In this document: positions 1 to 64,000 of the stretch, in pieces
Numbering within the stretch: position 1 is the stretch's first letter
Layout of the letters: each line of letters starts with the position of its first letter
NCBI RefSeq assembly: GCF_900095795.1
Contig: NZ_LT608328.1
Coordinates: forward strand, 1,977,001-2,041,000
Length of the DNA: 64,000 nt
Direction of reading: 5' to 3'
DNA from: Petrimonas mucosa
GTDB lineage: Bacteria; Bacteroidota; Bacteroidia; Bacteroidales; Dysgonomonadaceae
Translations under genes and position numbers: made by a program
The notes under the pieces: model-generated
Seen by the model: only the letters and a program-made list of their open reading frames with translations
Databases searched by the model: none
Told to the model about the DNA's origin: nothing

Positions 1-936
1 CTTGCGGCTCCTTCTGGCTTCACCCCTGGCTTCAAGCAGATTGATCAGTGCCCGGGCGGTGAGTTCCTTCCCTTCAAAACCGTATTTTGTAACTCCCTTC
101 TTCCCAATCTTGATCATACCCAGGTAATGGCACTTGATGTGCCGGGCACGTATGAAGCGAATCACCTCCGAGCAGGTGAACCAGCTGTCGGCAAGCAGGT
201 AGTCAAAGCGGATGCCCTTTCTAATGGCTCGCTTTATCATGGTTATCATCAACTGGATCTTGCTCTCCCCGTACTCTTTTGCCCGCGTTATAACGGGGGA
301 GGCTTCGTCCCTATCCTTGGTATACCGCGATTCGAGCTCCTTGTCGCTCATGCTGAAGTTGTTCTTCCTGCCTTTCTCCCCGAGTATGGCGAAGTCGAGT
401 ACGAACTGGCTCTTGCCATCGGTAATGCCCAGGAAGAGAGATTTGAAACCAAGGATCGTCTTGTGTCTCAGGTGGGAATAGACCCTGCCGATGTTTTCAA
501 TACGCCTTCCCGTCTTGGGAAAGTCGGTATCGTCCACCATCAGGCAAACAGTTTGATGCTTGTGGTCACTTCTCACGCGAACCTTGTTCCATATTTGAAT
601 GGTGAAGTGGTAGAGTATCTTGCGCCAATCATAAATTTCGTTGTTTACGAAACGGTAGAAAACATCCTTTTCGCAGCCAAAGAAGCCGCTTAGGGATGAT
701 CGACAATAATTGTAAGGATTCTTGATCATGAAACAGGGGAACATAATCAGCAACTCGAGCACCTGCAGCAGGGAATACTTGCTGTTGCATTTGCTCCTGC
801 TCCCGAAGAGGACCTTCTCCGACATGTTGAAACCTTTTAGCATATCCGTCAGGGTAAAAAGGGCACTGTTTGAATCATCTTTCTTGAAAAAAACGCTGAT
901 TTCTGATAAAATGGAGTTACTTTTGTATATCGGCAT
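1..936 (-). CDS. IS4-type DDE transposase, partial (C-terminus outside window)
   Basis: The frame is open from an ATG at 936 to the window edge and encodes about 312 residues almost identical to the N-terminal part of the transposase at 10238-11725. The first catalytic Asp region (VDDTDFPKTG) and the second (LLADSWFT) are present. The region carrying the final Glu lies off the left edge. Start choice rests on identity with the complete copy. Several codons differ from copy 2 but none creates a stop. Whether the full gene is intact cannot be seen. Confidence 0.85.
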   Translation of the reverse strand, partial: MPIYKSNSILSEISVFFKKDDSNSALFTLTDMLKGFNMSEKVLFGSRSKCNSKYSLLQVLELLIMFPCFMIKNPYNYCRSSLSGFFGCEKDVFYRFVNNEIYDWRKILYHFTIQIWNKVRVRSDHKHQTVCLMVDDTDFPKTGRRIENIGRVYSHLRHKTILGFKSLFLGITDGKSQFVLDFAILGEKGRKNNFSMSDKELESRYTKDRDEASPVITRAKEYGESKIQLMITMIKRAIRKGIRFDYLLADSWFTCSEVIRFIRARHIKCHYLGMIKIGKKGVTKYGFEGKELTARALINLLEARGEARRSRK

Positions 937-1057
937 AGGGCTGTTAGTATTTTTGGTTTTGACGCTTAAATATACTAATAATCTGTGAATTACAGAAGCC
1001 TCTGTGCCGTTTTTTTATGCGATTATTTTTACTGAATTTTTACTTGCGAAACTTGAA
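1..1057 (-). mobile_element. IS4-type insertion sequence, copy 1, cut by the window edge
   Basis: This is the start-proximal part of an IS element that matches the copy at 7722-11846 base for base apart from scattered substitutions (constant offset of 10789). Its outer terminal repeat is at 1042-1057 and matches the ends of the other copy (TTYAAGTTTCGCAAGT read inward). The flank from 1058 is the 3' tail of an IS1380 element, so this copy inserted into, or recombined with, an older IS1380. The other end and the target duplication are outside the window. Confidence 0.85.
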
Positions 1058-1268
1058 TCACTTAATCGTTCATCGCCATCTTTCGTGTCGTAAAAGGGTT
1101 TATGACAAGGAATTGCCATGCCTTGGAAGAGTGATAATGTCAATATATATAAAAATGCCACCATAAAAAGTAAATCAACACGTTAAACGTGCAAGAAACA
1201 GTGAAGATGAAAAGAAAATAAAACGGTATCTCTCGAAAAAAAAGAGAAATTCCGCTTTGAAAACTATT
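1058..1268. mobile_element. 3' remnant of an IS1380-family element
   Basis: About 210 bases match 27203-27415, the non-coding 3' tail of the complete IS1380 element at 25781-27460, with only a few substitutions and a 2-base length change in an A-run. The transposase gene and both ends are missing. It is bounded by the IS4-type end on the left and by the terminal repeat of IS982 on the right. The outer 45 bases of the IS1380 right end are not found beyond IS982, so a deletion accompanied or followed that insertion. Confidence 0.8.
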
Positions 1269-2304
1269 AACGTGAGTTCGGGATAAGAAAAGCATAAAAA
1301 AAGTTGTGATATAGGGAGATTATTTGTACATTTATAGCTGATAATCAAATAAATAACAAACATCAGCCCTATGATCACAACAGACAAAGTTATTGAAATA
1401 TTTTGTATTGCCGACGATTTTTGTGCAGAATATGAGAATGAAATTCAGAATCATCAACTTCAAGCCGGGGGTACAACTAAAAGGAGAAACAGGAAAACGC
1501 AAATGTCCCAGAGCGAGATTATTGCCGTGATGGTCTGTTTCCACTGCGGAACCTTCCATAATTTCAAGAATTATTACCTGTTTTATATTTGCAAACACAT
1601 GAAGAGCTATTTTCCAAATGCCGTTTCCTACAACCGTTTTGTCGAGTTGCAACCCAGGGTGATTGTACCTTTCATGCTCTTGCTCAAACTCTTTGGATTT
1701 GGTGAATGCACAGGCATTACATATGTGGATAGCACTCCCATTAAAGTATGTCATAACAAGCGTATACACTCGAATAAAGTATTCAGGGATCTGGCACAAA
1801 GAGGGAAAAGTACGATGGGCTGGTTTTTTGGATTCAAGCTTCATCTGGTCTGTAACGAAAAGGGTGAATTGCTGAATTTCTCTCTCACAAAAGGCAATGT
1901 CGACGATAGAAACCCTGACGTAATCAATGTTCTTACCAAAGATCTTTTCGGTAAACTATATGCAGACAAGGGTTACATCAGCACAAAGCTCTTCGAGATG
2001 CTGTTTGACCAGGGTGTTCATTTAGTGACCGGTATACGCTCAAATATGAAAAATTCCCTGATGTCATTCCGCGACAAGATTCTCTTACGCAAAAGATCTG
2101 TAATTGAGTCCATCAATGATGAACTGAAGAATATCTGCCAGATAGAACATTCAAGGCATCGTTCCACACATAATTTCATCATGAACATAATTGCTGCATT
2201 GGTGGCATATTGTTTCTTTCCCAAAAAGCCTTCAATCAAATTTGAAGTGGAAAAGTCAAGTCAATTAACCATTTGGGGATAATATGTTATCCCGAACTCA
2301 CGTT
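1269..2304 (+). mobile_element. IS982-family insertion sequence, complete
   Basis: A perfect 18-base inverted repeat bounds the element: AACGTGAGTTCGGGATAA at 1269-1286 and its complement at 2287-2304. It encloses one transposase gene that ends 5 bases before the right repeat. The length of 1036 bases is normal for the family. The immediate flanks do not form a convincing target duplication, consistent with a later deletion on the right side. Confidence 0.85.
1371..2282 (+). CDS. IS982-family transposase
   Basis: This 303-residue transposase is the usual IS982 length. Motifs seen are an acidic residue in YVDSTPIK (about residue 118), a Gly/His-rich block GWFFGFKLHL, KLYADKGYIS (second Asp), and KRSVIESINDELKN (final Glu) with the following HSRHRS typical of the family. 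It catalyses cut-and-paste DDE transposition of its own element. No frameshift or stop is seen, so it may be active. Confidence 0.9.
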   Translation: MITTDKVIEIFCIADDFCAEYENEIQNHQLQAGGTTKRRNRKTQMSQSEIIAVMVCFHCGTFHNFKNYYLFYICKHMKSYFPNAVSYNRFVELQPRVIVPFMLLLKLFGFGECTGITYVDSTPIKVCHNKRIHSNKVFRDLAQRGKSTMGWFFGFKLHLVCNEKGELLNFSLTKGNVDDRNPDVINVLTKDLFGKLYADKGYISTKLFEMLFDQGVHLVTGIRSNMKNSLMSFRDKILLRKRSVIESINDELKNICQIEHSRHRSTHNFIMNIIAALVAYCFFPKKPSIKFEVEKSSQLTIWG

Positions 2305-2310
2305 ATAAAG

Positions 2311-2330
2311 TAAAAAAGAGTGATTCTCTT
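2311..2330 (-). terminator. weak intrinsic terminator candidate downstream of the esterase gene
   Basis: Read on the minus strand, a short stem AAGAG/CTCTT (2316-2330) is followed by a run of T. The stem is AT-rich and only 5 base pairs, so termination would be weak. It lies about 50 bases beyond the stop of the minus-strand hydrolase gene. Confidence 0.3.
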
Positions 2331-2379
2331 ACTCATGTTCGTGAAATTATGGTAGGATAAATCCTGATCTTAAGAATCC

Positions 2380-3534
2380 TCATTTTGCCATCAAAAACCA
2401 TTCCATGAAAGAATAGACTATCTCATTTGATTCACGGGTGGGGAAATGCTTCGGGCGACTACTCATTGCAACCCTATTTTCATAACCGAGCAATCGATTC
2501 ACGGCGACTGTATGATTTAGGGGAATCCATCTTTCTATGGGATCACCTGACCCTCCCGATACGAGGAAGGGCCTGGGAGCCATCAGTGCATGCAACTCAT
2601 GCAAATCATATCCATCATTTTTCAACCGTGGATACAACCCCTTCCCAGTCCCACCTTTCTTGTTCCAAGTGCCAGACCATGGCGGCTGATAATAACCCAA
2701 GTACCAGGGTTCCCAGTAGTTGACACCACTTCCTTTTGTCTCGTCGAATACGATGCCGGGATCGATCCATGTGGCAGCAGCGAACTTATCAAATAGGCAG
2801 GAAGCGAACATGGCCCATTTCCCCCCGTAAGAGTGACCCACGATACCAATTCGGGTAGAATCAACATCGTCAACCTTTGCCAGTACCTCCCAAGCGTTTG
2901 CAGCTGCATAGGCAAGTGCCGACAATGGTTGCAATTGTGCATTCTCTCGGTTGGGGTAATAGATGGAGTAGGTTTTGCTTTTGGTCGTTTCTGTTGTTCC
3001 TATGGAGAGAGTAACAAACCCCCTTTTTACCAGCTGATAAGCAAAATCTCGATAGGGTTTGCCTCCAATGCCTACTGCTGTTTCCGGATCATAAAAGACA
3101 GTAATTACCGCCGGCTTGGCACCCGTTTTTTCTGGAATCAGCAAATAACCTTCCGTTTGCTCGTTGGGTGTCCAATAAAACCGCACCTTATGTCGGGTAA
3201 AACCATCCTGTTTCTCTGAAGAAAGAAATTCGAACTCCTGATCTGTGATCAATTTAGGCCAAGGCCCCATCATTTCCATCCAGCGGTCTCGAATTTCAGC
3301 ACGTCGTTCAAGCCAATCCTCTTTTGTCACGACCTCTTCTCCATTGTAAAACCGAAGTGGTGAGCGATAATCGCCAAATTGATTTTCATATCGTTCAGGA
3401 GGAGTAAAATAGTTATCGATAACACCCCAAGCCTTGCTTTTGGTCTCATAATAATCATAGAATGACTGCCCATATAGGTTGCCTGTTGTAAAGGCAATCA
3501 GCAGTAACAGGAGTGAAAATGTAAAATTCTTCAT
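2380..3534 (-). CDS. secreted alpha/beta-hydrolase, probable carbohydrate esterase
   Basis: This 384-residue exported protein has a signal peptide (residues 1-23, ending LYGQ). The nucleophile elbow GHSYGG places Ser235, with likely partners Asp331 (GGSGDPIERW) and His363 (RPKHFPTRE), giving a full Ser-Asp-His triad. The family resembles acetyl-xylan-esterase-like and dienelactone-hydrolase-like enzymes of PULs. The exact ester bond cleaved cannot be told. The gene is on the same strand as the PUL at 12990-25739. Removing the intervening IS nest would leave it about 160 bases downstream of the GH127 gene, so it is probably the last gene of that PUL. The start ATG directly precedes the hydrophobic signal sequence. 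Confidence 0.8.
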   Translation of the reverse strand: MKNFTFSLLLLLIAFTTGNLYGQSFYDYYETKSKAWGVIDNYFTPPERYENQFGDYRSPLRFYNGEEVVTKEDWLERRAEIRDRWMEMMGPWPKLITDQEFEFLSSEKQDGFTRHKVRFYWTPNEQTEGYLLIPEKTGAKPAVITVFYDPETAVGIGGKPYRDFAYQLVKRGFVTLSIGTTETTKSKTYSIYYPNRENAQLQPLSALAYAAANAWEVLAKVDDVDSTRIGIVGHSYGGKWAMFASCLFDKFAAATWIDPGIVFDETKGSGVNYWEPWYLGYYQPPWSGTWNKKGGTGKGLYPRLKNDGYDLHELHALMAPRPFLVSGGSGDPIERWIPLNHTVAVNRLLGYENRVAMSSRPKHFPTRESNEIVYSFMEWFLMAK

Positions 3535-3594
3535 ATCTATTAATTAAGTTAAACAACTTGGGTGTGGACTTGCAAACTTAATTGAGACAAAAAG

Positions 3595-3739
3595 TTAAGC
3601 GACATTTTTAATTGATTCTTTTTTAAGATTATACTGATTCCAAAATTCATCAATGGTTAAGTTACCCAATGCTGAGAATCTCCTTTTATGATTATACCAG
3701 GATTCAATATATTCAAATACCTGCAAGCGCATTTGCTCT
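3595..3739 (-). pseudogene. IS3 OrfB transposase, C-terminal fragment
   Basis: The last 48 or so residues of the IS3 OrfB integrase-type transposase are read here (FEYIESWYNHKRRFSALG then LTIDEFW). They continue the protein that breaks off at 6277. The junction is the 8-base duplication left by IS66 copy A. Any reading frame running further into 3740 and beyond is IS66 sequence, not IS3. Confidence 0.8.
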
Positions 3740-3910
3740 GTATCCCGTCGGCTATGAGCGTGTTGCAGGAATGGGTAAAAATTAGCATATCCCTCTCCGG
3801 TCCACCTCCTATGGTTATTCTCTGTTTCAACCGGCACATTGAATCAATGGCGGTATGACAATATTGTATTCGATCGTTGATCGGGGGTATCGTGCATGTA
3901 AGGATCCGTC

Positions 3911-5428
3911 TTATCCAAGGATATTCTCTTTCCAATTGTGTGGGAGCAGCTCTTCCAGTTTATTCGCGTGATAATCGGGTATTCTGTTGAGGACATCAGT
4001 CATCCATCGCGTTGGATTCACGCCGGCTTCGCGACAACAGGCGAAGAAAGAATACATCATCGCGTTACGCTCGGCTCCCTCGTGGCTCCCGCAGAATAAA
4101 TAGTTACGGCGTCCCAGGGCAAGTTTCCGGATTTTATTTTCAATCTCGTTATTGTCTATCTCGAATTTGCCGTCCGTCATCGTCCTTTCCAACCTGTCCC
4201 AAATTTTCAGAGTGTAGGCAACCGCGATTCCTATGGGAGATTTAGGCAAGACTTGCCCCCGCTGGTCTTCCAGCCATCGTTTCAGCTCTTCCATCACCGG
4301 TATTGATTGTTGTTCGCGCAGCCGGTGCCGTTCCTCGAATGGCATCTTTTCTTCGCGTGCCCGTTTCTCTACCCGGTAGAGTTTCGCGAACAAGTCAAGG
4401 GCTTGACGCGATCTCGATGGCGAGTTCTCCTTGGCGTGTTCAAATTTTCGCCGGCTATGGGCCATGCATGCCAAAAGTGTGATGTGCTCCGCGTCCTTAT
4501 ACTGGTCATACCCCGCGTACGCGTCAGTTTGGAGCGCGCCGCGGTACCCGTCAAGAAATCCGGCGGCGACATCCCCCGAGCGGGATTTTCCGTACCTGAA
4601 GCACGCCATGCCTTCCACGGGGGCATGAAACACCCACATGTACCCCTTGTGCGTGGCACCGGGCTTATCCGAGGTAAGAACAGGTATCGGGGACTCGTCC
4701 ACCTGAAGGTAGTCGCGTTTCATTATTTCATGGATCAGTGTATCGTGTAACGGCTCAAGCAAGCGGCAGACGGCGGCGTACCAGCCCTTGAGCGTCGACT
4801 CGGCAACCGGTATCTTTTGCCGCTTGAATATCTCGGCCTGGCGATAGAACGGGAGGTGGTCGATGAATTTGCTCGCGCAGATATGGGAGAGAATGCCCGC
4901 CCCGGCATTTCCTTTCACGATGGGCAACGAGGGCATGGGGGCTACAGTAACGCAGCCTTCACCTTCCGTGCCCGGCACCACGTACTTGGGACGGATAATA
5001 ACCCGCACGTAAACGTCGGCGGGCTTGTACTCCAGCAGCTCGGTGACAGACTCCCCTATCTTGACGGCTCCATCGGGGATAAGGTCAGGTTCAATCACCT
5101 CCTCTTCCCGTCGCAGGTGCTCGGGAAGACGGCTCCGGACAGGCTTTTCGCGTGTCTTTTCGCGTTCGTAAGTGATGGTTTCCTTGTTCGCTTCCGCTTT
5201 TGGCTGAATATCGCGAAGTGAATCCCGCGTGCCGGCAAAGAGGTCCAATTGCCCGTCATCGGTTTTTTCCGACCTGAAGCGTTCACTTCTCACACCGTAA
5301 AGCATCCGTTTTAGCTCGGAGAGTTGAAACCTCAGGTATTCGCAATCGGACTTGATGGACAGCAATTCGTTATATTCCCCGCGGGAAATAACAACCTGGT
5401 CATTCAATTCCGTATTGCTTGTTTTCAT
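3911..5428 (-). CDS. tnpC: IS66 family transposase TnpC (copy A)
   Basis: This is the catalytic transposase of IS66, 505 residues from the ATG at 5428 (an in-frame GTG lies 13 codons upstream). It has an N-terminal leucine-rich coiled segment (LRFQLSELKRMLYGVRSERF), a zinc-finger-like and linker region, then the DDE core: YLQVDESPIP, QTDAYAGYD and EIDNNEIENKIRKLALGRRN, with the C-terminal IS66 segment (FCGSHEGAERNAMMYS). The length is normal. About 170 bases between its stop and the IS end hold no convincing gene. Confidence 0.95.
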   Translation of the reverse strand: MKTSNTELNDQVVISRGEYNELLSIKSDCEYLRFQLSELKRMLYGVRSERFRSEKTDDGQLDLFAGTRDSLRDIQPKAEANKETITYEREKTREKPVRSRLPEHLRREEEVIEPDLIPDGAVKIGESVTELLEYKPADVYVRVIIRPKYVVPGTEGEGCVTVAPMPSLPIVKGNAGAGILSHICASKFIDHLPFYRQAEIFKRQKIPVAESTLKGWYAAVCRLLEPLHDTLIHEIMKRDYLQVDESPIPVLTSDKPGATHKGYMWVFHAPVEGMACFRYGKSRSGDVAAGFLDGYRGALQTDAYAGYDQYKDAEHITLLACMAHSRRKFEHAKENSPSRSRQALDLFAKLYRVEKRAREEKMPFEERHRLREQQSIPVMEELKRWLEDQRGQVLPKSPIGIAVAYTLKIWDRLERTMTDGKFEIDNNEIENKIRKLALGRRNYLFCGSHEGAERNAMMYSFFACCREAGVNPTRWMTDVLNRIPDYHANKLEELLPHNWKENILG

Positions 5429-5479
5429 GGTGTAAAGATACAACTTATCAATGAGATGAACAAGCACGAAAGTCTTTAT

Positions 5480-5842
5480 TCACGCGGTTTTTGGAGCAAT
5501 ATTGAATCTTTTCCGGCGGGTGGTTTTTTCCATGGAAATACCCTCGACCATCATGACCAAATCGCGCCAAAGAATACTGCATCCCTTGCCGGAAGAATGG
5601 ACGCGGGGAAGGGAAAAGCGGCCGCTTTCCAGGCGCTTGTGGTACAGCACGAGCCCGCCCCGTTCCCAATGGAGCAGCTTGATGGTCGTCCTGGACCTGT
5701 TGACAAAGATGAACACTTCCCCGCCTAACGGGTCGCGTCCCAATTCCGATGAGACAAGCCCGCATAAACTGTCAAATCCTTTACGCAGGTCGGTGGGTGA
5801 GAGGCAGAGGTAAAAACGCTGGGATTCGTTAAGTGAGAACAT
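5480..5842 (-). CDS. tnpB: IS66 accessory protein TnpB (copy A)
   Basis: This 120-residue protein is typical of the IS66 Orf2 family: PTDLRKGFDSLCGLV near the N-terminus, then GEVFIFVNRSRTTIKLLHWERGGLVLYHKRLESGRF. It is needed with TnpA for transposition in characterised IS66 elements, but its biochemical role is unclear. It starts with ATG at 5842, 11 bases after tnpA ends, and lies 51 bases before the tnpC start. Confidence 0.95.
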   Translation of the reverse strand: MFSLNESQRFYLCLSPTDLRKGFDSLCGLVSSELGRDPLGGEVFIFVNRSRTTIKLLHWERGGLVLYHKRLESGRFSLPRVHSSGKGCSILWRDLVMMVEGISMEKTTRRKRFNIAPKTA

Positions 5843-5853
5843 CGTCCGGGAAA

Positions 5854-6204
5854 TTAAAAAGTGAGCAGTTCCCCGAGTAGCGTGATGTCGGTTACCCCCT
5901 CGTCCACGCGAAGAGTTACCCCGCCGGGATAGGCGATCTCGAACCGGGGCATCCGCCGGGAGGACGGCTTGCCGATAACAGTTACCGGCTGCAAGAGGGA
6001 TGGCTCCTTTGCAGGGGGTGTTTTTGAGGCTTCATGTTCCGGATGGACTTCAAGATACAATTTTCTCCATTTGTAAAACTGCCATTCACTCATGTTTTTG
6101 GACCGGTAAAAATCCGTGGCCCGCTGACCACTTTGAAAGTACTCTTCGATCAGGGAAAACGCTTCGTGTTGAGTAAAACGACGATTCATTTTGTTAGTGT
6201 TCAT
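5854..6204 (-). CDS. tnpA: IS66 accessory protein TnpA (copy A)
   Basis: This small protein of about 116 residues has a helix-turn-helix-like N-terminus (SLIEEYFQSGQRATDFYRSKNMSEWQFYKWRKLY), as in IS66 TnpA. I placed the start at the ATG at 6204. A second ATG is at 6189, and the frame is open upstream only from a TTG. It is the first gene of the IS66 operon, 64 bases inside the terminal repeat. Confidence 0.85.
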   Translation of the reverse strand: MNTNKMNRRFTQHEAFSLIEEYFQSGQRATDFYRSKNMSEWQFYKWRKLYLEVHPEHEASKTPPAKEPSLLQPVTVIGKPSSRRMPRFEIAYPGGVTLRVDEGVTDITLLGELLTF

Positions 6205-6227
6205 CTTTTTTTGACAAAGATCACGGT

Positions 6228-7025
6228 TTAATCGAAGCAATCCAATACGCCTATGACCGACGGCTTACTTTGCTCTCTTGTTTTGAGTTTGGTACCATAG
6301 ACCAATTCAGATTTGAAAGTTTTGAAAAAGCTTTCAGCCACGGCATTATCCCAACAATTTCCCTTTCCACTCATACTTTGTTCCAGCTTCAAGGATTTCA
6401 ACAGATTGACAGTCTGTTTGCAAGCATATTGTATGCCCCGGTCAGAATGAAATATCATTCCTTCTCCAAAAGGTCTGTTCCTATTGGCCATCCTGATGGC
6501 CGGAACTACGGTATGGGATGCATTCATATGATCGCTTATGGACCATCCGATCAGTTTGCGATCAAAAAGATCCAGCACACAGGTCAGATAAAGAAACCCA
6601 TCCCGACATGGAATATAGGTCAGGTCAGAGACACATGCTTTCACAGGCTCATTCTGATTAAACCTGCGATTCAGCAGATTTGGTGCAACCTTATAGTTGT
6701 GAGAGGCATCCGTCGTCACTTTGAATCGTCTCGAGAGTTTGCTGCGCAAGCCCATTTCCCTCATATGGCATGCTACGGTGGTTCTCGAGACGGGAGTTCC
6801 GGATACCTGCAAATCCTTCGCCAGCCGGGGGCTTCCATTGCGTCCCTTGGCAGCAAAATAGGCATCCCTGATCTTTTCGTCCAGCTCCATATACTTACGC
6901 TTACGCGCGCCCTCCGGATCTTTAAGCCAGCGGTAATAACTGCTCCTGGGCACTTTCAGTACTTTACACATCACCTCGATCGTCCATTGTTTCGAGTTGT
7001 ATTCCTTTATAAAGAGATAGATCAA
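6228..7025 (-). pseudogene. IS3-family OrfB transposase interrupted by IS66 copy A
   Basis: This is an rve-type integrase with all three catalytic positions: CVSDLTYIPC, FHSDRGIQYA and CWDNAVAESFFKTFKSEL. It carries the N-terminal IS150-like HTH_21 region (RDAYFAAKGRNGSPRLAKDL). The true gene ends at 6277 where IS66 copy A enters. The frame then runs into the IS66 end and gains 12 foreign codons ending VLDCFD. About 48 native C-terminal residues are stranded at 3595-3739. Activity of the truncated product is doubtful. Confidence 0.85.
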
Positions 7026-7298
7026 CGATCTCTCTTGGAGATGATGCTCAAAGCTTTTTTTAATATGTCCCGCTCCGTTTCAGCTTCACCCAGACGTTTT
7101 TCCAGTTCAGCAATCCTTTTGGTGTCCTCACTTAATGACTGGACTCCGTGTCCGGGAAAACTGGCTTCACCTTTCTGCTGGTATTCTTTCCGCCAACGAT
7201 ATAGAAGAAAGGGGGCAATACCCAATTCCTGTGCAAGCTCGGAAACATTCTTGCGTTCTAAACTGAGTTTGACCGCATTCTCTGGTAGTGTTACATTT
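7022..7298 (-). pseudogene. IS3-family OrfA, 5' truncated
   Basis: The frame shows an HTH protein (ENAVKLSLERKNVSELAQEL, then GIAPFLLYRWRKEYQQKG) and a leucine-zipper tail (RIAELEKRLGEAETERDILKKAL). Its end overlaps the OrfB start by 4 bases, the usual site of the -1 frameshift that makes OrfAB. The N-terminal codons and start are missing because the sequence changes at about 7298 into the IS256 end. Confidence 0.75.
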
Positions 7299-7384
7299 AG
7301 TGTGTCTCTAGTCTATTGCTTTATCAGTCTTATAACAAATTTATTTCTTTTTTTTAATTTCACCTAATCCATGACATGTATTTT

Positions 7385-7460
7385 TTAATTCCGATACTTG
7401 CACAAGGATTACATGCGCAGCATGCAACTTGCTTGTCCTTGTGCAAGTAAGAGGAATTAA
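7385..7460. repeat. long imperfect hairpin inside the IS256 3' region
   Basis: Two arms, TTAATTCC plus ACTTGCACAAGGA (7385-7408) and their complements (7436-7460), pair over 21 bases with a 3-4 base internal bulge. The loop contains a second small palindrome, CATGCGCAGCATG. It sits about 30-110 bases beyond the transposase stop and before the IS end. A role as terminator or as protection against read-through from outside is possible, but there is no T-run directly after the stem. Confidence 0.6.
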
Positions 7461-7492
7461 GGACCTTTGTCATGGGTTGGCGGGAAATACCT

Positions 7493-7721
7493 TCACTCAC
7501 CGGGGAACAACGTCTTGTCCCTGTCAATACCGGGTAATTCCCTGTTATAAGCATCCTTGTCCATCGCCACTTTACCGATGAGTACCAGTACCGACTCCTC
7601 ATTGGGCATTGCCCCTCGCATCTTCAATACGCGCCGGAAGTCCTTGTTAAGCCGCTCTATCCAATTTGTGGTGTAGACCATTGACTGGATACGGGGGTGG
7701 AATTGCAGATAGGTGAAGTAA
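7493..7721 (-). pseudogene. IS256 transposase, C-terminal fragment
   Basis: The frame reads the last 75 or so residues of a mutator-type transposase, including NWIERLNKDFRRVLKMRGAM, which holds the third catalytic residue (Glu). The N-terminal two-thirds is at 11842-12786. The break lies at the IS4-type element's 8-9 base duplication. Upstream codons in this frame (from 7722) belong to other elements. Confidence 0.85.
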
Positions 7722-7920
7722 TTCAAGTTTCGCAAGTTGCTAACTTGCCGTATCCCGTCGGCTATGAGCGTGTTGCAGGAATGGGTAAAAATTAGCATAT
7801 CCCTCTCCGGTCCACCTCCTATGGTTATTCTCTGTTTCAACCGGCACATTGAATCAATGGCGGTATGACAATATTGTATTCGATCGTTGATCGGGGGTAT
7901 CGTGCATGTAAGGATCCGTC

Positions 7921-9438
7921 TTATCCAAGGATATTCTCTTTCCAATTGTGTGGGAGCAGCTCTTCCAGTTTATTCGCGTGATAATCGGGTATTCTGTTGA
8001 GGACATCAGTCATCCATCGCGTTGGATTCACGCCGGCTTCGCGACAACAGGCGAAGAAAGAATACATCATCGCGTTACGCTCGGCTCCCTCGTGGCTCCC
8101 GCAGAATAAATAGTTACGGCGTCCCAGGGCAAGTTTCCGGATTTTATTTTCAATCTCGTTATTGTCTATCTCGAATTTGCCGTCCGTCATCGTCCTTTCC
8201 AACCTGTCCCAAATTTTCAGAGTGTAGGCAACCGCGATTCCTATGGGAGATTTAGGCAAGACTTGCCCCCGCTGGTCTTCCAGCCATCGTTTCAGCTCTT
8301 CCATCACCGGTATTGATTGTTGTTCGCGCAGCCGGTGCCGTTCCTCGAATGGCATCTTTTCTTCGCGTGCCCGTTTCTCTACCCGGTAGAGTTTCGCGAA
8401 CAAGTCAAGGGCTTGACGCGATCTCGATGGCGAGTTCTCCTTGGCGTGTTCAAATTTTCGCCGGCTATGGGCCATGCATGCCAAAAGTGTGATGTGCTCC
8501 GCGTCCTTATACTGGTCATACCCCGCGTACGCGTCAGTTTGGAGCGCGCCGCGGTACCCGTCAAGAAATCCGGCGGCGACATCCCCCGAGCGGGATTTTC
8601 CGTACCTGAAGCACGCCATGCCTTCCACGGGGGCATGAAACACCCACATGTACCCCTTGTGCGTGGCACCGGGCTTATCCGAGGTAAGAACAGGTATCGG
8701 GGACTCGTCCACCTGAAGGTAGTCGCGTTTCATTATTTCATGGATCAGTGTATCGTGTAACGGCTCAAGCAAGCGGCAGACGGCGGCGTACCAGCCCTTG
8801 AGCGTCGACTCGGCAACCGGTATCTTTTGCCGCTTGAATATCTCGGCCTGGCGATAGAACGGGAGGTGGTCGATGAATTTGCTCGCGCAGATATGGGAGA
8901 GAATGCCCGCCCCGGCATTTCCTTTCACGATGGGCAACGAGGGCATGGGGGCTACAGTAACGCAGCCTTCACCTTCCGTGCCCGGCACCACGTACTTGGG
9001 ACGGATAATAACCCGCACGTAAACGTCGGCGGGCTTGTACTCCAGCAGCTCGGTGACAGACTCCCCTATCTTGACGGCTCCATCGGGGATAAGGTCAGGT
9101 TCAATCACCTCCTCTTCCCGTCGCAGGTGCTCGGGAAGACGGCTCCGGACAGGCTTTTCGCGTGTCTTTTCGCGTTCGTAAGTGATGGTTTCCTTGTTCG
9201 CTTCCGCTTTTGGCTGAATATCGCGAAGTGAATCCCGCGTGCCGGCAAAGAGGTCCAATTGCCCGTCATCGGTTTTTTCCGACCTGAAGCGTTCACTTCT
9301 CACACCGTAAAGCATCCGTTTTAGCTCGGAGAGTTGAAACCTCAGGTATTCGCAATCGGACTTGATGGACAGCAATTCGTTATATTCCCCGCGGGAAATA
9401 ACAACCTGGTCATTCAATTCCGTATTGCTTGTTTTCAT
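7921..9438 (-). CDS. tnpC: IS66 family transposase TnpC (copy B)
   Basis: The translation is identical to copy A at 3911-5428: N-terminal coiled segment, DDE residues in QVDESPIP, TDAYAGYD and NNEIENKIR, and the C-terminal IS66 segment. The start is placed at the equivalent ATG (9438). The gene is intact, so this copy, with its own tnpA and tnpB, is potentially active. Confidence 0.95.
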   Translation of the reverse strand: MKTSNTELNDQVVISRGEYNELLSIKSDCEYLRFQLSELKRMLYGVRSERFRSEKTDDGQLDLFAGTRDSLRDIQPKAEANKETITYEREKTREKPVRSRLPEHLRREEEVIEPDLIPDGAVKIGESVTELLEYKPADVYVRVIIRPKYVVPGTEGEGCVTVAPMPSLPIVKGNAGAGILSHICASKFIDHLPFYRQAEIFKRQKIPVAESTLKGWYAAVCRLLEPLHDTLIHEIMKRDYLQVDESPIPVLTSDKPGATHKGYMWVFHAPVEGMACFRYGKSRSGDVAAGFLDGYRGALQTDAYAGYDQYKDAEHITLLACMAHSRRKFEHAKENSPSRSRQALDLFAKLYRVEKRAREEKMPFEERHRLREQQSIPVMEELKRWLEDQRGQVLPKSPIGIAVAYTLKIWDRLERTMTDGKFEIDNNEIENKIRKLALGRRNYLFCGSHEGAERNAMMYSFFACCREAGVNPTRWMTDVLNRIPDYHANKLEELLPHNWKENILG

Positions 9439-9489
9439 GGTGTAAAGATACAACTTATCAATGAGATGAACAAGCACGAAAGTCTTTAT

Positions 9490-9852
9490 TCACGCGGTTT
9501 TTGGAGCAATATTGAATCTTTTCCGGCGGGTGGTTTTTTCCATGGAAATACCCTCGACCATCATGACCAAATCGCGCCAAAGAATACTGCATCCCTTGCC
9601 GGAAGAATGGACGCGGGGAAGGGAAAAGCGGCCGCTTTCCAGGCGCTTGTGGTACAGCACGAGCCCGCCCCGTTCCCAATGGAGCAGCTTGATGGTCGTC
9701 CTGGACCTGTTGACAAAGATGAACACTTCCCCGCCTAACGGGTCGCGTCCCAATTCCGATGAGACAAGCCCGCATAAACTGTCAAATCCTTTACGCAGGT
9801 CGGTGGGTGAGAGGCAGAGGTAAAAACGCTGGGATTCGTTAAGTGAGAACAT
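9490..9852 (-). CDS. tnpB: IS66 accessory protein TnpB (copy B)
   Basis: The 120-residue protein is identical to the one at 5480-5842. It has the same neighbours and spacing, lying between tnpA and tnpC of copy B. Confidence 0.95.
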   Translation of the reverse strand: MFSLNESQRFYLCLSPTDLRKGFDSLCGLVSSELGRDPLGGEVFIFVNRSRTTIKLLHWERGGLVLYHKRLESGRFSLPRVHSSGKGCSILWRDLVMMVEGISMEKTTRRKRFNIAPKTA

Positions 9853-9863
9853 CGTCCGGGAAA

Positions 9864-10214
9864 TTAAAAAGTGAGCAGTTCCCCGAGTAGCGTGATGTCG
9901 GTTACCCCCTCGTCCACGCGAAGAGTTACCCCGCCGGGATAGGCGATCTCGAACCGGGGCATCCGCCGGGAGGACGGCTTGCCGATAACAGTTACCGGCT
10001 GCAAGAGGGATGGCTCCTTTGCAGGGGGTGTTTTTGAGGCTTCATGTTCCGGATGGACTTCAAGATACAATTTTCTCCATTTGTAAAACTGCCATTCACT
10101 CATGTTTTTGGACCGGTAAAAATCCGTGGCCCGCTGACCACTTTGAAAGTACTCTTCGATCAGGGAAAACGCTTCGTGTTGAGTAAAACGACGATTCATT
10201 TTGTTAGTGTTCAT
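9864..10214 (-). CDS. tnpA: IS66 accessory protein TnpA (copy B)
   Basis: It is identical to copy A (5854-6204), with the same choice of ATG at the equivalent position and the same alternative 15 bases downstream. It is the first gene of the IS66 copy B operon. Confidence 0.85.
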   Translation of the reverse strand: MNTNKMNRRFTQHEAFSLIEEYFQSGQRATDFYRSKNMSEWQFYKWRKLYLEVHPEHEASKTPPAKEPSLLQPVTVIGKPSSRRMPRFEIAYPGGVTLRVDEGVTDITLLGELLTF

Positions 10215-10237
10215 CTTTTTTTGACAAAGATCACGGT

Positions 10238-11725
10238 TTAATCGAAGCAATCCAATACGCCTATGACCGACGGCTTACAACTTGCCGATTTTAGTTCATA
10301 AAAGTTGATAAAGTGAGCCAGATTATCCGATTTATTAATGATTGCATCGAAGATCTCTTCCTCTTCAATGGAGAAGATCCCGGTCATGATTTTCACCATT
10401 TCAAGGATAATGCCCCATATCCTCTCCGTTACGGAGAGCTCCATGCCAGAGTGTTGCACATCCCTGAAGATTCCGCCAATGGTCTCATAACTGGTGAACC
10501 TTTTAGCCAGGGAAAGCAAATTGTATTGCAAGGCCGTGATCGTGGTTGCGGCAAGCTGCGCTGCGAAGTTCCGGGACTGGCACTTGCCCATACCCAGCAA
10601 TCCCTTGGTTTCCTTGAAGAAGACCTCGAGGGACCAACGCATGGCATAAATCCGATAGGCTTCCAGGAACTCCAGGGAGAGGTTGGTCGTCATTATTCCA
10701 TTCCAGGACTCCTTTTTTCTCTTCACAAAATAGAGACGTACATCTGTGCCCGCAAAGCGAACGTCAGCGGTAATATACTGACAACCAAGCTTGCGGCTCC
10801 TTCTGGCTTCACCCCTGGCTTCAAGCAGATTGATCAGTGCCCGGGCGGTGAGTTCCTTCCCTTCAAAACCGTATTTTGTAACTCCCTTCTTCCCGATCTT
10901 GATCATACCCAGGTAATGGCACTTGATGTGCCGGGCACGTATGAAGCGAATCACCTCCGAGCAGGTGAACCAACTGTCGGCAAGCAGGTAGTCAAAGCGG
11001 ATGCCCTTTCTAATGGCTCGCTTTATCATGGTTATCATCAACTGGATCTTGCTCTCCCCGTACTCTTTTGCCCGCGTTACAACGGGGGACGCTTCATCTC
11101 TATCCTTGGTAAACCGCGATTCGAGCTCCTTGTCGCTCATGCTGAAGTTGTTCTTCCTGCCCTTCTCCCCGAGGATGGCGAAGTCGAGGATGAACTGGCT
11201 CTTGCCATCCGTGATGCCCAGAAAGAGAGATTTGAAACCAAGGATCGTCTTGTGTCTCAGGTGGGAATAGACCCTACCGATGTTTTCAATACGCCTTCCC
11301 GTTTTGGGAAAGTCGGTATCGTCCACCATCAGGCAAACAGTTTGATGCTTGTGGTCACTTCTCACGCGAACCTTGTTCCATATTTGAATGGTGAAGTGGT
11401 AGAGTATCTTGCGCCAATCATAAATTTCGTTGTTTACGAAACGGTAGAAAACATCCTTTTCGCAGCCAAAGAAGCCGCTTAGGGATGATCGACAATAATT
11501 GTAAGGATTCTTGATCATGAAACAGGGGAACATAATCAGCAACTCGAGCACCTGCAGCAGGGAATACTTGCTGTTGCATTTGCTCCTGCTCCCGAAGAGG
11601 ACCTTCTCCGACATGTTGAAACCTTTTAGCATATCCGTCAGGGTAAAAAGGGCACTGTTTGAATCATCTTTCTTGAAAAAAACGCTGATTTCTGATAAAA
11701 TAGAGTTACTTTTGTATATCGGCAT
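10238..11725 (-). CDS. IS4-type DDE transposase with a replaced C-terminal tail (copy 2)
   Basis: This 495-codon transposase has VDDTDFPKTG (first Asp), LLADSWFT (second Asp) and the YAMRWSLEVFFKETKGLLGM block (final Glu). Rejoining across IS66 copy B shows that the native protein ended ...YELKSAS and stop. The insertion removed only that stop and adds CKPSVIGVLDCFD from the IS66 end. The enzyme may therefore still be made nearly whole, but its element is interrupted between gene end and terminal repeat. A long open frame on the opposite strand here is a codon-bias shadow. Confidence 0.9.
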   Translation of the reverse strand: MPIYKSNSILSEISVFFKKDDSNSALFTLTDMLKGFNMSEKVLFGSRSKCNSKYSLLQVLELLIMFPCFMIKNPYNYCRSSLSGFFGCEKDVFYRFVNNEIYDWRKILYHFTIQIWNKVRVRSDHKHQTVCLMVDDTDFPKTGRRIENIGRVYSHLRHKTILGFKSLFLGITDGKSQFILDFAILGEKGRKNNFSMSDKELESRFTKDRDEASPVVTRAKEYGESKIQLMITMIKRAIRKGIRFDYLLADSWFTCSEVIRFIRARHIKCHYLGMIKIGKKGVTKYGFEGKELTARALINLLEARGEARRSRKLGCQYITADVRFAGTDVRLYFVKRKKESWNGIMTTNLSLEFLEAYRIYAMRWSLEVFFKETKGLLGMGKCQSRNFAAQLAATTITALQYNLLSLAKRFTSYETIGGIFRDVQHSGMELSVTERIWGIILEMVKIMTGIFSIEEEEIFDAIINKSDNLAHFINFYELKSASCKPSVIGVLDCFD

Positions 11726-11841
11726 AGGGCTGTTAGTATTTTTGGTTTTGACGCTTAAATATACTAATAATCTGTGAATTACAGAAGCATCTATGCCGTT
11801 TTTTTATGCGATTATTTTTGCGATATTTTTACTTGCGAAAC

Positions 11842-12786
11842 TTAAATGAAGTAATATTTGTAGGAAATATCCTCCCCCATCCTTTTGATGCTCCTGTAAT
11901 CCTTTCCCCATTTTTGGCAAAGTGCCGTCCAGTTTTGCCAGGCTTCGCACTTGGTGTAGTCTTTCTGGCCCGTACGGAACACTTCGCGTAAATCCTCCGC
12001 CAGCTCCATTTTGTCACCATGGCGCACTTTGGAGAGCATGTTGCGCTTCAAATGGGTGACGCACCGCTGCAGCAGGGTCTTCGGATAAACGACCGACAGG
12101 GCCGAGTCCAGGCCTGTCAGCCCGTCGCTTACCAGCAGTCCTATATGACCTGCCCCACGACTTTGGACATCCCGGAAGATATCTTCCCAGCCCGCGGCAC
12201 TCTCCGTGGGGCGGTTGTAAATACCCAGCACCTCACGCTTCTTGTCCTCTTTCACCCCCAGGACCACATAGAAAGCCTCAGTGGCTACTGAACGTTTACG
12301 GTGGATCTTGATATGGATGGCATCCACCAATACAATCGGGTAATAACCCTCCAACGGACGGTTCAGCCACTCCTGCACATCGGAGCGCAAGTAGTCAATC
12401 ATGCGCGAAATGCTGGCTTTGCTGTAATGCTCACCGTAAATCTCACCGAAGATCTCGCCGACCTGCCCCTGGGTCAAACCCCTGCAATAAAGGCTGCCGG
12501 CCAAACGTTCGCACTCCAGTTCCTGGTCACGCAACAATGCAAGAATCTTTGGATGGAAGTTGCCGTAACGGTCACGTGGAATCCTGAATTCCAGAACACG
12601 GCCATGCCCGAAACTGCGACCCTGACGGTAACCATTCCCTTTGTTACCTTTTGACTGGTCTAAAAACTCGCGACGCTCTGCCAGCATCATACTCTCAAGC
12701 ATGATTTCCATTAAATCGTGTAACCCGTTTTCGCGCTCTGAATGTTTGGCCATTACGGAAGAAAGCTGTTCCTTTGATAGTAACAT
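11842..12786 (-). pseudogene. IS256 transposase, N-terminal fragment
   Basis: About 310 residues of a mutator-type transposase run from the ATG at 12786. They include YPIVLVDAIHIKIH (first Asp) and LLVSDGLTGLDSAL (second Asp), then QRCVTHLKRNML. The frame ends at SYKYYFI where the IS4-type element enters; the native continuation YFTYLQFHPRIQ is at 7721. With the third catalytic residue stranded 4.1 kb away the product cannot be active. Confidence 0.9.
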
Positions 12787-12989
12787 AGTCTTTGAATTTT
12801 ATTGTTTGTTATGGTTATTTGCAAAACTAATAAAGTTTTCAGACTATGTTCTTTTTTTACAGGTACAGACACACTTTTTGGAACAGTATCGTCGAAAGTT
12901 GCCGAATTATTAAGAACTTTATAATATGGTTACTAAATCAATATTTTGGTGAATATTTATTAACTAATTCTATTTTGACGAATTTGAGT

Positions 12990-14882
12990 TTAATTTCTAT
13001 CTTTTATTGGCAACCACGTGCATATATGCATGTTATTATCCCAATTATTTACAGATGCATAATCAATCATTGTGATATTTTCCCCATCTTCAGTAGGAAT
13101 AGAGAATTGAAGCTTAATCGCATTGCATATAGGTTTTTCTTGAATCGCTTGAATATATCCATTTTCAGATTTAAGGGCAATGGGTTGATTATAGAGGCTG
13201 TCTATATTTTCATCACGAGAAAGCACTATCGGACCTCGTATTACAGCTTGATAGTTGTCTCCCATACGATTACTGCCGTGTGGGGCATTCATTACCCTAC
13301 ATCTCATATCCAGTTGAAGTTCAATCTGATCTCCATTTTTCCATTTACGTGTTAGATCAGCGTATGTCCCGGGTAATATGTTTACACTCTTTCCATTTAT
13401 TTTCAATGAAGATTCTTTACTCCAGGATGGAATTCTTATTTTTATCGTAAACGATTCCCGGTTCTGCAAACTAAGATTAAGTTTTATATCTCCGGAAACA
13501 GGATAATCCGTTATAATGTCTATTTCTCCAGCTTTATTCTTAGGCGTTTGAAATTGCACTTTTCCCTTGTTATAGAGATTGATAACCGGACCTCTTTCCG
13601 AATTCATTGCGGCAACATACGGAATGTAGGCCAGTCCCATTGGGCCATTCAGGTTACAGCAGGTAACATGCATCTCATCGAATTTCCACCCCCATCCTTC
13701 ATTGGTGACTTTACGCCCATTTAACAGGTTCACATAACTGAATCCGTCCCCGGTTGGTTTCATGGCACCGATCAATCCGTTGTAAACATATTTTTCGATT
13801 TCATCCATTGCCGAAGGATCACCCGTGAGACGAAGTATCTGGCTGCAAAACTTCATCCATGTAACCCCTACGCATGTTTCCATCATACGGGTTATATCAG
13901 GATTGGTTTGCTCTAATGCCGTATTTCCCCAGGCTTCCCCCCGCACAGATGGGTGATAAGGCTGGTCAGATCCACCATTTCCTATGATGGTTATTTCTTT
14001 TTCTCTGACATTGTTATATAAATTAAGACACATTTGCTTGATTTCCGGTTTTCCTGTCACACGATAATACTCGACCAATCCTTCAAATATCGATAACATT
14101 TCATACGCCTTCGGATAATGTCCCGCCATTTTATATGGTTCCACATTATTGAGCGCCATTTCAAAGATATCATACTGTTTTGTTCCTCCCGATTCAATGA
14201 TATAAGTGCCAAAGTCGAGATACCTTTGTTCACCTGTCCATTTGTACAAACGCATAAACGGTTCAAGCAAACTACTCGATTCAATATGGCAAGGTTCGTA
14301 ACCGATGTTGGTAGCGCTCCAGCCAATATCCGTAATTTCCTTTTTAGGTGAATGGCCTACCAAAGAAATGATATTATCTGCCTGTTTCTTCAAAGCATCT
14401 AAGACCTTTGGGTCGGCATTTACCCATTCGTAATACTCCTGTAGCCCGAGCATAACATACTTTCGTTCCCACAGTTCGCTGCTTTCCGGTTGTTTTTCGA
14501 CTTCCACACAACTGATGCTTCCATTCTCGCGTTGGGTAGATAGCAGATCCTTTACTGTTTCATCCATAATTTTTTTAAGGTCAGGATCCTGCGTATACCG
14601 ATATAACATACAGCCGGATCGGACCGCTTTTCCCCACATTTCGCCTAATGCAAACTTAGGTCTTCCATTCCTATAAAAATCTACGAATTTGCGATAGGGT
14701 AAATTGCCTTTATTCCAATTCTCGATAGAAAGTCTGATATAGTCATCCAAATAGCCCGTTAAATGAACGGAGTTGACGGGCAGTGGAAACTGTGTGTCTT
14801 CTATAAAATGGGGAGCATTCTGGTCAAATGAAAGAATTGAAAATATTCCCATCAGCATGATAATTTGTAAAAATGTTTTCAT
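12990..14882 (-). CDS. GH127-family beta-L-arabinofuranosidase, secreted
   Basis: This (alpha/alpha)6-barrel glycosidase family releases beta-linked L-arabinofuranose using a zinc-bound cysteine nucleophile. From the ATG at 14882 (preceded by AGAGGAAG) the protein has 630 residues and a signal sequence. The known active-site set is visible: Glu316 in RGEAWG, Glu335 and Cys337 in METCVG, and the pair Cys408-Cys409 in HVTCCN. An ATG-like frame extension to 14972 would overlap the previous gene and adds no signal peptide, so I rejected it. It is the last PUL gene before the IS nest. The substrate is probably an arabinose-bearing plant glycan. A neighbouring GH family of the same clan cannot be excluded. 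Confidence 0.85.
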   Translation of the reverse strand: MKTFLQIIMLMGIFSILSFDQNAPHFIEDTQFPLPVNSVHLTGYLDDYIRLSIENWNKGNLPYRKFVDFYRNGRPKFALGEMWGKAVRSGCMLYRYTQDPDLKKIMDETVKDLLSTQRENGSISCVEVEKQPESSELWERKYVMLGLQEYYEWVNADPKVLDALKKQADNIISLVGHSPKKEITDIGWSATNIGYEPCHIESSSLLEPFMRLYKWTGEQRYLDFGTYIIESGGTKQYDIFEMALNNVEPYKMAGHYPKAYEMLSIFEGLVEYYRVTGKPEIKQMCLNLYNNVREKEITIIGNGGSDQPYHPSVRGEAWGNTALEQTNPDITRMMETCVGVTWMKFCSQILRLTGDPSAMDEIEKYVYNGLIGAMKPTGDGFSYVNLLNGRKVTNEGWGWKFDEMHVTCCNLNGPMGLAYIPYVAAMNSERGPVINLYNKGKVQFQTPKNKAGEIDIITDYPVSGDIKLNLSLQNRESFTIKIRIPSWSKESSLKINGKSVNILPGTYADLTRKWKNGDQIELQLDMRCRVMNAPHGSNRMGDNYQAVIRGPIVLSRDENIDSLYNQPIALKSENGYIQAIQEKPICNAIKLQFSIPTEDGENITMIDYASVNNWDNNMHICTWLPIKDRN

Positions 14883-14914
14883 TTTCTTCCTCTTTTTCTT
14901 TATAGATGGATAAT

Positions 14915-14942
14915 GTAGAGACGCGTAGCTGCACGTCTCTAC
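14915..14942. repeat. 28-base palindromic repeat between two PUL genes
   Basis: The 9-base arms GTAGAGACG and CGTCTCTAC flank a 10-base GC-containing loop. It lies in the 73-base gap between the F5/8-domain lipoprotein gene and the GH127 gene, so it would form a hairpin in the polycistronic mRNA. The form resembles small dispersed palindromes seen in many bacterial genomes. I saw no second copy in the window. Confidence 0.6.
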
Positions 14943-14955
14943 GAAAATATCAAAT

Positions 14956-16080
14956 TTAATTGACTGACCCATAAACCGAGAATTCAGCTAAATGAGCATG
15001 TACCGATCCTCCCTGTGTCATGTATATTCTTATATGTTGCATCGTTGGATTTTCTTCTAATACGAACTGTTGTACTTTTAGACCTACTGGTTCTAGGTAA
15101 AAATCACCATAATCAGTCCAATTTATTCCGTCCATACTTCCTTGAATTATGAATTTGTTGAAACTCTGGTTAGTATATGTTGCCCTTGGAGTTAATTCAA
15201 CATATTCTACTTTAATCTCCTTTTTCATATCGATGGCAATCCAATGAGGATAACCGGGAGAACTGGGGCTATGTCGTGAGTGCCAGAAAGTGTTCGGGTC
15301 ATCATCTATCGCCTTATCGGGAGCTCCATTGGGCGCCTGAGTATCACGGGCATCAGAACTAGCGGTAGCTACCCACTCTGCTTTATTAATTTTCTGAGGA
15401 GGCATTGTGCGACTAATGTATTCGGTATAGAACGTGTCAATTGCCCCGATTTCCGGGATATATCCGGTTCTATATTGGTATTCACCTCCTTCTTTGAAAT
15501 CAGTAACAATGGTAGCCATATTCTCTATTGGTGTAATAACTGTCATGGGCTCATTTTTGCTGTTTCTGAAGGATAATTCTGTGAAAGCTGCCCCTCTAGT
15601 AATATCCCCCATCTCCCAGGAAATTACCCAGCCTTCATCTTCCGATACTTTTTCCTGTGCGATATTTCTGTTAAATAGTCCTGCTTTGTAGATCGGTCCA
15701 TAAGCCCTTCCCGATACTTCCACAGGTATTGAGACGTTACCTTTGGCGTCAAATGTTTTTATAATGAAAGTGTAGGTGTTTTCTTCCAGATTATCAATTA
15801 GATACCTGATAGTGTCCAGCTCAGGCGTTATATCCAGATCTACTGAATCAGTATAGTTATTCCAGTAAATCTTAGCTTTGACTACTTTGGGGTCTGCACT
15901 GCGTAACCATGAGACCTGCACTCTTTTTTCCCCTGCGGCAACGAATGGAGAAGTTGCTTTTCCCGGGTAGATAATACCATCCCGAACAACATATTCCTTA
16001 TAGTTATCATCCATTTTTTCACAGGAAAACAACAATAATAAACATATATAAGTGGTTGTAATACAGATATATTTCTTCAT
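14956..16080 (-). CDS. surface lipoprotein with DUF4998 and F5/8 type C (discoidin) domains
   Basis: This 374-residue lipoprotein has a lipobox ending at Cys20 (LLLLFSCEK). An N-terminal DUF4998-like part (about 25-220) begins DGIIYPGKA and has fibronectin-like repeats. The C-terminal discoidin-like carbohydrate-binding domain is at about 230-374 (WIAIDMKKEIKVEYVELTPR, then FIIQGSMDGINW). It is likely an outer-membrane glycan-binding protein of the PUL. It is 12 bases downstream of the previous lipoprotein gene, so co-transcribed. Confidence 0.8.
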   Translation of the reverse strand: MKKYICITTTYICLLLLFSCEKMDDNYKEYVVRDGIIYPGKATSPFVAAGEKRVQVSWLRSADPKVVKAKIYWNNYTDSVDLDITPELDTIRYLIDNLEENTYTFIIKTFDAKGNVSIPVEVSGRAYGPIYKAGLFNRNIAQEKVSEDEGWVISWEMGDITRGAAFTELSFRNSKNEPMTVITPIENMATIVTDFKEGGEYQYRTGYIPEIGAIDTFYTEYISRTMPPQKINKAEWVATASSDARDTQAPNGAPDKAIDDDPNTFWHSRHSPSSPGYPHWIAIDMKKEIKVEYVELTPRATYTNQSFNKFIIQGSMDGINWTDYGDFYLEPVGLKVQQFVLEENPTMQHIRIYMTQGGSVHAHLAEFSVYGSVN

Positions 16081-16092
16081 AATTTTGTGATA

Positions 16093-17346
16093 TTAGTCAT
16101 GGATTTGTCCCCAAAAAGTTATTTCGGCAATGATTATTTGTCCATTAGTTACATCTGTTCCATAAGTAGAATAGGTTGAAGTGGTCCTGAACCGGATATA
16201 TTTCACCGGTCTGTGAGGATCTTTCACTTTATCCGTTACTATTAATTCACAATCAATACCTTCCTCCTGGGCATATTTTTTATCTTCAGCTGTTATTGTC
16301 CCTACAGAACCATCTTCATTATATCCGGAAGGCTTGAATGCTTCAAATTCTCCCAACAGGTACCAGTTCTCCCAGCTACCATCCGTAGGAGGAAGTTCTG
16401 AACCCCACAATTCAAATGTTCTTGGACTTTGCTCTGTATACTCATTACCTAGCCGGTGATGCACTTTAAAACGGCTGATTGAAACGGTATGCCCAAGTGA
16501 AATCGTAAAATGTTGTGGCATTGGTTCGGTTGTTCTGCCTGCATATACGTTCCCAGTTCTGTTACTGGTTATACCATCCCACATTCCTTCTATTGCATAT
16601 TGTGCACTTTGAATGTATTCCCAACTGTCTCCTGGCAGTTTCATGTTTTGAAATTGATTTTTTGGAATCTCCTCTTCAGCCACAGGGGTAAGCATCTGCA
16701 CCAACGTATCGGATTTATGATTCCACCGGTCCCGGATATATAGTGCGAACTTTTGTTCTTTATTACCCAATCCCCTCCTGTAAAAACTGCCTTCCGGGGC
16801 TTTTGTATAGAACGTTTGCAATGGGATCCACTCCCCGGTGTCCAGTGTGTCGGTCATCAGTACCAGCGCCAGGTTGGCACGTGCTTCATTAGTGAACTCA
16901 ACCTTTACGCCTCCGAATGTGGCACTCATTTTTTTTGTAGCGATCATGATAGGAGGATCTAAAGGGGTTACCTCTATAAAAATAGCATCCGAAGTTTTAC
17001 CATTTCTTCCGACACTATACAGTCGTACCTCGTGTGGTTTTGTGTCTCCCAGCCCTTCTATAACTAAAGAATCTGTGTATAATGATGCTTCCGTTTTGAC
17101 CGTATGGCCGGGAATTCTTTCGTACTCGGCTTTTACACCCAGCAAATTCTCATCGGAAGGAAGGGTATACCGGATAATGGCCCCTCCCGGTATATTTTCG
17201 ACCTTGGTAACTGTTACCGGTTGCGGAGCAGGCGCAGACTCATCAATTTGATCGATGCGCCCTTCTTCTTTGCAGCCTGCCCATACTAAAAACAGACACA
17301 ATATAGAAGAAAACAGTACGGTTGTGTTATTATTGATAGTTTTCAT
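16093..17346 (-). CDS. surface lipoprotein of the DUF4959/DUF5126/DUF5000 type
   Basis: This 417-residue lipoprotein (Cys25 in VWAGCKEE) has three consecutive regions. The first is an N-terminal DUF4959-like domain (about 30-125, PGGAIIRYTLPSDENLLGVKAEYE). The second is a DUF5126-like middle. The third is a C-terminal DUF5000-like discoidin fold (ISRFKVHHR, then TFELWGS). This architecture is common directly after susD in Bacteroidota PULs and is thought to bind glycan on the cell surface. The gap to susD is 30 bases. Confidence 0.8.
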   Translation of the reverse strand: MKTINNNTTVLFSSILCLFLVWAGCKEEGRIDQIDESAPAPQPVTVTKVENIPGGAIIRYTLPSDENLLGVKAEYERIPGHTVKTEASLYTDSLVIEGLGDTKPHEVRLYSVGRNGKTSDAIFIEVTPLDPPIMIATKKMSATFGGVKVEFTNEARANLALVLMTDTLDTGEWIPLQTFYTKAPEGSFYRRGLGNKEQKFALYIRDRWNHKSDTLVQMLTPVAEEEIPKNQFQNMKLPGDSWEYIQSAQYAIEGMWDGITSNRTGNVYAGRTTEPMPQHFTISLGHTVSISRFKVHHRLGNEYTEQSPRTFELWGSELPPTDGSWENWYLLGEFEAFKPSGYNEDGSVGTITAEDKKYAQEEGIDCELIVTDKVKDPHRPVKYIRFRTTSTYSTYGTDVTNGQIIIAEITFWGQIHD

Positions 17347-17376
17347 TTTATGTTGATATTTATATTTATCATTGTT

Positions 17377-19320
17377 TTACCAGCCGATATTCTGGACAAG
17401 ATTGCGGTTATTTTCAATATAAGCTTCGCGTATTGGCCAAAAATAATCTTTTACGGAAAATTTTTGTTCAAATATTGGTACTACATTATAAAATAAATCG
17501 GGGTTGCTTTCCGTTATGTTCCAACCTTCGATAGGGGTTTGATAATAATCCGGAACAGCTTTCCACCTTCGGATATCCCAGAAACGCTGACCTTCCAATG
17601 CCAATTCGATCAACCGTTCTCTGTGTATGATCTCTCTCATGCCTTCCTGTGTCTGGTACTTTTTTGTATGGGCAAAATTATCCCAGGAGTATTTTACCCC
17701 TTCTAATCCGGCACGCTCCCTGATCAGGTCAATATAGCCAAAAAGGTAGTTTTGATTGCTGCCATTTGGACCTTCCAGTTCATTGATAGCTTCGGCATAT
17801 AAGAGGTATAGATCGGCCAGCCGAATAATCGGCCAGGGATAATACTCGATATCGTACCCGTTCTCTGATGATTGAACATTCTGGAAATGGACACATTTTT
17901 TCCAATAATATCCGGTAAACGGGCCAAATTCCCTTCCTTTTTTCCCTTGTGCGCCGCTTCTACGGCATGCTACATAAAACAACTCTTCCGGTTGTGAATC
18001 GTCATATCTTCCTTGGCCGTACCAGACTCCCCCATCAAAACCGAGATTGGCATAGAACCGAGGTTCTCTGTTAAAGTGCAATTGAACGGTTGTATATCCT
18101 TCGCGAATATAGAGGTTATCTGCTTTTTCTGCTACTTTTAGTTTCAGAATATCTCTGTTTGCCCATTCTGTATCCTCTTCGATGGGTACACCATTCTCCG
18201 TGTAAAACATTCTTGCAATTTTAAGAGGGGGTTGTAATTGGGCCCTCATCTGATAATTGTCAATATACTGGACATCGAGATTCGCGGAAGCCAGTCTTTG
18301 ATTTTGTTGGATGTTCCCTCTGCCGGTTTTTGTGTTACCCCAGATTATTTCACTGTTCCATTTTTCGCAGAATGCATTCCGAAGGGATAACTGGGTAACA
18401 ATGGTATCCGTTAGTTGGTATTGCTGAAAACTGGGGTTATAGGTGTATAGTTTCATTCCAACACTATGGCAGATATCAATCGCTTCTTGGCATGCTGAAA
18501 CTGCTTTTTCCCATTTTGATATCTCAAACTGGGCGGGAAAAAGGAGTGTTCCGTCTGGATTTCTCAGTGTCGTTTGATCAGAATTTCCGTTAAAGAGAGG
18601 ACTTGCAGCATAAACGAGTACTTTTGCTTTTAATGCCGCAGCGATCGGTTGCGTGATCCTTCCTAAATCAGATGTGGGATTCTCTATGATTAAAGGGAGG
18701 CCGGGGATAGCCTCATCTAAAAGTTCTTCAATATAGTTAAAACAATCGTCGATGGGATCTCTGTAGACTTTAACCTCATCCACCCCCGCATCAATAGGCA
18801 GGTTTTCTCTTATCAGAGGTATGGGGCCATACATGCGGACAAGGTAAAAATGATAATACGCCTTTAAAAAGAGCACCTCCGATCTCCATAGAGTTTTTTC
18901 CCAATCCGGCAGATCTGGAACCTTATCCACATTCTCCAGAAAAATATTACAATGCCTGAGTGCTTGATAGAGATTTACCCAAACGCTGTTTCCTAGGGGG
19001 GTATTTGAGTTTTGAAAACCTTGTGCCAGACGGAACATATCCTGTCCAAATTGTGCGGGTGAGGGGTCGATAAGAGACCACATTTCGTCTCCTCCCAGGA
19101 TAGCAGGGTCAGAAGCCAGATTGCCATCTTGCGGTAAATAAGAATAGCAGGTATACAGGTATTTTTTCGCTTCCGATCGCATGCTGAAAGCCATCTCAAT
19201 GGTCGCGATATTATCTGGGACGATGTCCAGATAATCAGAACAGGAGATGCTTGTCACGAATAGCATTGTGAAAAGCAAATAAAACTTTGTTTTACATTTG
19301 TCGACAATATATTTTTTCAT
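17377..19320 (-). CDS. SusD/RagB family glycan-binding lipoprotein
   Basis: This 647-residue outer-membrane lipoprotein (Cys27, SISCSDYLDI) forms the lid on the SusC porin and captures oligosaccharides. Typical features are the N-terminal SusD-like part with ALRHCNIFLENVDKVPDL and FLKAYYHFYLVRMYGPIPLI, and the C-terminal RagB part with IIRLADLYLLYAEAINEL and ERLIELALEGQRFWDIRRWK. It starts 11 bases after the susC stop, an invariable arrangement. Confidence 0.95.
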   Translation of the reverse strand: MKKYIVDKCKTKFYLLFTMLFVTSISCSDYLDIVPDNIATIEMAFSMRSEAKKYLYTCYSYLPQDGNLASDPAILGGDEMWSLIDPSPAQFGQDMFRLAQGFQNSNTPLGNSVWVNLYQALRHCNIFLENVDKVPDLPDWEKTLWRSEVLFLKAYYHFYLVRMYGPIPLIRENLPIDAGVDEVKVYRDPIDDCFNYIEELLDEAIPGLPLIIENPTSDLGRITQPIAAALKAKVLVYAASPLFNGNSDQTTLRNPDGTLLFPAQFEISKWEKAVSACQEAIDICHSVGMKLYTYNPSFQQYQLTDTIVTQLSLRNAFCEKWNSEIIWGNTKTGRGNIQQNQRLASANLDVQYIDNYQMRAQLQPPLKIARMFYTENGVPIEEDTEWANRDILKLKVAEKADNLYIREGYTTVQLHFNREPRFYANLGFDGGVWYGQGRYDDSQPEELFYVACRRSGAQGKKGREFGPFTGYYWKKCVHFQNVQSSENGYDIEYYPWPIIRLADLYLLYAEAINELEGPNGSNQNYLFGYIDLIRERAGLEGVKYSWDNFAHTKKYQTQEGMREIIHRERLIELALEGQRFWDIRRWKAVPDYYQTPIEGWNITESNPDLFYNVVPIFEQKFSVKDYFWPIREAYIENNRNLVQNIGW

Positions 19321-19331
19321 TTTTTCTACTT

Positions 19332-22300
19332 TTAATTGATCGTAAAATTTAATCCAACGTTAAACACTCGTTGAATTGGGTATCCCAATCCTTCTCCGGC
19401 CATTTCTACATCCCATAATTTAAACTTGCTCCATGTCAATAAATTAGTTCCACTTAGGTAGAGCCTTAGATTTCCGATATGCCATTTTTTTTGCCAATTG
19501 CCGGGAATGGTATATCCGATTTCAGCTTGTTTCAACCGAAGAAAAGAGCCGTCTCTCATGAACCATGTGCTTGTCTGCACATTATTCAGATTAGTATTCG
19601 GCGAGAGTCTCGGCCAAGTTGCATACATATTCTGATTTTCTTCTGACCAATGGCTATCGGCATAAGCCTGTAATATTTGTGTCTGATTTTGAAAGGGGGA
19701 TGTGCCCGCAGCATTGATCCAGAAAGACTCGTTCGCCGATCCCTGGAAAAAGAGGGAGAAATCAAGGCCTTTATAGCCTAACGATATTCCAAACCCATAG
19801 ACAATTTCAGGTACAGTCGGGTATCCGATTGGCACTTTATCTGCCTCTGTAATCCTTCCGTCTCTGTTTACATCTGTATATTTTATATCTCCTCCTCCAT
19901 AGACTGAGCCGAATTCCTGATAGGGCGAGTTCTCTGCCTCGATATCGTCCATAAATAATCTTTCAGCAATATAACCATACATCTGGTTCAATGATTGTCC
20001 TACTCTTGATCGCCATGGCTCATTGTATTGAGGTTCTTCGAACACTTCATATTGACTGGTAGCGTAGGTGAAATTTCCCCGGGCCGATGTCCAGAAATCT
20101 TTATTCCATGATTGCTGGTATTCTAACGAAATATCAATTCCTTTACCAGACGCTTCTCCTACATTCGCACGTATAGGAGCTGTGAGTCCCATTGTAGTGG
20201 GGATCGCCTCGCGATTCATTAAGATGTTCTTGCGGTATTCCGTGAAATACTCGGCGATAATGTTAATCTTATCGTATAAGCCAAGTTCCAGCGCATAATT
20301 GCTCTTTATGGATGTTTCCCAGCCAATATCCGGGTTCGAATACCGTGATATGGAAATTCCCGGTAAAGACTTGTCCACATTGGTGCCAAAAGTTGCACCA
20401 TAGTAACTGTTATTCATATTTACATTGGAGAGATAGAAGAAACGATCCCTTGAAGAACCTATCTGGTCGTTTCCTACCAAACCATAGCTGTATCTTAGTT
20501 TCAGGTTCGATACGATCGGTTTTATAGGTTCCCAGAAATTTTCATTGGAAACAACCCATGCCGCACCCGCTGAAGGGAAGAACCCGAAACGTTTTTCTTT
20601 GGAGAATCTCTCCGATCCATTGTATCCGAAATTAAATTCCGTAAAAAAACGGTTATCGTAAGAATAGGTCAATCTTCCCGACAGGCCCACGTTGCGTGAG
20701 GGTAGTGATAACTGGATATCTCCGGCATTTGCCTTGCTTTGCTCCCGTAACATATAGACCAAAAGCCCGCTGACATTATGTTTTTTGTTAAAAGTACGTT
20801 GGTAATTTATGGTTCCCTCCAAGTACATGATACTGGTTATGTCTTTACTCCCTTCTGAATAGTTCAAGTATTCTGTGCCGTTATCATTCGTCTGTATTAA
20901 CTGGTATTTTTCACTTACCCGGTCATAACTGCCTATTTGATAATAATAGGGATTATAAAACCTGCGGACATCATATTTGGAAACTCTTGTTATGTTCATT
21001 AATCCTTTCACGGACAGACCTTCCGTCAGGAAGTTCAAGTCTTGTTTCAACTCCAGATGCGCCATCATTTGGGATCTTTTTTCCTCCCGGTATCCTCTTA
21101 CCATTTCTGCATACGGATTGGTATATGAGTGGTCGTAATTGCCGAACATAATATGGTTTACATACTTGTGTTCTTCATCTACGGGGTAATAAGCCGGGAA
21201 AAGTACCGGGTTGGCATGCATTACCATATTATACATTTCCTTTCCGGTATAAATAGGGCCGGAGTAATCGTCAAAGTTACCGTTGAGCTGTACAATCATT
21301 TTCGTTGTTTTTGTCAGGTCGATATTGATATTACTGCGCAACGTATAGATCTCCGATTTAATATTATTGTTGAAATTATTCCTTTTGTCTACATTTAAAA
21401 TACCATTATCTATGCTATATGATCCAGCCACATAATACCGGGCAACACCCCCACCTCCGCTGACATTAAGGTTTACCCTCTGATTGGCAGTATAATCCTT
21501 AAATAACATGTCTTTCCATCTGATCGCCGGATAAATAAGCGGATTCATCCCTGCTGCCGTGTTTTCTATTTTTTCTTCACTATAAGGTAATTCACCCAGC
21601 GGGTCACGGGTAAGAACCGCTTCATTATGGAGTCTCATATAAGTTACCGGATCGGCAATTTTTATATTGGAGGTTGGCTGAGAGATTGAGTTTTCGATAC
21701 GCGCCGATATTTTAGCAGGACCCTCTTTCCCCTGCTTTGTTGTAACTAAAATTACCCCATTTGCCCCTCTTGCACCATATAGTGCTGTGGCCGTTGCATC
21801 TTTCATCACAGAGAAGCTCGCAATGTCGTCAGGCTGTAATCTTGCCAGGTCTGTTTTCGTGAGCTCTATTCCATCAATCAATATTAAAGGGTTCTTATTC
21901 TCCCCGAATGTTGTAATACCCCTGACAAAGAAATCGGCATTATCTTGTCCGGGTTCTCCACTTCTCTGGTACGAAATGATACCAGCCATCCTTCCTGCCA
22001 GGGAAGTGGTTAAATTACTGGATGGTACTTTAAGTTCTGATGGATTAATAGTCGCAACAGATCCGATTACACTTTCTTTCTTTTGTACACCAAAGGCAAC
22101 CACCGTCACTTCATCAAGGCCGACCGTTTCTTCCAATAACTTTACGGAAATAACTCTTTTATTTCCAACCGTGATTTCCTGTGTTGTATATCCGATAAAG
22201 CTGAATTGCAGTACACATGTGTCGTTCGGTACGGAAATGGAATACTCGCCGTTCACATCCGTGGTAGTTCCTTGTGTGCTACCCTTGATCATAATGGTTA

Positions 22301-22739
22301 CCCCGGGTAAAGGGTCATCCATATTGTCCGATACCGTACCGGTGATACGGATATCCCGTTGAGCAGGAGATTGTACTAATTTGGCTTTTTTAGAGATCGC
22401 GATCTGTCGGTCCGAAATCATGTATTTCAGATCGGTTGACGCAAACAATCTATCGAGAATAATGCGTATATTTTCATTCTTCGCATTGATGGATACTTTT
22501 TTATTTAGATCCAGTGCATCTTCGTAAATAAAAATAAATTCACTGTTTTTCTCAATCTCATTCAATATATCTCTCATACTTTTATCTTCAAGATGGATAG
22601 ATAAGAGGGTAGATTGCGAGTAACTGTTCAAGGCATAGCTGAGATTTAATCCCAGAATTAGAAAAATAAAGGTAAATTTCATCCTTATCAAAAATGGATT
22701 TTTTTGATGTAATTTCTTATAAATGTAGTACATTTGCAT
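19332..22739 (-). CDS. SusC/RagA family TonB-dependent transporter with N-terminal STN signalling domain
   Basis: This outer-membrane importer has 1135 residues from the ATG at 22739; the signal peptide proper begins at Met20 (22682). In order there is an STN secretin/TonB N-terminal domain at about 41-118, a CarboxypepD_reg-like domain at about 127-215 (GTVSDNMDDPLPGVTIMIKG), a plug (VSVVAFGVQKKESVIGSVAT-like segment, then GANGVILVTTKQGKEG) and a beta-barrel ending GLNFTIN. The STN domain implies direct trans-envelope signalling to the FecR/ECF-sigma pair encoded upstream. An antisense RNA is predicted against its leader, and IS1595 sits 93 bases upstream. Confidence 0.93.
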   Translation of the reverse strand: MQMYYIYKKLHQKNPFLIRMKFTFIFLILGLNLSYALNSYSQSTLLSIHLEDKSMRDILNEIEKNSEFIFIYEDALDLNKKVSINAKNENIRIILDRLFASTDLKYMISDRQIAISKKAKLVQSPAQRDIRITGTVSDNMDDPLPGVTIMIKGSTQGTTTDVNGEYSISVPNDTCVLQFSFIGYTTQEITVGNKRVISVKLLEETVGLDEVTVVAFGVQKKESVIGSVATINPSELKVPSSNLTTSLAGRMAGIISYQRSGEPGQDNADFFVRGITTFGENKNPLILIDGIELTKTDLARLQPDDIASFSVMKDATATALYGARGANGVILVTTKQGKEGPAKISARIENSISQPTSNIKIADPVTYMRLHNEAVLTRDPLGELPYSEEKIENTAAGMNPLIYPAIRWKDMLFKDYTANQRVNLNVSGGGGVARYYVAGSYSIDNGILNVDKRNNFNNNIKSEIYTLRSNINIDLTKTTKMIVQLNGNFDDYSGPIYTGKEMYNMVMHANPVLFPAYYPVDEEHKYVNHIMFGNYDHSYTNPYAEMVRGYREEKRSQMMAHLELKQDLNFLTEGLSVKGLMNITRVSKYDVRRFYNPYYYQIGSYDRVSEKYQLIQTNDNGTEYLNYSEGSKDITSIMYLEGTINYQRTFNKKHNVSGLLVYMLREQSKANAGDIQLSLPSRNVGLSGRLTYSYDNRFFTEFNFGYNGSERFSKEKRFGFFPSAGAAWVVSNENFWEPIKPIVSNLKLRYSYGLVGNDQIGSSRDRFFYLSNVNMNNSYYGATFGTNVDKSLPGISISRYSNPDIGWETSIKSNYALELGLYDKINIIAEYFTEYRKNILMNREAIPTTMGLTAPIRANVGEASGKGIDISLEYQQSWNKDFWTSARGNFTYATSQYEVFEEPQYNEPWRSRVGQSLNQMYGYIAERLFMDDIEAENSPYQEFGSVYGGGDIKYTDVNRDGRITEADKVPIGYPTVPEIVYGFGISLGYKGLDFSLFFQGSANESFWINAAGTSPFQNQTQILQAYADSHWSEENQNMYATWPRLSPNTNLNNVQTSTWFMRDGSFLRLKQAEIGYTIPGNWQKKWHIGNLRLYLSGTNLLTWSKFKLWDVEMAGEGLGYPIQRVFNVGLNFTIN
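22703..22736 (+). promoter_or_regulatory. consensus Bacteroides-type promoter, antisense to susC
   Basis: TTTG at 22703-22706 and TACATTTG (perfect TAnnTTTG) at 22729-22736 are separated by 22 bases on the plus strand. This is the strand opposite susC. Initiation is expected at about 22742. The -7 box lies directly next to the complement of the susC start codon. Confidence 0.65.
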
Positions 22740-22741
22740 TA

Positions 22742-22821
22742 AGTTCTTAATTAGTTATTGAAGTGACTTGTTAATTACTTGTCAGTGGCCTGATAGTGCA
22801 ATATCAGGTCACTCTTTTTTT
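22742..22821 (+). ncRNA. predicted cis-antisense small RNA over the susC leader (DonS-like)
   Basis: The RNA of about 80 nucleotides would start after the promoter at 22703-22736 and end at an intrinsic terminator. The terminator has arms AGTGGCCTGATA and TATCAGGTCACT (22784-22795 and 22802-22813, one G-U pair), a 6-base loop, then C and seven T (22815-22821). It is fully complementary to the susC mRNA leader including the ribosome-binding region. Position (between anti-sigma gene and susC), strand and size match the DonS family of sRNAs that repress glycan-uptake operons in Bacteroides. No coding potential is seen. Confidence 0.65.
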
Positions 22822-22831
22822 AATTTACTTT

Positions 22832-23916
22832 AATGATTATCCGCAGTTATTCCTAAAGAATTTAACGGGAAAAAGTTATAAATAAGTTTCAAAAACACTT
22901 GCACAATTCACTGATATTCATTATATTTACATCGCTAACGATATAAAGATTCAAACTATGAATATCCTGGATTTTGCTATAAATTACCCCGATGAGGAAT
23001 CCTGTCGGAAAAAATTCAAAGAACAAAGAGACCAAATGGGAGTAACCTGTCGTCATTGTAATTGTAAAGAACATTATTGGCTGGAAAACAAGCAGGCCTA
23101 TGAATGCAAGCGTTGTCGCGCACGCCAAACCTTGCGTTCAGGCACCGTCATGCAGCACTCCAACCTGCCTTACCGTTACTGGTTCGTGGCCATGCACCTG
23201 CTCACGGCGACCAAGGGCTCCTTTTCCGCGGCGGAGCTGCAGCGCCAGCTGGGGCACAAGCGTTACCAGCCCATATGGGAAATGGTCAATAAACTGCGTG
23301 ACGTGATGGGCAAACGCGATGATGAGTACACCCTCGAGGGAGCCATCGAGTTGGACGACGCCTTCTTTTCCACCGAAATATCCCTTGAAGAGAGGGACAA
23401 ACCGTTGAAGCGCGGCCGCGGGAGCCAAAAAAAGACCAAAGTGCTGGTAATGGCTGAAAGCAAAACGGTTGAAAACCCCAAGCCGGGTAAGAAACCCAAG
23501 AAGGTTAGATACCTGAAAATGAAAGTGATCAGTGACTTGAAGTCCGGTACAATTACAAGGAATGTCAAAGAGCACGTTGAAAGCACGGCGGATCTGACCA
23601 CCGATGACTCAACATCTTACACTAAATTGAAAGAGCATGTTCATTCACATACGGCATCTGTTATTCCACACCAGGATCTTTCCAAGGTGCTGCCCTGGGT
23701 GCATACCGCGATCAGCAATGCCAAACGACAGCTCCTGGGCGTGTATTACAAGATAAAACCAGAATACTTGCAATATTACCTCAACCAGTTCTGTTATAAA
23801 TTCAACAGGCGTTACTTCGGGGAAAACCAGTTTGAAAGACTGTTGATAGCCGCTGTAACGTATGCTCCTGATTTCAAGTCAAGAATTTACAATAGGAACT
23901 ATTGCGGATAATCATT
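22832..23916 (+). mobile_element. IS1595-family insertion sequence, complete
   Basis: Inverted ends start AATGATTATCCGCA at 22832 and its complement at 23903-23916, with further imperfect pairing inward. The 8-base target duplication TTTACTTT is at 22824-22831 and 23917-23924. The element is 1085 bases long and carries a single transposase gene. Without it, fecR and susC would be only about 104 bases apart. Confidence 0.93.
22958..23911 (+). CDS. IS1595-family (ISXO2-like) transposase
   Basis: The 317-residue transposase has an N-terminal zinc ribbon (CRHCNCKEHYW, then YECKRCRARQTLRSGT) and an ISXO2-like DDE domain with AIELDDAFF, TTDDSTSYTKL and WVHTAISNAKRQLLGVYYKI, in which an Asn-containing variant of the third motif is seen. 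The C-terminal YLQYYLNQFCYKFNRRYF is typical. Its central part is much richer in GC than the surrounding PUL genes. The gene ends 5 bases inside the IS end. Confidence 0.92.
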   Translation: MNILDFAINYPDEESCRKKFKEQRDQMGVTCRHCNCKEHYWLENKQAYECKRCRARQTLRSGTVMQHSNLPYRYWFVAMHLLTATKGSFSAAELQRQLGHKRYQPIWEMVNKLRDVMGKRDDEYTLEGAIELDDAFFSTEISLEERDKPLKRGRGSQKKTKVLVMAESKTVENPKPGKKPKKVRYLKMKVISDLKSGTITRNVKEHVESTADLTTDDSTSYTKLKEHVHSHTASVIPHQDLSKVLPWVHTAISNAKRQLLGVYYKIKPEYLQYYLNQFCYKFNRRYFGENQFERLLIAAVTYAPDFKSRIYNRNYCG

Positions 23917-23936
23917 TTTACTTTTTCCATAGGCAT

Positions 23937-25136
23937 TCAGGGTTTAAAAGTTACAGAATATATGTCGTTCTCTCGCGTGTAGTCTATAGGGACGATATAT
24001 TGTAGAATGTTCAATACGTCATTTAAACTCTCCTTTAAATCCAGTTTTCCCTTACATCTTAATCCTGCTGCTTGTTTATCTACAATAATTTCTTTCCCGT
24101 AATATCTGGAGAGACGGGTAAGAATAAAGTCTAATCTTTCGCTGTCGCAGATATATATTCCATCAATCCAGGAAATATAGTTGTATACGGTAACCGGTTT
24201 GATCGTTACGTTTGATTTGGTTGCTTCATACATCTCAGCCGGTTTCAGTATAAATTCTTCTTTGGATGAATCCGAAGAGATTTTAACAGATCCCGATTGT
24301 AGTATTACCCGTTTTTGCCTGTCTGCATGATAAGCTTGCACATTAAACCGGGTTCCCAGAACCCGTACATTCATATCGCCGGTCTGCACAATGAACGGCC
24401 TGTCATGATCCGGTTGAACGTCAATATAGATCTCTCCATCTACGAATATTTCCCTTTTGTCGTCTGCGAACAGTGACGGATATACTAATCTTGTGCCGGA
24501 ATTGACCCATATTTGCGTGCCATCCGACAGCGTCAGGAAAGATCGTTTTCCCTTTGGGATAATCAGTTGATTAAAATCGGCTATTTCATTTTTTGAAATT
24601 TCATGCTGTACCGTTTCCTGTGATGCAGTTTTTGAAGAGACCCTTACAGAAGCCGAATCATATTGTATAACCGATTCCGTTTCTTTCAAAGATACGATTT
24701 TATTGTCCGAAACGAATAGTTGTGTTTCAGTTGTTTCAACAACCGGTATATGGTTATAGGCAAACTCCCTTATCCCTTTTTCGTTGTCGTTTTTCTCCGT
24801 TAACTGAAAGTTGAAGTAAAACAATAAAGCGATACCTGCGGCAACCGCTGAACTGATGACAAGATAAAGTCTTTTCAACTTTGTCCGTCGATATTGATTG
24901 GAAGCTTGAATATGATTCCATATGGTATGCATATCTTCCGTATCCAGTAAATCCTTATTTAAATCCTGGATGCATCTGACTGCTTTATTGTATTCTTTAT
25001 TTTCTTTTCGATATTTCTCCCAAAACCGTGCTGATTCTTCTGTAGGGTTTAAAACGGACTGTATAAAAAAATCGTCCTGAAGAAAATCTTCAAAGGTAAA
25101 ATCTTTGTAATCTTTATTCTGTTTGTCGATTTCCAT
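23937..25136 (-). CDS. FecR-family anti-sigma factor
   Basis: This 399-residue inner-membrane regulator has a cytoplasmic N-terminal segment (1-87), one transmembrane helix at about 88-107 (LYLVISSAVAAGIALLFYF), a periplasmic FecR domain (IIPKGKRSFLTLSDGTQIWV, then FIVQTGDMNVRVLGTRFNVQ), and a C-terminal DUF4974 domain. It holds the neighbouring ECF sigma factor inactive until the SusC STN domain reports substrate. The sigma gene ends 42 bases upstream. Confidence 0.93.
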   Translation of the reverse strand: MEIDKQNKDYKDFTFEDFLQDDFFIQSVLNPTEESARFWEKYRKENKEYNKAVRCIQDLNKDLLDTEDMHTIWNHIQASNQYRRTKLKRLYLVISSAVAAGIALLFYFNFQLTEKNDNEKGIREFAYNHIPVVETTETQLFVSDNKIVSLKETESVIQYDSASVRVSSKTASQETVQHEISKNEIADFNQLIIPKGKRSFLTLSDGTQIWVNSGTRLVYPSLFADDKREIFVDGEIYIDVQPDHDRPFIVQTGDMNVRVLGTRFNVQAYHADRQKRVILQSGSVKISSDSSKEEFILKPAEMYEATKSNVTIKPVTVYNYISWIDGIYICDSERLDFILTRLSRYYGKEIIVDKQAAGLRCKGKLDLKESLNDVLNILQYIVPIDYTRENDIYSVTFKP

Positions 25137-25178
25137 GATGTACGCTTTATATTATAATAATGCATGACCCTCATTTTT

Positions 25179-25739
25179 TTAATCACTTTTTGAATAAAAT
25201 TTTTTTATTTTTTTCAGGGCTCGATAGATAATGTTTGCAACAGACTGATAATCCATATTTTGTCGTTCTGCAATTTCGGTCAACGAAAGTCCTTCCACAT
25301 ATCTGTAATAGACAATCTCTTTTTGTCGGGCTGTGATGATCGACCAGATATTGTCGACAACCGCCTTTTGTGCTATTTCTTCTTCGGAACTTATTATCTT
25401 GTCAATTACTGTATCCTTATCTGTCCAATCATCTTCATCGATAGAATTTTTAAACTTGTTATATGAGTTTTGCTTCCGGAAAGCCATTAGGATGGAATTT
25501 TTTAACGCTGAAGTCAGGTATCGCCTGATATTGCTGGTCGCTCCGAGATTCTTCCTGTTTTCGTATATATGTACAAAAATGTCTTGGATACAATCTTTCA
25601 CCAGATCTTGATGATCCGTTAAAGTGAGGCCATAGGTAAAAAGTGTCTGCGCATGTTTCTTGTATATGAATTCATATGCACGATCATTGCCTGCAAGAAA
25701 TTCATTCCATATAAAAGCGTCGTTCTCAGTATTATACAT
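25179..25739 (-). CDS. RNA polymerase ECF-type sigma factor
   Basis: This 186-residue sigma-70-family factor of the Bacteroidota FecI-like group has region 2 around residues 20-90 (FIYKKHAQTLFTYGLTL, then CIQDIFVHIYENRK) and region 4 at about 130-180 (ITARQKEIVYYRYVEGLSLTEIAERQNM). It would direct transcription of the susC operon when released by FecR. IS1380 ends 42 bases upstream of its start codon. Confidence 0.93.
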   Translation of the reverse strand: MYNTENDAFIWNEFLAGNDRAYEFIYKKHAQTLFTYGLTLTDHQDLVKDCIQDIFVHIYENRKNLGATSNIRRYLTSALKNSILMAFRKQNSYNKFKNSIDEDDWTDKDTVIDKIISSEEEIAQKAVVDNIWSIITARQKEIVYYRYVEGLSLTEIAERQNMDYQSVANIIYRALKKIKKFYSKSD

Positions 25740-25766
25740 GTCGTTCGATTACTATCCCGAAATTGT

Positions 25767-25795
25767 GAAAGGTAATATAACCTAAAAGTCTCAAA
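25767..25795 (-). promoter_or_regulatory. hybrid promoter: IS1380-borne -33 box with resident -7 box, driving the ECF sigma gene
   Basis: On the minus strand TTTG (25792-25795) lies inside the left end of IS1380, facing out. TACCTTTC (25767-25774, one mismatch to TAnnTTTG) lies in the original leader, 17 bases away. The sequence that preceded the -7 box before insertion (now beyond 27465) has no TTTG at this distance. Transcription would begin about 20 bases before the sigma start codon. Confidence 0.5.
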
Positions 25796-25866
25796 TAAAA
25801 GTTGCATATGTCAGGTAAAGTATTTATCTTTAAAGTGTTATACAAAAACAAACATTCACCCGACAC

Positions 25867-27195
25867 ATGCAAGACAAAAATAGTGAAAAAATCTCATTTA
25901 CTGCCGGTTCAGTAAAGAAAGAGTTCAGTTCAGAACAATTAACATCATATTCAGGGTTAAGCGTAACCTCTGATTTTATCAACCATTGTGGCATTTATCG
26001 CCGGCTGGAACATCTTTTCCCAACCACCCGGCACAATGCAAGCCGTTTCAGCACAGCCCAAATACTCTCAAGTATCCTGTTGGCATCGTTGTGCGGTGTT
26101 CACCGTTTGAAGCGGATTGAAAACTTCACCTTTAACGCCTTGGTTGCCCGCTTGTTGAAGTTACCCAAGAACATTGACGAGGACACCATACGCCGCCATT
26201 TGACAGGTTTGGGTGAAAGGGGCGCCCGTTCGCTTCACGAGCTGTTGTTGGGTTTTACAGGCATGCAAGTTTCCCGTTGCGGTTTAAGCCGCTTGACACT
26301 TGATTGCGACTCAAGCACATTTACCGTTTACGGCAACCAACAAGGAGCTGAAGTGGGTTATAACTCGCATAAGAAGGGTTCGAAAAGCTATCACCCCATC
26401 TTATGTTTTGTCACGGAGATGAAACTGCTTGTCAATTCATGGCTCCGCCCGGGTTCAGCTTACACCTCAAACGGAGTTTGTGAGTTTGTCAAAGAAACCT
26501 TGGCCGCTCTTCCCCAAAAGGTGGAGAAGGTGTTTTTCAGGGCCGACAGCGGTTTTTTCAATGGTGGATTGTTTGATTTGCTGGAAGAGGGCAAACATGA
26601 ATATTTGGTGAAAGTAAAGCTGAAAAACCTGAAAGATTTACTTGCCGGGCAGACTTGGCAGCCGATTGGCCCACGGACGGCGACCTGTCAGTTTACACAT
26701 CAATGTAGCGGTTGGAGGAATCCCCGCATGTTTTATGCCGTGCGCATCATAAAGCAAATGGTTGAAGTCGATTATTTTGGCGAAAAACAATTTGTACCCG
26801 AGTATGAGTACTTTTGCTATTGCTCGAACCTGAAAGGATTGGATGCCTTGCAGCTCCATTCCCTTTATGGATCCCGATCAGAGAGTGAGAATTGGATCGA
26901 GCAAACCAAAAACTCGCTTTGTGCGGGAAAAACCATCACGCATGATTTTTGGGTAAACGATATTCTTTGGCAACTTTCGTCATTTGCCTACAGTTTATCG
27001 GTGCTCATGCGATACCGGGGCGACTTTTGGGTTTGGCGTCAAGAGCACTCTACCTTCCGAGAATGGTTTATCCGAGTGCCGGGAAAAGTGGTGAAATCCG
27101 GCAGGCAGGTCACGGTAAAAATGCCAAAGGAGTATTACCGAAAAGCGGGGTGGCGTGATTTTGAGCAGCGAATAACGACAACGATGACCGGATGA
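25867..27195 (+). CDS. IS1380-family transposase
   Basis: The 442-residue DDE transposase has LTLDCDSSTFTVYGNQQGAE (first Asp), FRADSGFFNGGLFDLLEE (second Asp) and SRSESENWIEQTKNSL (final Glu), the diagnostic IS1380 blocks. No stop or frameshift is seen. IS1380 elements of Bacteroides are well known for switching on downstream genes through outward promoters. Confidence 0.93.
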   Translation: MQDKNSEKISFTAGSVKKEFSSEQLTSYSGLSVTSDFINHCGIYRRLEHLFPTTRHNASRFSTAQILSSILLASLCGVHRLKRIENFTFNALVARLLKLPKNIDEDTIRRHLTGLGERGARSLHELLLGFTGMQVSRCGLSRLTLDCDSSTFTVYGNQQGAEVGYNSHKKGSKSYHPILCFVTEMKLLVNSWLRPGSAYTSNGVCEFVKETLAALPQKVEKVFFRADSGFFNGGLFDLLEEGKHEYLVKVKLKNLKDLLAGQTWQPIGPRTATCQFTHQCSGWRNPRMFYAVRIIKQMVEVDYFGEKQFVPEYEYFCYCSNLKGLDALQLHSLYGSRSESENWIEQTKNSLCAGKTITHDFWVNDILWQLSSFAYSLSVLMRYRGDFWVWRQEHSTFREWFIRVPGKVVKSGRQVTVKMPKEYYRKAGWRDFEQRITTTMTG

Positions 27196-27460
27196 CGGAT
27201 TTTCACTTAATCGTCCATCGCCATCTTTCGTGTCGTAAAAGGGTTTATGACAAGGAATTGCCATGCCTTGGAAGAGTGGTAATGTTAATATATATAAAAA
27301 TGCCACCATAAAAAGTAAATCAACACGTTAAACGTGCAAGAAACAGTGAAGATGAAAAGAAAATAAAACGGTATCTCTCGAAAAAAGAGAAATTCCGCTT
27401 TGAAAACTATTAACTTGAGTTGGGAATTTTAAATGAGATTTTTAAGTGAGATTTTTAAGG
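27196..27460. other. non-coding 3' region of IS1380 with hairpins
   Basis: No gene is seen. Self-complementary pieces include CACGTTAAACGTG (about 27324-27336) and TCTCTCG-AAAA-AGAGA (about 27373-27390). The region is conserved in the remnant at 1058-1268, which shows that it belongs to the IS and not to the target site. Confidence 0.6.
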
Positions 27461-27465
27461 TATAA

Positions 27466-27919
27466 ATTATTTATACTTATCAGTTTAACGATTTGTGATC
27501 GGTCAGACTTTTGAGGTAAATATAATCATGTTTACGAATTATTTCAGCTCACTACAGTCAGATTATCCCTTTCTGCCACTTTGGGAAAATTAAACCGGAC
27601 AGTAGTGATATTTGTTATGCACTAAAAGTAATGTAAAACTCCCGTATCAGATAAATAATCAGTCTATAGTGCTGATCTGTCTTTCACGCTGCAAGTTTAG
27701 TAAATTTTTTTATAATTTGGCGTTTTTCTGTAAACCTTTTTCAGGATTGAGGTTGTGGATTTTAATAATCTAATTTCATGGGTGGGTCGATTTTAATCAT
27801 TCGGAAAGAAAAATGGAATAAAAATGGGGAATTTTGTTGATTTTTGCTTTGTTGTGAATTGGTTGTAGTGATAAAATTATATAACTTCGCAATGTAATCT
27901 TAAAAAAAGACAGAGCCAG
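27466..27919. other. 454-base intergenic region between IS1380 and nnr
   Basis: The sequence is AT-rich and I see no credible gene in it. It contains what was originally the upstream region of the ECF sigma gene (left side) and, near the right end, a promoter candidate for the nnr gene. No tRNA-like or riboswitch-like fold was recognised by eye. Confidence 0.5.
27862..27889 (+). promoter_or_regulatory. promoter candidate for nnr
   Basis: TAACTTCG (27882-27889) is one base off the Bacteroides -7 consensus TAnnTTTG. GTTG at 27862-27865 could serve as the -33 box with 16 bases between. The leader to the ATG would be about 25 bases. Confidence 0.35.
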
Positions 27920-29425
27920 ATGAAGATTCTAACCTCGGAGCAGATTAGGAGAGTGGATGCGGAGACGATTAAACGGGAGGGGATTCCGTCGCTCGAACTC
28001 ATGAAACGGGCTGCAAAGGCTTTCTACGACAGGTTTACGGAGAGATTCCCCGACAAGAATAGCCCGGTGCTGATCTTTGCAGGTGTGGGAAACAATGGTG
28101 GCGACGGACTGGTGGTTGCCCGCCTCCTGAACAAGTCGGGATACAACGTGAAGGTCTGCATTGTGGAGTACAGCGACCACTACACGGAGGATTGTGCCCA
28201 CAATGTGCGACGGATAAAGGCGGAAAATATCTCCTACATGAAAGTGAGGGAGGAGAAGGAGATACCGGAGCTATCGGGCTACGACCTGCTGATTGACGGA
28301 ATTTTCGGAACGGGGCTCTCGAGGGAGGTGAGCGGCATTGCGGCGACGGTGATTCAACGGATCAACGAGAGTGGGAAGCCGGTGATCAGCATCGATGTGC
28401 CGAGTGGTCTTTTCTTGGACCGGCCTACCTCATTTGCCGTGCACGCCACCGAGACCATCACTTTCGAGATCCCCAAACTGGCGCTATATCTTCCAGATAA
28501 TCAGGCCTACACGGACAAAGTGACGATTGTGCCGATAGGGTTGAACAAGGAGGCAATAGCGCAGGAGGCAAGCAATATGAGCCTTGTGGAGAGGTGTAAC
28601 ATACGGGCACTGTTGAAGCCGCTTCACAAGTTTGCCCATAAGGGTACACAGGGACACGGTTTACTGATTGGGGGGAGTCTGGGTAAGATCGGTTCGGTCT
28701 GCCTGGCATCCAGGGCTGCGCTGAGAAGCGGTTGCGGACTGGTTACCGCCTTCGTGCCCGGTTGTGGCACATCTGTCCTCCAGACTGCCTTTCCGGAAGC
28801 GATGGTGATTGAGGACCGGAACGGAACGCATATTACCTCGATCGGTTATACGATCCGGCCCGATGCCGTTGGGATAGGTGTGGGCATGGGACTGCTACCG
28901 GAGACCCAGGAGGCTTTTTACCGCTTTATACAGCAGAACAGGGCACCCATGGTGATCGATGCAGACGGGTTGAATATCTTGTCGAAGAATAGGGAATGGC
29001 TCTCCCTACTGCCTCCGGATACCATTTTGACGCCGCATCCCAAGGAGTTGTCCAGACTGATAGGAGAGTGGCGCGAAGACTACGAAAAAATAGAGAAGAC
29101 AATAGCATTCGCAAAAAAGTACCGTTTGATTGTCGTCTTGAAAGGCGCATACACCTTGATTGTGACCCCAGAACATCTATATGTTAACAGGACTGGAACA
29201 CCGGCATTGGCCACAGCCGGCAGCGGGGATGTGCTCACCGGAATCATTACAGGTCTGCTTGCACAGGGTTATTCACCGCTGGAGGCTGCCCAGTCGGGCG
29301 TCTTCCTGCATGGTTTGACGGCCGACCTGACCGCAGCGGAGATCCATCCCCGGAGCTTTATCGCTTCCGATATTATCGATAACTTGGGCAGGGCCTATTT
29401 TGAAATTGAAAAGAGGATACGTTGA
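27920..29425 (+). CDS. nnr: bifunctional NAD(P)H-hydrate epimerase / ADP-dependent NAD(P)HX dehydratase
   Basis: This enzyme repairs hydrated NADH and NADPH. The 501 residues hold an N-terminal YjeF_N epimerase (about 1-215, with FAGVGNNGGDGLVVARLL and DLLIDGIFGTGL) fused to a C-terminal ribokinase-like dehydratase (about 225-495, with GGSLGKIGSVCLASRAALRSG, VIDADGLNIL, LTPHPKEL and ATAGSGDVLTGI). The length and domain order are those of the bacterial fusion form. It is soluble and cytoplasmic. The next gene, a secreted beta-helix protein, starts 33 bases downstream on the same strand, so they may share a transcript although no functional link is evident. Confidence 0.93.
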   Translation: MKILTSEQIRRVDAETIKREGIPSLELMKRAAKAFYDRFTERFPDKNSPVLIFAGVGNNGGDGLVVARLLNKSGYNVKVCIVEYSDHYTEDCAHNVRRIKAENISYMKVREEKEIPELSGYDLLIDGIFGTGLSREVSGIAATVIQRINESGKPVISIDVPSGLFLDRPTSFAVHATETITFEIPKLALYLPDNQAYTDKVTIVPIGLNKEAIAQEASNMSLVERCNIRALLKPLHKFAHKGTQGHGLLIGGSLGKIGSVCLASRAALRSGCGLVTAFVPGCGTSVLQTAFPEAMVIEDRNGTHITSIGYTIRPDAVGIGVGMGLLPETQEAFYRFIQQNRAPMVIDADGLNILSKNREWLSLLPPDTILTPHPKELSRLIGEWREDYEKIEKTIAFAKKYRLIVVLKGAYTLIVTPEHLYVNRTGTPALATAGSGDVLTGIITGLLAQGYSPLEAAQSGVFLHGLTADLTAAEIHPRSFIASDIIDNLGRAYFEIEKRIR

Positions 29426-29458
29426 ACCGATACCGTCTCTAACTTAAATCTGAATCAT

Positions 29459-31570
29459 ATGTTGAAAATCGGAAAATTTTTTCTGATGCTGGCGTTCTCC
29501 TTACAGGTAGCAGCGGGGCAGGAGTTGTATGTTTCTCCGTCAGGAGATGATGGAAACAGCGGGACAAGGGAACAACCGTTGGCAACCTTGACAGGAGCAC
29601 GCGACAGGATCAGGGAGCTGCGCAGTCGAGGGGCTATAACCGATACGCTCTTTGTAAGGATTCTTCCAGGCACTTATACGCTGATGGAACCGTTTGTGTT
29701 GACAGTAGAGGATGCTGGTAGTGCGACGTCGCCGGTGATCTACACTTCGGCCGAAGCGGATAAACGCCCACTCTTCTGCGGTGGCATTGAAACGGCTCAG
29801 TTTGAAGTAGTCAATCCGGGTCTGTGGCGGGTATTTGTGCCCGAAACGCGGTTAGGATTCCGGTTCGAGCAGTTGTTCATCAACGGTGAACGCCGTTTTC
29901 GGGCACAGACGCCCAACCGGGGGAAATTCCTGAATATCCGGAAGGTCGATACCGATACCCTTAGCCGGGGGAAGATCGATGCCGACCAGTACGGGAAAGT
30001 GGCCGATTTTGCATTGCAACGGATCTGCCTGCAGCCCGACGACTATCACATCCTGCAGGATATAGCTCCAGATGAGCTGGAGGGTGTGGTTTTAGGGTTC
30101 AATCATCTCTGGACCCATACCCGCAAGGTTCCCGATTTCCTGGGATTGAAGGATAGTTGCTGGTATATCTCAGGAAGGGGACTGGCATGGAATTTCGGGA
30201 TCAAGAAGAACGCACGCTACATCGTCGAGAACTACCGAAAGGCAATGGATGCTCCCGGTGAATGGTATCTGGACAAATCTGGCTGGTTGTGGTATATCCC
30301 GATGCCGGGGGAGACGCCCGAGCAGACACGCTGCTTGATGCCGGTAACCGAGCAGTTGATCACCATTGCCGGAAAACCGGACTCGCCGGTTGAGCATATC
30401 CGTTTTGAAAATATCCGGTTTGAGGTGACCGGCTACCGTACGCCGCCGCATGGATACACCGATCCGCAGGCGGCAGTCTCCATCCCTGCCACGGTGATGC
30501 TCGATTTTGCCCAGGAGATTGAGTTCCTGAATTGCAATATTGCCCATACGGGAAATTATGCCATCTGGTTCAGGGAACAGTGTCGACGCTCGCGCGTTGA
30601 ACATTGCCATCTTCATGATCTGGGAGCGGGAGGCATAAAGATCGGCACTTCCTACATCCCGCCCGAGGAGCGGCTGACCAAGGAGATTACGGTGCATAAC
30701 AACATCATCCAGCATGGTGGATATATCTTTCCTCCAGGCGTGGGTGTAATCATTTTCAATGGCAGCGACAACGCCATTACCCATAACGATATTGGCGATT
30801 TCCGCTATTCGGGCGTCTCGGTAGGGTGGGTGTGGGGCTACACCTACAGTCCGACCAAACGGAATACCATTGCCTACAACCACATCCACCACCTGGGCTG
30901 GGGCGAGCTGTGCGACATGGGGGGCGTCTACCTGCTGGGGGCTTCAGAAGGTACAACGGTGAACAATAATGTGATTCATGACATCTACTCCTACGATTAT
31001 GGAGGGTGGGGGTTGTATACCGATGAAGGTGCATACGACATCCTGCTGGAGAACAACCTGGTCTACAATTGCAAGAGTTCTGGCTTCCACCAGCACTACG
31101 GGAAAATGAACACCATCCGCAACAACATCTTTGCCTTCAACCTCAATCATCAGATTCAGTTCACGAGGGCGGAAGAGCACCTCTCTTACTCCTTTACCAA
31201 CAATATCATCTATTTCGACAGGGGCAGCCTGATCTCCTTCAGCAGCGAGGAAGCCTTCCGGAAGGCCAATATCATGTACGATCGGAACTGTTACTGGGAT
31301 AGAAGGGGGGAAAAGCTCGTCTTCTACGGTCACTCATATGATGAATGGAAAAAGATGGGTAGGGATCTGCACTCTATCGTGGCCGACCCGCTTTTCGAAG
31401 ATCCGGAGAATTACGACTTCCGGTTCAGGAAAAGAGCTGTTGCGCGGAAGATCGGCTTTGTTCCGTTCGACTATTCCCGGGCCGGCGTCATCGGTAGCGA
31501 GGATTGGAAAGCGAAGGCGACGGTCTCCCCCGAACTGGATGAGCAGTTCCGGTCATTGTACAAGCGTTAG
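29459..31570 (+). CDS. secreted right-handed parallel beta-helix protein (GH141-like)
   Basis: This 703-residue exported protein has a signal peptide (1-20) and the opening LYVSPSGDDGNSGTREQPLATL, which is typical of Bacteroidota beta-helix glycan-active proteins. A series of beta-helix repeats follows from about residue 300 (phrases such as VHNNIIQHGGYIF, ITHNDIGDFRYSGVSVGW and TVNNNVIHDIYSYDYGG). The opening and the length resemble GH141 and related polysaccharide-degrading folds, but I cannot assign a catalytic residue or substrate. It is not adjacent to a SusC/SusD pair. An IS30 derivative has inserted 11 bases after its stop codon. Confidence 0.75.
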   Translation: MLKIGKFFLMLAFSLQVAAGQELYVSPSGDDGNSGTREQPLATLTGARDRIRELRSRGAITDTLFVRILPGTYTLMEPFVLTVEDAGSATSPVIYTSAEADKRPLFCGGIETAQFEVVNPGLWRVFVPETRLGFRFEQLFINGERRFRAQTPNRGKFLNIRKVDTDTLSRGKIDADQYGKVADFALQRICLQPDDYHILQDIAPDELEGVVLGFNHLWTHTRKVPDFLGLKDSCWYISGRGLAWNFGIKKNARYIVENYRKAMDAPGEWYLDKSGWLWYIPMPGETPEQTRCLMPVTEQLITIAGKPDSPVEHIRFENIRFEVTGYRTPPHGYTDPQAAVSIPATVMLDFAQEIEFLNCNIAHTGNYAIWFREQCRRSRVEHCHLHDLGAGGIKIGTSYIPPEERLTKEITVHNNIIQHGGYIFPPGVGVIIFNGSDNAITHNDIGDFRYSGVSVGWVWGYTYSPTKRNTIAYNHIHHLGWGELCDMGGVYLLGASEGTTVNNNVIHDIYSYDYGGWGLYTDEGAYDILLENNLVYNCKSSGFHQHYGKMNTIRNNIFAFNLNHQIQFTRAEEHLSYSFTNNIIYFDRGSLISFSSEEAFRKANIMYDRNCYWDRRGEKLVFYGHSYDEWKKMGRDLHSIVADPLFEDPENYDFRFRKRAVARKIGFVPFDYSRAGVIGSEDWKAKATVSPELDEQFRSLYKR

Positions 31571-31581
31571 TTGTGCCTAAG

Positions 31582-32252
31582 TTCAACTTAGAAGTGCAAC
31601 ATCCACGTGTTGTTTTTTGAAATGATTCTTCACAACAATCATGAAAAACACCGGGGGGGTTTGCCTAACGGCCGGGGGCGCGCAAGCCCCCGAAGAGAGT
31701 CGGACAGCAACATAAAAGAAAAAGGAGACCGAAGTCTCCCTAAAATTAACTATTATGTTGCTTATGAAAAAATACAAACAGTTAACTTCAGAACAAAGGT
31801 ACGCGATTTATTTAGGTTTAGAAAACGGTGACACCCAGCGGACGATCGCTAGCTTGATAGGTGTCAGTCCTTCAGCGGTGTCCAGGGAGTTGCAGCGCAA
31901 CAAGGACAAGCGCGGGGGCTACTCGTGGCGACTGGCCCACGAGATGGCGATGGAGAGAAGGGAACGCCTGCCCGGCAACCGGGCCACCCCGGAATGGATC
32001 ACGGAGATGCTGGAAGCCCCGGTGTACTTCACCGACCCCTATTCGGCATGGCAAAAAGGATCGATCGAAAACGCGAACAAGCTCATCCGGCAATACATCC
32101 CCAAGGGGGGCGTCCTTCAAGGACTATCCACCCGACAGATTGAAGCGGATACAGCACAGGCTGAATGAAAGACCGAGGAAAAAATTGGACTTTAACACAC
32201 CCAAAGTTGAGTTTTACAAACAATTAATGTAAATTGCACTTGCTGCTTGACT
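31582..32252 (+). mobile_element. IS30-family deletion derivative (about 670 bases)
   Basis: The ends TTCAACTTAGAAGTGCAA (left) and the complement of TCAAGCAGCAAGTGCAA (right, to 32252) form an imperfect inverted repeat. Between them lies a shrunken IS30-type transposase gene that has lost its middle. The leader contains two strong hairpins, GGGGGC/GCCCCC at about 31669-31686 and GGAGAC/GTCTCC at about 31723-31738. Since both ends remain, it could be moved by a related transposase supplied from elsewhere. Confidence 0.65.
31764..32232 (+). pseudogene. IS30-family transposase with internal deletion and frameshift
   Basis: The N-terminal helix-turn-helix of IS30 (KYKQLTSEQRYAIYLGLENG, then TIASLIGVSPSAVSRELQRN) is joined in frame at about EAP|VYFTDPYSAWQKGSIENANK to the C-terminal part. 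A single extra G in a G-run near 32102-32109 then shifts the frame. The true C-terminus (RLKRIQHRLNERPRKKLDF) continues in another frame to the stop at 32232. Most of the catalytic core is gone. Confidence 0.8.
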
Positions 32253-32281
32253 CTGCCGTGAAATAATTGTCGCGAATATAT

Positions 32282-32312
32282 TTTGTAAATACGTATAATA
32301 TTCGTACTTTTG
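32282..32312 (+). promoter_or_regulatory. consensus promoter of rplU-rpmA
   Basis: TTTG (32282-32285) and TACTTTTG (32305-32312, a perfect TAnnTTTG) are 19 bases apart. Transcription from about 32319 would give a leader of roughly 73 bases. That leader can form either of two overlapping hairpins, GGCA/TGCC (32346-32356) or ATGCC/GGCAT (32352-32371). Confidence 0.75.
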
Positions 32313-32391
32313 CACCTCGATTCGCCAATAGGCTCAATAAGTAGTGGCACGATGCCGCTCGCCTCAGGCATGTAACGATAAGTTATTTTTT

Positions 32392-32703
32392 ATGTACGTA
32401 ATCGTAGATATTCAAGGTCAGCAATTTAAAGTGCAGCAGGACCAGAAATTGTTCGTTCACCGGATCAATGCCGAACAGGGCAGCGTGGTGGAGTTTGAAA
32501 AAGTGATGCTCGTCGACAAAGATGGCGATGTACAGGTTGGGGCTCCCGTTATTGAAGGAGCAAAGGTGGTTGTTGAGATTCTTTCGCATGTAAAAGGCGA
32601 CAAGGTTCTTGTCTTCAAGAAGAAAAGAAGAAAAGGATACCGTAAGTTGAACGGTCACCGTCAACAGTTCTCAGAAGTTTTAGTAAAAGAGATTATTGCT
32701 TAA
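32392..32703 (+). CDS. rplU: 50S ribosomal protein L21
   Basis: The 103-residue L21 begins [14 protein letters not shown], the family signature of the KQYKV type, and ends with the [19 protein letters not shown] block that contacts 23S rRNA. The ATG at 32392 is chosen because upstream codons are unrelated to L21. It forms an operon with rpmA, 20 bases downstream. Confidence 0.96.
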
Positions 32704-32723
32704 TCAGTTAAAATCAGAAGAAA

Positions 32724-32987
32724 ATGGCACATAAGAAAGGTGTAGGTAGTTCGAAGAACGGCCGCGAATCGGAAAGTAAACGATTGGGCGTTAAAATATT
32801 TGGTGGCGAGTTCGCAAAAGCAGGCAACATCTTGGTTCGTCAACGCGGAACAGTTCACCATCCGGGAGAGAATGTAGGAATCGGTAAGGATCACACGCTT
32901 TTTGCGTTGATCGACGGAGTTGTGGTTTTCCGCAAACGCCGAAATAACCGCTCTTTCGTATCGGTTCTTCCGAAAGCAGAAGCGTAA
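32724..32987 (+). CDS. rpmA: 50S ribosomal protein L27
   Basis: The 87-residue L27 starts [18 protein letters not shown], placing the conserved N-terminal tail near the peptidyl-transferase centre without the cleaved extension known from Firmicutes. It continues [10 protein letters not shown] and [10 protein letters not shown]. It is followed by an intrinsic terminator. Confidence 0.97.
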
Positions 32988-33058
32988 TCAATTGGCTTCA
33001 GCCGTCTGAAAATCAAGAGTACTTGATCCATAAAATACAAGTTTTTTTAGTTGATAAG

Positions 33059-33095
33059 AACAACCTGCTATTTCGATAGTCAGGTTGTTTTTATT
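33059..33095 (+). terminator. intrinsic terminator of rplU-rpmA
   Basis: The arms AACAACCTG and CAGGTTGTT, plus an inner CTAT-TTCG-ATAG stem with a UUCG tetraloop, are followed by a T-rich run. The structure is 71 bases after the rpmA stop and just before the methyltransferase start. Confidence 0.85.
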
Positions 33096-33103
33096 TATAT
33101 CGA

Positions 33104-34294
33104 ATGGAACTGACCACGCAACAGAAGGATTTTATCCGTCAGCATGAACAGGACGATGTGAAGGAGCTGGCCTTGAAGCTCGACAAGGAGAAGTATCGGA
33201 GCCTGGATGTTGCGTTGGTGTTGAGCCAGATCGTGGGGCGGCAGACAGCCAGAGAAAAGTTCCCCAGATGGTACAACACCGATGGAATCATCTATCCGGT
33301 TCATCTCTCACTGGAGCAGGCATCGTCAGAGATTACCGCAGGCTACAAGGCTTCGCTGGTTCCCGGCGGCTTCGGGAGACTGGTGGACCTGACCGGCGGG
33401 ATGGGGGTAGATTTTGCGGCGCTCTCGCAACGGTTCGAGCAATCGGTATATGTGGAGCAGGATCAGGATCTTTGCCATATTGCCAGGCACAATTTTTCGG
33501 TATTGGGCCTGCAGGGTATATCCGTTGTGAACGACCCCGGTGAAGCCTTTCTGCAGAGGATGGAACCGGCGGAGATGATTTATCTAGATCCGTCGCGTCG
33601 CGACAATGTGGGACGAAAGGTAGTCCGCATCGAGGAGTGTTCGCCCGATGTGTCGGTTATCCGGGAGCAGTTGCTGGCCAAGGCGAAGCTGGTTGTAATC
33701 AAGTTCTCGCCCATGCTCGACATCTCGTTGGCACTCAAAAGCTTGGGCAGGGTGAGCGAGGTGCATGTCGTCTCGGTAGAGAACGAGTGCAAGGAGTTGC
33801 TCTTCCTGCTGTCACCCGATGCCATGGCGACCCTCTTCCATGCCGTTAATCTCTACAGAACCGGTAAGATGGAGAGATTTTATTTCTCTCCGGAGGAGGA
33901 ACAGAATGTTGAGATCCCTTTTGCCTCAGCCGTTGGCAGCTATCTCTACGAACCCAATGCCTCTATCTTGAAGGCGGGGGGATTCAAGAGCGTGGCGAAA
34001 CGGTATGGAGTGCAGAAACTCCATGTGAACAGTCACCTCTATACTTCGGACAGACCGGTCTACGATTTTCCCGGCCGCATGTTTGAAGTGCGGCAGTGGT
34101 TTGTTCCCAACAGGCAGAACGTGAAACAGTTCCTCTCACAAACAAAAAAAGCGAACATTACTGTCCGCAATTTTCCGTTGTCAGTAGCCGAAATCCGTCG
34201 GAAAACCGGCCTGAAAGAGGGTGGGGAGCTCTATCTCTTTGCAACGACCGTTGCAAGAGATACAAAGATATGGGTGACAGGAACGAGACTATAG
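33104..34294 (+). CDS. THUMP-like domain class I SAM-dependent methyltransferase
   Basis: This 396-residue protein has an N-terminal helical part. Its methyltransferase core at about 95-255 shows motif [16 protein letters not shown], an acidic motif II ([15 protein letters not shown]) and an IYLDPSRRD motif like the catalytic DPP(Y/F) of nucleic-acid methyltransferases. The C-terminal THUMP-like segment runs to the end. This family is conserved in Bacteroidota and probably modifies RNA; the target is not known to me. Its stop overlaps the end of pyrF, which is read from the other strand, by 6 bases. Confidence 0.8.
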
Positions 34295-35113
34295 ATACTT
34301 CTCCAGCATTCCTGCCATCTCCTCCTGCAATTTTCTGGCCTCCTTGCCGGCTGTTTCCGCAAACGTTTCGGTGGTGTCTGCATAAATGATGGCTCGTGAC
34401 GAGTTGACCAGCAGGCCACACTCCCGGTTCATGCCGTAGTGGCAGACCTCTTCCAGCGAGCCTCCCTGGGCACCTACGCCAGGTACGAGCAGGAAGTGAT
34501 CGGGAACAATCTTTCTCACCTCTTCAAAGAGTCTTCCCTGTGTGGCACCCACCACATACATCATCTGTTCGGCCGATGCCCATGCTTGCGACTGGCGAAG
34601 CACCTTTTCGAATAACCGCTCACCGTTCTGGTCCTGGAGCAACTGGAAATCTTGCGACCCCTTGTTGCTGGTGAGAGCCAGCAGAATAACCCATTTTCCG
34701 TTGTACTTCAGGAATGGTGTGACGCTATCCTCTCCCATATAGGGTGCTACGGTTACGGCATCCACCCGCGCAGTATCGAAAAAGGTGCTTGCATACATCT
34801 CGCTGGTATTGCCGATATCGCCCCGCTTGGCATCGGCAATGATGAACTGGTCGGGATAGCGTTGCCGGATGTAGGCCACCGTCTTCTCGAACGCAAGCCA
34901 ACCGGTCAATCCCTGACTTTCATAGAATGCCAAGTTGGGCTTGTAGGCCACACAGTAGGACGCCGTCTTGTCGATGATCTCCTTGTTGAAAGCGTAGATC
35001 GGATCTTCTTTTTCCAGCAGGTGTTCCGGAATCTTGGTGATATCGGTGTCCAGCCCCACGCAGAGGAAGGAGCGCTTTTTCTGAATCTGCGCAAAAAGTT
35101 GTTGTTTGGTCAT
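34289..35113 (-). CDS. pyrF: orotidine 5'-phosphate decarboxylase (long bacterial form)
   Basis: This enzyme makes UMP from OMP, the last step of de novo pyrimidine synthesis. It has 274 residues from the ATG at 35113, chosen over an upstream in-frame ATG at 35137 because [10 protein letters not shown] is the normal start. The catalytic cluster [18 protein letters not shown] is present, with the type-2 features [18 protein letters not shown] and VPGVGAQGG. It is the last gene of the purM-prfA-pyrF operon, 34 bases after prfA. Confidence 0.95.
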
Positions 35114-35147
35114 TATCTTATCTGTTTGAAACGTCAATCACTTTTCT

Positions 35148-36233
35148 TTAGATTTCTGCCTCCTTTAACCGCTCGGCATTTTCGCTGACGATGAGCCGGT
35201 CGATGAGATCCTGGATCTCGCCGTCCATAAAGGCTGCAAGGTTGTAAACGGTATAGTTGATGCGGTGGTCGGTAATTCTTCCCTGGGGGTAGTTATAGGT
35301 GCGGATCTTGGCCGAACGGTCGCCGGTGGATACCATGGTCTTTCGCCGTGAAGCGATATCGCCCTGCCGTTTGGTGAGCTCGATATCGTAGAGTCTGGCA
35401 CGCAACATCTGCATGGCCAGCTCCCGGTTAGCCAGTTGCGAACGTGCCTGCTGGCAGACCACCACGATGCCGGTGGGTTTGTGGGTAAGCTGAACCTTTG
35501 TCTCTACCTTGTTTACGTTCTGCCCTCCAGCGCCACTGGAACGTGCCGTATGGAAGTCGATATCGGCAGGGTTGAGCTCCACCTCGAACTCTTCCGCCTC
35601 GGGAAGTACGGCAACGGTAGCGGCCGATGTGTGTACGCGACCCTGTGTCTCGGTTGCCGGAACGCGCTGTACCCGGTGGACACCTGACTCATACTTCAAT
35701 GTGCCGTACACCTTTTCGCCGGTGACGGTAAAGATGATCTCCTTGAAACCTCCCGCCGTTCCTTCGGTATAGCTGGAGACTTCGGTCTTCCACCCCTTGC
35801 TTTCGCAATAACGGGTATACATCTTGTATAGATCTCCGGCAAAGATCGACGCTTCATCGCCACCTGTCCCGCCACGGATCTCCATGATCACATTCTTATC
35901 GTCCTCGGGGTCGGCCGGAATCAGCAACAGCTTAATCTGCTCTTCCAGTTCGGGCAGTTTCCGGGTATTGAGAGCGAGCTCCTCGTTGGCCAGCTGACGC
36001 AGGTCGCTGTCCGACTCGCTCTCCAGGATCTTTTTCGCCTCCTCGATGGAGTCTAATGCCAGTTTATATTCGTTCCGGGCAGCTACAATCGCTTCCAGCT
36101 CCCGGTATTCCTTGTTGAGCTTGACAAACCGTTTCATATCGCCGATAACGGTAGGATCGGTGATCAGGGTTCCAATCTCCTCGAAACGGGTAACCAGGTG
36201 ATTGAGTTTATCCAATAGTGAGTTGTCTGACAT
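35148..36233 (-). CDS. prfA: peptide chain release factor 1
   Basis: RF1 terminates translation at UAA and UAG. The 361 residues are the family length. The stop-codon-reading tripeptide Pro-Ala-Thr lies in [17 protein letters not shown], and the hydrolysis motif Gly-Gly-Gln in [14 protein letters not shown]. There is no in-frame stop, so no RF2-like autoregulatory frameshift. It is 35 bases after purM. Confidence 0.96.
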
Positions 36234-36268
36234 AATTTGTCTCTGATGTCCTAGTAAAGGTTTTAATG

Positions 36269-37447
36269 TTAATAGGTGAATCTCCCAAATTCACTCTCGA
36301 TGATCAGTTCCCGCACGTCCGATTTTTCCACGCGGCCAACCACCTGTGCATCCACATTGAACGACTTGGAGATCTCAATTACCTTCGACGCATATTTCTC
36401 TGGCAGGTAGAGCTCCATCCGGTGCCCCATATTGAATACCTTGTACATCTCTTTCCAGTCGGTGTTTGACTGTTCGTGAATAAGCTCGAACAGGGGTGGG
36501 AGCGGGAAAAGGTTATCCTTGACAACACGCAGCCCGTCGTTCAGGAAATGCATGATCTTGGTTTGTGCCCCTCCGGAACAGTGTACCATTCCGTGGATTT
36601 TATCACGTAACTCTTTTAATATCAACGATATGATTGGAGCGTAAGTGCGGGTAGGGGAGAGAACCAGTTTTCCGGCATCCACTCCCAGATTGGCGATCCG
36701 ATCGGTAAGCCCGATATTTCCGGAGTAGATCAGCGATTCAGGAATGGCCGCATCGTAGCTTTCGGGATACTTCTCCGCCAGGTAACCGGCAAAAACATCG
36801 TGCCGGGCGGAGGTCAATCCGTTGCTCCCCATGCCACCGTTGTACTCGCGTTCGTAGGTGGCCTGGCCTGAGGAGGAGAGTCCCACGATCACATCTCCGG
36901 CTGCTATATTGGCATTGTCGATGACATCCGCACGTCTCATGCGACAGGTCACCGTGCTGTCTACAATGATCGTCCTTACCAGGTCGCCAACGTCGGCCGT
37001 TTCTCCGCCCGTAGGATAGATATGCACCCCAAGCGACGAGAGCTCCTCGCACAGCTCGTTGGTGCCGTTGATGATGGCCGAAACCACTTCGCCGGGTATC
37101 AGGTTCTTGTTGCGTCCGATGGTGGACGAGAGCAGTATATTGTCGGTCGCGCCAACGCACAGCAGATCGTCGATATTCATGATCAGCGCATCCTGTGCAA
37201 CTCCTTTCCAGACAGAGAGATCGCCGGTCTCGCGCCAGTAGACGTATGCCAGTGACGATTTGGTGCCCGCACCGTCGGCATGCATAATGTTGCAGTAGCC
37301 GGGATCGCCGCCCAGGATATCCGGGACAATTTTGCAGAATGCTTTCGGGAAGATTCCCTTGTCGATATTTTTTATGGCATTGTGCACGTCTTCTTTCGAT
37401 GCGGAAACGCCGCGAAGATTGTATCGTTGATCGTTTGTTGTATCCAT
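36269..37447 (-). CDS. purM: phosphoribosylformylglycinamidine cyclo-ligase (AIR synthetase)
   Basis: PurM closes the imidazole ring in purine synthesis using ATP. The 392-residue form is longer than the E. coli enzyme, as in other Bacteroidales. Signatures seen are [41 protein letters not shown] (kept as separate blocks), [14 protein letters not shown] and [17 protein letters not shown]. It is the first gene of the purM-prfA-pyrF operon with a consensus -7 box 38 bases upstream. Confidence 0.93.
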
Positions 37448-37484
37448 ATCGGGTGCGAAGTAAGTCTCAATTCATCTTACGGTA

Positions 37485-37492
37485 CAAAAGTA
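37485..37492 (-). promoter_or_regulatory. promoter -7 box of the purM operon
   Basis: TACTTTTG on the minus strand matches TAnnTTTG perfectly. No clear TTTG is seen at -33. The leader to the purM ATG would be about 35 bases. I saw no purine riboswitch fold in it. Confidence 0.5.
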
Positions 37493-37599
37493 ATAAAAAA
37501 GTGCGAATTTTTGCTCCTTAAAAAACAGAGATAAAATTCCTATAATTACTATTATGTTTAATTGTCTATTCGGAAAAGTCTACTCTCTTCGGTTCGATG

Positions 37600-37636
37600 T
37601 GGAAAATAAAAGAGGTGCCGATTTTTCGACACCTCT
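37600..37636 (-). terminator. intrinsic terminator downstream of the TPR gene
   Basis: On the minus strand AGAGGTGTCGA and its near-complement TCGGCACCTCT (37611-37636) form an 11-base stem around a short AT loop. It is followed by TTTATTTT. It ends the gyrA/TPR transcription unit before the divergently placed purM promoter region. Confidence 0.8.
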
Positions 37637-37670
37637 CATAAATGTTGTTGTAGTGAAAGTTCTACACATA

Positions 37671-38951
37671 TTATAATCCGAGCTCTTTTTCCACCTCTTT
37701 CAATTGTACGGACTTGTCTACGCCCATCATGCTCAGGTTATAGTAAACGTTTCTCAGTTTCATCAAAGCTCCATCGATTTCAGTTTTATCGGCATTCCGG
37801 TCTTTCAGCAGCTGGGTGAATTTTTCGAGGTGCGGCAGAGCTGCCTGATAGAATTCGACTGTTTTCTTGTCGTTTTCCAACTGCATTTTACGGTCGGTAA
37901 TCGTTGCCGTTTTCTCTTTCAGGTTTTGTGCCTGGAGGATAAAGTTTACAGCCAGCGCTTCGAGAGCCCTTTCGCAATTGGCATCCTGAGCCAACGCCTT
38001 GTTGTATTCAGCTTCAGCTGCTGCAAATTCCCCCTTTTCAGCCAACAATGCACCCTTTACACTGTTCAGGTCGCATGCGTTGGTGGGATCGTTCTTGATG
38101 GCTTCATCCAGGTATTCCATTGCTTTCTGGTTGTTGCCTTGACGAATAAATACGTTTACCAGATTGGGAATGAAATACTTGCTTTTCGGGAATTTTTCAG
38201 CACCTTCGTAAAGGGTCTCAATATATTTGGCGGTATCGCCCTGCTGGATATATTCACTGGCAATAAGTTCGTAAATATCACTTTCCTGGTATGCGCTATT
38301 GGGGATAAAAGGCTCACTGGCCGCTCTTTTTAGCAATTTCAAAGCCCGGTCGTGATCTTTTGCCTGGATGGCGGTGATGATGGCGTAATACTTGATGGTC
38401 TGATAGGTGCTGTCGAGCTGGAAAGCATCTTTCTGACCGTCAAACATCGGTAGCGTGGGTATGTTCCAGTAAATTTCAAAGAAATCGGCAGCTTTGCTAT
38501 ATTGCTGTTTTTCGTTGAAGAATACCCCACCGTTGATGTAGAATGGATGATTTGCCTTTAAAATTCCAGAGATATCTTTACGAAATTTGTTTTTTACCCT
38601 GCCTTTGGCGTCGGGCAACTCACCCAGTGAATCGGCTTTTACATACGGTTCGTATGATTCCAACAGCCCGTTGAACATCACCTCCTGATTGGCAGGTTTT
38701 CCCAGCATCTCGTTGGTCCGTTCGTTGTCGAATGCCTTGTTTCCGATATCGCCGTATATTTTCCAGGTTTCCGGATCGTTGGCTGTCTCGGGGTTTGTGA
38801 TTGCTTGTTTGATTAATGTACGTGCCTCGTTCAGGTCGTTGCTTCCCAAAGATCTCTTGGCATCTCTCACAGCCGACTTTTGCGCAAACAAGGAACCTGC
38901 TGCAAAAATAGCCGCTGCGGTAAGGAAAAATAATTTTTTCATTTTATTCAT
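37671..38951 (-). CDS. exported tetratricopeptide-repeat protein
   Basis: The 426-residue protein has a signal peptide (ending SLFAQ; Met1 or Met4 could start). TPR motifs include VNVFIRQGNNQKAMEYLDEA and GALLAEKGEFAAAEAEYNKA at about 265-330. It is alpha-helical throughout with no enzyme motif. It lies 92 bases downstream of gyrA on the same strand, and a terminator follows it. The function is unknown; periplasmic protein-protein interaction is likely from the fold. Confidence 0.8.
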   Translation of the reverse strand: MNKMKKLFFLTAAAIFAAGSLFAQKSAVRDAKRSLGSNDLNEARTLIKQAITNPETANDPETWKIYGDIGNKAFDNERTNEMLGKPANQEVMFNGLLESYEPYVKADSLGELPDAKGRVKNKFRKDISGILKANHPFYINGGVFFNEKQQYSKAADFFEIYWNIPTLPMFDGQKDAFQLDSTYQTIKYYAIITAIQAKDHDRALKLLKRAASEPFIPNSAYQESDIYELIASEYIQQGDTAKYIETLYEGAEKFPKSKYFIPNLVNVFIRQGNNQKAMEYLDEAIKNDPTNACDLNSVKGALLAEKGEFAAAEAEYNKALAQDANCERALEALAVNFILQAQNLKEKTATITDRKMQLENDKKTVEFYQAALPHLEKFTQLLKDRNADKTEIDGALMKLRNVYYNLSMMGVDKSVQLKEVEKELGL

Positions 38952-39043
38952 CGTTTTAAGTTAAGTTTCTCTCTAAAATTGGGAATCTCTCTCTACTTTG
39001 GTTCTTTTGACTGTAAAATTACAAAAAGTTTAAACTTCCAATA

Positions 39044-41584
39044 CTATTCCTCATTCTCTTCGGTTAGATTTTCCTCATTTTCTTCGGCCAAAACGATCTC
39101 AACATCCTCTTCCTCCTCTTCAGAGTTTACTTTACATACCGAGGCAATCTCATCGTTCCGTTTTTCCAGGTTAATAAGCCGAACTCCCTGAGTAGCACGT
39201 CCCATGGTGCGAATATCGGAAATTTTCACACGTATTGTAATTCCTGATTTGTTAATAATCATTAAATCGTTGTCATCGGTAACACTTTTGATGGCGACTA
39301 GCTTACCTGTTTTTTCGGTAATGTTCAGGGTTTTAACCCCCTTACCGCCACGGTGGGTGATCCTGTAGACCGGTTCACCATCCTCGTCGTTAAGCATGGT
39401 TCGCTTGCCGTATCCCTGTTCCGATACTACCAGTATGGTATCTTTCGAATCGGGATCCATGCAGATCATACCGACAACATAATCCTCGCCATCATCGTCC
39501 AGCGTCATTCCCTTTACACCGGTAGCAGTACGCCCCATTGGCCGTACATCCGACTCGTGGAAACGAATGGCCCTGCCGTTCCGGTTGGCCAGGATGATAT
39601 CTTTCTTGCCGTCGGTCAACCTTACGGAGATTACCTGATCGTCTTCGTTCAATCCGATGGCGATCACTCCATTCTGACGCGGACGGGAATAGGCCTCGAG
39701 CAATGTTTTCTTCACGATTCCAGACCGGGTTCCGAATACCAGGTAGTGGGAGTTGATATACGCTTCATCCTCCAGGGTGAGAACCCGTACAAAAGCGGTG
39801 ATGCTGTCGTCCGAATCGATGTTGAGCAGGTTCTGGATAGCTCTTCCCTTCGATGTTTTGGTTCCTTCCGGAATTTCATATACCCTGAGCCAGTAGCATT
39901 TTCCCTTCTGTGTGAAGAAGAGCATATAGTTGTGATTGGTGGCGGGATAGATATATTCCACGAAATCCTCGTCTCTGGTCTGCGATCCTTTGGTTCCTAC
40001 CCCTCCCCTGTTCTGCGTACGGAATTCGGAGAGCGGAGTCCGTTTGATGTAACCTAGGTGAGAAATGGTAATGATCATCTCGTCGTCTGCGTAGAAATCT
40101 TCGGGATTCATCTCTTCCGATGCATAGATGATCTCGGAACGGCGTTCGTCACCATATTTGTCGCGGATCTCGATCAACTCCTCCTTGATGATCTGCATGC
40201 GCAGATCCTGATTGTTCAGGACATCGTTCAGGTGGGCGATCAGCCGTTGAATCTCTTCAAATTCGGCCCGGAGCTTATCCTGCTCAAGTCCCGTAAGTTG
40301 GCGCAACCGCATCTCGACGATGGCGCGTGCCTGGATTTCGGAGAGCGCAAAACGTTCAACCAGTCGCTGGATAGCCTCCTGTGGTGTGCCTGACGAGCGG
40401 ATGATGGAGATGACCTCGTCGATATTGTCGGAAGCTATGATCAGCCCCTGCAGTATGTGTGCCCTCTCTTCCGCTTTGCGGAGTTCATATTTTGTGCGCC
40501 GAACAATCACATCATGGCGATGTTCGACAAAGAGTTCGATCAGCTGTTTCAGGTTGAGCAGCTGCGGACGTCCCTTTACCAAAGCAATGTTGTTCACGTT
40601 GAACGACGACTGCATGGCGGTCAGCTTGTAGAGCTTGTTGAGTACTACATTGGCATTGGCGTCGCGTTTGACGTCGACGACAATCCGCATCCCCTGACGG
40701 TCCGATTCGTCGTTTATGTTGGAGATGCCTTCGATCTTCTTGTCGGCTACCAGGTCGGCGATGTGGCGGATCAACTCGGCCTTGTTGACCAGATAGGGAA
40801 TCTCTGAAATGATGATCTTGTCGTGCGTCTTTCCCGATTCAATTTCAGCCTTGCCGCGCATCACGATGCGTCCCCTACCCGTCTCGAAAGCATCTATCAC
40901 ACCCTTGTACCCGTAGATGTAACCACCGGTGGGGAAATCGGGCGCCTTGATGTAGTGCATCAGGCCAGCGGTATCGATATCGTTGTTATCGATATAGGCT
41001 ACAATACCGTTGATTACCTCCGTCAAGTTGTGCGGTGCCATATTGGTTGCCATACCCACTGCGATACCCGACGCACCGTTGATCAGCAGGTTGGGTATCC
41101 GTGTCGGCAACACGGTAGGCTCCTGTAATGTATCGTCGAAATTGAATTGAAAATCTACCGTCTCCTTGTCGATATCCCGCAGCATCTCTTCGCCAAGCTT
41201 GTTCATCCTGGCCTCGGTGTAACGCATGGCTGCGGGACTGTCGCCGTCAATGCTTCCCATGTTCCCCTGGCCATCAACCAGTGTGTAGCGCATGCTCCAA
41301 TCCTGGGCCAGGCGCACCATGGCATTGTAGACCGATGAATCGCCGTGAGGATGGTATTTACCGAGGACTTCACCCACGATTCTTGCCGATTTCTTATGCG
41401 GTTTGTCTGATGTATTCCCTAATTCGGACATCCCGAAAAGAATACGCCGATGAACAGGCTTAAATCCGTCTCGGACGTCAGGTAGTGCACGTGAAACGAT
41501 TACGGACATCGAATAGTCGATGTAGGCCGATTTCATTTCATCTTCAATACTGATCTTAATGACTCTGTCTTCTTGGTCAATCAT
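39044..41584 (-). CDS. gyrA: DNA gyrase subunit A
   Basis: The 846-residue type II topoisomerase subunit cleaves and rejoins DNA for negative supercoiling. The catalytic Tyr lies in [10 protein letters not shown] at about residue 122. The N-terminal winged-helix domain has [19 protein letters not shown], and numbering coincides with E. coli in this stretch: Ser83 is kept but residue 87 is Asn in place of the usual Asp. The C-terminal beta-pinwheel repeats run from about 520 to 815, with GyrA box [10 protein letters not shown]. The tail is very acidic. The start ATG has a promoter about 95 bases upstream. Confidence 0.96.
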
Positions 41585-41677
41585 ACTAAAATGTGAATTT
41601 TTTCTTAAGAAAACACTTATTAATCAATTGATAACCAATAAAATAAGTGTATGCTTATATCCAATTTAAATAACGTA

Positions 41678-41708
41678 CTAAGATAGGAAATTTTCACCAT
41701 TTAACAAA
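41678..41708 (-). promoter_or_regulatory. promoter of gyrA
   Basis: On the minus strand TTTG (41705-41708) and TATCTTAG (41678-41685, one mismatch to TAnnTTTG) are 19 bases apart. The leader would be about 90 bases, including an AT-rich inverted repeat (ACTTATT/AATAAGT). Confidence 0.6.
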
Positions 41709-41784
41709 GGAAATCGCTCCAAAAAACGGTTTCGCCACATTCTAATTAATGTTTTTTATTGTTTGCCGCCAAAGTACTTCTGGA

Positions 41785-41823
41785 GCAAAAAAGAACCCGA
41801 AGAAGGGTCAACTTGCTTCGGGT
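41785..41823 (-). terminator. intrinsic terminator of secA
   Basis: On the minus strand ACCCGAAG and CTTCGGGT (41796-41803 and 41816-41823) pair around a 12-base loop and are followed by TCTTTTTT. It lies 31 bases after the secA stop codon. Confidence 0.85.
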
Positions 41824-41853
41824 CCGTCTCATTTTTATCTTACTGGAGTGGCA

Positions 41854-45150
<3,297 letters not shown>

Positions 45151-45253
45151 ATTATATTTTTTGTTGCGGGTTTCGGAAACTGTGGCCGGTCTCCCGTAAC
45201 CATCTCTCCGATCCCCTTGATTTGAATTGTTGAATTAACTGTTGACTATCTCG

Positions 45254-46837
45254 TTAGAAGAGTTCTTTCAATATATTGGCTTTTGCTGCGTTGGGCGCCC
45301 TGATCCGCAACCGGTGCGAAACGCTGGGAGCTATCTCCGTGGCTTCAATCACACGGTCGATCCGTTGCGGCTTGATATTGTTTCCGAAAAAGATTACCGG
45401 CGCATGGACGGCATTATCCCTTACCCGGACATTGGTGTTGGGATTCTCCTCCTGCACCACCCTCCAGCCGGGTTGCAACTCCAGGTAGAGGTCGCCCGAA
45501 ATCCCCTTGAAAAAGCCGTTCCGGTAATGTTGTACCCGTTGGTTGTAAGCTCCATGCAACATCTGATGAGAGGTGATCACATCCTGTACACCGGACGAAT
45601 GGACCAGGAACTCGGCAGCTTTCTGCTGAAATTCCACGAAATTGATCTTCCGGTCCTCGATCAGTTTCCGGTTGAAAAAGAGCTGCTGGTTGTAATATTT
45701 GCTCACCCACTGTTCCCGGCCGTAAATGGCCATAAGATACATGTTGAGCAGGGCGATGCTTCTGTCGGGATAGAAATCGCCACCCGAGGTCACCATGTCG
45801 GCAGGAATTACCTCCTGTTCATTGAAATATCCGGTAGATGCCACGAAGATCAACGCATTATCCAATCCTACTGCCGTGTCGATCGCATCCAGCAACTTTC
45901 CGATCTCCTGATCGAGCCGGTAGTAGGTATCCTGCACTTCAACCGAATAGTTCTTGTCGAGCGAATTTTCAAAATTCCCGGCGTAGAAGGTCAACGCCAG
46001 AAAGTCTGGATTCTGCCGTTTCCCGAGTGAGTTGGCGATCAGTACCTTTTCCGCGATTTCACGCACCTCGGTGTTGACGAAAGGCGACTGTTTCAGGAGC
46101 CGCACATGATTTTTCCTGTCTGCGCCGAAATAGTGCTGGAAATTATAGAGGTTCTTCGTATAGGGAAAAGCGTTGTAGTTGGAGACATCGATGGCCGGTC
46201 GCCACGTAATGGAGCCGATCTTCTTGCTCAAGGCTTCCGGCGTCCGGTTATGTTGCTCCACAATGGGTTGACGGGTTTTATAGAAAGTGGTGGATGCCCA
46301 GTTGCCGGTCATGTCTTCCACCCAGTATGCACCGCTGGCGGCATGTCCTCCCGAGGCCAGCGCCTGCGAGGCATGAGGCGCAAATGCAAAAACATCCGAC
46401 TGTCCGCCGGAGGCAATCTTCAACTCGTCGGCAATGGTGGATACCTTTACAGGCAACGGGGAATAACGTTCGGTTGTAAAGGTTCCGGCATAATTTTCAT
46501 CCGCGAAGGTGGGAACCTCCCGGTTTTCTTTCAACAGGAACCGCATCTCCCCGGTAATGCCATGATAGGAAGGATTGGCACCGGTGAAAATGGTGGTGAT
46601 GGTCGAAGCCCTGTCGAGATAGGGAAAATCAAACTCCAGATCGGTATATACCAGCCCCTCGTTCATCAGCCTCTTAAACCCTTTTTCCCCGAAAGTGTGT
46701 TGAAACATCTCCAGGTAATCGCCGCGTAACTGGTCGATTGTGATTGCCACAACCAGCTTTGGTATGTTATGTGTCTCCTGGGCACAAAGTGCAGTTACTG
46801 AAAAAAGAGCTACAAGAGAGGAAAATATTCTATTCAT
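45254..46837 (-). CDS. secreted alkaline-phosphatase-superfamily protein with degenerate active site
   Basis: The 527-residue exported protein (signal peptide 1-19) has the fold signature of PafA-type phosphatases: KLVVAITIDQLRGDYL near the N-terminus, IFTGANPSYHGITG, and NAVHAPVIFFG near the C-terminus. Compared with PafA the first metal Asp (Asp35) and last metal His are kept. By spacing, the nucleophile Thr is replaced by Arg76. The Asp-xxx-His block is absent (YAGNFENSL region), and the Asp-His pair of the TADHG motif reads VASTGYF. It is probably catalytically inactive or has a changed chemistry. It lies 103 bases upstream of secA and 43 bases after the DUF4105 gene. Confidence 0.75.
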   Translation of the reverse strand: MNRIFSSLVALFSVTALCAQETHNIPKLVVAITIDQLRGDYLEMFQHTFGEKGFKRLMNEGLVYTDLEFDFPYLDRASTITTIFTGANPSYHGITGEMRFLLKENREVPTFADENYAGTFTTERYSPLPVKVSTIADELKIASGGQSDVFAFAPHASQALASGGHAASGAYWVEDMTGNWASTTFYKTRQPIVEQHNRTPEALSKKIGSITWRPAIDVSNYNAFPYTKNLYNFQHYFGADRKNHVRLLKQSPFVNTEVREIAEKVLIANSLGKRQNPDFLALTFYAGNFENSLDKNYSVEVQDTYYRLDQEIGKLLDAIDTAVGLDNALIFVASTGYFNEQEVIPADMVTSGGDFYPDRSIALLNMYLMAIYGREQWVSKYYNQQLFFNRKLIEDRKINFVEFQQKAAEFLVHSSGVQDVITSHQMLHGAYNQRVQHYRNGFFKGISGDLYLELQPGWRVVQEENPNTNVRVRDNAVHAPVIFFGNNIKPQRIDRVIEATEIAPSVSHRLRIRAPNAAKANILKELF

Positions 46838-46880
46838 TTATGTCAATATCATTCATTTTATTCCATGGCCCTGCTTCGCT

Positions 46881-48128
46881 TCACTCGCCCCAACCTGCCT
46901 TCATATATTTGGATGAAACGTAGCGCTTGTTGGTTTTTCTTCCTTTCACCTGCATGAACAGATTCATTCCCGATCTGAGCCAAAGGCACATGGAGAAGGG
47001 AATGCTTGCCAACGGTAACTGTTGAGGCAGTAACCACCAGAGAAGCAGAAAGAGGGTTAGGACTGCAAAGTTAATAAAATGATAGATATTTACCACGTTT
47101 TTCATCGCTTTTACCCAAAATAAAACGGCCGCGACAAGCGAGAAAATATTTAGCCAGGCAAAATTCCAGTTGGGATTGGTGGCCGGATGTTCCGAAAAGA
47201 AGATCAGAAAGAAGATAATCAATCCACCCAGACCATACACGCCGAAAAGGATGGTGTCGAACACCCGGTGTATCCGGCTTTTATTCCATTTAACATACTG
47301 GATAGCTGATATGATGATGGTGATCAGCAGAAGCGCGAATGCTGCTATTAATGGAGAACATAGAGCCTGTTCGCGATCACTCCTTGCCTGGTTTGTGCCG
47401 GTCAGCAGCGTTGTGGTACTCTTGACGAGCGGATAGCTGACCGAGTCGCTCTTTACTACCGTGGCCCCTTCAAACGACTCTTTAAGGTAGGAGGGGATAA
47501 ACATCCTGGCCCGGACGTCGATCGGCCGGTCGGCTTCGGCCCCTATCACCAGATCGACGCCAAACTTGTTCCATGGATATGGAGAGAGGCATTCGTGCAG
47601 GAGATCGCGGTAGGTCTGTTCCTTCTGCATGGGAGGATAGAGTATCGTGCCGCCGGCATGCTGTTCCACCATATCCCTGGGGCGGGTGGCACAGTTGTCG
47701 TAAAAATAGTTGTAGCGATACCCCCTGTTTTCCGGCAGGTGATTGATGTATAACGCCTCCCAGAGCCGTTGTTTCTCAGCCTGTGAGAGGTTGAGCTCCT
47801 GCTCATGGACAGAGACCCGCTTAAAAATATACTCTTCGATAAATGTTTCAAATGGAGTCGCTCCCAGGATATAGTCGGTCTCACCCCGCATGAAACGGTA
47901 GACGAAGTTGGGCTGTGAAGGGTCGAAGTAGCCGTAATTGAAAACTACGTCAATACCGGTAGAGTCGTCCTGTACACGGAGGGCGGTGTGACCGTAGAAA
48001 GCATATACAGCTCCCGACCATGGCCCGCAGGTCAACAAGCTTATCCGGGCACTGTCGCTCAATATGCCCTGGGCATGTGCAGAAAACGACATCGTGACAA
48101 GGATGAGGGCGAAAAGGGATTTCTTCAT
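46881..48128 (-). CDS. DUF4105 family membrane protein
   Basis: This 415-residue protein has a signal peptide (ending AHAQ). Its soluble N-terminal DUF4105 domain (about 25-245) has a Cys-rich block GYRYNYFYDNCATRPRDMVE and YGHTALRV, residues reminiscent of a papain-like Cys/His pair. The C-terminal half has four or five transmembrane helices from about residue 262 to 400. The family is common in Bacteroidota and its function is not established. It has its own consensus promoter and may be co-transcribed with the phosphatase-like gene. Confidence 0.8.
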   Translation of the reverse strand: MKKSLFALILVTMSFSAHAQGILSDSARISLLTCGPWSGAVYAFYGHTALRVQDDSTGIDVVFNYGYFDPSQPNFVYRFMRGETDYILGATPFETFIEEYIFKRVSVHEQELNLSQAEKQRLWEALYINHLPENRGYRYNYFYDNCATRPRDMVEQHAGGTILYPPMQKEQTYRDLLHECLSPYPWNKFGVDLVIGAEADRPIDVRARMFIPSYLKESFEGATVVKSDSVSYPLVKSTTTLLTGTNQARSDREQALCSPLIAAFALLLITIIISAIQYVKWNKSRIHRVFDTILFGVYGLGGLIIFFLIFFSEHPATNPNWNFAWLNIFSLVAAVLFWVKAMKNVVNIYHFINFAVLTLFLLLWWLLPQQLPLASIPFSMCLWLRSGMNLFMQVKGRKTNKRYVSSKYMKAGWGE

Positions 48129-48154
48129 TATCGACTGATCTTATGTTATAGTTG

Positions 48155-48184
48155 CAAATTTACATATAAAAGTTTATTTTCAAG
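48155..48184 (-). promoter_or_regulatory. promoter of the DUF4105 gene
   Basis: On the minus strand TAAATTTG (48155-48162) matches the -7 consensus perfectly. CTTG (48181-48184) lies 18 bases upstream as a near -33 box. The leader would be about 20 bases. It faces away from the nitroreductase promoter at 48241. Confidence 0.6.
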
Positions 48185-48217
48185 CCTGCCGGATAATTTG
48201 AATAGCTTGATCTACCG

Positions 48218-48248
48218 GTTGTGGTTATCCATTATTTGGTTATTTTTG
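48218..48248 (+). promoter_or_regulatory. promoter of the nitroreductase gene
   Basis: TATTTTTG (48241-48248) is a perfect -7 box. GTTG at about 48218-48221 is a near -33 box with 19 bases between. The leader to the ATG at 48275 is about 20 bases. Confidence 0.6.
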
Positions 48249-48274
48249 CATACGGTAAATCTAAAATTGACGTC

Positions 48275-48877
48275 ATGAACAAATTGATTCTCTCACTTTC
48301 GATCTTATTGCTGACAGCTCCATTGGTTGCACAGGAGATCAGGCTTCCCGCTCCCGACAAGAAGGGAGGAAAACCGCTGATGCTGGCACTGAGCGAACGC
48401 AAATCTACCCGTTCTTTTCAGGAAAAGGAGCTGCCTGCCCAGGTTCTCTCCAATCTGCTTTGGGCAGCCAACGGATTCAACCGCGAGGATAAACGGACTG
48501 CCCCCACTGCCGTAAACAAACAGGAACTTGAACTTTACGTGGTGATGAAAAAGGGGATCTATTTCTACAATGCGCGGGAACATAAGCTGACATTGGTAAA
48601 GGAAGGCGATTACAGGGAGATTTCGGGCACGCAGCCATACGTTGCCGACGCGCCGGTCAATCTCCTCTTCGTTTCCGATCTGGCAAAGGCGGCGTCAACG
48701 AATTACGCCTATACCGATTGCGGTTTTGTGGCACAAAACATCTATCTCTATTGCGCTTCGGAAGGGTTGGCAACCGTTGTGCGCGGTTCATTCGACAAGA
48801 AGAGAGTTGAGGAGCTGCTACAGCTGCCGGCATCTCATGAGGTGTTGCTGGCGCAGACGGTAGGTTATCCTAAATAG
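48275..48877 (+). CDS. exported nitroreductase-family (SagB-type) flavoprotein
   Basis: The 200-residue protein starts with ATG at 48275, just after its promoter, and has a signal peptide (ending PLVAQ). The FMN-binding nitroreductase signatures are ALSERKSTRSFQEKEL and LSNLLWAANGFNR, then AYTDCGFVAQNIYLYCASEG and the C-terminal VLLAQTVGYPK. It is shorter than classical NfsB enzymes and resembles the SagB/thiopeptide-oxidase-like branch. It is periplasmic if the signal is cleaved. The substrate is unknown. It is transcribed alone, ending at a shared bidirectional terminator. Confidence 0.85.
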   Translation: MNKLILSLSILLLTAPLVAQEIRLPAPDKKGGKPLMLALSERKSTRSFQEKELPAQVLSNLLWAANGFNREDKRTAPTAVNKQELELYVVMKKGIYFYNAREHKLTLVKEGDYREISGTQPYVADAPVNLLFVSDLAKAASTNYAYTDCGFVAQNIYLYCASEGLATVVRGSFDKKRVEELLQLPASHEVLLAQTVGYPK

Positions 48878-48904
48878 CCTATAGTGGTGGTGTTACCGGT
48901 ACAA

Positions 48905-48940
48905 AAAACGCGGTGATTTTCGAAAGAGAATCACCGCGTT
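48905..48940. terminator. bidirectional terminator between nitroreductase and rpmE
   Basis: The perfect 13-base arms AAACGCGGTGATT and AATCACCGCGTTT flank a 10-base loop. T-rich on one side and A-rich on the other, it can serve both convergent genes. Confidence 0.85.
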
Positions 48941-48963
48941 TCCATTATATCCCGGCCAAGGGA

Positions 48964-49218
48964 TTATTTTTTCTTGCGATCGCCGTAACGGCTCATGAAC
49001 TTGTCGACACGTCCGGCAGTATCCACCAATTTCTGTTTTCCAGTGTAGAATGGATGTGATGAGCTGGTGATTTCAAGTTTTACCAAAGGATAAGTAACAC
49101 CATCAATTTCAATGGTCTCCTTGGCATTTATAGTGGAACGGGAAATGAAGATTTCATCGTTCGACATATCTTTGAAAACTACCGGGCGGTAATTGCTGGG
49201 ATGAATTTCTTTTTTCAT
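48964..49218 (-). CDS. rpmE2: 50S ribosomal protein L31, type B
   Basis: The 84-residue L31 starts [19 protein letters not shown] and ends [12 protein letters not shown]. It has no cysteines, so it belongs to the zinc-independent type B (C-minus) class. The ATG at 49218 is chosen because longer frames add unrelated sequence and would overlap cinA. It carries its own consensus promoter. Confidence 0.95.
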
Positions 49219-49259
49219 TGTGATATGATTTGTTTTTGTTGCTTCGGATTTTTGGACTG

Positions 49260-49290
49260 CAAAGATATAACAATTGATTGAAAAAGAAAA
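49260..49290 (-). promoter_or_regulatory. promoter of rpmE2
   Basis: On the minus strand TATCTTTG (49260-49267) matches TAnnTTTG. A TTTT run at about 49287-49290, 19 bases upstream, fits -33 with one mismatch. The leader would be about 35-40 bases. Confidence 0.6.
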
Positions 49291-49331
49291 ATTAAATGAA
49301 AATAATTTCGGAAAAATCGGTTCCAAACGCT

Positions 49332-49339
49332 TAATTTTG
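49332..49339 (+). promoter_or_regulatory. -7 box of the cinA promoter
   Basis: TAATTTTG is a perfect match to TAnnTTTG, 20 bases before the cinA ATG. The expected -33 position holds only TTTCG (49306-49310). The leader would be very short. Confidence 0.5.
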
Positions 49340-49358
49340 TAAAAAATCGGTTTTAACA

Positions 49359-50585
49359 ATGAAAATAGCGATCATAACGGTGGGAGACGAGATCCTGATC
49401 GGAGAAATTAGAGATACCAATTCGATATGGATGGTGGCTGAACTTACCCGTGAGGGATTTGAAATCGTGAACATTATAACTGTAGGCGACAACGAGGAAG
49501 ATATTGCGAAAGGGATCGATTTCGCATTTTCACGTGCCGATATCGTGCTGATGACGGGCGGAGTGGGCCCCACCCGCGACGATGTCACCAAGAGGGCACT
49601 CTGCAATTATTTTCATACCGGCCTGACCTTTGACCAGGAGGTGCTTCAACAGATCGAACGGCTCTTTACAAAACGGAACTTCACGCTGAATGAACCTACA
49701 AGGAATCAAGCATATGTGCCGCAAGGGTGCACAGTAATCCAGAACCGGGTCGGAACCGCCCCCCTGCTCTGGTTCGAACGGGAGAATCAGCTTCTGGTCT
49801 CGATGCCGGGGGTTCCGTTCGAAATGAAATCGGCGATGAGGGAGGAGATCATACCGCGTTTGAAGAGCCGGTTCCTGCAGGATGAGTACCTGAAATCGCA
49901 CTTCCTGGTATCTGGAATCACCGAATCGTCGCTCGCCCTTCAGTTGGAGAAGTTTGAAAGGCAGCTTCCCGAGGATTTTTCACTGGCCTATCTCCCTGCA
50001 AATGGGTTGATCAGATTGCGGCTTTCGGTCCGTGGCCTGAGCCGGCTACCGGAGATGCAGCTCCAGACAGAACAGCTCAAGAGGGAGTTGCAGGAGCGGC
50101 TGGTTGCCGAGAGCGACGAACCGGTGGAGCTGTTATTGGGAAAGGCCTTGAGAGGCAGAAAACTGACCATCTCAACCGCCGAGAGCTGCACCGGAGGCTA
50201 CATTGCTCACCGCATAACGCTGGTGCCGGGGGCATCGGAATATTATAAGGGTTCGGTTGTTTCGTACGATAACCGGATCAAGATCTCCATGCTGGATGTG
50301 TCGCGCAGCGCGATCGAGTCGTTCGGAGCCGTCAGCCGGGAGGTGGTGGAGGAGATGGCGCTGCAGGTGGCGGCGAAAATGGAGAGCGACTGCTCCATCG
50401 CCGTTTCCGGCGTTGCCGGTCCCGATGGCGGAACAGCGTTGAATCCGGTAGGAACCGTATGGATCTCCACCCGGTTGCACGACAGACAGATGACGCAGAG
50501 GTACCAGTTCGGCTTATCCCGCGAAGAGAACATCAACCGGACGACCAACATGGCCATTGTGCAGATGATGAAAATGTTGGGGTAA
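49359..50585 (+). CDS. cinA: CinA family competence/damage-inducible protein, NMN amidohydrolase
   Basis: The 408-residue protein is the usual two-domain form. An N-terminal MoaB/MogA-like domain at about 1-170 ([31 protein letters not shown]) would act on ADP-ribose or related nucleotides. The C-terminal CinA domain at about 255-408 ([26 protein letters not shown] and [10 protein letters not shown]) has nicotinamide-mononucleotide deamidase activity in characterised homologues. It precedes ruvA and sprA on the same strand. Confidence 0.94.
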
Positions 50586-50650
50586 AATATACTTTTTGGA
50601 GAATCCTTCCGTTATATTTATTGAATCGAGTACAGTTATTTTTCAAGTTT

Positions 50651-51241
50651 ATGATTGACTACATCAAGGGAGAGATCACTGAACTGACGCCCACATCGGT
50701 TACGGTCGAGTGCAACGGGATCGGTTACCAGGCAAACATTTCACTCAACACCTACTCCGCACTCAACGGACAGGCGACGACCCGTCTCTACATCGTTGAA
50801 TCGATACGTGAAGATGCTCATCAGCTCTTCGGTTTTGCCGACAAGCATGAGCGGGAGATCTTTTTGCATCTTATCAGCGTATCGGGTGTGGGGCCCGGCA
50901 CAGGGAGGATGATACTCTCGTCACTCACTTCCCGTGAACTGGAGGCTGCCATCGCCTCCGAGAATATTGCCATTCTTCAGTCGGTAAAAGGTATCGGCGC
51001 AAAGACGGCACAACGGATCATTATCGATCTAAAAGACAAGATCAAGTTCACCGAGGAGGGTGCAACCGTAAAAGTTCCGGCGACCCCAAGCTCATCTGAA
51101 GCAGCCCAGGAGGCTGTTTCCGCACTGGTGATGCTGGGATTTGCCAAACAGGCTTCTGAAAAGGCGGTGTCAAGGATAGCCAAGGAGTCCCCGTCGCTAT
51201 CGGTAGAGGCTATCATCAAGGAGGCGCTGAAACGGATGTAA
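50651..51241 (+). CDS. ruvA: Holliday junction DNA helicase subunit RuvA
   Basis: The 196-residue protein begins MIDYIKGEITEL, the standard RuvA start, at the ATG at 50651. The N-terminal OB fold (ECNGIGYQANISL) is followed by two helix-hairpin-helix motifs (LISVSGVGPGTGRMILSSL, LQSVKGIGAKTAQRIIIDLK) and the C-terminal RuvB-binding domain (AQEAVSALVMLGF). RuvA tetramers bind four-way junctions. It lies 65 bases after cinA and 14 bases before sprA; the association with sprA recurs in Bacteroidota. Confidence 0.96.
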   Translation: MIDYIKGEITELTPTSVTVECNGIGYQANISLNTYSALNGQATTRLYIVESIREDAHQLFGFADKHEREIFLHLISVSGVGPGTGRMILSSLTSRELEAAIASENIAILQSVKGIGAKTAQRIIIDLKDKIKFTEEGATVKVPATPSSSEAAQEAVSALVMLGFAKQASEKAVSRIAKESPSLSVEAIIKEALKRM

Positions 51242-51255
51242 CATGAGGTGGTTCA

Positions 51256-54200
51256 TTGAAAAGCACGGCCATACATAAACTTGCCTTCATCCTCCTGCTT
51301 TTGGTCGGCGGGACAATCACCCTTCCTGCACAGCGGCAAGATACGACAGGCGCAAGTTCCCCTTTGTGGAACACGTTACTCCGGGCTCCATCGAATATGA
51401 AGACCGAAGTGATTTACGATTACAGGATCAACCGCTACATCATCCGAAACATCGTCGGCGACAAGATAATCGGTACTCCGTTGGTCATGACGTCCGATGA
51501 GTATATGAGATATTCGTTCAATGAACTGAATAGCAAATACTTCAAGGAGAAGAACAGATCAAGGAGAGAGGACCGGCCTGCGAAAAGGGAGCCGTTGCAG
51601 TTGCTCGACAGGCGCAAAGGCAATTCACCGATAGAGGATATTTTCGGTCCGGGCGGAGTGCGGATCACCACCAACGGATCGATTGAACTTAGCAGTGGCA
51701 TAGTAAGCAACCGGATCGACAACCCCACCCTGCCCGAACGCTCCAGGAAGCGGAACAGGCTCGATCTCGACCCGAAGATCCAGCTTGACGTAAATGCCCG
51801 TGTCGGCACCAAAATCAATTTCGGACTCAGCTACGATACCGAGGGTGTTTTCGATTTTGACAGCCGGCAGATCAAGCTGGCCTATCAGGGTGACGAGGAT
51901 GAGATCATCAGGAATATCGAGGCGGGAAACGTGAGCATGAGCTCCAGAAACTCGCTCATCAATGGCGGTACATCGCTTTTCGGTATCAAATCTGACCTGC
52001 AGTTCGGCAAGTTGCGTGTCAGCACCGTCTTGTCGCAACAGAAATCGGAGTCCCGCTCCGTCAACTCGCGCGGGGCAACCCAGACCACTCCATTCGAGTT
52101 AACTGCAGATCAGTATGATGAAAACCGCCATTTCCTGCTGGGACACTATTTCAGGGAGAACTACGACAAGGCGCTGGCAAAGTTGCCATATATCGAGTCG
52201 CCGGTTGCGATCACCCGGATCGAGGTTTGGATAACCAACAAGCGGGGTAACTATGATCAGGTGCGCAACGTAGTGGCATTTGCCGACCTGGCGGAGCGGA
52301 ACGCCATCCATAACCCCCTCTGGTCACCGTCGGGCAGTGAGGCTATACCGCACAACGAGGCCAATACGATGTACCGTCAGCTGGTGTCGACCTATGCAGC
52401 GGCACGCGATATCAGCCGGGTCGCATCGGTCCTTCCCCCCTCCGTGGCCATCGGACGCGATTATGAGAAGATAGAGAGTGCAAGGTTGCTTTCTCCCTCC
52501 GAATATAGGTTACAGCCGCAACTGGGCTATATCTCCCTGCGGACGCCGTTGCAGGCTGACGAGGTGCTGGCCGTTGCCTACGAATACAGGTATAACGGCA
52601 AGGTCTACCAGGTGGGAGAATTCTCCGGAGATGTAGGTCGCGAAAACAACGGAACGGCCGCCTATCCCGACGGGGCGCTGTTTCTCAAGCTGTTAAAACC
52701 GGTATCCCTATCGCCGCAATCCTATACTTGGGACCTGATGATGAAAAACATCTACTCGTTGGGATATGGCGCCTACAATATCCAGAAAGAGCAGTTTGCG
52801 CTCAATATCAGCTATCTGAGCGATACTACCGGTATCTATCTCGATTACATTCCCGAAGGCAATATCCGCGACAGGTTGTTGCTGAAGGTGATGAATCTCG
52901 ACAACCTGAACATGAAAAACGATCCCTACCCCGACGGAGCATTCGATTTTGTGGAGGGCTACACCGTCTCTACCGATAATGGACGGATCATCTTTCCAGT
53001 ACTGGAGCCGTTCGGTTCGCACCTCCGGAAAGAGATCGGTGACGATGCCGTTGCGGAGAGATACCTCTTCCAGCAACTTTACGACTCCACTCTGACGGTT
53101 GCCCGGCAGTTTGCGGAAAAAAACAAGTTCAGGATCTCGGGCCGATACCGGAGCAGTTCGAATGCCGAGATCAACCTGAATGCCACCAATGTGGCACGCG
53201 GTTCCGTCAGGATAACGGCCAACGGCGTTACCTTGAACGAGGGAGTCGACTATACGGTAGATTATCTCTCCGGGACGGTGACCATTCTCAATCAGGCGAT
53301 CCTGGATGCGGGTACGCCGCTCTCGGTAACACTCGAGGATCGGTCGACATTCAGCATGCAGCGCAAAACGATGATGGGGATGGAGCTGTCATATGATTTC
53401 TCGAAGAATCTGACCGTTGGCGCCACCCTGATGCACTATTACGAGAAGCCGCTGATTGTCAAGACCATCTTTGGCGATGAAGCGGTCAAAAATACCCTAT
53501 GGGGTCTGAACAGCTCATTCCGGAAGGAGTCGCATGCCTTTACCCGGTTGCTCGACATGCTGCCGTTTGTAGAGGCTACCGCACCATCGCAACTGACGGG
53601 CAACCTGGAGTTCGCCCAGATGATTCCCGGACACTACAGGAACAGGTATACGGGTGGTTACTCCTACCTGGACGATTTTGAAACCTCCACATCGAGAATC
53701 GACCTCCGCTCCCCATACGGCTGGTCGCTGGCGTCAACACCGTTTAACGACACCTCCACCGCTCTCTTTCCCGAGGCGGCACTGACCAACAATATCGATT
53801 ACGGGAAAAACCGGGCACACATGGCCTGGTTCCATATCGACGGGATGTTTACACACCGCAACTCTTCGCTCACACCCTCGCATATCAAAAATGACAAGGA
53901 GCAGCTGTCGAATCATCTGGTGCGCGAGATATATGAGCGGGAGATCTTCCCCGACAAAGAGATCATTTATGGTGAACCACCCACACTCCCGGTGCTCAAT
54001 ATCTCTTTCTATCCCAATGAACGGGGTCCCTACAATCTCGACACCGAGGTTGATTCAAACGGAAAGTTGCTCCATCCGGAAAAGCGGTGGGGAGGAATCA
54101 CCCGAAAGATGGAGGTTCGAGATTTCGAAGCTGCAAACATCGAATATGTCGAGTTCTGGCTGATGGATCCGTTTGTAAATGATAAAGCGGGAGCCCTGCA

Positions 54201-57200
54201 GGGTGGCGACCTCTATATCAACCTGGGCGAAATTTCGGAAGATGTGTTGAAAGATGGTAGAAAGTTCTTCGAAAACGGCCTGCCGGTGAACGGCGATACA
54301 ACTGCGGTCGGCACCAGCGTATGGGGTAGATATCCGTTGCGCCAGTCCACCGTCTACGCGTTCGACAACTCAAACGGGAACGAGTCGCGCCGCCTGCAGG
54401 ATGTGGGACTGAACGGGCTGAGCACGGAGCAGGAGAAAAGTTTTCCTGCCTATGTCAACTACCTGAACGGGATCATCCCGAAACTTTCGGATGAGACCTT
54501 GCAGCAGATGGCCAGGGATAGACATTCACCGTTGAATGATCCCTCGGGCGACAATTTCAGACATTACCGGGGAGAAGAGCTGGACCGTGCCGGAGTGGGC
54601 ATCCTGGACCGCTACAAATACTATAACGGTACCGAGGGAAACTCCCTTGCACCCGATGAGTCGCAGCCTTACTCAACCGCGTCGCGCACAACGCCCGACG
54701 TGGAGGATATCGACAACGACAATACGCTGAACGAGAATGAGTCGTATTACCAGTATAAGGTAGAGCTCCGGCCCGGAATGATGACCGTTGGGAGCAACTA
54801 TATTGTCGACAAACGCGAGGCGACCGTTCAATTGCGTAACGGGAAGAGGGAGACGGTGAACTGGTACCAGTTCAAGATTCCGCTCCGCGAATACCAGTCG
54901 CGCATAGGCAACATCCAGGGATTCAACAATATCCGCTTCATGCGGATCTTTCTGACCGGTTTCGGGCAGCCGATATTCCTTCGCTTTGCCACATTGGAAC
55001 TGGTGCGCAGTGAATGGAGGGCATATGGCCAGAGCCTGCAGACGGATGGCAATCTCCCGGGATCTGGAGAGTTGGAGATCTCTACAGTGAGCATCGAGGA
55101 GAATGGCGACCGTACTCCGGTGAACTATGTTCTTCCGCCGGGGGTGACACGGATCATCGACCCGGCCCAGCCACAGCTCCGACAACAGAACGAGCAGTCC
55201 ATCTCGCTGAAAGTGAGTGACCTGGAGCCGGGTGATGCACGGGCCATCTACAAGAATGTGATGTACGACCTGCGACGCTATAAACGGCTTCAGCTCTTCG
55301 TGCACGCCGAGGAGACGGTGAACGGCACTCCCGGCCTGCAGGATGACGAGATGAGCATCTTCTTGCGTATCGGATCAGACTACCGTGACAACTACTATGA
55401 ATATGAGATTCCGCTCAAATTGACACCCGCCGGACATTATAACACCAATATTCCCGAACATCAGGAGAGGGTCTGGGACCCCGCGAACCGGTTCGATTTT
55501 CCGCTTGAACTGCTGACGAGCCTGAAAATGAGACGCAATGAGGAGAGAAGGGATGACGGCGGTGCATTGTACCGGGTTCCATATTATGGACCTGATCCGG
55601 AGCGTCCCGGCAACAGGGTGGGTGTTGTTGGAAATCCGTCGCTTGCCGAAGTGAAGGTGATGATGATCGGTATCAGGAACAGGACAACCACCACCGAGTC
55701 GATCGAGGTGTGGGTAAACGAACTGCGGTTGAGTGAGTTCGATGAAAACGGCGGTTGGGCTGCACAGGGAAATGTGAGCCTGGCCCTGTCGGATATCGGC
55801 TCGGTGACGGTCTCCGGAAGGATGGAGACGGCAGGTTTCGGGGCACTCAACCAGAGTCTGCTGGAGCGCAGGAATGACGACTACTCGCTGGTGAGTGTCA
55901 CCATGAACATGGAGCTGGGAAGGTTCCTGCCAGAGCCGGTCAAGCTGTCGGCCCCCCTCCATTATGCCTATTCCAGCCAGACGGTCACCCCAAAATATGA
56001 TCCGTTCAACACCGATATCCTGCTGTCGGGACCGGATTCGATCATCAACCTCTCCGTCACGCGGACCACGAGCCGCAGTTTGAGCCTGAATAACGTGAAG
56101 ATGAACATAAGAAGCCGCAACCCGATGCCGTATGATCCTGCAAATTTCAGTCTCAGTTACGGTTATGGCAAGAGTCACTTCCGGAGTCCCGATACCGAGT
56201 ACAACAACACCATCTCGCAGCGGTTGCAGGCAGAATACAGATACACGCCCAATGTGAGACCGCTTGAACTTTCCAAGCAGCTCCAGCTCAATTATCTTCC
56301 AAATTCGATCCGGATCGGCAGCCGACTGATACGTAACTACCAGGAGACGCAGTTGCGTGATCTGAGCGGCTCACTGTCGGCTATCCCTTTGCCGAAGGGA
56401 GCATATATCACATTCAGTCAATACTTTATCTGGAACAGGGATTTCTCGGTAAACTGGGAGATGACCCGGAACCTGAAGAGCTCGTTCCATTCTGGCACCA
56501 TCGCTGAAATTGAAGAGCCCTATCTTCAGGTGAACAAAAAACTCAACCGTGACGATTACGAGATATGGAAGGATTCGGTGGTTCAGAGCATCACCAGCCT
56601 GGGCAGGCCGCTCAATTATGAACAGAGCGCAGAGGTGACCTACACGCTTCCCCTTCAGCTTATTCCGGCATTGGAGTGGATAGGCGTGAGCACGGCTTAC
56701 AATTCCCGCTACCGGTGGGAACGGGGTGCCTTTATTCATGACGAGAAGATCGGTAATGTCCTGCAGAACGACCTGTCGTTCACCCTGAACGGGCGGCTTA
56801 ATCTAACGCAGCTCTACAGCAAGGCAGGACTCCTGAAAAATGGTGGTCAGGCTTCCGGTACATCACTCGGCAGATACCTGGCGGAAGGAGCGATGATGCT
56901 GCGGAGTGTAAATCTGAATCTCGGATTGAGATCGAGAAACGATATTCCAGGCTTCGATCCTGTTGTCGGCGACTTTTTTGGACAGGGAAACAGTGTAGAG
57001 GGACTGATCCCAGGGTTGGGCTTCGCGTTCGGATTCGACGGTGGTGAAGATTTCCTGAAAAGGGCCGATCGAAACCGTTGGCTCGTGAAAAACAGCAACA
57101 ACATCACACCGGCACTGTATCAGCAGACGGAAAACCTGAACCTGGAGGCGATCCTTGAACCAGTTCGGGGCTTGAGGATAGGGTTGAATGCCATCTATGA

Positions 57201-58311
57201 GAATAATCGGCGGACAGAATTCCAGCATATGCTGGACGGAATGCCCGAGACATATGGGGGCAGTTTTGCAATCAGCACGTTGACCTTGGGCTCGGCATTT
57301 GAGCACTATTCAGCCGGAAACAACTACAGGTCGGCATCGTTCGACCGGTTCCTGGAGAAACGGGAGGTAGTGGCGGAGAGGTTACGCGACCGGTATGGGC
57401 GGTACATGCCGGCCGGGCGAGTCGACCTCAATTCGGTAGATGTGCTGATTCCCGCTTTTCTAGCAGCCTACACGGGAGGGGATGCCGGGAAGATCGGGCT
57501 GACTCCATTCCCCGACCGTCTCTCGGCCATGCCTAACTGGGATATTGCCTGGAATGTGACTCAACTCCTGCCGATACTCCGGAGAAACTTCAAATCGCTA
57601 ATTCTCACACACAAATACCTTTCGCAGTACCGTGTTGGCTCATTCACGTCGTTCACCGGATGGGTGCCGCTGGAAGAGGGAACCGACCTCGGTTACGTTC
57701 ACGACATAGTGACCGGTCTACCGGTACCATCATCGCCATACGATATTTCCGCGGTCAACCTGATCGAGTCATTCTCTCCGCTCATCGAGGCTCGGGGAGT
57801 ACTGGAGAACAACATGATGCTCAATTTCCGGATCAACCGCACCCGCTCTCTCAACCTGAACATCGCCTCCTACCAGATCGTGGAGAGCAGTGAGAACGAT
57901 CTGCTCTTTGGATTGGGTTACCGGATGCCGGCTTTTAACCGTATTATCGGTTTCGGCTCAAACTCCATGAAGAGCGGTCGCCGGCCCAAGAACAGCTCCC
58001 GCTACCGGACTGAACAGCCGTTCAACGGCGACGGTGGACAGGAGTTCTCGAATGATCTGATTCTTCGTGCGGATCTGTCGCACAAAATTACAGAGGTACT
58101 GATTCGCAAGATAGAGGATCGGTTTACGCAGGCAACCAGCGGATTGAAAAGTACCGCCATCCGCCTCTCGGCCGATTATTCACTGAGCCAGTCGGTTACC
58201 CTCCGTGCATTTTTCGACAAGACCATCCAGCTCCCGCTGGTCTCTTCATCAGCATATCCCACGGCCAACACCAGTGCGGGGATGAGCCTGAAGTTCAATC
58301 TCAACCAGTAA
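51256..58311 (+). CDS. sprA: cell surface protein SprA, type IX secretion translocon
   Basis: SprA is the very large outer-membrane beta-barrel that forms the channel of the type IX secretion system (T9SS). The 2351-residue length is normal. A signal peptide (ending LPAQ) is followed by the SprA N-terminal motifs (IEDIFGPGGVRITTNGSIEL, then KINFGLSYDTEGVFDFDSRQ), repeated strand-rich blocks, and the C-terminal part MSLKFNLNQ. No ATG fits this frame upstream. The start appears to be TTG at 51256, with GAGGTGG 5 bases before it and directly after the ruvA stop. T9SS cargo and other Por/Gld genes are not in the window. Confidence 0.94.
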   Translation: MKSTAIHKLAFILLLLVGGTITLPAQRQDTTGASSPLWNTLLRAPSNMKTEVIYDYRINRYIIRNIVGDKIIGTPLVMTSDEYMRYSFNELNSKYFKEKNRSRREDRPAKREPLQLLDRRKGNSPIEDIFGPGGVRITTNGSIELSSGIVSNRIDNPTLPERSRKRNRLDLDPKIQLDVNARVGTKINFGLSYDTEGVFDFDSRQIKLAYQGDEDEIIRNIEAGNVSMSSRNSLINGGTSLFGIKSDLQFGKLRVSTVLSQQKSESRSVNSRGATQTTPFELTADQYDENRHFLLGHYFRENYDKALAKLPYIESPVAITRIEVWITNKRGNYDQVRNVVAFADLAERNAIHNPLWSPSGSEAIPHNEANTMYRQLVSTYAAARDISRVASVLPPSVAIGRDYEKIESARLLSPSEYRLQPQLGYISLRTPLQADEVLAVAYEYRYNGKVYQVGEFSGDVGRENNGTAAYPDGALFLKLLKPVSLSPQSYTWDLMMKNIYSLGYGAYNIQKEQFALNISYLSDTTGIYLDYIPEGNIRDRLLLKVMNLDNLNMKNDPYPDGAFDFVEGYTVSTDNGRIIFPVLEPFGSHLRKEIGDDAVAERYLFQQLYDSTLTVARQFAEKNKFRISGRYRSSSNAEINLNATNVARGSVRITANGVTLNEGVDYTVDYLSGTVTILNQAILDAGTPLSVTLEDRSTFSMQRKTMMGMELSYDFSKNLTVGATLMHYYEKPLIVKTIFGDEAVKNTLWGLNSSFRKESHAFTRLLDMLPFVEATAPSQLTGNLEFAQMIPGHYRNRYTGGYSYLDDFETSTSRIDLRSPYGWSLASTPFNDTSTALFPEAALTNNIDYGKNRAHMAWFHIDGMFTHRNSSLTPSHIKNDKEQLSNHLVREIYEREIFPDKEIIYGEPPTLPVLNISFYPNERGPYNLDTEVDSNGKLLHPEKRWGGITRKMEVRDFEAANIEYVEFWLMDPFVNDKAGALQGGDLYINLGEISEDVLKDGRKFFENGLPVNGDTTAVGTSVWGRYPLRQSTVYAFDNSNGNESRRLQDVGLNGLSTEQEKSFPAYVNYLNGIIPKLSDETLQQMARDRHSPLNDPSGDNFRHYRGEELDRAGVGILDRYKYYNGTEGNSLAPDESQPYSTASRTTPDVEDIDNDNTLNENESYYQYKVELRPGMMTVGSNYIVDKREATVQLRNGKRETVNWYQFKIPLREYQSRIGNIQGFNNIRFMRIFLTGFGQPIFLRFATLELVRSEWRAYGQSLQTDGNLPGSGELEISTVSIEENGDRTPVNYVLPPGVTRIIDPAQPQLRQQNEQSISLKVSDLEPGDARAIYKNVMYDLRRYKRLQLFVHAEETVNGTPGLQDDEMSIFLRIGSDYRDNYYEYEIPLKLTPAGHYNTNIPEHQERVWDPANRFDFPLELLTSLKMRRNEERRDDGGALYRVPYYGPDPERPGNRVGVVGNPSLAEVKVMMIGIRNRTTTTESIEVWVNELRLSEFDENGGWAAQGNVSLALSDIGSVTVSGRMETAGFGALNQSLLERRNDDYSLVSVTMNMELGRFLPEPVKLSAPLHYAYSSQTVTPKYDPFNTDILLSGPDSIINLSVTRTTSRSLSLNNVKMNIRSRNPMPYDPANFSLSYGYGKSHFRSPDTEYNNTISQRLQAEYRYTPNVRPLELSKQLQLNYLPNSIRIGSRLIRNYQETQLRDLSGSLSAIPLPKGAYITFSQYFIWNRDFSVNWEMTRNLKSSFHSGTIAEIEEPYLQVNKKLNRDDYEIWKDSVVQSITSLGRPLNYEQSAEVTYTLPLQLIPALEWIGVSTAYNSRYRWERGAFIHDEKIGNVLQNDLSFTLNGRLNLTQLYSKAGLLKNGGQASGTSLGRYLAEGAMMLRSVNLNLGLRSRNDIPGFDPVVGDFFGQGNSVEGLIPGLGFAFGFDGGEDFLKRADRNRWLVKNSNNITPALYQQTENLNLEAILEPVRGLRIGLNAIYENNRRTEFQHMLDGMPETYGGSFAISTLTLGSAFEHYSAGNNYRSASFDRFLEKREVVAERLRDRYGRYMPAGRVDLNSVDVLIPAFLAAYTGGDAGKIGLTPFPDRLSAMPNWDIAWNVTQLLPILRRNFKSLILTHKYLSQYRVGSFTSFTGWVPLEEGTDLGYVHDIVTGLPVPSSPYDISAVNLIESFSPLIEARGVLENNMMLNFRINRTRSLNLNIASYQIVESSENDLLFGLGYRMPAFNRIIGFGSNSMKSGRRPKNSSRYRTEQPFNGDGGQEFSNDLILRADLSHKITEVLIRKIEDRFTQATSGLKSTAIRLSADYSLSQSVTLRAFFDKTIQLPLVSSSAYPTANTSAGMSLKFNLNQ

Positions 58312-58324
58312 ACCGATGGCGTTG

Positions 58325-59011
58325 TCAGGCAGGGTGGTTCAAGTCGACCAGCCCCATCTCCTCGCACTTCATGATACGCCCCGGGAAGGTCTGGACAATG
58401 GAATAGTTGTGGGTAGACATGATTACAGCAGTACCTGTTGCGGAGATCTGCTGTAACAGATCGACGATCTGGCTGCCTGTCTCCGGATCGAGATTGCCGG
58501 TAGGTTCATCGGCGAGGATAAGCAGGGGCGAGTTGAGCAACGCCCGGGCAATTACAATGCGCTGCTGTTCACCTCCCGAAAGTTCGTGAGGCATCTTGTA
58601 GGTCTTGTTCTGCATGCCAACCTGCACCAGAACCTCATTGATACGGTTACTGATGGCTCCCTTCTCTTTCCAGCCGGTGGCCCGGAGTACAAACTCCAGG
58701 TTCTTCTCAACCGTACGGTCGATCAGGAGCTGAAAATCTTGGAAAACGATGCCGATCTTCCGTCGCAGGTAAGGGATCTCTTTTCTCTTCAGGTCCTGAA
58801 GCCGGTAATCGAAGACACGTGCATCGCCCTTCTCGATCGGTATCTCGGCATACATGCTCTTGAGCAGGGTACTTTTCCCCGACCCCACTTTACCGATAAT
58901 GTACAGGAAATCTCCCCGGTTAACCTTCAGGTCTACATCGCGTAAAATTATATTTTCCTCTCTGTTTAGTTGAACACCAGTATATTGCAACAAAATACCT
59001 TCACTCATCAT
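58325..59011 (-). CDS. ftsE: FtsE-like ABC transporter ATP-binding protein
   Basis: This 228-residue ABC ATPase has Walker [16 protein letters not shown]-loop [19 protein letters not shown], signature [16 protein letters not shown] and Walker [18 protein letters not shown]. The closest family by pattern is FtsE/LolD; FtsE is favoured by size and by Bacteroidota context. No FtsX-like permease is adjacent. Its ATG overlaps the stop of the DUF4870 gene (ATGA). It is the last gene of a four-gene minus-strand operon, convergent with sprA. Confidence 0.85.
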
Positions 59012-59472
59012 TTAAAAAATTGAATAATAAATGGATATCTCCAATATTCGCCATTGTTGGCTTTGACGGAGGCCATAATGACAAAGATCAGGTAAGCCAC
59101 ACCCAGAACGAAGAGCAGTGGTATACCGATAATGGTAATCGCCAGTATCGCAGTGTAGATGAGGTAACTGATCGTGAAATTCAATATGTTCTTGCCATGC
59201 AGATCCACGTTGGGATTGTTCTCCTTGTTGGCTATCCAGAGGAGAACGGGCACCGCAAAACCGGCGAACGGAATCACCAGTCCCAGCAATTGGGAGAGAT
59301 GCATCAACATCAGGTAGCTCTTTTCCGCCATTCCGAAAAGGGGCTTGCTCCCCGAAAAAGATGAAGAGGGACTCTCGTTCAGTATCTTTGCCTTTTCACG
59401 CTGGTACTCCTCTTCGGTTATGCTCCCTTTTTCACGGAGCTGATCCAGGATTTTCAAATCTTCGTATTTCAT
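59008..59472 (-). CDS. DUF4870 membrane protein with N-terminal SHOCT-like segment
   Basis: The 154-residue protein starts with ATG at 59472; codons upstream lead only to a TTG. Residues 1-35 form a SHOCT-like two-helix motif (LKILDQLREKGSITEEEYQREKAKIL). They are followed by a DUF4870 membrane domain with three or four helices (LSQLLGLVIPFAGFAVPVLLW, FTISYLIYTAILAITIIGIP and ALGVAYLIFVIMA-like). The function is unknown. It is tightly coupled to ftsE by a 4-base overlap. Confidence 0.82.
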   Translation of the reverse strand: MKYEDLKILDQLREKGSITEEEYQREKAKILNESPSSSFSGSKPLFGMAEKSYLMLMHLSQLLGLVIPFAGFAVPVLLWIANKENNPNVDLHGKNILNFTISYLIYTAILAITIIGIPLLFVLGVAYLIFVIMASVKANNGEYWRYPFIIQFFK

Positions 59473-59511
59473 TTTCTTGAGGTTTAAGGGGTTTGTTGAC
59501 AACCGGGAGAA

Positions 59512-60090
59512 TCACTCTTCACTCCCGCCATTCACCATCCTGTCGATCAAGGAAACCATCTGGCCGAATTCCTCTTCTTCAAACAACCGGGTAAGCATCA
59601 CGATCTTACCCTCCCGATCAATAATAACATTACGGGTGATGCCGGCATCCTTCTCGGCATACAGCCCGAAAATTCCCCCGTCGGGATCCATACCGATGGG
59701 ATAAGTAACGCCCGTAGCGTCGCGGAGAACCTGAATCTTCTCTGCCGGTTCTTCACGGTCGATGCCAAAGAGTGCAAACTGAGGATTATCCTTGTGATTC
59801 TGCCAGATATCACGCTCGATATGTGGCATCTCCTTTCGGCAGACTCCGCACCAGCTTGCTGTAAATTGCAGCATCACCACTTTTCCACGCAAATCGGAGA
59901 GCCTCACCTTCTTGCCGTCGGGGAGACTCATCTCAAAATCGGGAGCAGGGTCTCCCACCTTTACCAGGTATTGACGCGCGTCACTCTCCTGTATGGTATT
60001 GTGAGAGGCAATACTGCTCTTCTTTTCTGCCCGGTTGCAGGAAAAGCATACCGCTGCGACCAGTAGAACATAAAGTAACTGCTTTGTCAT
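59512..60090 (-). CDS. TlpA-family thiol-disulfide oxidoreductase lipoprotein
   Basis: The 192-residue lipoprotein (Cys18 in VCFSCNRAE) carries an AhpC/TSA-Redoxin-type thioredoxin fold. The active site is Trp-Cys81-Gly-Val-Cys84 in QFTASWCGVCRKEMP, with KVGDPAPDFEMSLPDGKKV before it and the cis-Pro region GVTYPIGMDPDGG. It is likely a periplasmic reductase tethered to a membrane. It lies between the VanZ-like gene and DUF4870 with gaps of 28 and 39 bases. Confidence 0.88.
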   Translation of the reverse strand: MTKQLLYVLLVAAVCFSCNRAEKKSSIASHNTIQESDARQYLVKVGDPAPDFEMSLPDGKKVRLSDLRGKVVMLQFTASWCGVCRKEMPHIERDIWQNHKDNPQFALFGIDREEPAEKIQVLRDATGVTYPIGMDPDGGIFGLYAEKDAGITRNVIIDREGKIVMLTRLFEEEEFGQMVSLIDRMVNGGSEE

Positions 60091-60118
60091 ATCGTCAGAT
60101 GTATTTGATAGATCCGTC

Positions 60119-60535
60119 CTACAAAGATAGTTTTTTTTCCTGTTTTCGTCTCCGTTGATATAAAAAGAGAGCGATCAGCACGGCGGTGGCCGAACCCAGG
60201 AGATCTGCCACAAAATCGGCCATCTCGGCACTCCGGGTGCTGAAGAAGTACTTCTGCATCAATTCGATCATCCCGCCGTAGATAACAGGCAGAACACCTC
60301 CCCAAAATAACCAGCGTCCCATCCTGGGGCGACCGCCATGCAGCTGGTAATAATCGAACAGGGAGACGGCCGACAGGACGAAGAACATCCCGTAATGGGC
60401 AACTTTGTCCCACGCCACAACCTGTGGCAGATCGGGAACATCGTCCGACCGGAGCAGGCAAGTTACTATGAATATCAGGAAACCGACTAGAACGGGAAGG
60501 AGAATATGGCGGAAGTTACTCTTCATACGGGGCAT
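60119..60535 (-). CDS. VanZ-like family membrane protein
   Basis: The protein of about 138 residues has four hydrophobic helices and the VanZ-like pattern AWDKVAHYGMFFVLSAVSLF, GGMIELMQKYFFSTRSAEMADFVADLLGSATA split over helices 3 and 4. I place the start at the ATG at 60535 (a second is at 60526). A longer frame would begin with a TTG inside the promoter -7 box. It is the first gene of the vanZ-tlpA-DUF4870-ftsE operon. The function in Bacteroidota is unknown; the name does not imply teicoplanin resistance. Confidence 0.78.
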   Translation of the reverse strand: MPRMKSNFRHILLPVLVGFLIFIVTCLLRSDDVPDLPQVVAWDKVAHYGMFFVLSAVSLFDYYQLHGGRPRMGRWLFWGGVLPVIYGGMIELMQKYFFSTRSAEMADFVADLLGSATAVLIALFLYQRRRKQEKKLSL

Positions 60536-60556
60536 CACTTTGTGAAAAAAACGTCT

Positions 60557-60564
60557 CAAAGATA
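60557..60564 (-). promoter_or_regulatory. -7 box of the vanZ-like operon promoter
   Basis: TATCTTTG on the minus strand is a perfect TAnnTTTG. No clear TTTG is at -33. Its position rules out the more distal TTG as translation start of the VanZ-like gene. Confidence 0.5.
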
Positions 60565-60699
60565 GTTGAAAAAGTCGACTTCCTGCTCCATTTTAAAAAC
60601 ATATAACTAAAACAGTCCCGCAAATTCCTGAAAAATTCGTTTCTTTGTCAGCTAAACAGAAAAATAAGGACAAAAACATTTTTCGGATTTTCTTAGAAC

Positions 60700-62367
60700 A
60701 TGAAAAAAATTCCTTTTCTTATATTGATCCTGCTGGTAACGACAACCGCAATGGGGCAGACTACGCAAGCCGACAAGAACAAACGGTATTTCGATATCAA
60801 CAAGAGCATCGACATTTTCAATTCCGTTATCAGGGAGCTGGATATGTTCTATGTAGACAGCGTGAAGGTGGATAGCTTGATCAACAGTACCATACGGACC
60901 ATGCTCGCCCGGATGGATCCCTATACGGAGTACTACGCAGAAGAGAACATCAAAGATCTTCAATTCATGACAACAGGCGAATATGGGGGTATTGGAGCGA
61001 TCATCTCCTATAACGACAACCGGGTGGTGATCAACGAACCCTATAAGGGGCTTCCGGCAGACAGGGCCGGCCTGAAAGCCGGCGACACCATCCTTCAGAT
61101 TGATGGTTCGGATATGAGAAAGGCTACGGTGAAGGAGGTCAGCGACAAGCTGAAAGGGATGCCGGGCACCTCACTGAAACTGAGGATTCACCGTCCCGGC
61201 GAGAAAAAATCGCGGGAAATGAAGCTGGTACGCGAGAAAATCGAGATCGATCCCATTACATATGCCGATGTATTGAACGACAATGTTGGCTATCTCCACT
61301 TTTCAGGTTTCACCAACGGCAGTTCCGACAGGGTAAAGGAGACGGTTCTGGACCTGAAGAGGAGGGGTGCCGAATCGCTGGTGATCGATCTTCGCGGAAA
61401 CGGTGGTGGTATCTTGGATGAAGCTGTCAATGTTGTAAACCTTTTCGTGAAGAAAGGTGTGGAGATCGTCTCCACCCGGGGAAAGGTGAAGCAATGGGAC
61501 AGGTCGTACCGAACCCAATACCAGCCGATCGACACGCTTATGCCGATCGTGGTGCTTATCGATACAGGTTCGGCCTCGGCCTCCGAGATTGTTGCCGGAT
61601 CGCTGCAGGACCTGGACCGGGCAGTTATCATCGGGAACCGCTCTTTCGGCAAGGGGCTGGTGCAGACGCCGCGTGACCTGCCGTACGGAGGAAACATCAA
61701 GATCACCACTTCGAAATATTATATCCCCAGCGGACGTTGCATTCAAGCACTCGACTATTCACACCGCAATCCTGACGGCTCGGTGGCGCGTGTACCCGAC
61801 AGCCTGACCCAGGTTTTCAGGACCAGAAACGGGCGTGAAGTGCGTGACGGCGGCGGCATTATCCCCGATTATGTCATTCCGCAGGAAAAGAGCGGTACAA
61901 TCGGATACTATCTGCTTGCCGACAACATTATCTTCAATTTCGTGACCGAGTGGGCAATGAAGCATCCCACTGTGGATGCACCCGAAAGTTTCCAGCTTTC
62001 GGATGCCGACTACGAAGAGTTCAAACAGTATGTGAAGGGACGCGATTTTCAGTACGACCAGATGAGCAACCGTTCGTTGCAATCGTTGAAGGAGATCATG
62101 GAGTTTGAGGGATATTTTTCAAATGCCTCGGAAGAGTTCAACGCTCTGAAGAAGAAGCTGCAACCCGATCTCGACCGGGATCTGGAGCTTTTCGGGAAGG
62201 AGATCCGGAAGATGATCGAAACCGAGATCATGCAACGGTACTACTATAAGGAGGGGGTATTGATGTACGAGCTCCGCGACGATCCTGTACTGAAGAAAGC
62301 CAGGGAGGTGCTGAAGAACAGGGAACTCTACGACCGGACACTCCAGCCCCAGCCGGAGAGAGCATAA
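60700..62367 (+). CDS. S41-family C-terminal processing peptidase with PDZ domain
   Basis: The 555-residue exported protease (signal peptide 1-20) has a PDZ domain at about 88-175 (GIGAIISYNDNRVVINEPYKG, LPADRAGLKAGDTILQIDG). Its S41 catalytic core has the dyad Ser293 in DTGSASASEIVAG and Lys318 in RSFGKGLVQT, 25 residues apart as in known CtpA enzymes. The C-terminal helical extension runs from about 420 to 555. It probably trims or degrades periplasmic proteins. It is followed after 16 bases by the CapA-family gene. Confidence 0.93.
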   Translation: MKKIPFLILILLVTTTAMGQTTQADKNKRYFDINKSIDIFNSVIRELDMFYVDSVKVDSLINSTIRTMLARMDPYTEYYAEENIKDLQFMTTGEYGGIGAIISYNDNRVVINEPYKGLPADRAGLKAGDTILQIDGSDMRKATVKEVSDKLKGMPGTSLKLRIHRPGEKKSREMKLVREKIEIDPITYADVLNDNVGYLHFSGFTNGSSDRVKETVLDLKRRGAESLVIDLRGNGGGILDEAVNVVNLFVKKGVEIVSTRGKVKQWDRSYRTQYQPIDTLMPIVVLIDTGSASASEIVAGSLQDLDRAVIIGNRSFGKGLVQTPRDLPYGGNIKITTSKYYIPSGRCIQALDYSHRNPDGSVARVPDSLTQVFRTRNGREVRDGGGIIPDYVIPQEKSGTIGYYLLADNIIFNFVTEWAMKHPTVDAPESFQLSDADYEEFKQYVKGRDFQYDQMSNRSLQSLKEIMEFEGYFSNASEEFNALKKKLQPDLDRDLELFGKEIRKMIETEIMQRYYYKEGVLMYELRDDPVLKKAREVLKNRELYDRTLQPQPERA

Positions 62368-62383
62368 CATTACCGATATCTGT

Positions 62384-63454
62384 ATGGCCACCCGTTTGAC
62401 AGCCATGATCCTGCTTCTGTTCCTGATTTTTCCGCTTTCTCAAGCCCAGGAGAAACAGGTAAGGCTGCTCTTTGCCGGTGATGCCATGCAGCATCTACCG
62501 CAGATAGAAGCTGCCCGGACAGCGGAGGGGTACAGTTACGACTCCTGCTTCTATCTGCTGAAGGAGAGGGTCGAGTCGGCCGACATCGCCTGTCTCAACT
62601 TCGAGACCACGTTGGCCGGTAAACCCTATACGGGATATCCGCTATTCAGCGCGCCCGATCAGTTCGCCATTGCACTGAAAGATGCCGGATTTGATCTCTT
62701 TTTTCTGGCCAACAATCATATAGTCGACAAGGGCCAAAGAGGATTGGAGCGTACCATCAGGGTGTTAGACTCGATCGGGATAAAGCATACCGGAGTATTC
62801 CGTTCGAAGGAGAGCCGGGGGTTGAACTACCCCCTGATGATCATTAGGAATGGTATCCGGATGGCCTTTCTGAACTATACCTACGACACCAACGGGCTTG
62901 TGGTTGCACCGCCCAATATCGTAAACAGTATGGATACAGTGCAGATAAAGCGGGATCTCCGCCTGACGAGGCTATATTATCCCGATATGGTCATTGCCAA
63001 CATGCACTGGGGGAACGAGTACAGCACAACTCCCAGCCGCGAACAGCGTGACCTGGCCAGTTTTCTTGTCAGAAATGGAGTCTCTATCATTATCGGCAAC
63101 CATCCGCACGTGGTTCAGCCGATTGTCGCCAACCGCCGGGATGGAAATATCGAAAGCGTGGTTTACTATTCACTCGGCAACTTTATCTCCAATCAACAAA
63201 GGCCAAATACCGACGGCGGGGCAATAGCCGAGATTGTGATTGTGAAGGAGAACGAGAATAGCCCGGCCAGGATAGCCTCTTGCGATTATTCGCTGGTCTG
63301 GGTAAGGAAATTTAGTGAAGACGGGAGACTGAAATACAGGTTAATCCCTGTAGAGATAGATGAAAAGGAGGTTATTCCGGAAATGAGTCCGGATGAGTGG
63401 CAAAGAATGAGTGCCTTTGCCTCCGACATGAACCAACTCATAGGATCTTTTTAA
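62384..63454 (+). CDS. CapA-family (PGA_cap) metallophosphatase-like protein
   Basis: The 356-residue exported protein (signal peptide ending SQAQ) belongs to the bacterial capsule synthesis protein PGA_cap group, which has a calcineurin-like fold. Metal-site motifs are visible: LLFAGDAMQH, CLNFETTL, FLANNHIVDKG, IANMHWGNEY and IIGNHPHVVQP. The members known for poly-gamma-glutamate belong to a larger operon that is absent here, so a role in surface polymer metabolism is only inferred. It is co-transcribed with the S41 protease and mgtC. Confidence 0.86.
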   Translation: MATRLTAMILLLFLIFPLSQAQEKQVRLLFAGDAMQHLPQIEAARTAEGYSYDSCFYLLKERVESADIACLNFETTLAGKPYTGYPLFSAPDQFAIALKDAGFDLFFLANNHIVDKGQRGLERTIRVLDSIGIKHTGVFRSKESRGLNYPLMIIRNGIRMAFLNYTYDTNGLVVAPPNIVNSMDTVQIKRDLRLTRLYYPDMVIANMHWGNEYSTTPSREQRDLASFLVRNGVSIIIGNHPHVVQPIVANRRDGNIESVVYYSLGNFISNQQRPNTDGGAIAEIVIVKENENSPARIASCDYSLVWVRKFSEDGRLKYRLIPVEIDEKEVIPEMSPDEWQRMSAFASDMNQLIGSF

Positions 63455-63456
63455 TC

Positions 63457-63915
63457 ATGTCAACATTGGAGTTTGTTTTTCGCCTGCTGGCGGCTGTTGC
63501 TTCAGGTGGCGCAGTGGGACTTGAACGTCAGATCAACAACAAGAGTGCCGGATTCCGCACCAATACCCTGGTAGCAATGGGCGCATCTATCTATGTGCTG
63601 ATCAACGTGATTCTAACCCAAGATGGCGGCGATCCTACCCGGATAATCGGTCAGATCGTCACGGGAATCGGTTTTCTGGGAGCCGGTGTTATCCTTCACA
63701 AGGGTATAAATGTACAGGGACTTACCACCGCCGCCACCATATGGTGCAGCGCTGCCCTGGGGTCACTTGCGGGACTGGGCATGTACCTGGAGCTGCTGAT
63801 CTCCACGCTGTTGATCATCCTTATCAACACCACGTTCAAGAGGGCAGACCGGTGGTTTATGGGTGAAAAGAAGAAGAAGAAAACCAAAAACAGTGACGAT
63901 CATTCGTTGGAATGA
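63457..63915 (+). CDS. MgtC/SapB family membrane protein, short form
   Basis: The 152-residue protein starts with ATG at 63457, 2 bases after the capA stop. The MgtC core has ASGGAVGLERQINNKSAGFRTN, a central helix with IGQIVTGIGFLGAGVILH and TTAATIWCSAALGSLAGLG, and a last hydrophobic helix. The C-terminal cytoplasmic domain of Salmonella MgtC is lacking and a Lys-rich tail takes its place. It may relate to Mg2+ homeostasis or F-ATPase control, but this is not testable here. Confidence 0.88.
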   Translation: MSTLEFVFRLLAAVASGGAVGLERQINNKSAGFRTNTLVAMGASIYVLINVILTQDGGDPTRIIGQIVTGIGFLGAGVILHKGINVQGLTTAATIWCSAALGSLAGLGMYLELLISTLLIILINTTFKRADRWFMGEKKKKKTKNSDDHSLE

Positions 63916-64000
63916 TCTCCCAGCACCGGCATCACCATGATTCCGGTGCACGACTTCTGCCGTTCACAATAGTCGCTCAACGTCGTCTCGTCGATCACCA
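63900..64000 (-). CDS. C-terminal end of an unidentified minus-strand gene
   Basis: A minus-strand frame open to the window edge ends with a stop at 63900-63902, encoding at least 32 residues (ending TGIMVMPVLGDHSNE). It overlaps the end of the mgtC gene by 16 bases, tail to tail. The composition looks like a real protein terminus but the stretch is too short to name a family. Confidence 0.35.
   Translation of the reverse strand, partial: VIDETTLSDYCERQKSCTGIMVMPVLGDHSNE

What the first reader, a model, noticed from the sequence alone, without database searches (positions are those of the whole stretch)
22703..22821. Predicted antisense small RNA over the susC leader, resembling DonS
Seen: a TTTG-22-TACATTTG promoter on the strand opposite susC, placed next to its start codon, then about 80 bases later a 12-base hairpin with seven T. 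Known: in Bacteroides, cis-encoded sRNAs such as DonS lie between anti-sigma and susC genes and repress the PUL. Inference: this PUL has the same layer of control, with the sRNA covering the whole ribosome-binding region of susC.
Basis: partly seen in the sequence, partly recalled or inferred. Interest (0 to 1): 0.75.

Follow-up and report, generated by a model that had tools for sequence, protein, structure and literature searches.

The report
Antisense RNA gene over susC leader
A sugar-uptake gene in this bacterium appears to carry, on the opposite DNA strand across its start, a small gene for a regulatory RNA of about 80 letters; relatives of it recur in other Bacteroidia, so it is a well-supported new member of a known class of RNA switches.

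Summary
Confirmed: plus-strand TTTG-22-TACATTTG, a 12-bp hairpin and T7, outside the IS1595, antisense to the leader of a FecR-linked susC. Of 355 TAnnTTTG boxes in 464 kb of this genome, 2 precede such a terminator, this one included. An IS-free ortholog keeps both. Of 97 family FecR loci with a downstream ORF, 58 carry the -7 box across the start codon in one register, against 1 of 368 control ORFs. Of 54 such leaders, 49 have an antisense terminator; 3.2 expected. Base pairs covary, and G.U pairs and T-runs mark the antisense strand as the RNA. A covariance model finds the layout in B. fragilis and other Bacteroidia. Best reading: a DonS-type cis-antisense sRNA gene. Against: paralogs mostly lack a -33 box, and 39 of 97 loci lack the exact -7 box. 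Expression and repression were not tested, and donS itself was not compared. Extras: a conserved 1-6-codon mini-ORF in these leaders, interrupted here by the IS, and orphan RNA copies without susC.

The parts
22703..22706 (+). -33-like TTTG of the antisense promoter (22-base spacer); not conserved in paralogs
   Evidence: present in ortholog G088 at the same spacing; sense CAAA at spacings 19-22 in 1 of 55 paralogs
22729..22736 (+). -7 box TACATTTG of the antisense promoter, lying across the susC start codon
   Evidence: identical in G088; such a box at the start of 58 of 97 FecR loci vs 1 of 368 control ORFs, in a register 4 bases different from the window's
22742..22821 (+). predicted antisense small RNA, about 80 nt (5' end predicted from the box, not mapped)
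   Evidence: the window element is among the 47 used to build the model and is hit by it
22784..22821 (+). intrinsic terminator of the antisense RNA: 12-bp stem, 6-nt loop, C, T7
   Evidence: covariation over 47 aligned elements; strand test
22731..22733 (-). probable susC start codon (conserved in G088), inside the antisense -7 box; ATG at 22739 is not conserved
19332..22733 (-). susC-like TonB-dependent receptor with STN domain, the presumed target
   Evidence: Pfam
23928..23934 (-). GCCTATG: start of the conserved leader mini-ORF, just after the FecR stop; interrupted downstream by the IS
22832..23916 (+). IS1595-family element (inverted repeats; TSD TTTACTTT at 22824-22831 and 23917-23924), between the mini-ORF start and the sRNA terminator
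   Evidence: absent in G088
23937..25136 (-). FecR-type anti-sigma factor
   Evidence: Pfam
25179..25739 (-). sigma factor with sigma-70 regions 2 and 4 (ECF type by size, inferred)
   Evidence: Pfam

Best explanation
It is a gene for a cis-antisense small RNA of about 80 nt. It is read from a primary-sigma (TAnnTTTG) promoter whose -7 box lies across the susC start codon, and it ends at an intrinsic terminator in the susC leader. SHOWN by sequence: the layout, its recurrence at FecR-linked genes, covariation of the hairpin, and that the antisense strand is the RNA strand under selection. INFERRED: it is transcribed here; it pairs perfectly with the susC mRNA leader from about -9 to -88 and blocks ribosome entry and/or exposes the mRNA to cleavage, adding a brake to sigma/anti-sigma control. 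Antisense polymerases starting on the susC start codon may also interfere with susC transcription. In this strain the IS1595 leaves the sRNA gene whole but separates it and susC from the FecR-side part of the leader.
For: Observation and chance. IS-free ortholog: 22701-22760 98% identical, hairpin stretch 22761-22820 85%, CDS stretch 669 of 882 positions. Box register 58 of 97 vs 1 of 368. Antisense terminator in 49 of 54 leaders vs 3.2 shuffled; 1 on the sense strand vs 0.2. Covariation: 123 double-change cells vs 37.3 in shuffles (0 of 500), score 0.745 vs 0.355. Strand test scored symmetrically: 66 of 84 leaders with a strong hairpin vs 1.7 shuffled; 128 G.U on the antisense vs 16 on the sense strand; T-run 44 vs 1. 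Own genome: 7 model hits at E<=0.1, all next to one of its 12 FecR matches. Receptors without a listed FecR: box 2 of 22, antisense terminator 0 of 22; FecR-linked ones in the same sample: 3 of 6 and 4 of 6. B. fragilis: 6 hits, all on the start codon of an ORF next to a FecR match. Published asRNAs of this layout are seen by RNA-seq, some by Northern, in B. thetaiotaomicron (PMC7366714, PMC10994844, passages).
Against: The -33 TTTG at 19-22 is not enriched in paralogs (1 of 55), so promoter evidence rests on the -7 box; PMC7366714 notes that a -33 motif was not found in Flavobacterium johnsoniae either (passage). The window box sits in another register to the ATG than most. 39 of 97 loci lack the exact box, and 5 of 54 box leaders lack the terminator. 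The aligned elements were chosen for having a hairpin, so their percentage paired is inflated and the shuffle comparison is partly built in; one measure, pairs with a change on both sides (11), was reached by 19 of 500 shuffles. PMC10994844 reports positive as well as negative asRNA/PUL correlations. I saw no transcript data for this strain. The loci are the closest FecR matches and are related, so counts are not independent.
Confidence: 0.82

Rival explanations
1. The conserved sequence acts in the susC mRNA itself (translation-start motif CAAANNTATG plus a leader hairpin); no antisense RNA is made.
For: Bacteroidota mRNAs favour A at -3, -6 and -11 to -15 (PMC7366714, passage), which fits part of the motif; the sense strand also folds (z -3.54).
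Against: G.U pairs 128 vs 16 and T-runs 44 vs 1 favour the antisense strand; the motif is rare at other starts (1 of 368 control ORFs), so a general A-rich start signal does not explain it.
Confidence: 0.08
2. The RNA is made but works mainly by transcriptional interference: antisense polymerases collide with susC transcription; pairing is secondary.
For: The box lies on the start codon in a fixed register in 58 of 97 loci, so initiating polymerase would sit in the path of susC transcription.
Against: Three orphan copies away from susC keep the RNA body almost unchanged, so the RNA itself appears to matter in at least that subfamily.
Confidence: 0.2
3. The hairpin is only a terminator that keeps antisense transcription out of fecR, with no regulatory RNA.
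For: Only the hairpin and T-run are strictly needed for that.
Against: The stem starts 40-60 nt after a -7 box in 44 of 49 leaders, and the body between is conserved in the ortholog and in one Bacteroides subfamily; a bare terminator needs neither.
Confidence: 0.07
4. The element came with, or serves, the IS1595.
For: Its T-run ends 2 bases before the target-site duplication.
Against: It lies outside the duplication and is present without the IS in G088.
Confidence: 0.01

Closest known systems
DonS and PUL-associated cis-antisense RNAs of Bacteroides (Cao et al. 2016, not held; described in passages of PMC7366714, PMC10994844, PMC11697453)
   Same: Antisense to a susC homolog of a PUL, short RNA (78-128 nt per PMC7366714); here also a primary-sigma box and an intrinsic terminator. 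The covariance model built from this family finds 6 loci in B. fragilis.
   Different: Outside Bacteroides, in a PUL with a GH127 gene, with an IS1595 inserted beside it and no expression data; sequence identity with donS itself not tested.
FopS / GibS sRNAs of B. thetaiotaomicron (PMC11697453, PMC7366714, passages)
   Same: Small RNAs that act near translation starts; FopS repress susC translation, have primary-sigma promoters and a terminator hairpin.
   Different: FopS bind several targets through a shared 5' seed; here the RNA is fully complementary to its own leader. Seed and RbpB binding not tested.
CopA/tap/repA of plasmid R1 and IstR-1/tisB (recalled)
   Same: Antisense RNA against a leader that also holds a mini-ORF or ribosome standby site.
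   Different: Not compared by sequence; here the mini-ORF lies upstream of, not inside, the antisense target.

Membership tests
DonS-type PUL-associated cis-antisense RNA | encoded opposite to a susC homolog, at its 5' end | tested here: met
   (with an IS1595 also inserted there)
DonS-type PUL-associated cis-antisense RNA | length 78-128 nt (PMC7366714, passage) | tested here: met
   predicted about 80 nt; both ends predicted, not mapped
DonS-type PUL-associated cis-antisense RNA | primary-sigma promoter TTTG ... TAnnTTTG | tested here: met
   both boxes exact, spacing 22; -33 box not enriched in paralogs
DonS-type PUL-associated cis-antisense RNA | homologous loci in B. fragilis, the species of DonS | tested here: met
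   6 model hits; of 24 FecR loci with a downstream ORF 13 have the box and 13 a strong hairpin, 11 both
DonS-type PUL-associated cis-antisense RNA | sequence homology with donS itself | not tested
   paper not held; donS not identified among the B. fragilis loci
DonS-type PUL-associated cis-antisense RNA | expression and repression of the PUL | not testable with these tools
   needs RNA work
FopS family | match to an Rfam family (PMC11697453 says FopS was deposited in Rfam) | tested here: inconclusive
   no Rfam match at gathering score for the window, 10 loci or 5 B. fragilis regions; whether FopS is in this copy was not checked

The most novel reading that the evidence does not exclude
In Bacteroidia, FecR-linked susC genes share a three-part leader: a 1-6-codon mini-ORF just after the FecR stop, the target of a dedicated antisense RNA, and a start codon built into that RNA's promoter. 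Ribosome traffic on the mini-ORF and the antisense RNA jointly set susC translation, a CopA/tap-like double control that my searches did not find in print, and some of these RNAs have broken free as orphans that may act in trans.
Probability: 0.35. Interest if true: 0.8.

Novelty: new member of a known kind. Interest (0 to 1): 0.55.

Why it matters
PUL-associated antisense RNAs have been described in Bacteroides, with the mechanism of DonS called unknown (PMC11697453, passage). This work gives a covariance model for a family found in Bacteroidia beyond Bacteroides, with no Rfam match in the scans made. It also gives a recurrent overlap of antisense promoter and start codon in one register, and a conserved mini-ORF in the same leaders. 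These make the mechanism directly testable by changes in a single box.

Tried and rejected
Rfam scans of the window, 10 loci and 5 B. fragilis regions gave no match at gathering score; scans to high E-values of the window leader and of one orphan copy gave only matches below gathering score. A search of plasmids with the leader gave nothing. The idea that GCCTATG is only a sigma promoter element was not pursued: the in-frame stops after its ATG (48 of 60, against 18 and 18 in the other frames) point to translation, though a promoter role at the same place is not excluded. An attempt to identify the Don PUL among the B. fragilis hits by Pfam, on 10 proteins, failed. Paper searches for a susC leader mini-ORF or for the start-codon overlap showed nothing on them in the listings (the paper passages neither); absence from print is claimed only for these, and Cao et al. 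2016, which might describe the overlap, is not held.

Controls that were weak: the first receptor control (box 2 of 23, hairpin with T-run 0 of 23) would have passed only 1 of its 6 FecR-linked receptors and took a wrong start for the window gene; it was redone with the scan.

Rows dropped: of 101 FecR loci, 4 had no downstream ORF. The other 97 were not checked for being receptors, and some are not (L010 is the IS transposase; L054, L055 and L058 look like lipoproteins by eye). Of 58 box loci, 55 were unique and 54 had a gap of 40-300 nt. Of the 49 with a terminator, L120 and L127 were left out as too long, and L083 and L114 by hand; with the window and G088 the alignment holds 47. Stem starts outside 40-60 nt: L083, L114, L118, L120, L127. 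The independent mini-ORF set took 26 of the 30 model hits found outside the family; L187, L188, L195 and L320 were left out as broken or orphan, and L194 fell out for want of an upstream ORF.

Full report
WHAT IS THERE. The window is bases 1977001-2041000 of a 3.72-Mb single-contig genome. On the minus strand run a sigma factor (25179-25739), a FecR anti-sigma factor (23937-25136), then susC (19332-22733/22739), susD, DUF4959, DUF4998 and GH127 genes. An IS1595-family element (22832-23916, transposase on +, TSD TTTACTTT) lies between fecR and susC.

CHANCE. The hairpin alone is not rare by a loose scan (1 found, 1.9 expected in a 2.1-kb region). The pair is: in 464 kb of this genome (20 stretches of 20 kb plus the window), 355 TAnnTTTG boxes on both strands include 2 followed by a terminator of score 20 or more ending 45-105 nt later, one being this site.

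THE IS-FREE ORTHOLOG. A DNA search of 101 genomes of the family found one long match to the element outside the own genome, G088 (86% over query bases 15-272). It has no IS there. The stretch 22701-22760 is 98% identical and the hairpin stretch 22761-22820 85%; 60-base stretches of the susC coding region are 63-93% (669 of 882 positions over 21801-22682). The -7 box and the spacer are unchanged. The stem keeps 12 of 12 pairs on the plus strand although three bases differ, and its T-run is broken by one A (my reading).

OTHER FecR LOCI OF THE FAMILY. A search with this FecR found matches in 98 of the 101 genomes. I took 101 FecR loci (11, 30, 60; the closest ones, not a random draw). 97 had a downstream ORF, not all of them receptors. 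In 58 of 97 the sense sequence CAAANNTATG stands at an in-frame start: the antisense -7 box TAnnTTTG lies across the start codon in one register. 1 of 368 control ORFs of 150 aa or more has it, spurious ORFs included; of those of 300 aa or more, 1 of 209. The window box overlaps its ATG 4 bases off that register. The -33 box is not enriched at 19-22 bases, 1 of 55. In 54 unique box leaders of suitable length, 49 have an antisense hairpin with T-run, 3.2 expected in dinucleotide shuffles; the sense strand gives 1, 0.2 expected. In 44 of 49 the stem starts 40-60 nt after the box and in 45 of 49 it ends at 69-92, so most RNAs would be about 70-95 nt.

STRAND AND STRUCTURE. On 47 aligned elements, 96.5% of stem cells pair (79.3% in shuffles), 123 cells are double changes against 37.3 in shuffles (0 of 500), 11 of 12 pairs show a change on both sides (reached by 19 of 500 shuffles), and slid structures fall to 31-50% paired. 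These elements were chosen for having a hairpin, so part of this is built in; the weight lies on the 49 of 54. Since that scan tolerated G.U on one strand only, I repeated it with G.U and A.C scored alike and no T-run asked: 66 of 84 leaders have a strong hairpin (1.7 in mononucleotide shuffles), with 128 G.U on the antisense against 16 on the sense strand, and T-runs 44 against 1. A few of these best hairpins are not the element. The antisense RNA is what appears to be selected.

SPECIFICITY AND SPREAD. A covariance model gives 7 hits at E<=0.1 in the own genome, all next to one of its 12 FecR matches; 5 of 7 have the box exactly on the ATG, the window is 4 bases off and one has no such box. 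Among 30 receptor loci in hand of 56 listed, 28 could be used: of 22 without a listed FecR, 2 have the box and none the antisense terminator; of 6 with FecR, 3 and 4. In 247 genomes of the order 17 have a hit at E<=1e-3, a cut at which the own genome shows 4 of its 7. Of the 20 hits outside the own genome (2 in the same family), 17 lie exactly on the ATG of a long ORF with a receptor-like N terminus, judged by eye. L187 has the box and ATG but a broken frame; L188 and L195 are orphans. In 296 genomes of the phylum 6 have hits; 3 belong to the class but not the order, all with FecR upstream (Pfam) and the box on an ATG. In seven named Bacteroidaceae genomes the model gives 12 hits in 5 (B. fragilis 6, B. 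salyersiae 2, B. luti 2, B. finegoldii 1, B. stercorirosoris 1, none in two Phocaeicola); 10 of 12 lie on the start codon of a downstream ORF, and the 6 of B. fragilis are each next to a FecR match. Of 24 B. fragilis FecR loci with a downstream ORF, 13 have the box (C or T first), 13 a strong hairpin (9 with T-run), 11 both.

MECHANISM. The promoter would start RNA near 22742, 9 nt upstream of ATG 22733, so the RNA pairs with the susC leader from about -9 to -88 and leaves the start codon free. A duplex there should still keep the 30S subunit off. This is inference. Published work supports the class: DonS is described as one of a family of 78-128-nt antisense RNAs that lower susC expression; ten DonS-like RNAs and later 32 PUL asRNAs are reported in B. 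thetaiotaomicron, five of the ten confirmed by Northern (PMC7366714, PMC10994844; passages). Later work calls the DonS mechanism unknown (PMC11697453, passage), and both negative and positive correlations are reported (PMC10994844, passage).

THE MINI-ORF. Just after the FecR stop many leaders hold GC[CT]TATG: 65 unique ones among the 101 loci, 60 after thinning. In 48 of 60 the ATG meets an in-frame stop after at most 5 further codons, against 18 and 18 in the other frames and 22.4 +- 3.7 (maximum 36 of 2000) when the following bases are shuffled. In a set outside the family, 21 of 25 loci have an ATG with a stop within 5 codons between the end of the upstream ORF (taken as FecR) and the RNA terminator; shuffles give 6.7 +- 2.1, none of 1000 reaching 21; by frame 26, 14 and 8 of 40 ATGs. 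So a mini-ORF of 1-6 codons looks like a conserved part of these leaders. In the window the IS lies inside it; G088 has it whole (MEKVR). Its function is unknown to me; ribosome loading or coupling is a guess.

ORPHANS. In B. finegoldii (its only hit) and in G263 a near-identical copy of a B. fragilis cis element lies after a PNPase gene, without susC; a third orphan is in G158. The RNA body is kept while the bases between box and body vary. This hints at copies acting in trans.

VERDICT. An antisense RNA gene by strong sequence evidence, a new member of the DonS-type class. Function in this strain is untested and may be altered by the IS.

Noticed in passing
window 23928-23934 (-) and FecR-susC leaders of the family, the order and B. 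fragilis: Conserved mini-ORF of 1-6 codons (often GCCTATG...stop) between the FecR stop and the antisense terminator: 48 of 60 family loci with the motif, 21 of 25 loci outside the family.
   Followed up: partly
L320 (B. finegoldii) and L195 (G263), 1501-1596; L188 (G158): Orphan copies of the antisense RNA, without susC; two lie after a PNPase gene, with the RNA body nearly identical to cis copies. Possible trans-acting sRNAs.
   Followed up: partly
window 22832-23916; L166: 20 IS1595-family copies matched in the genome; at least two lie between fecR and susC just after the mini-ORF start, in the window and at L166. The gene context of the other 18 was not examined.
   Followed up: partly
L012 / L176 (G000 1050039-1052385): A third FecR-susC leader of this genome is split by an inserted transposase-like ORF (by eye, not scanned with Pfam); the antisense element stays with susC.
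   Followed up: no
B. fragilis leaders such as L340, L341, L342, L357: A TAACCTT(T)AAAA stretch about 20-25 nt upstream of the mini-ORF ATG recurs (by eye); candidate ECF sigma -35 element, not tested.
   Followed up: no
L386 (G000 3090838): A receptor without a listed FecR still has the start-codon box but no antisense terminator.
   Followed up: no
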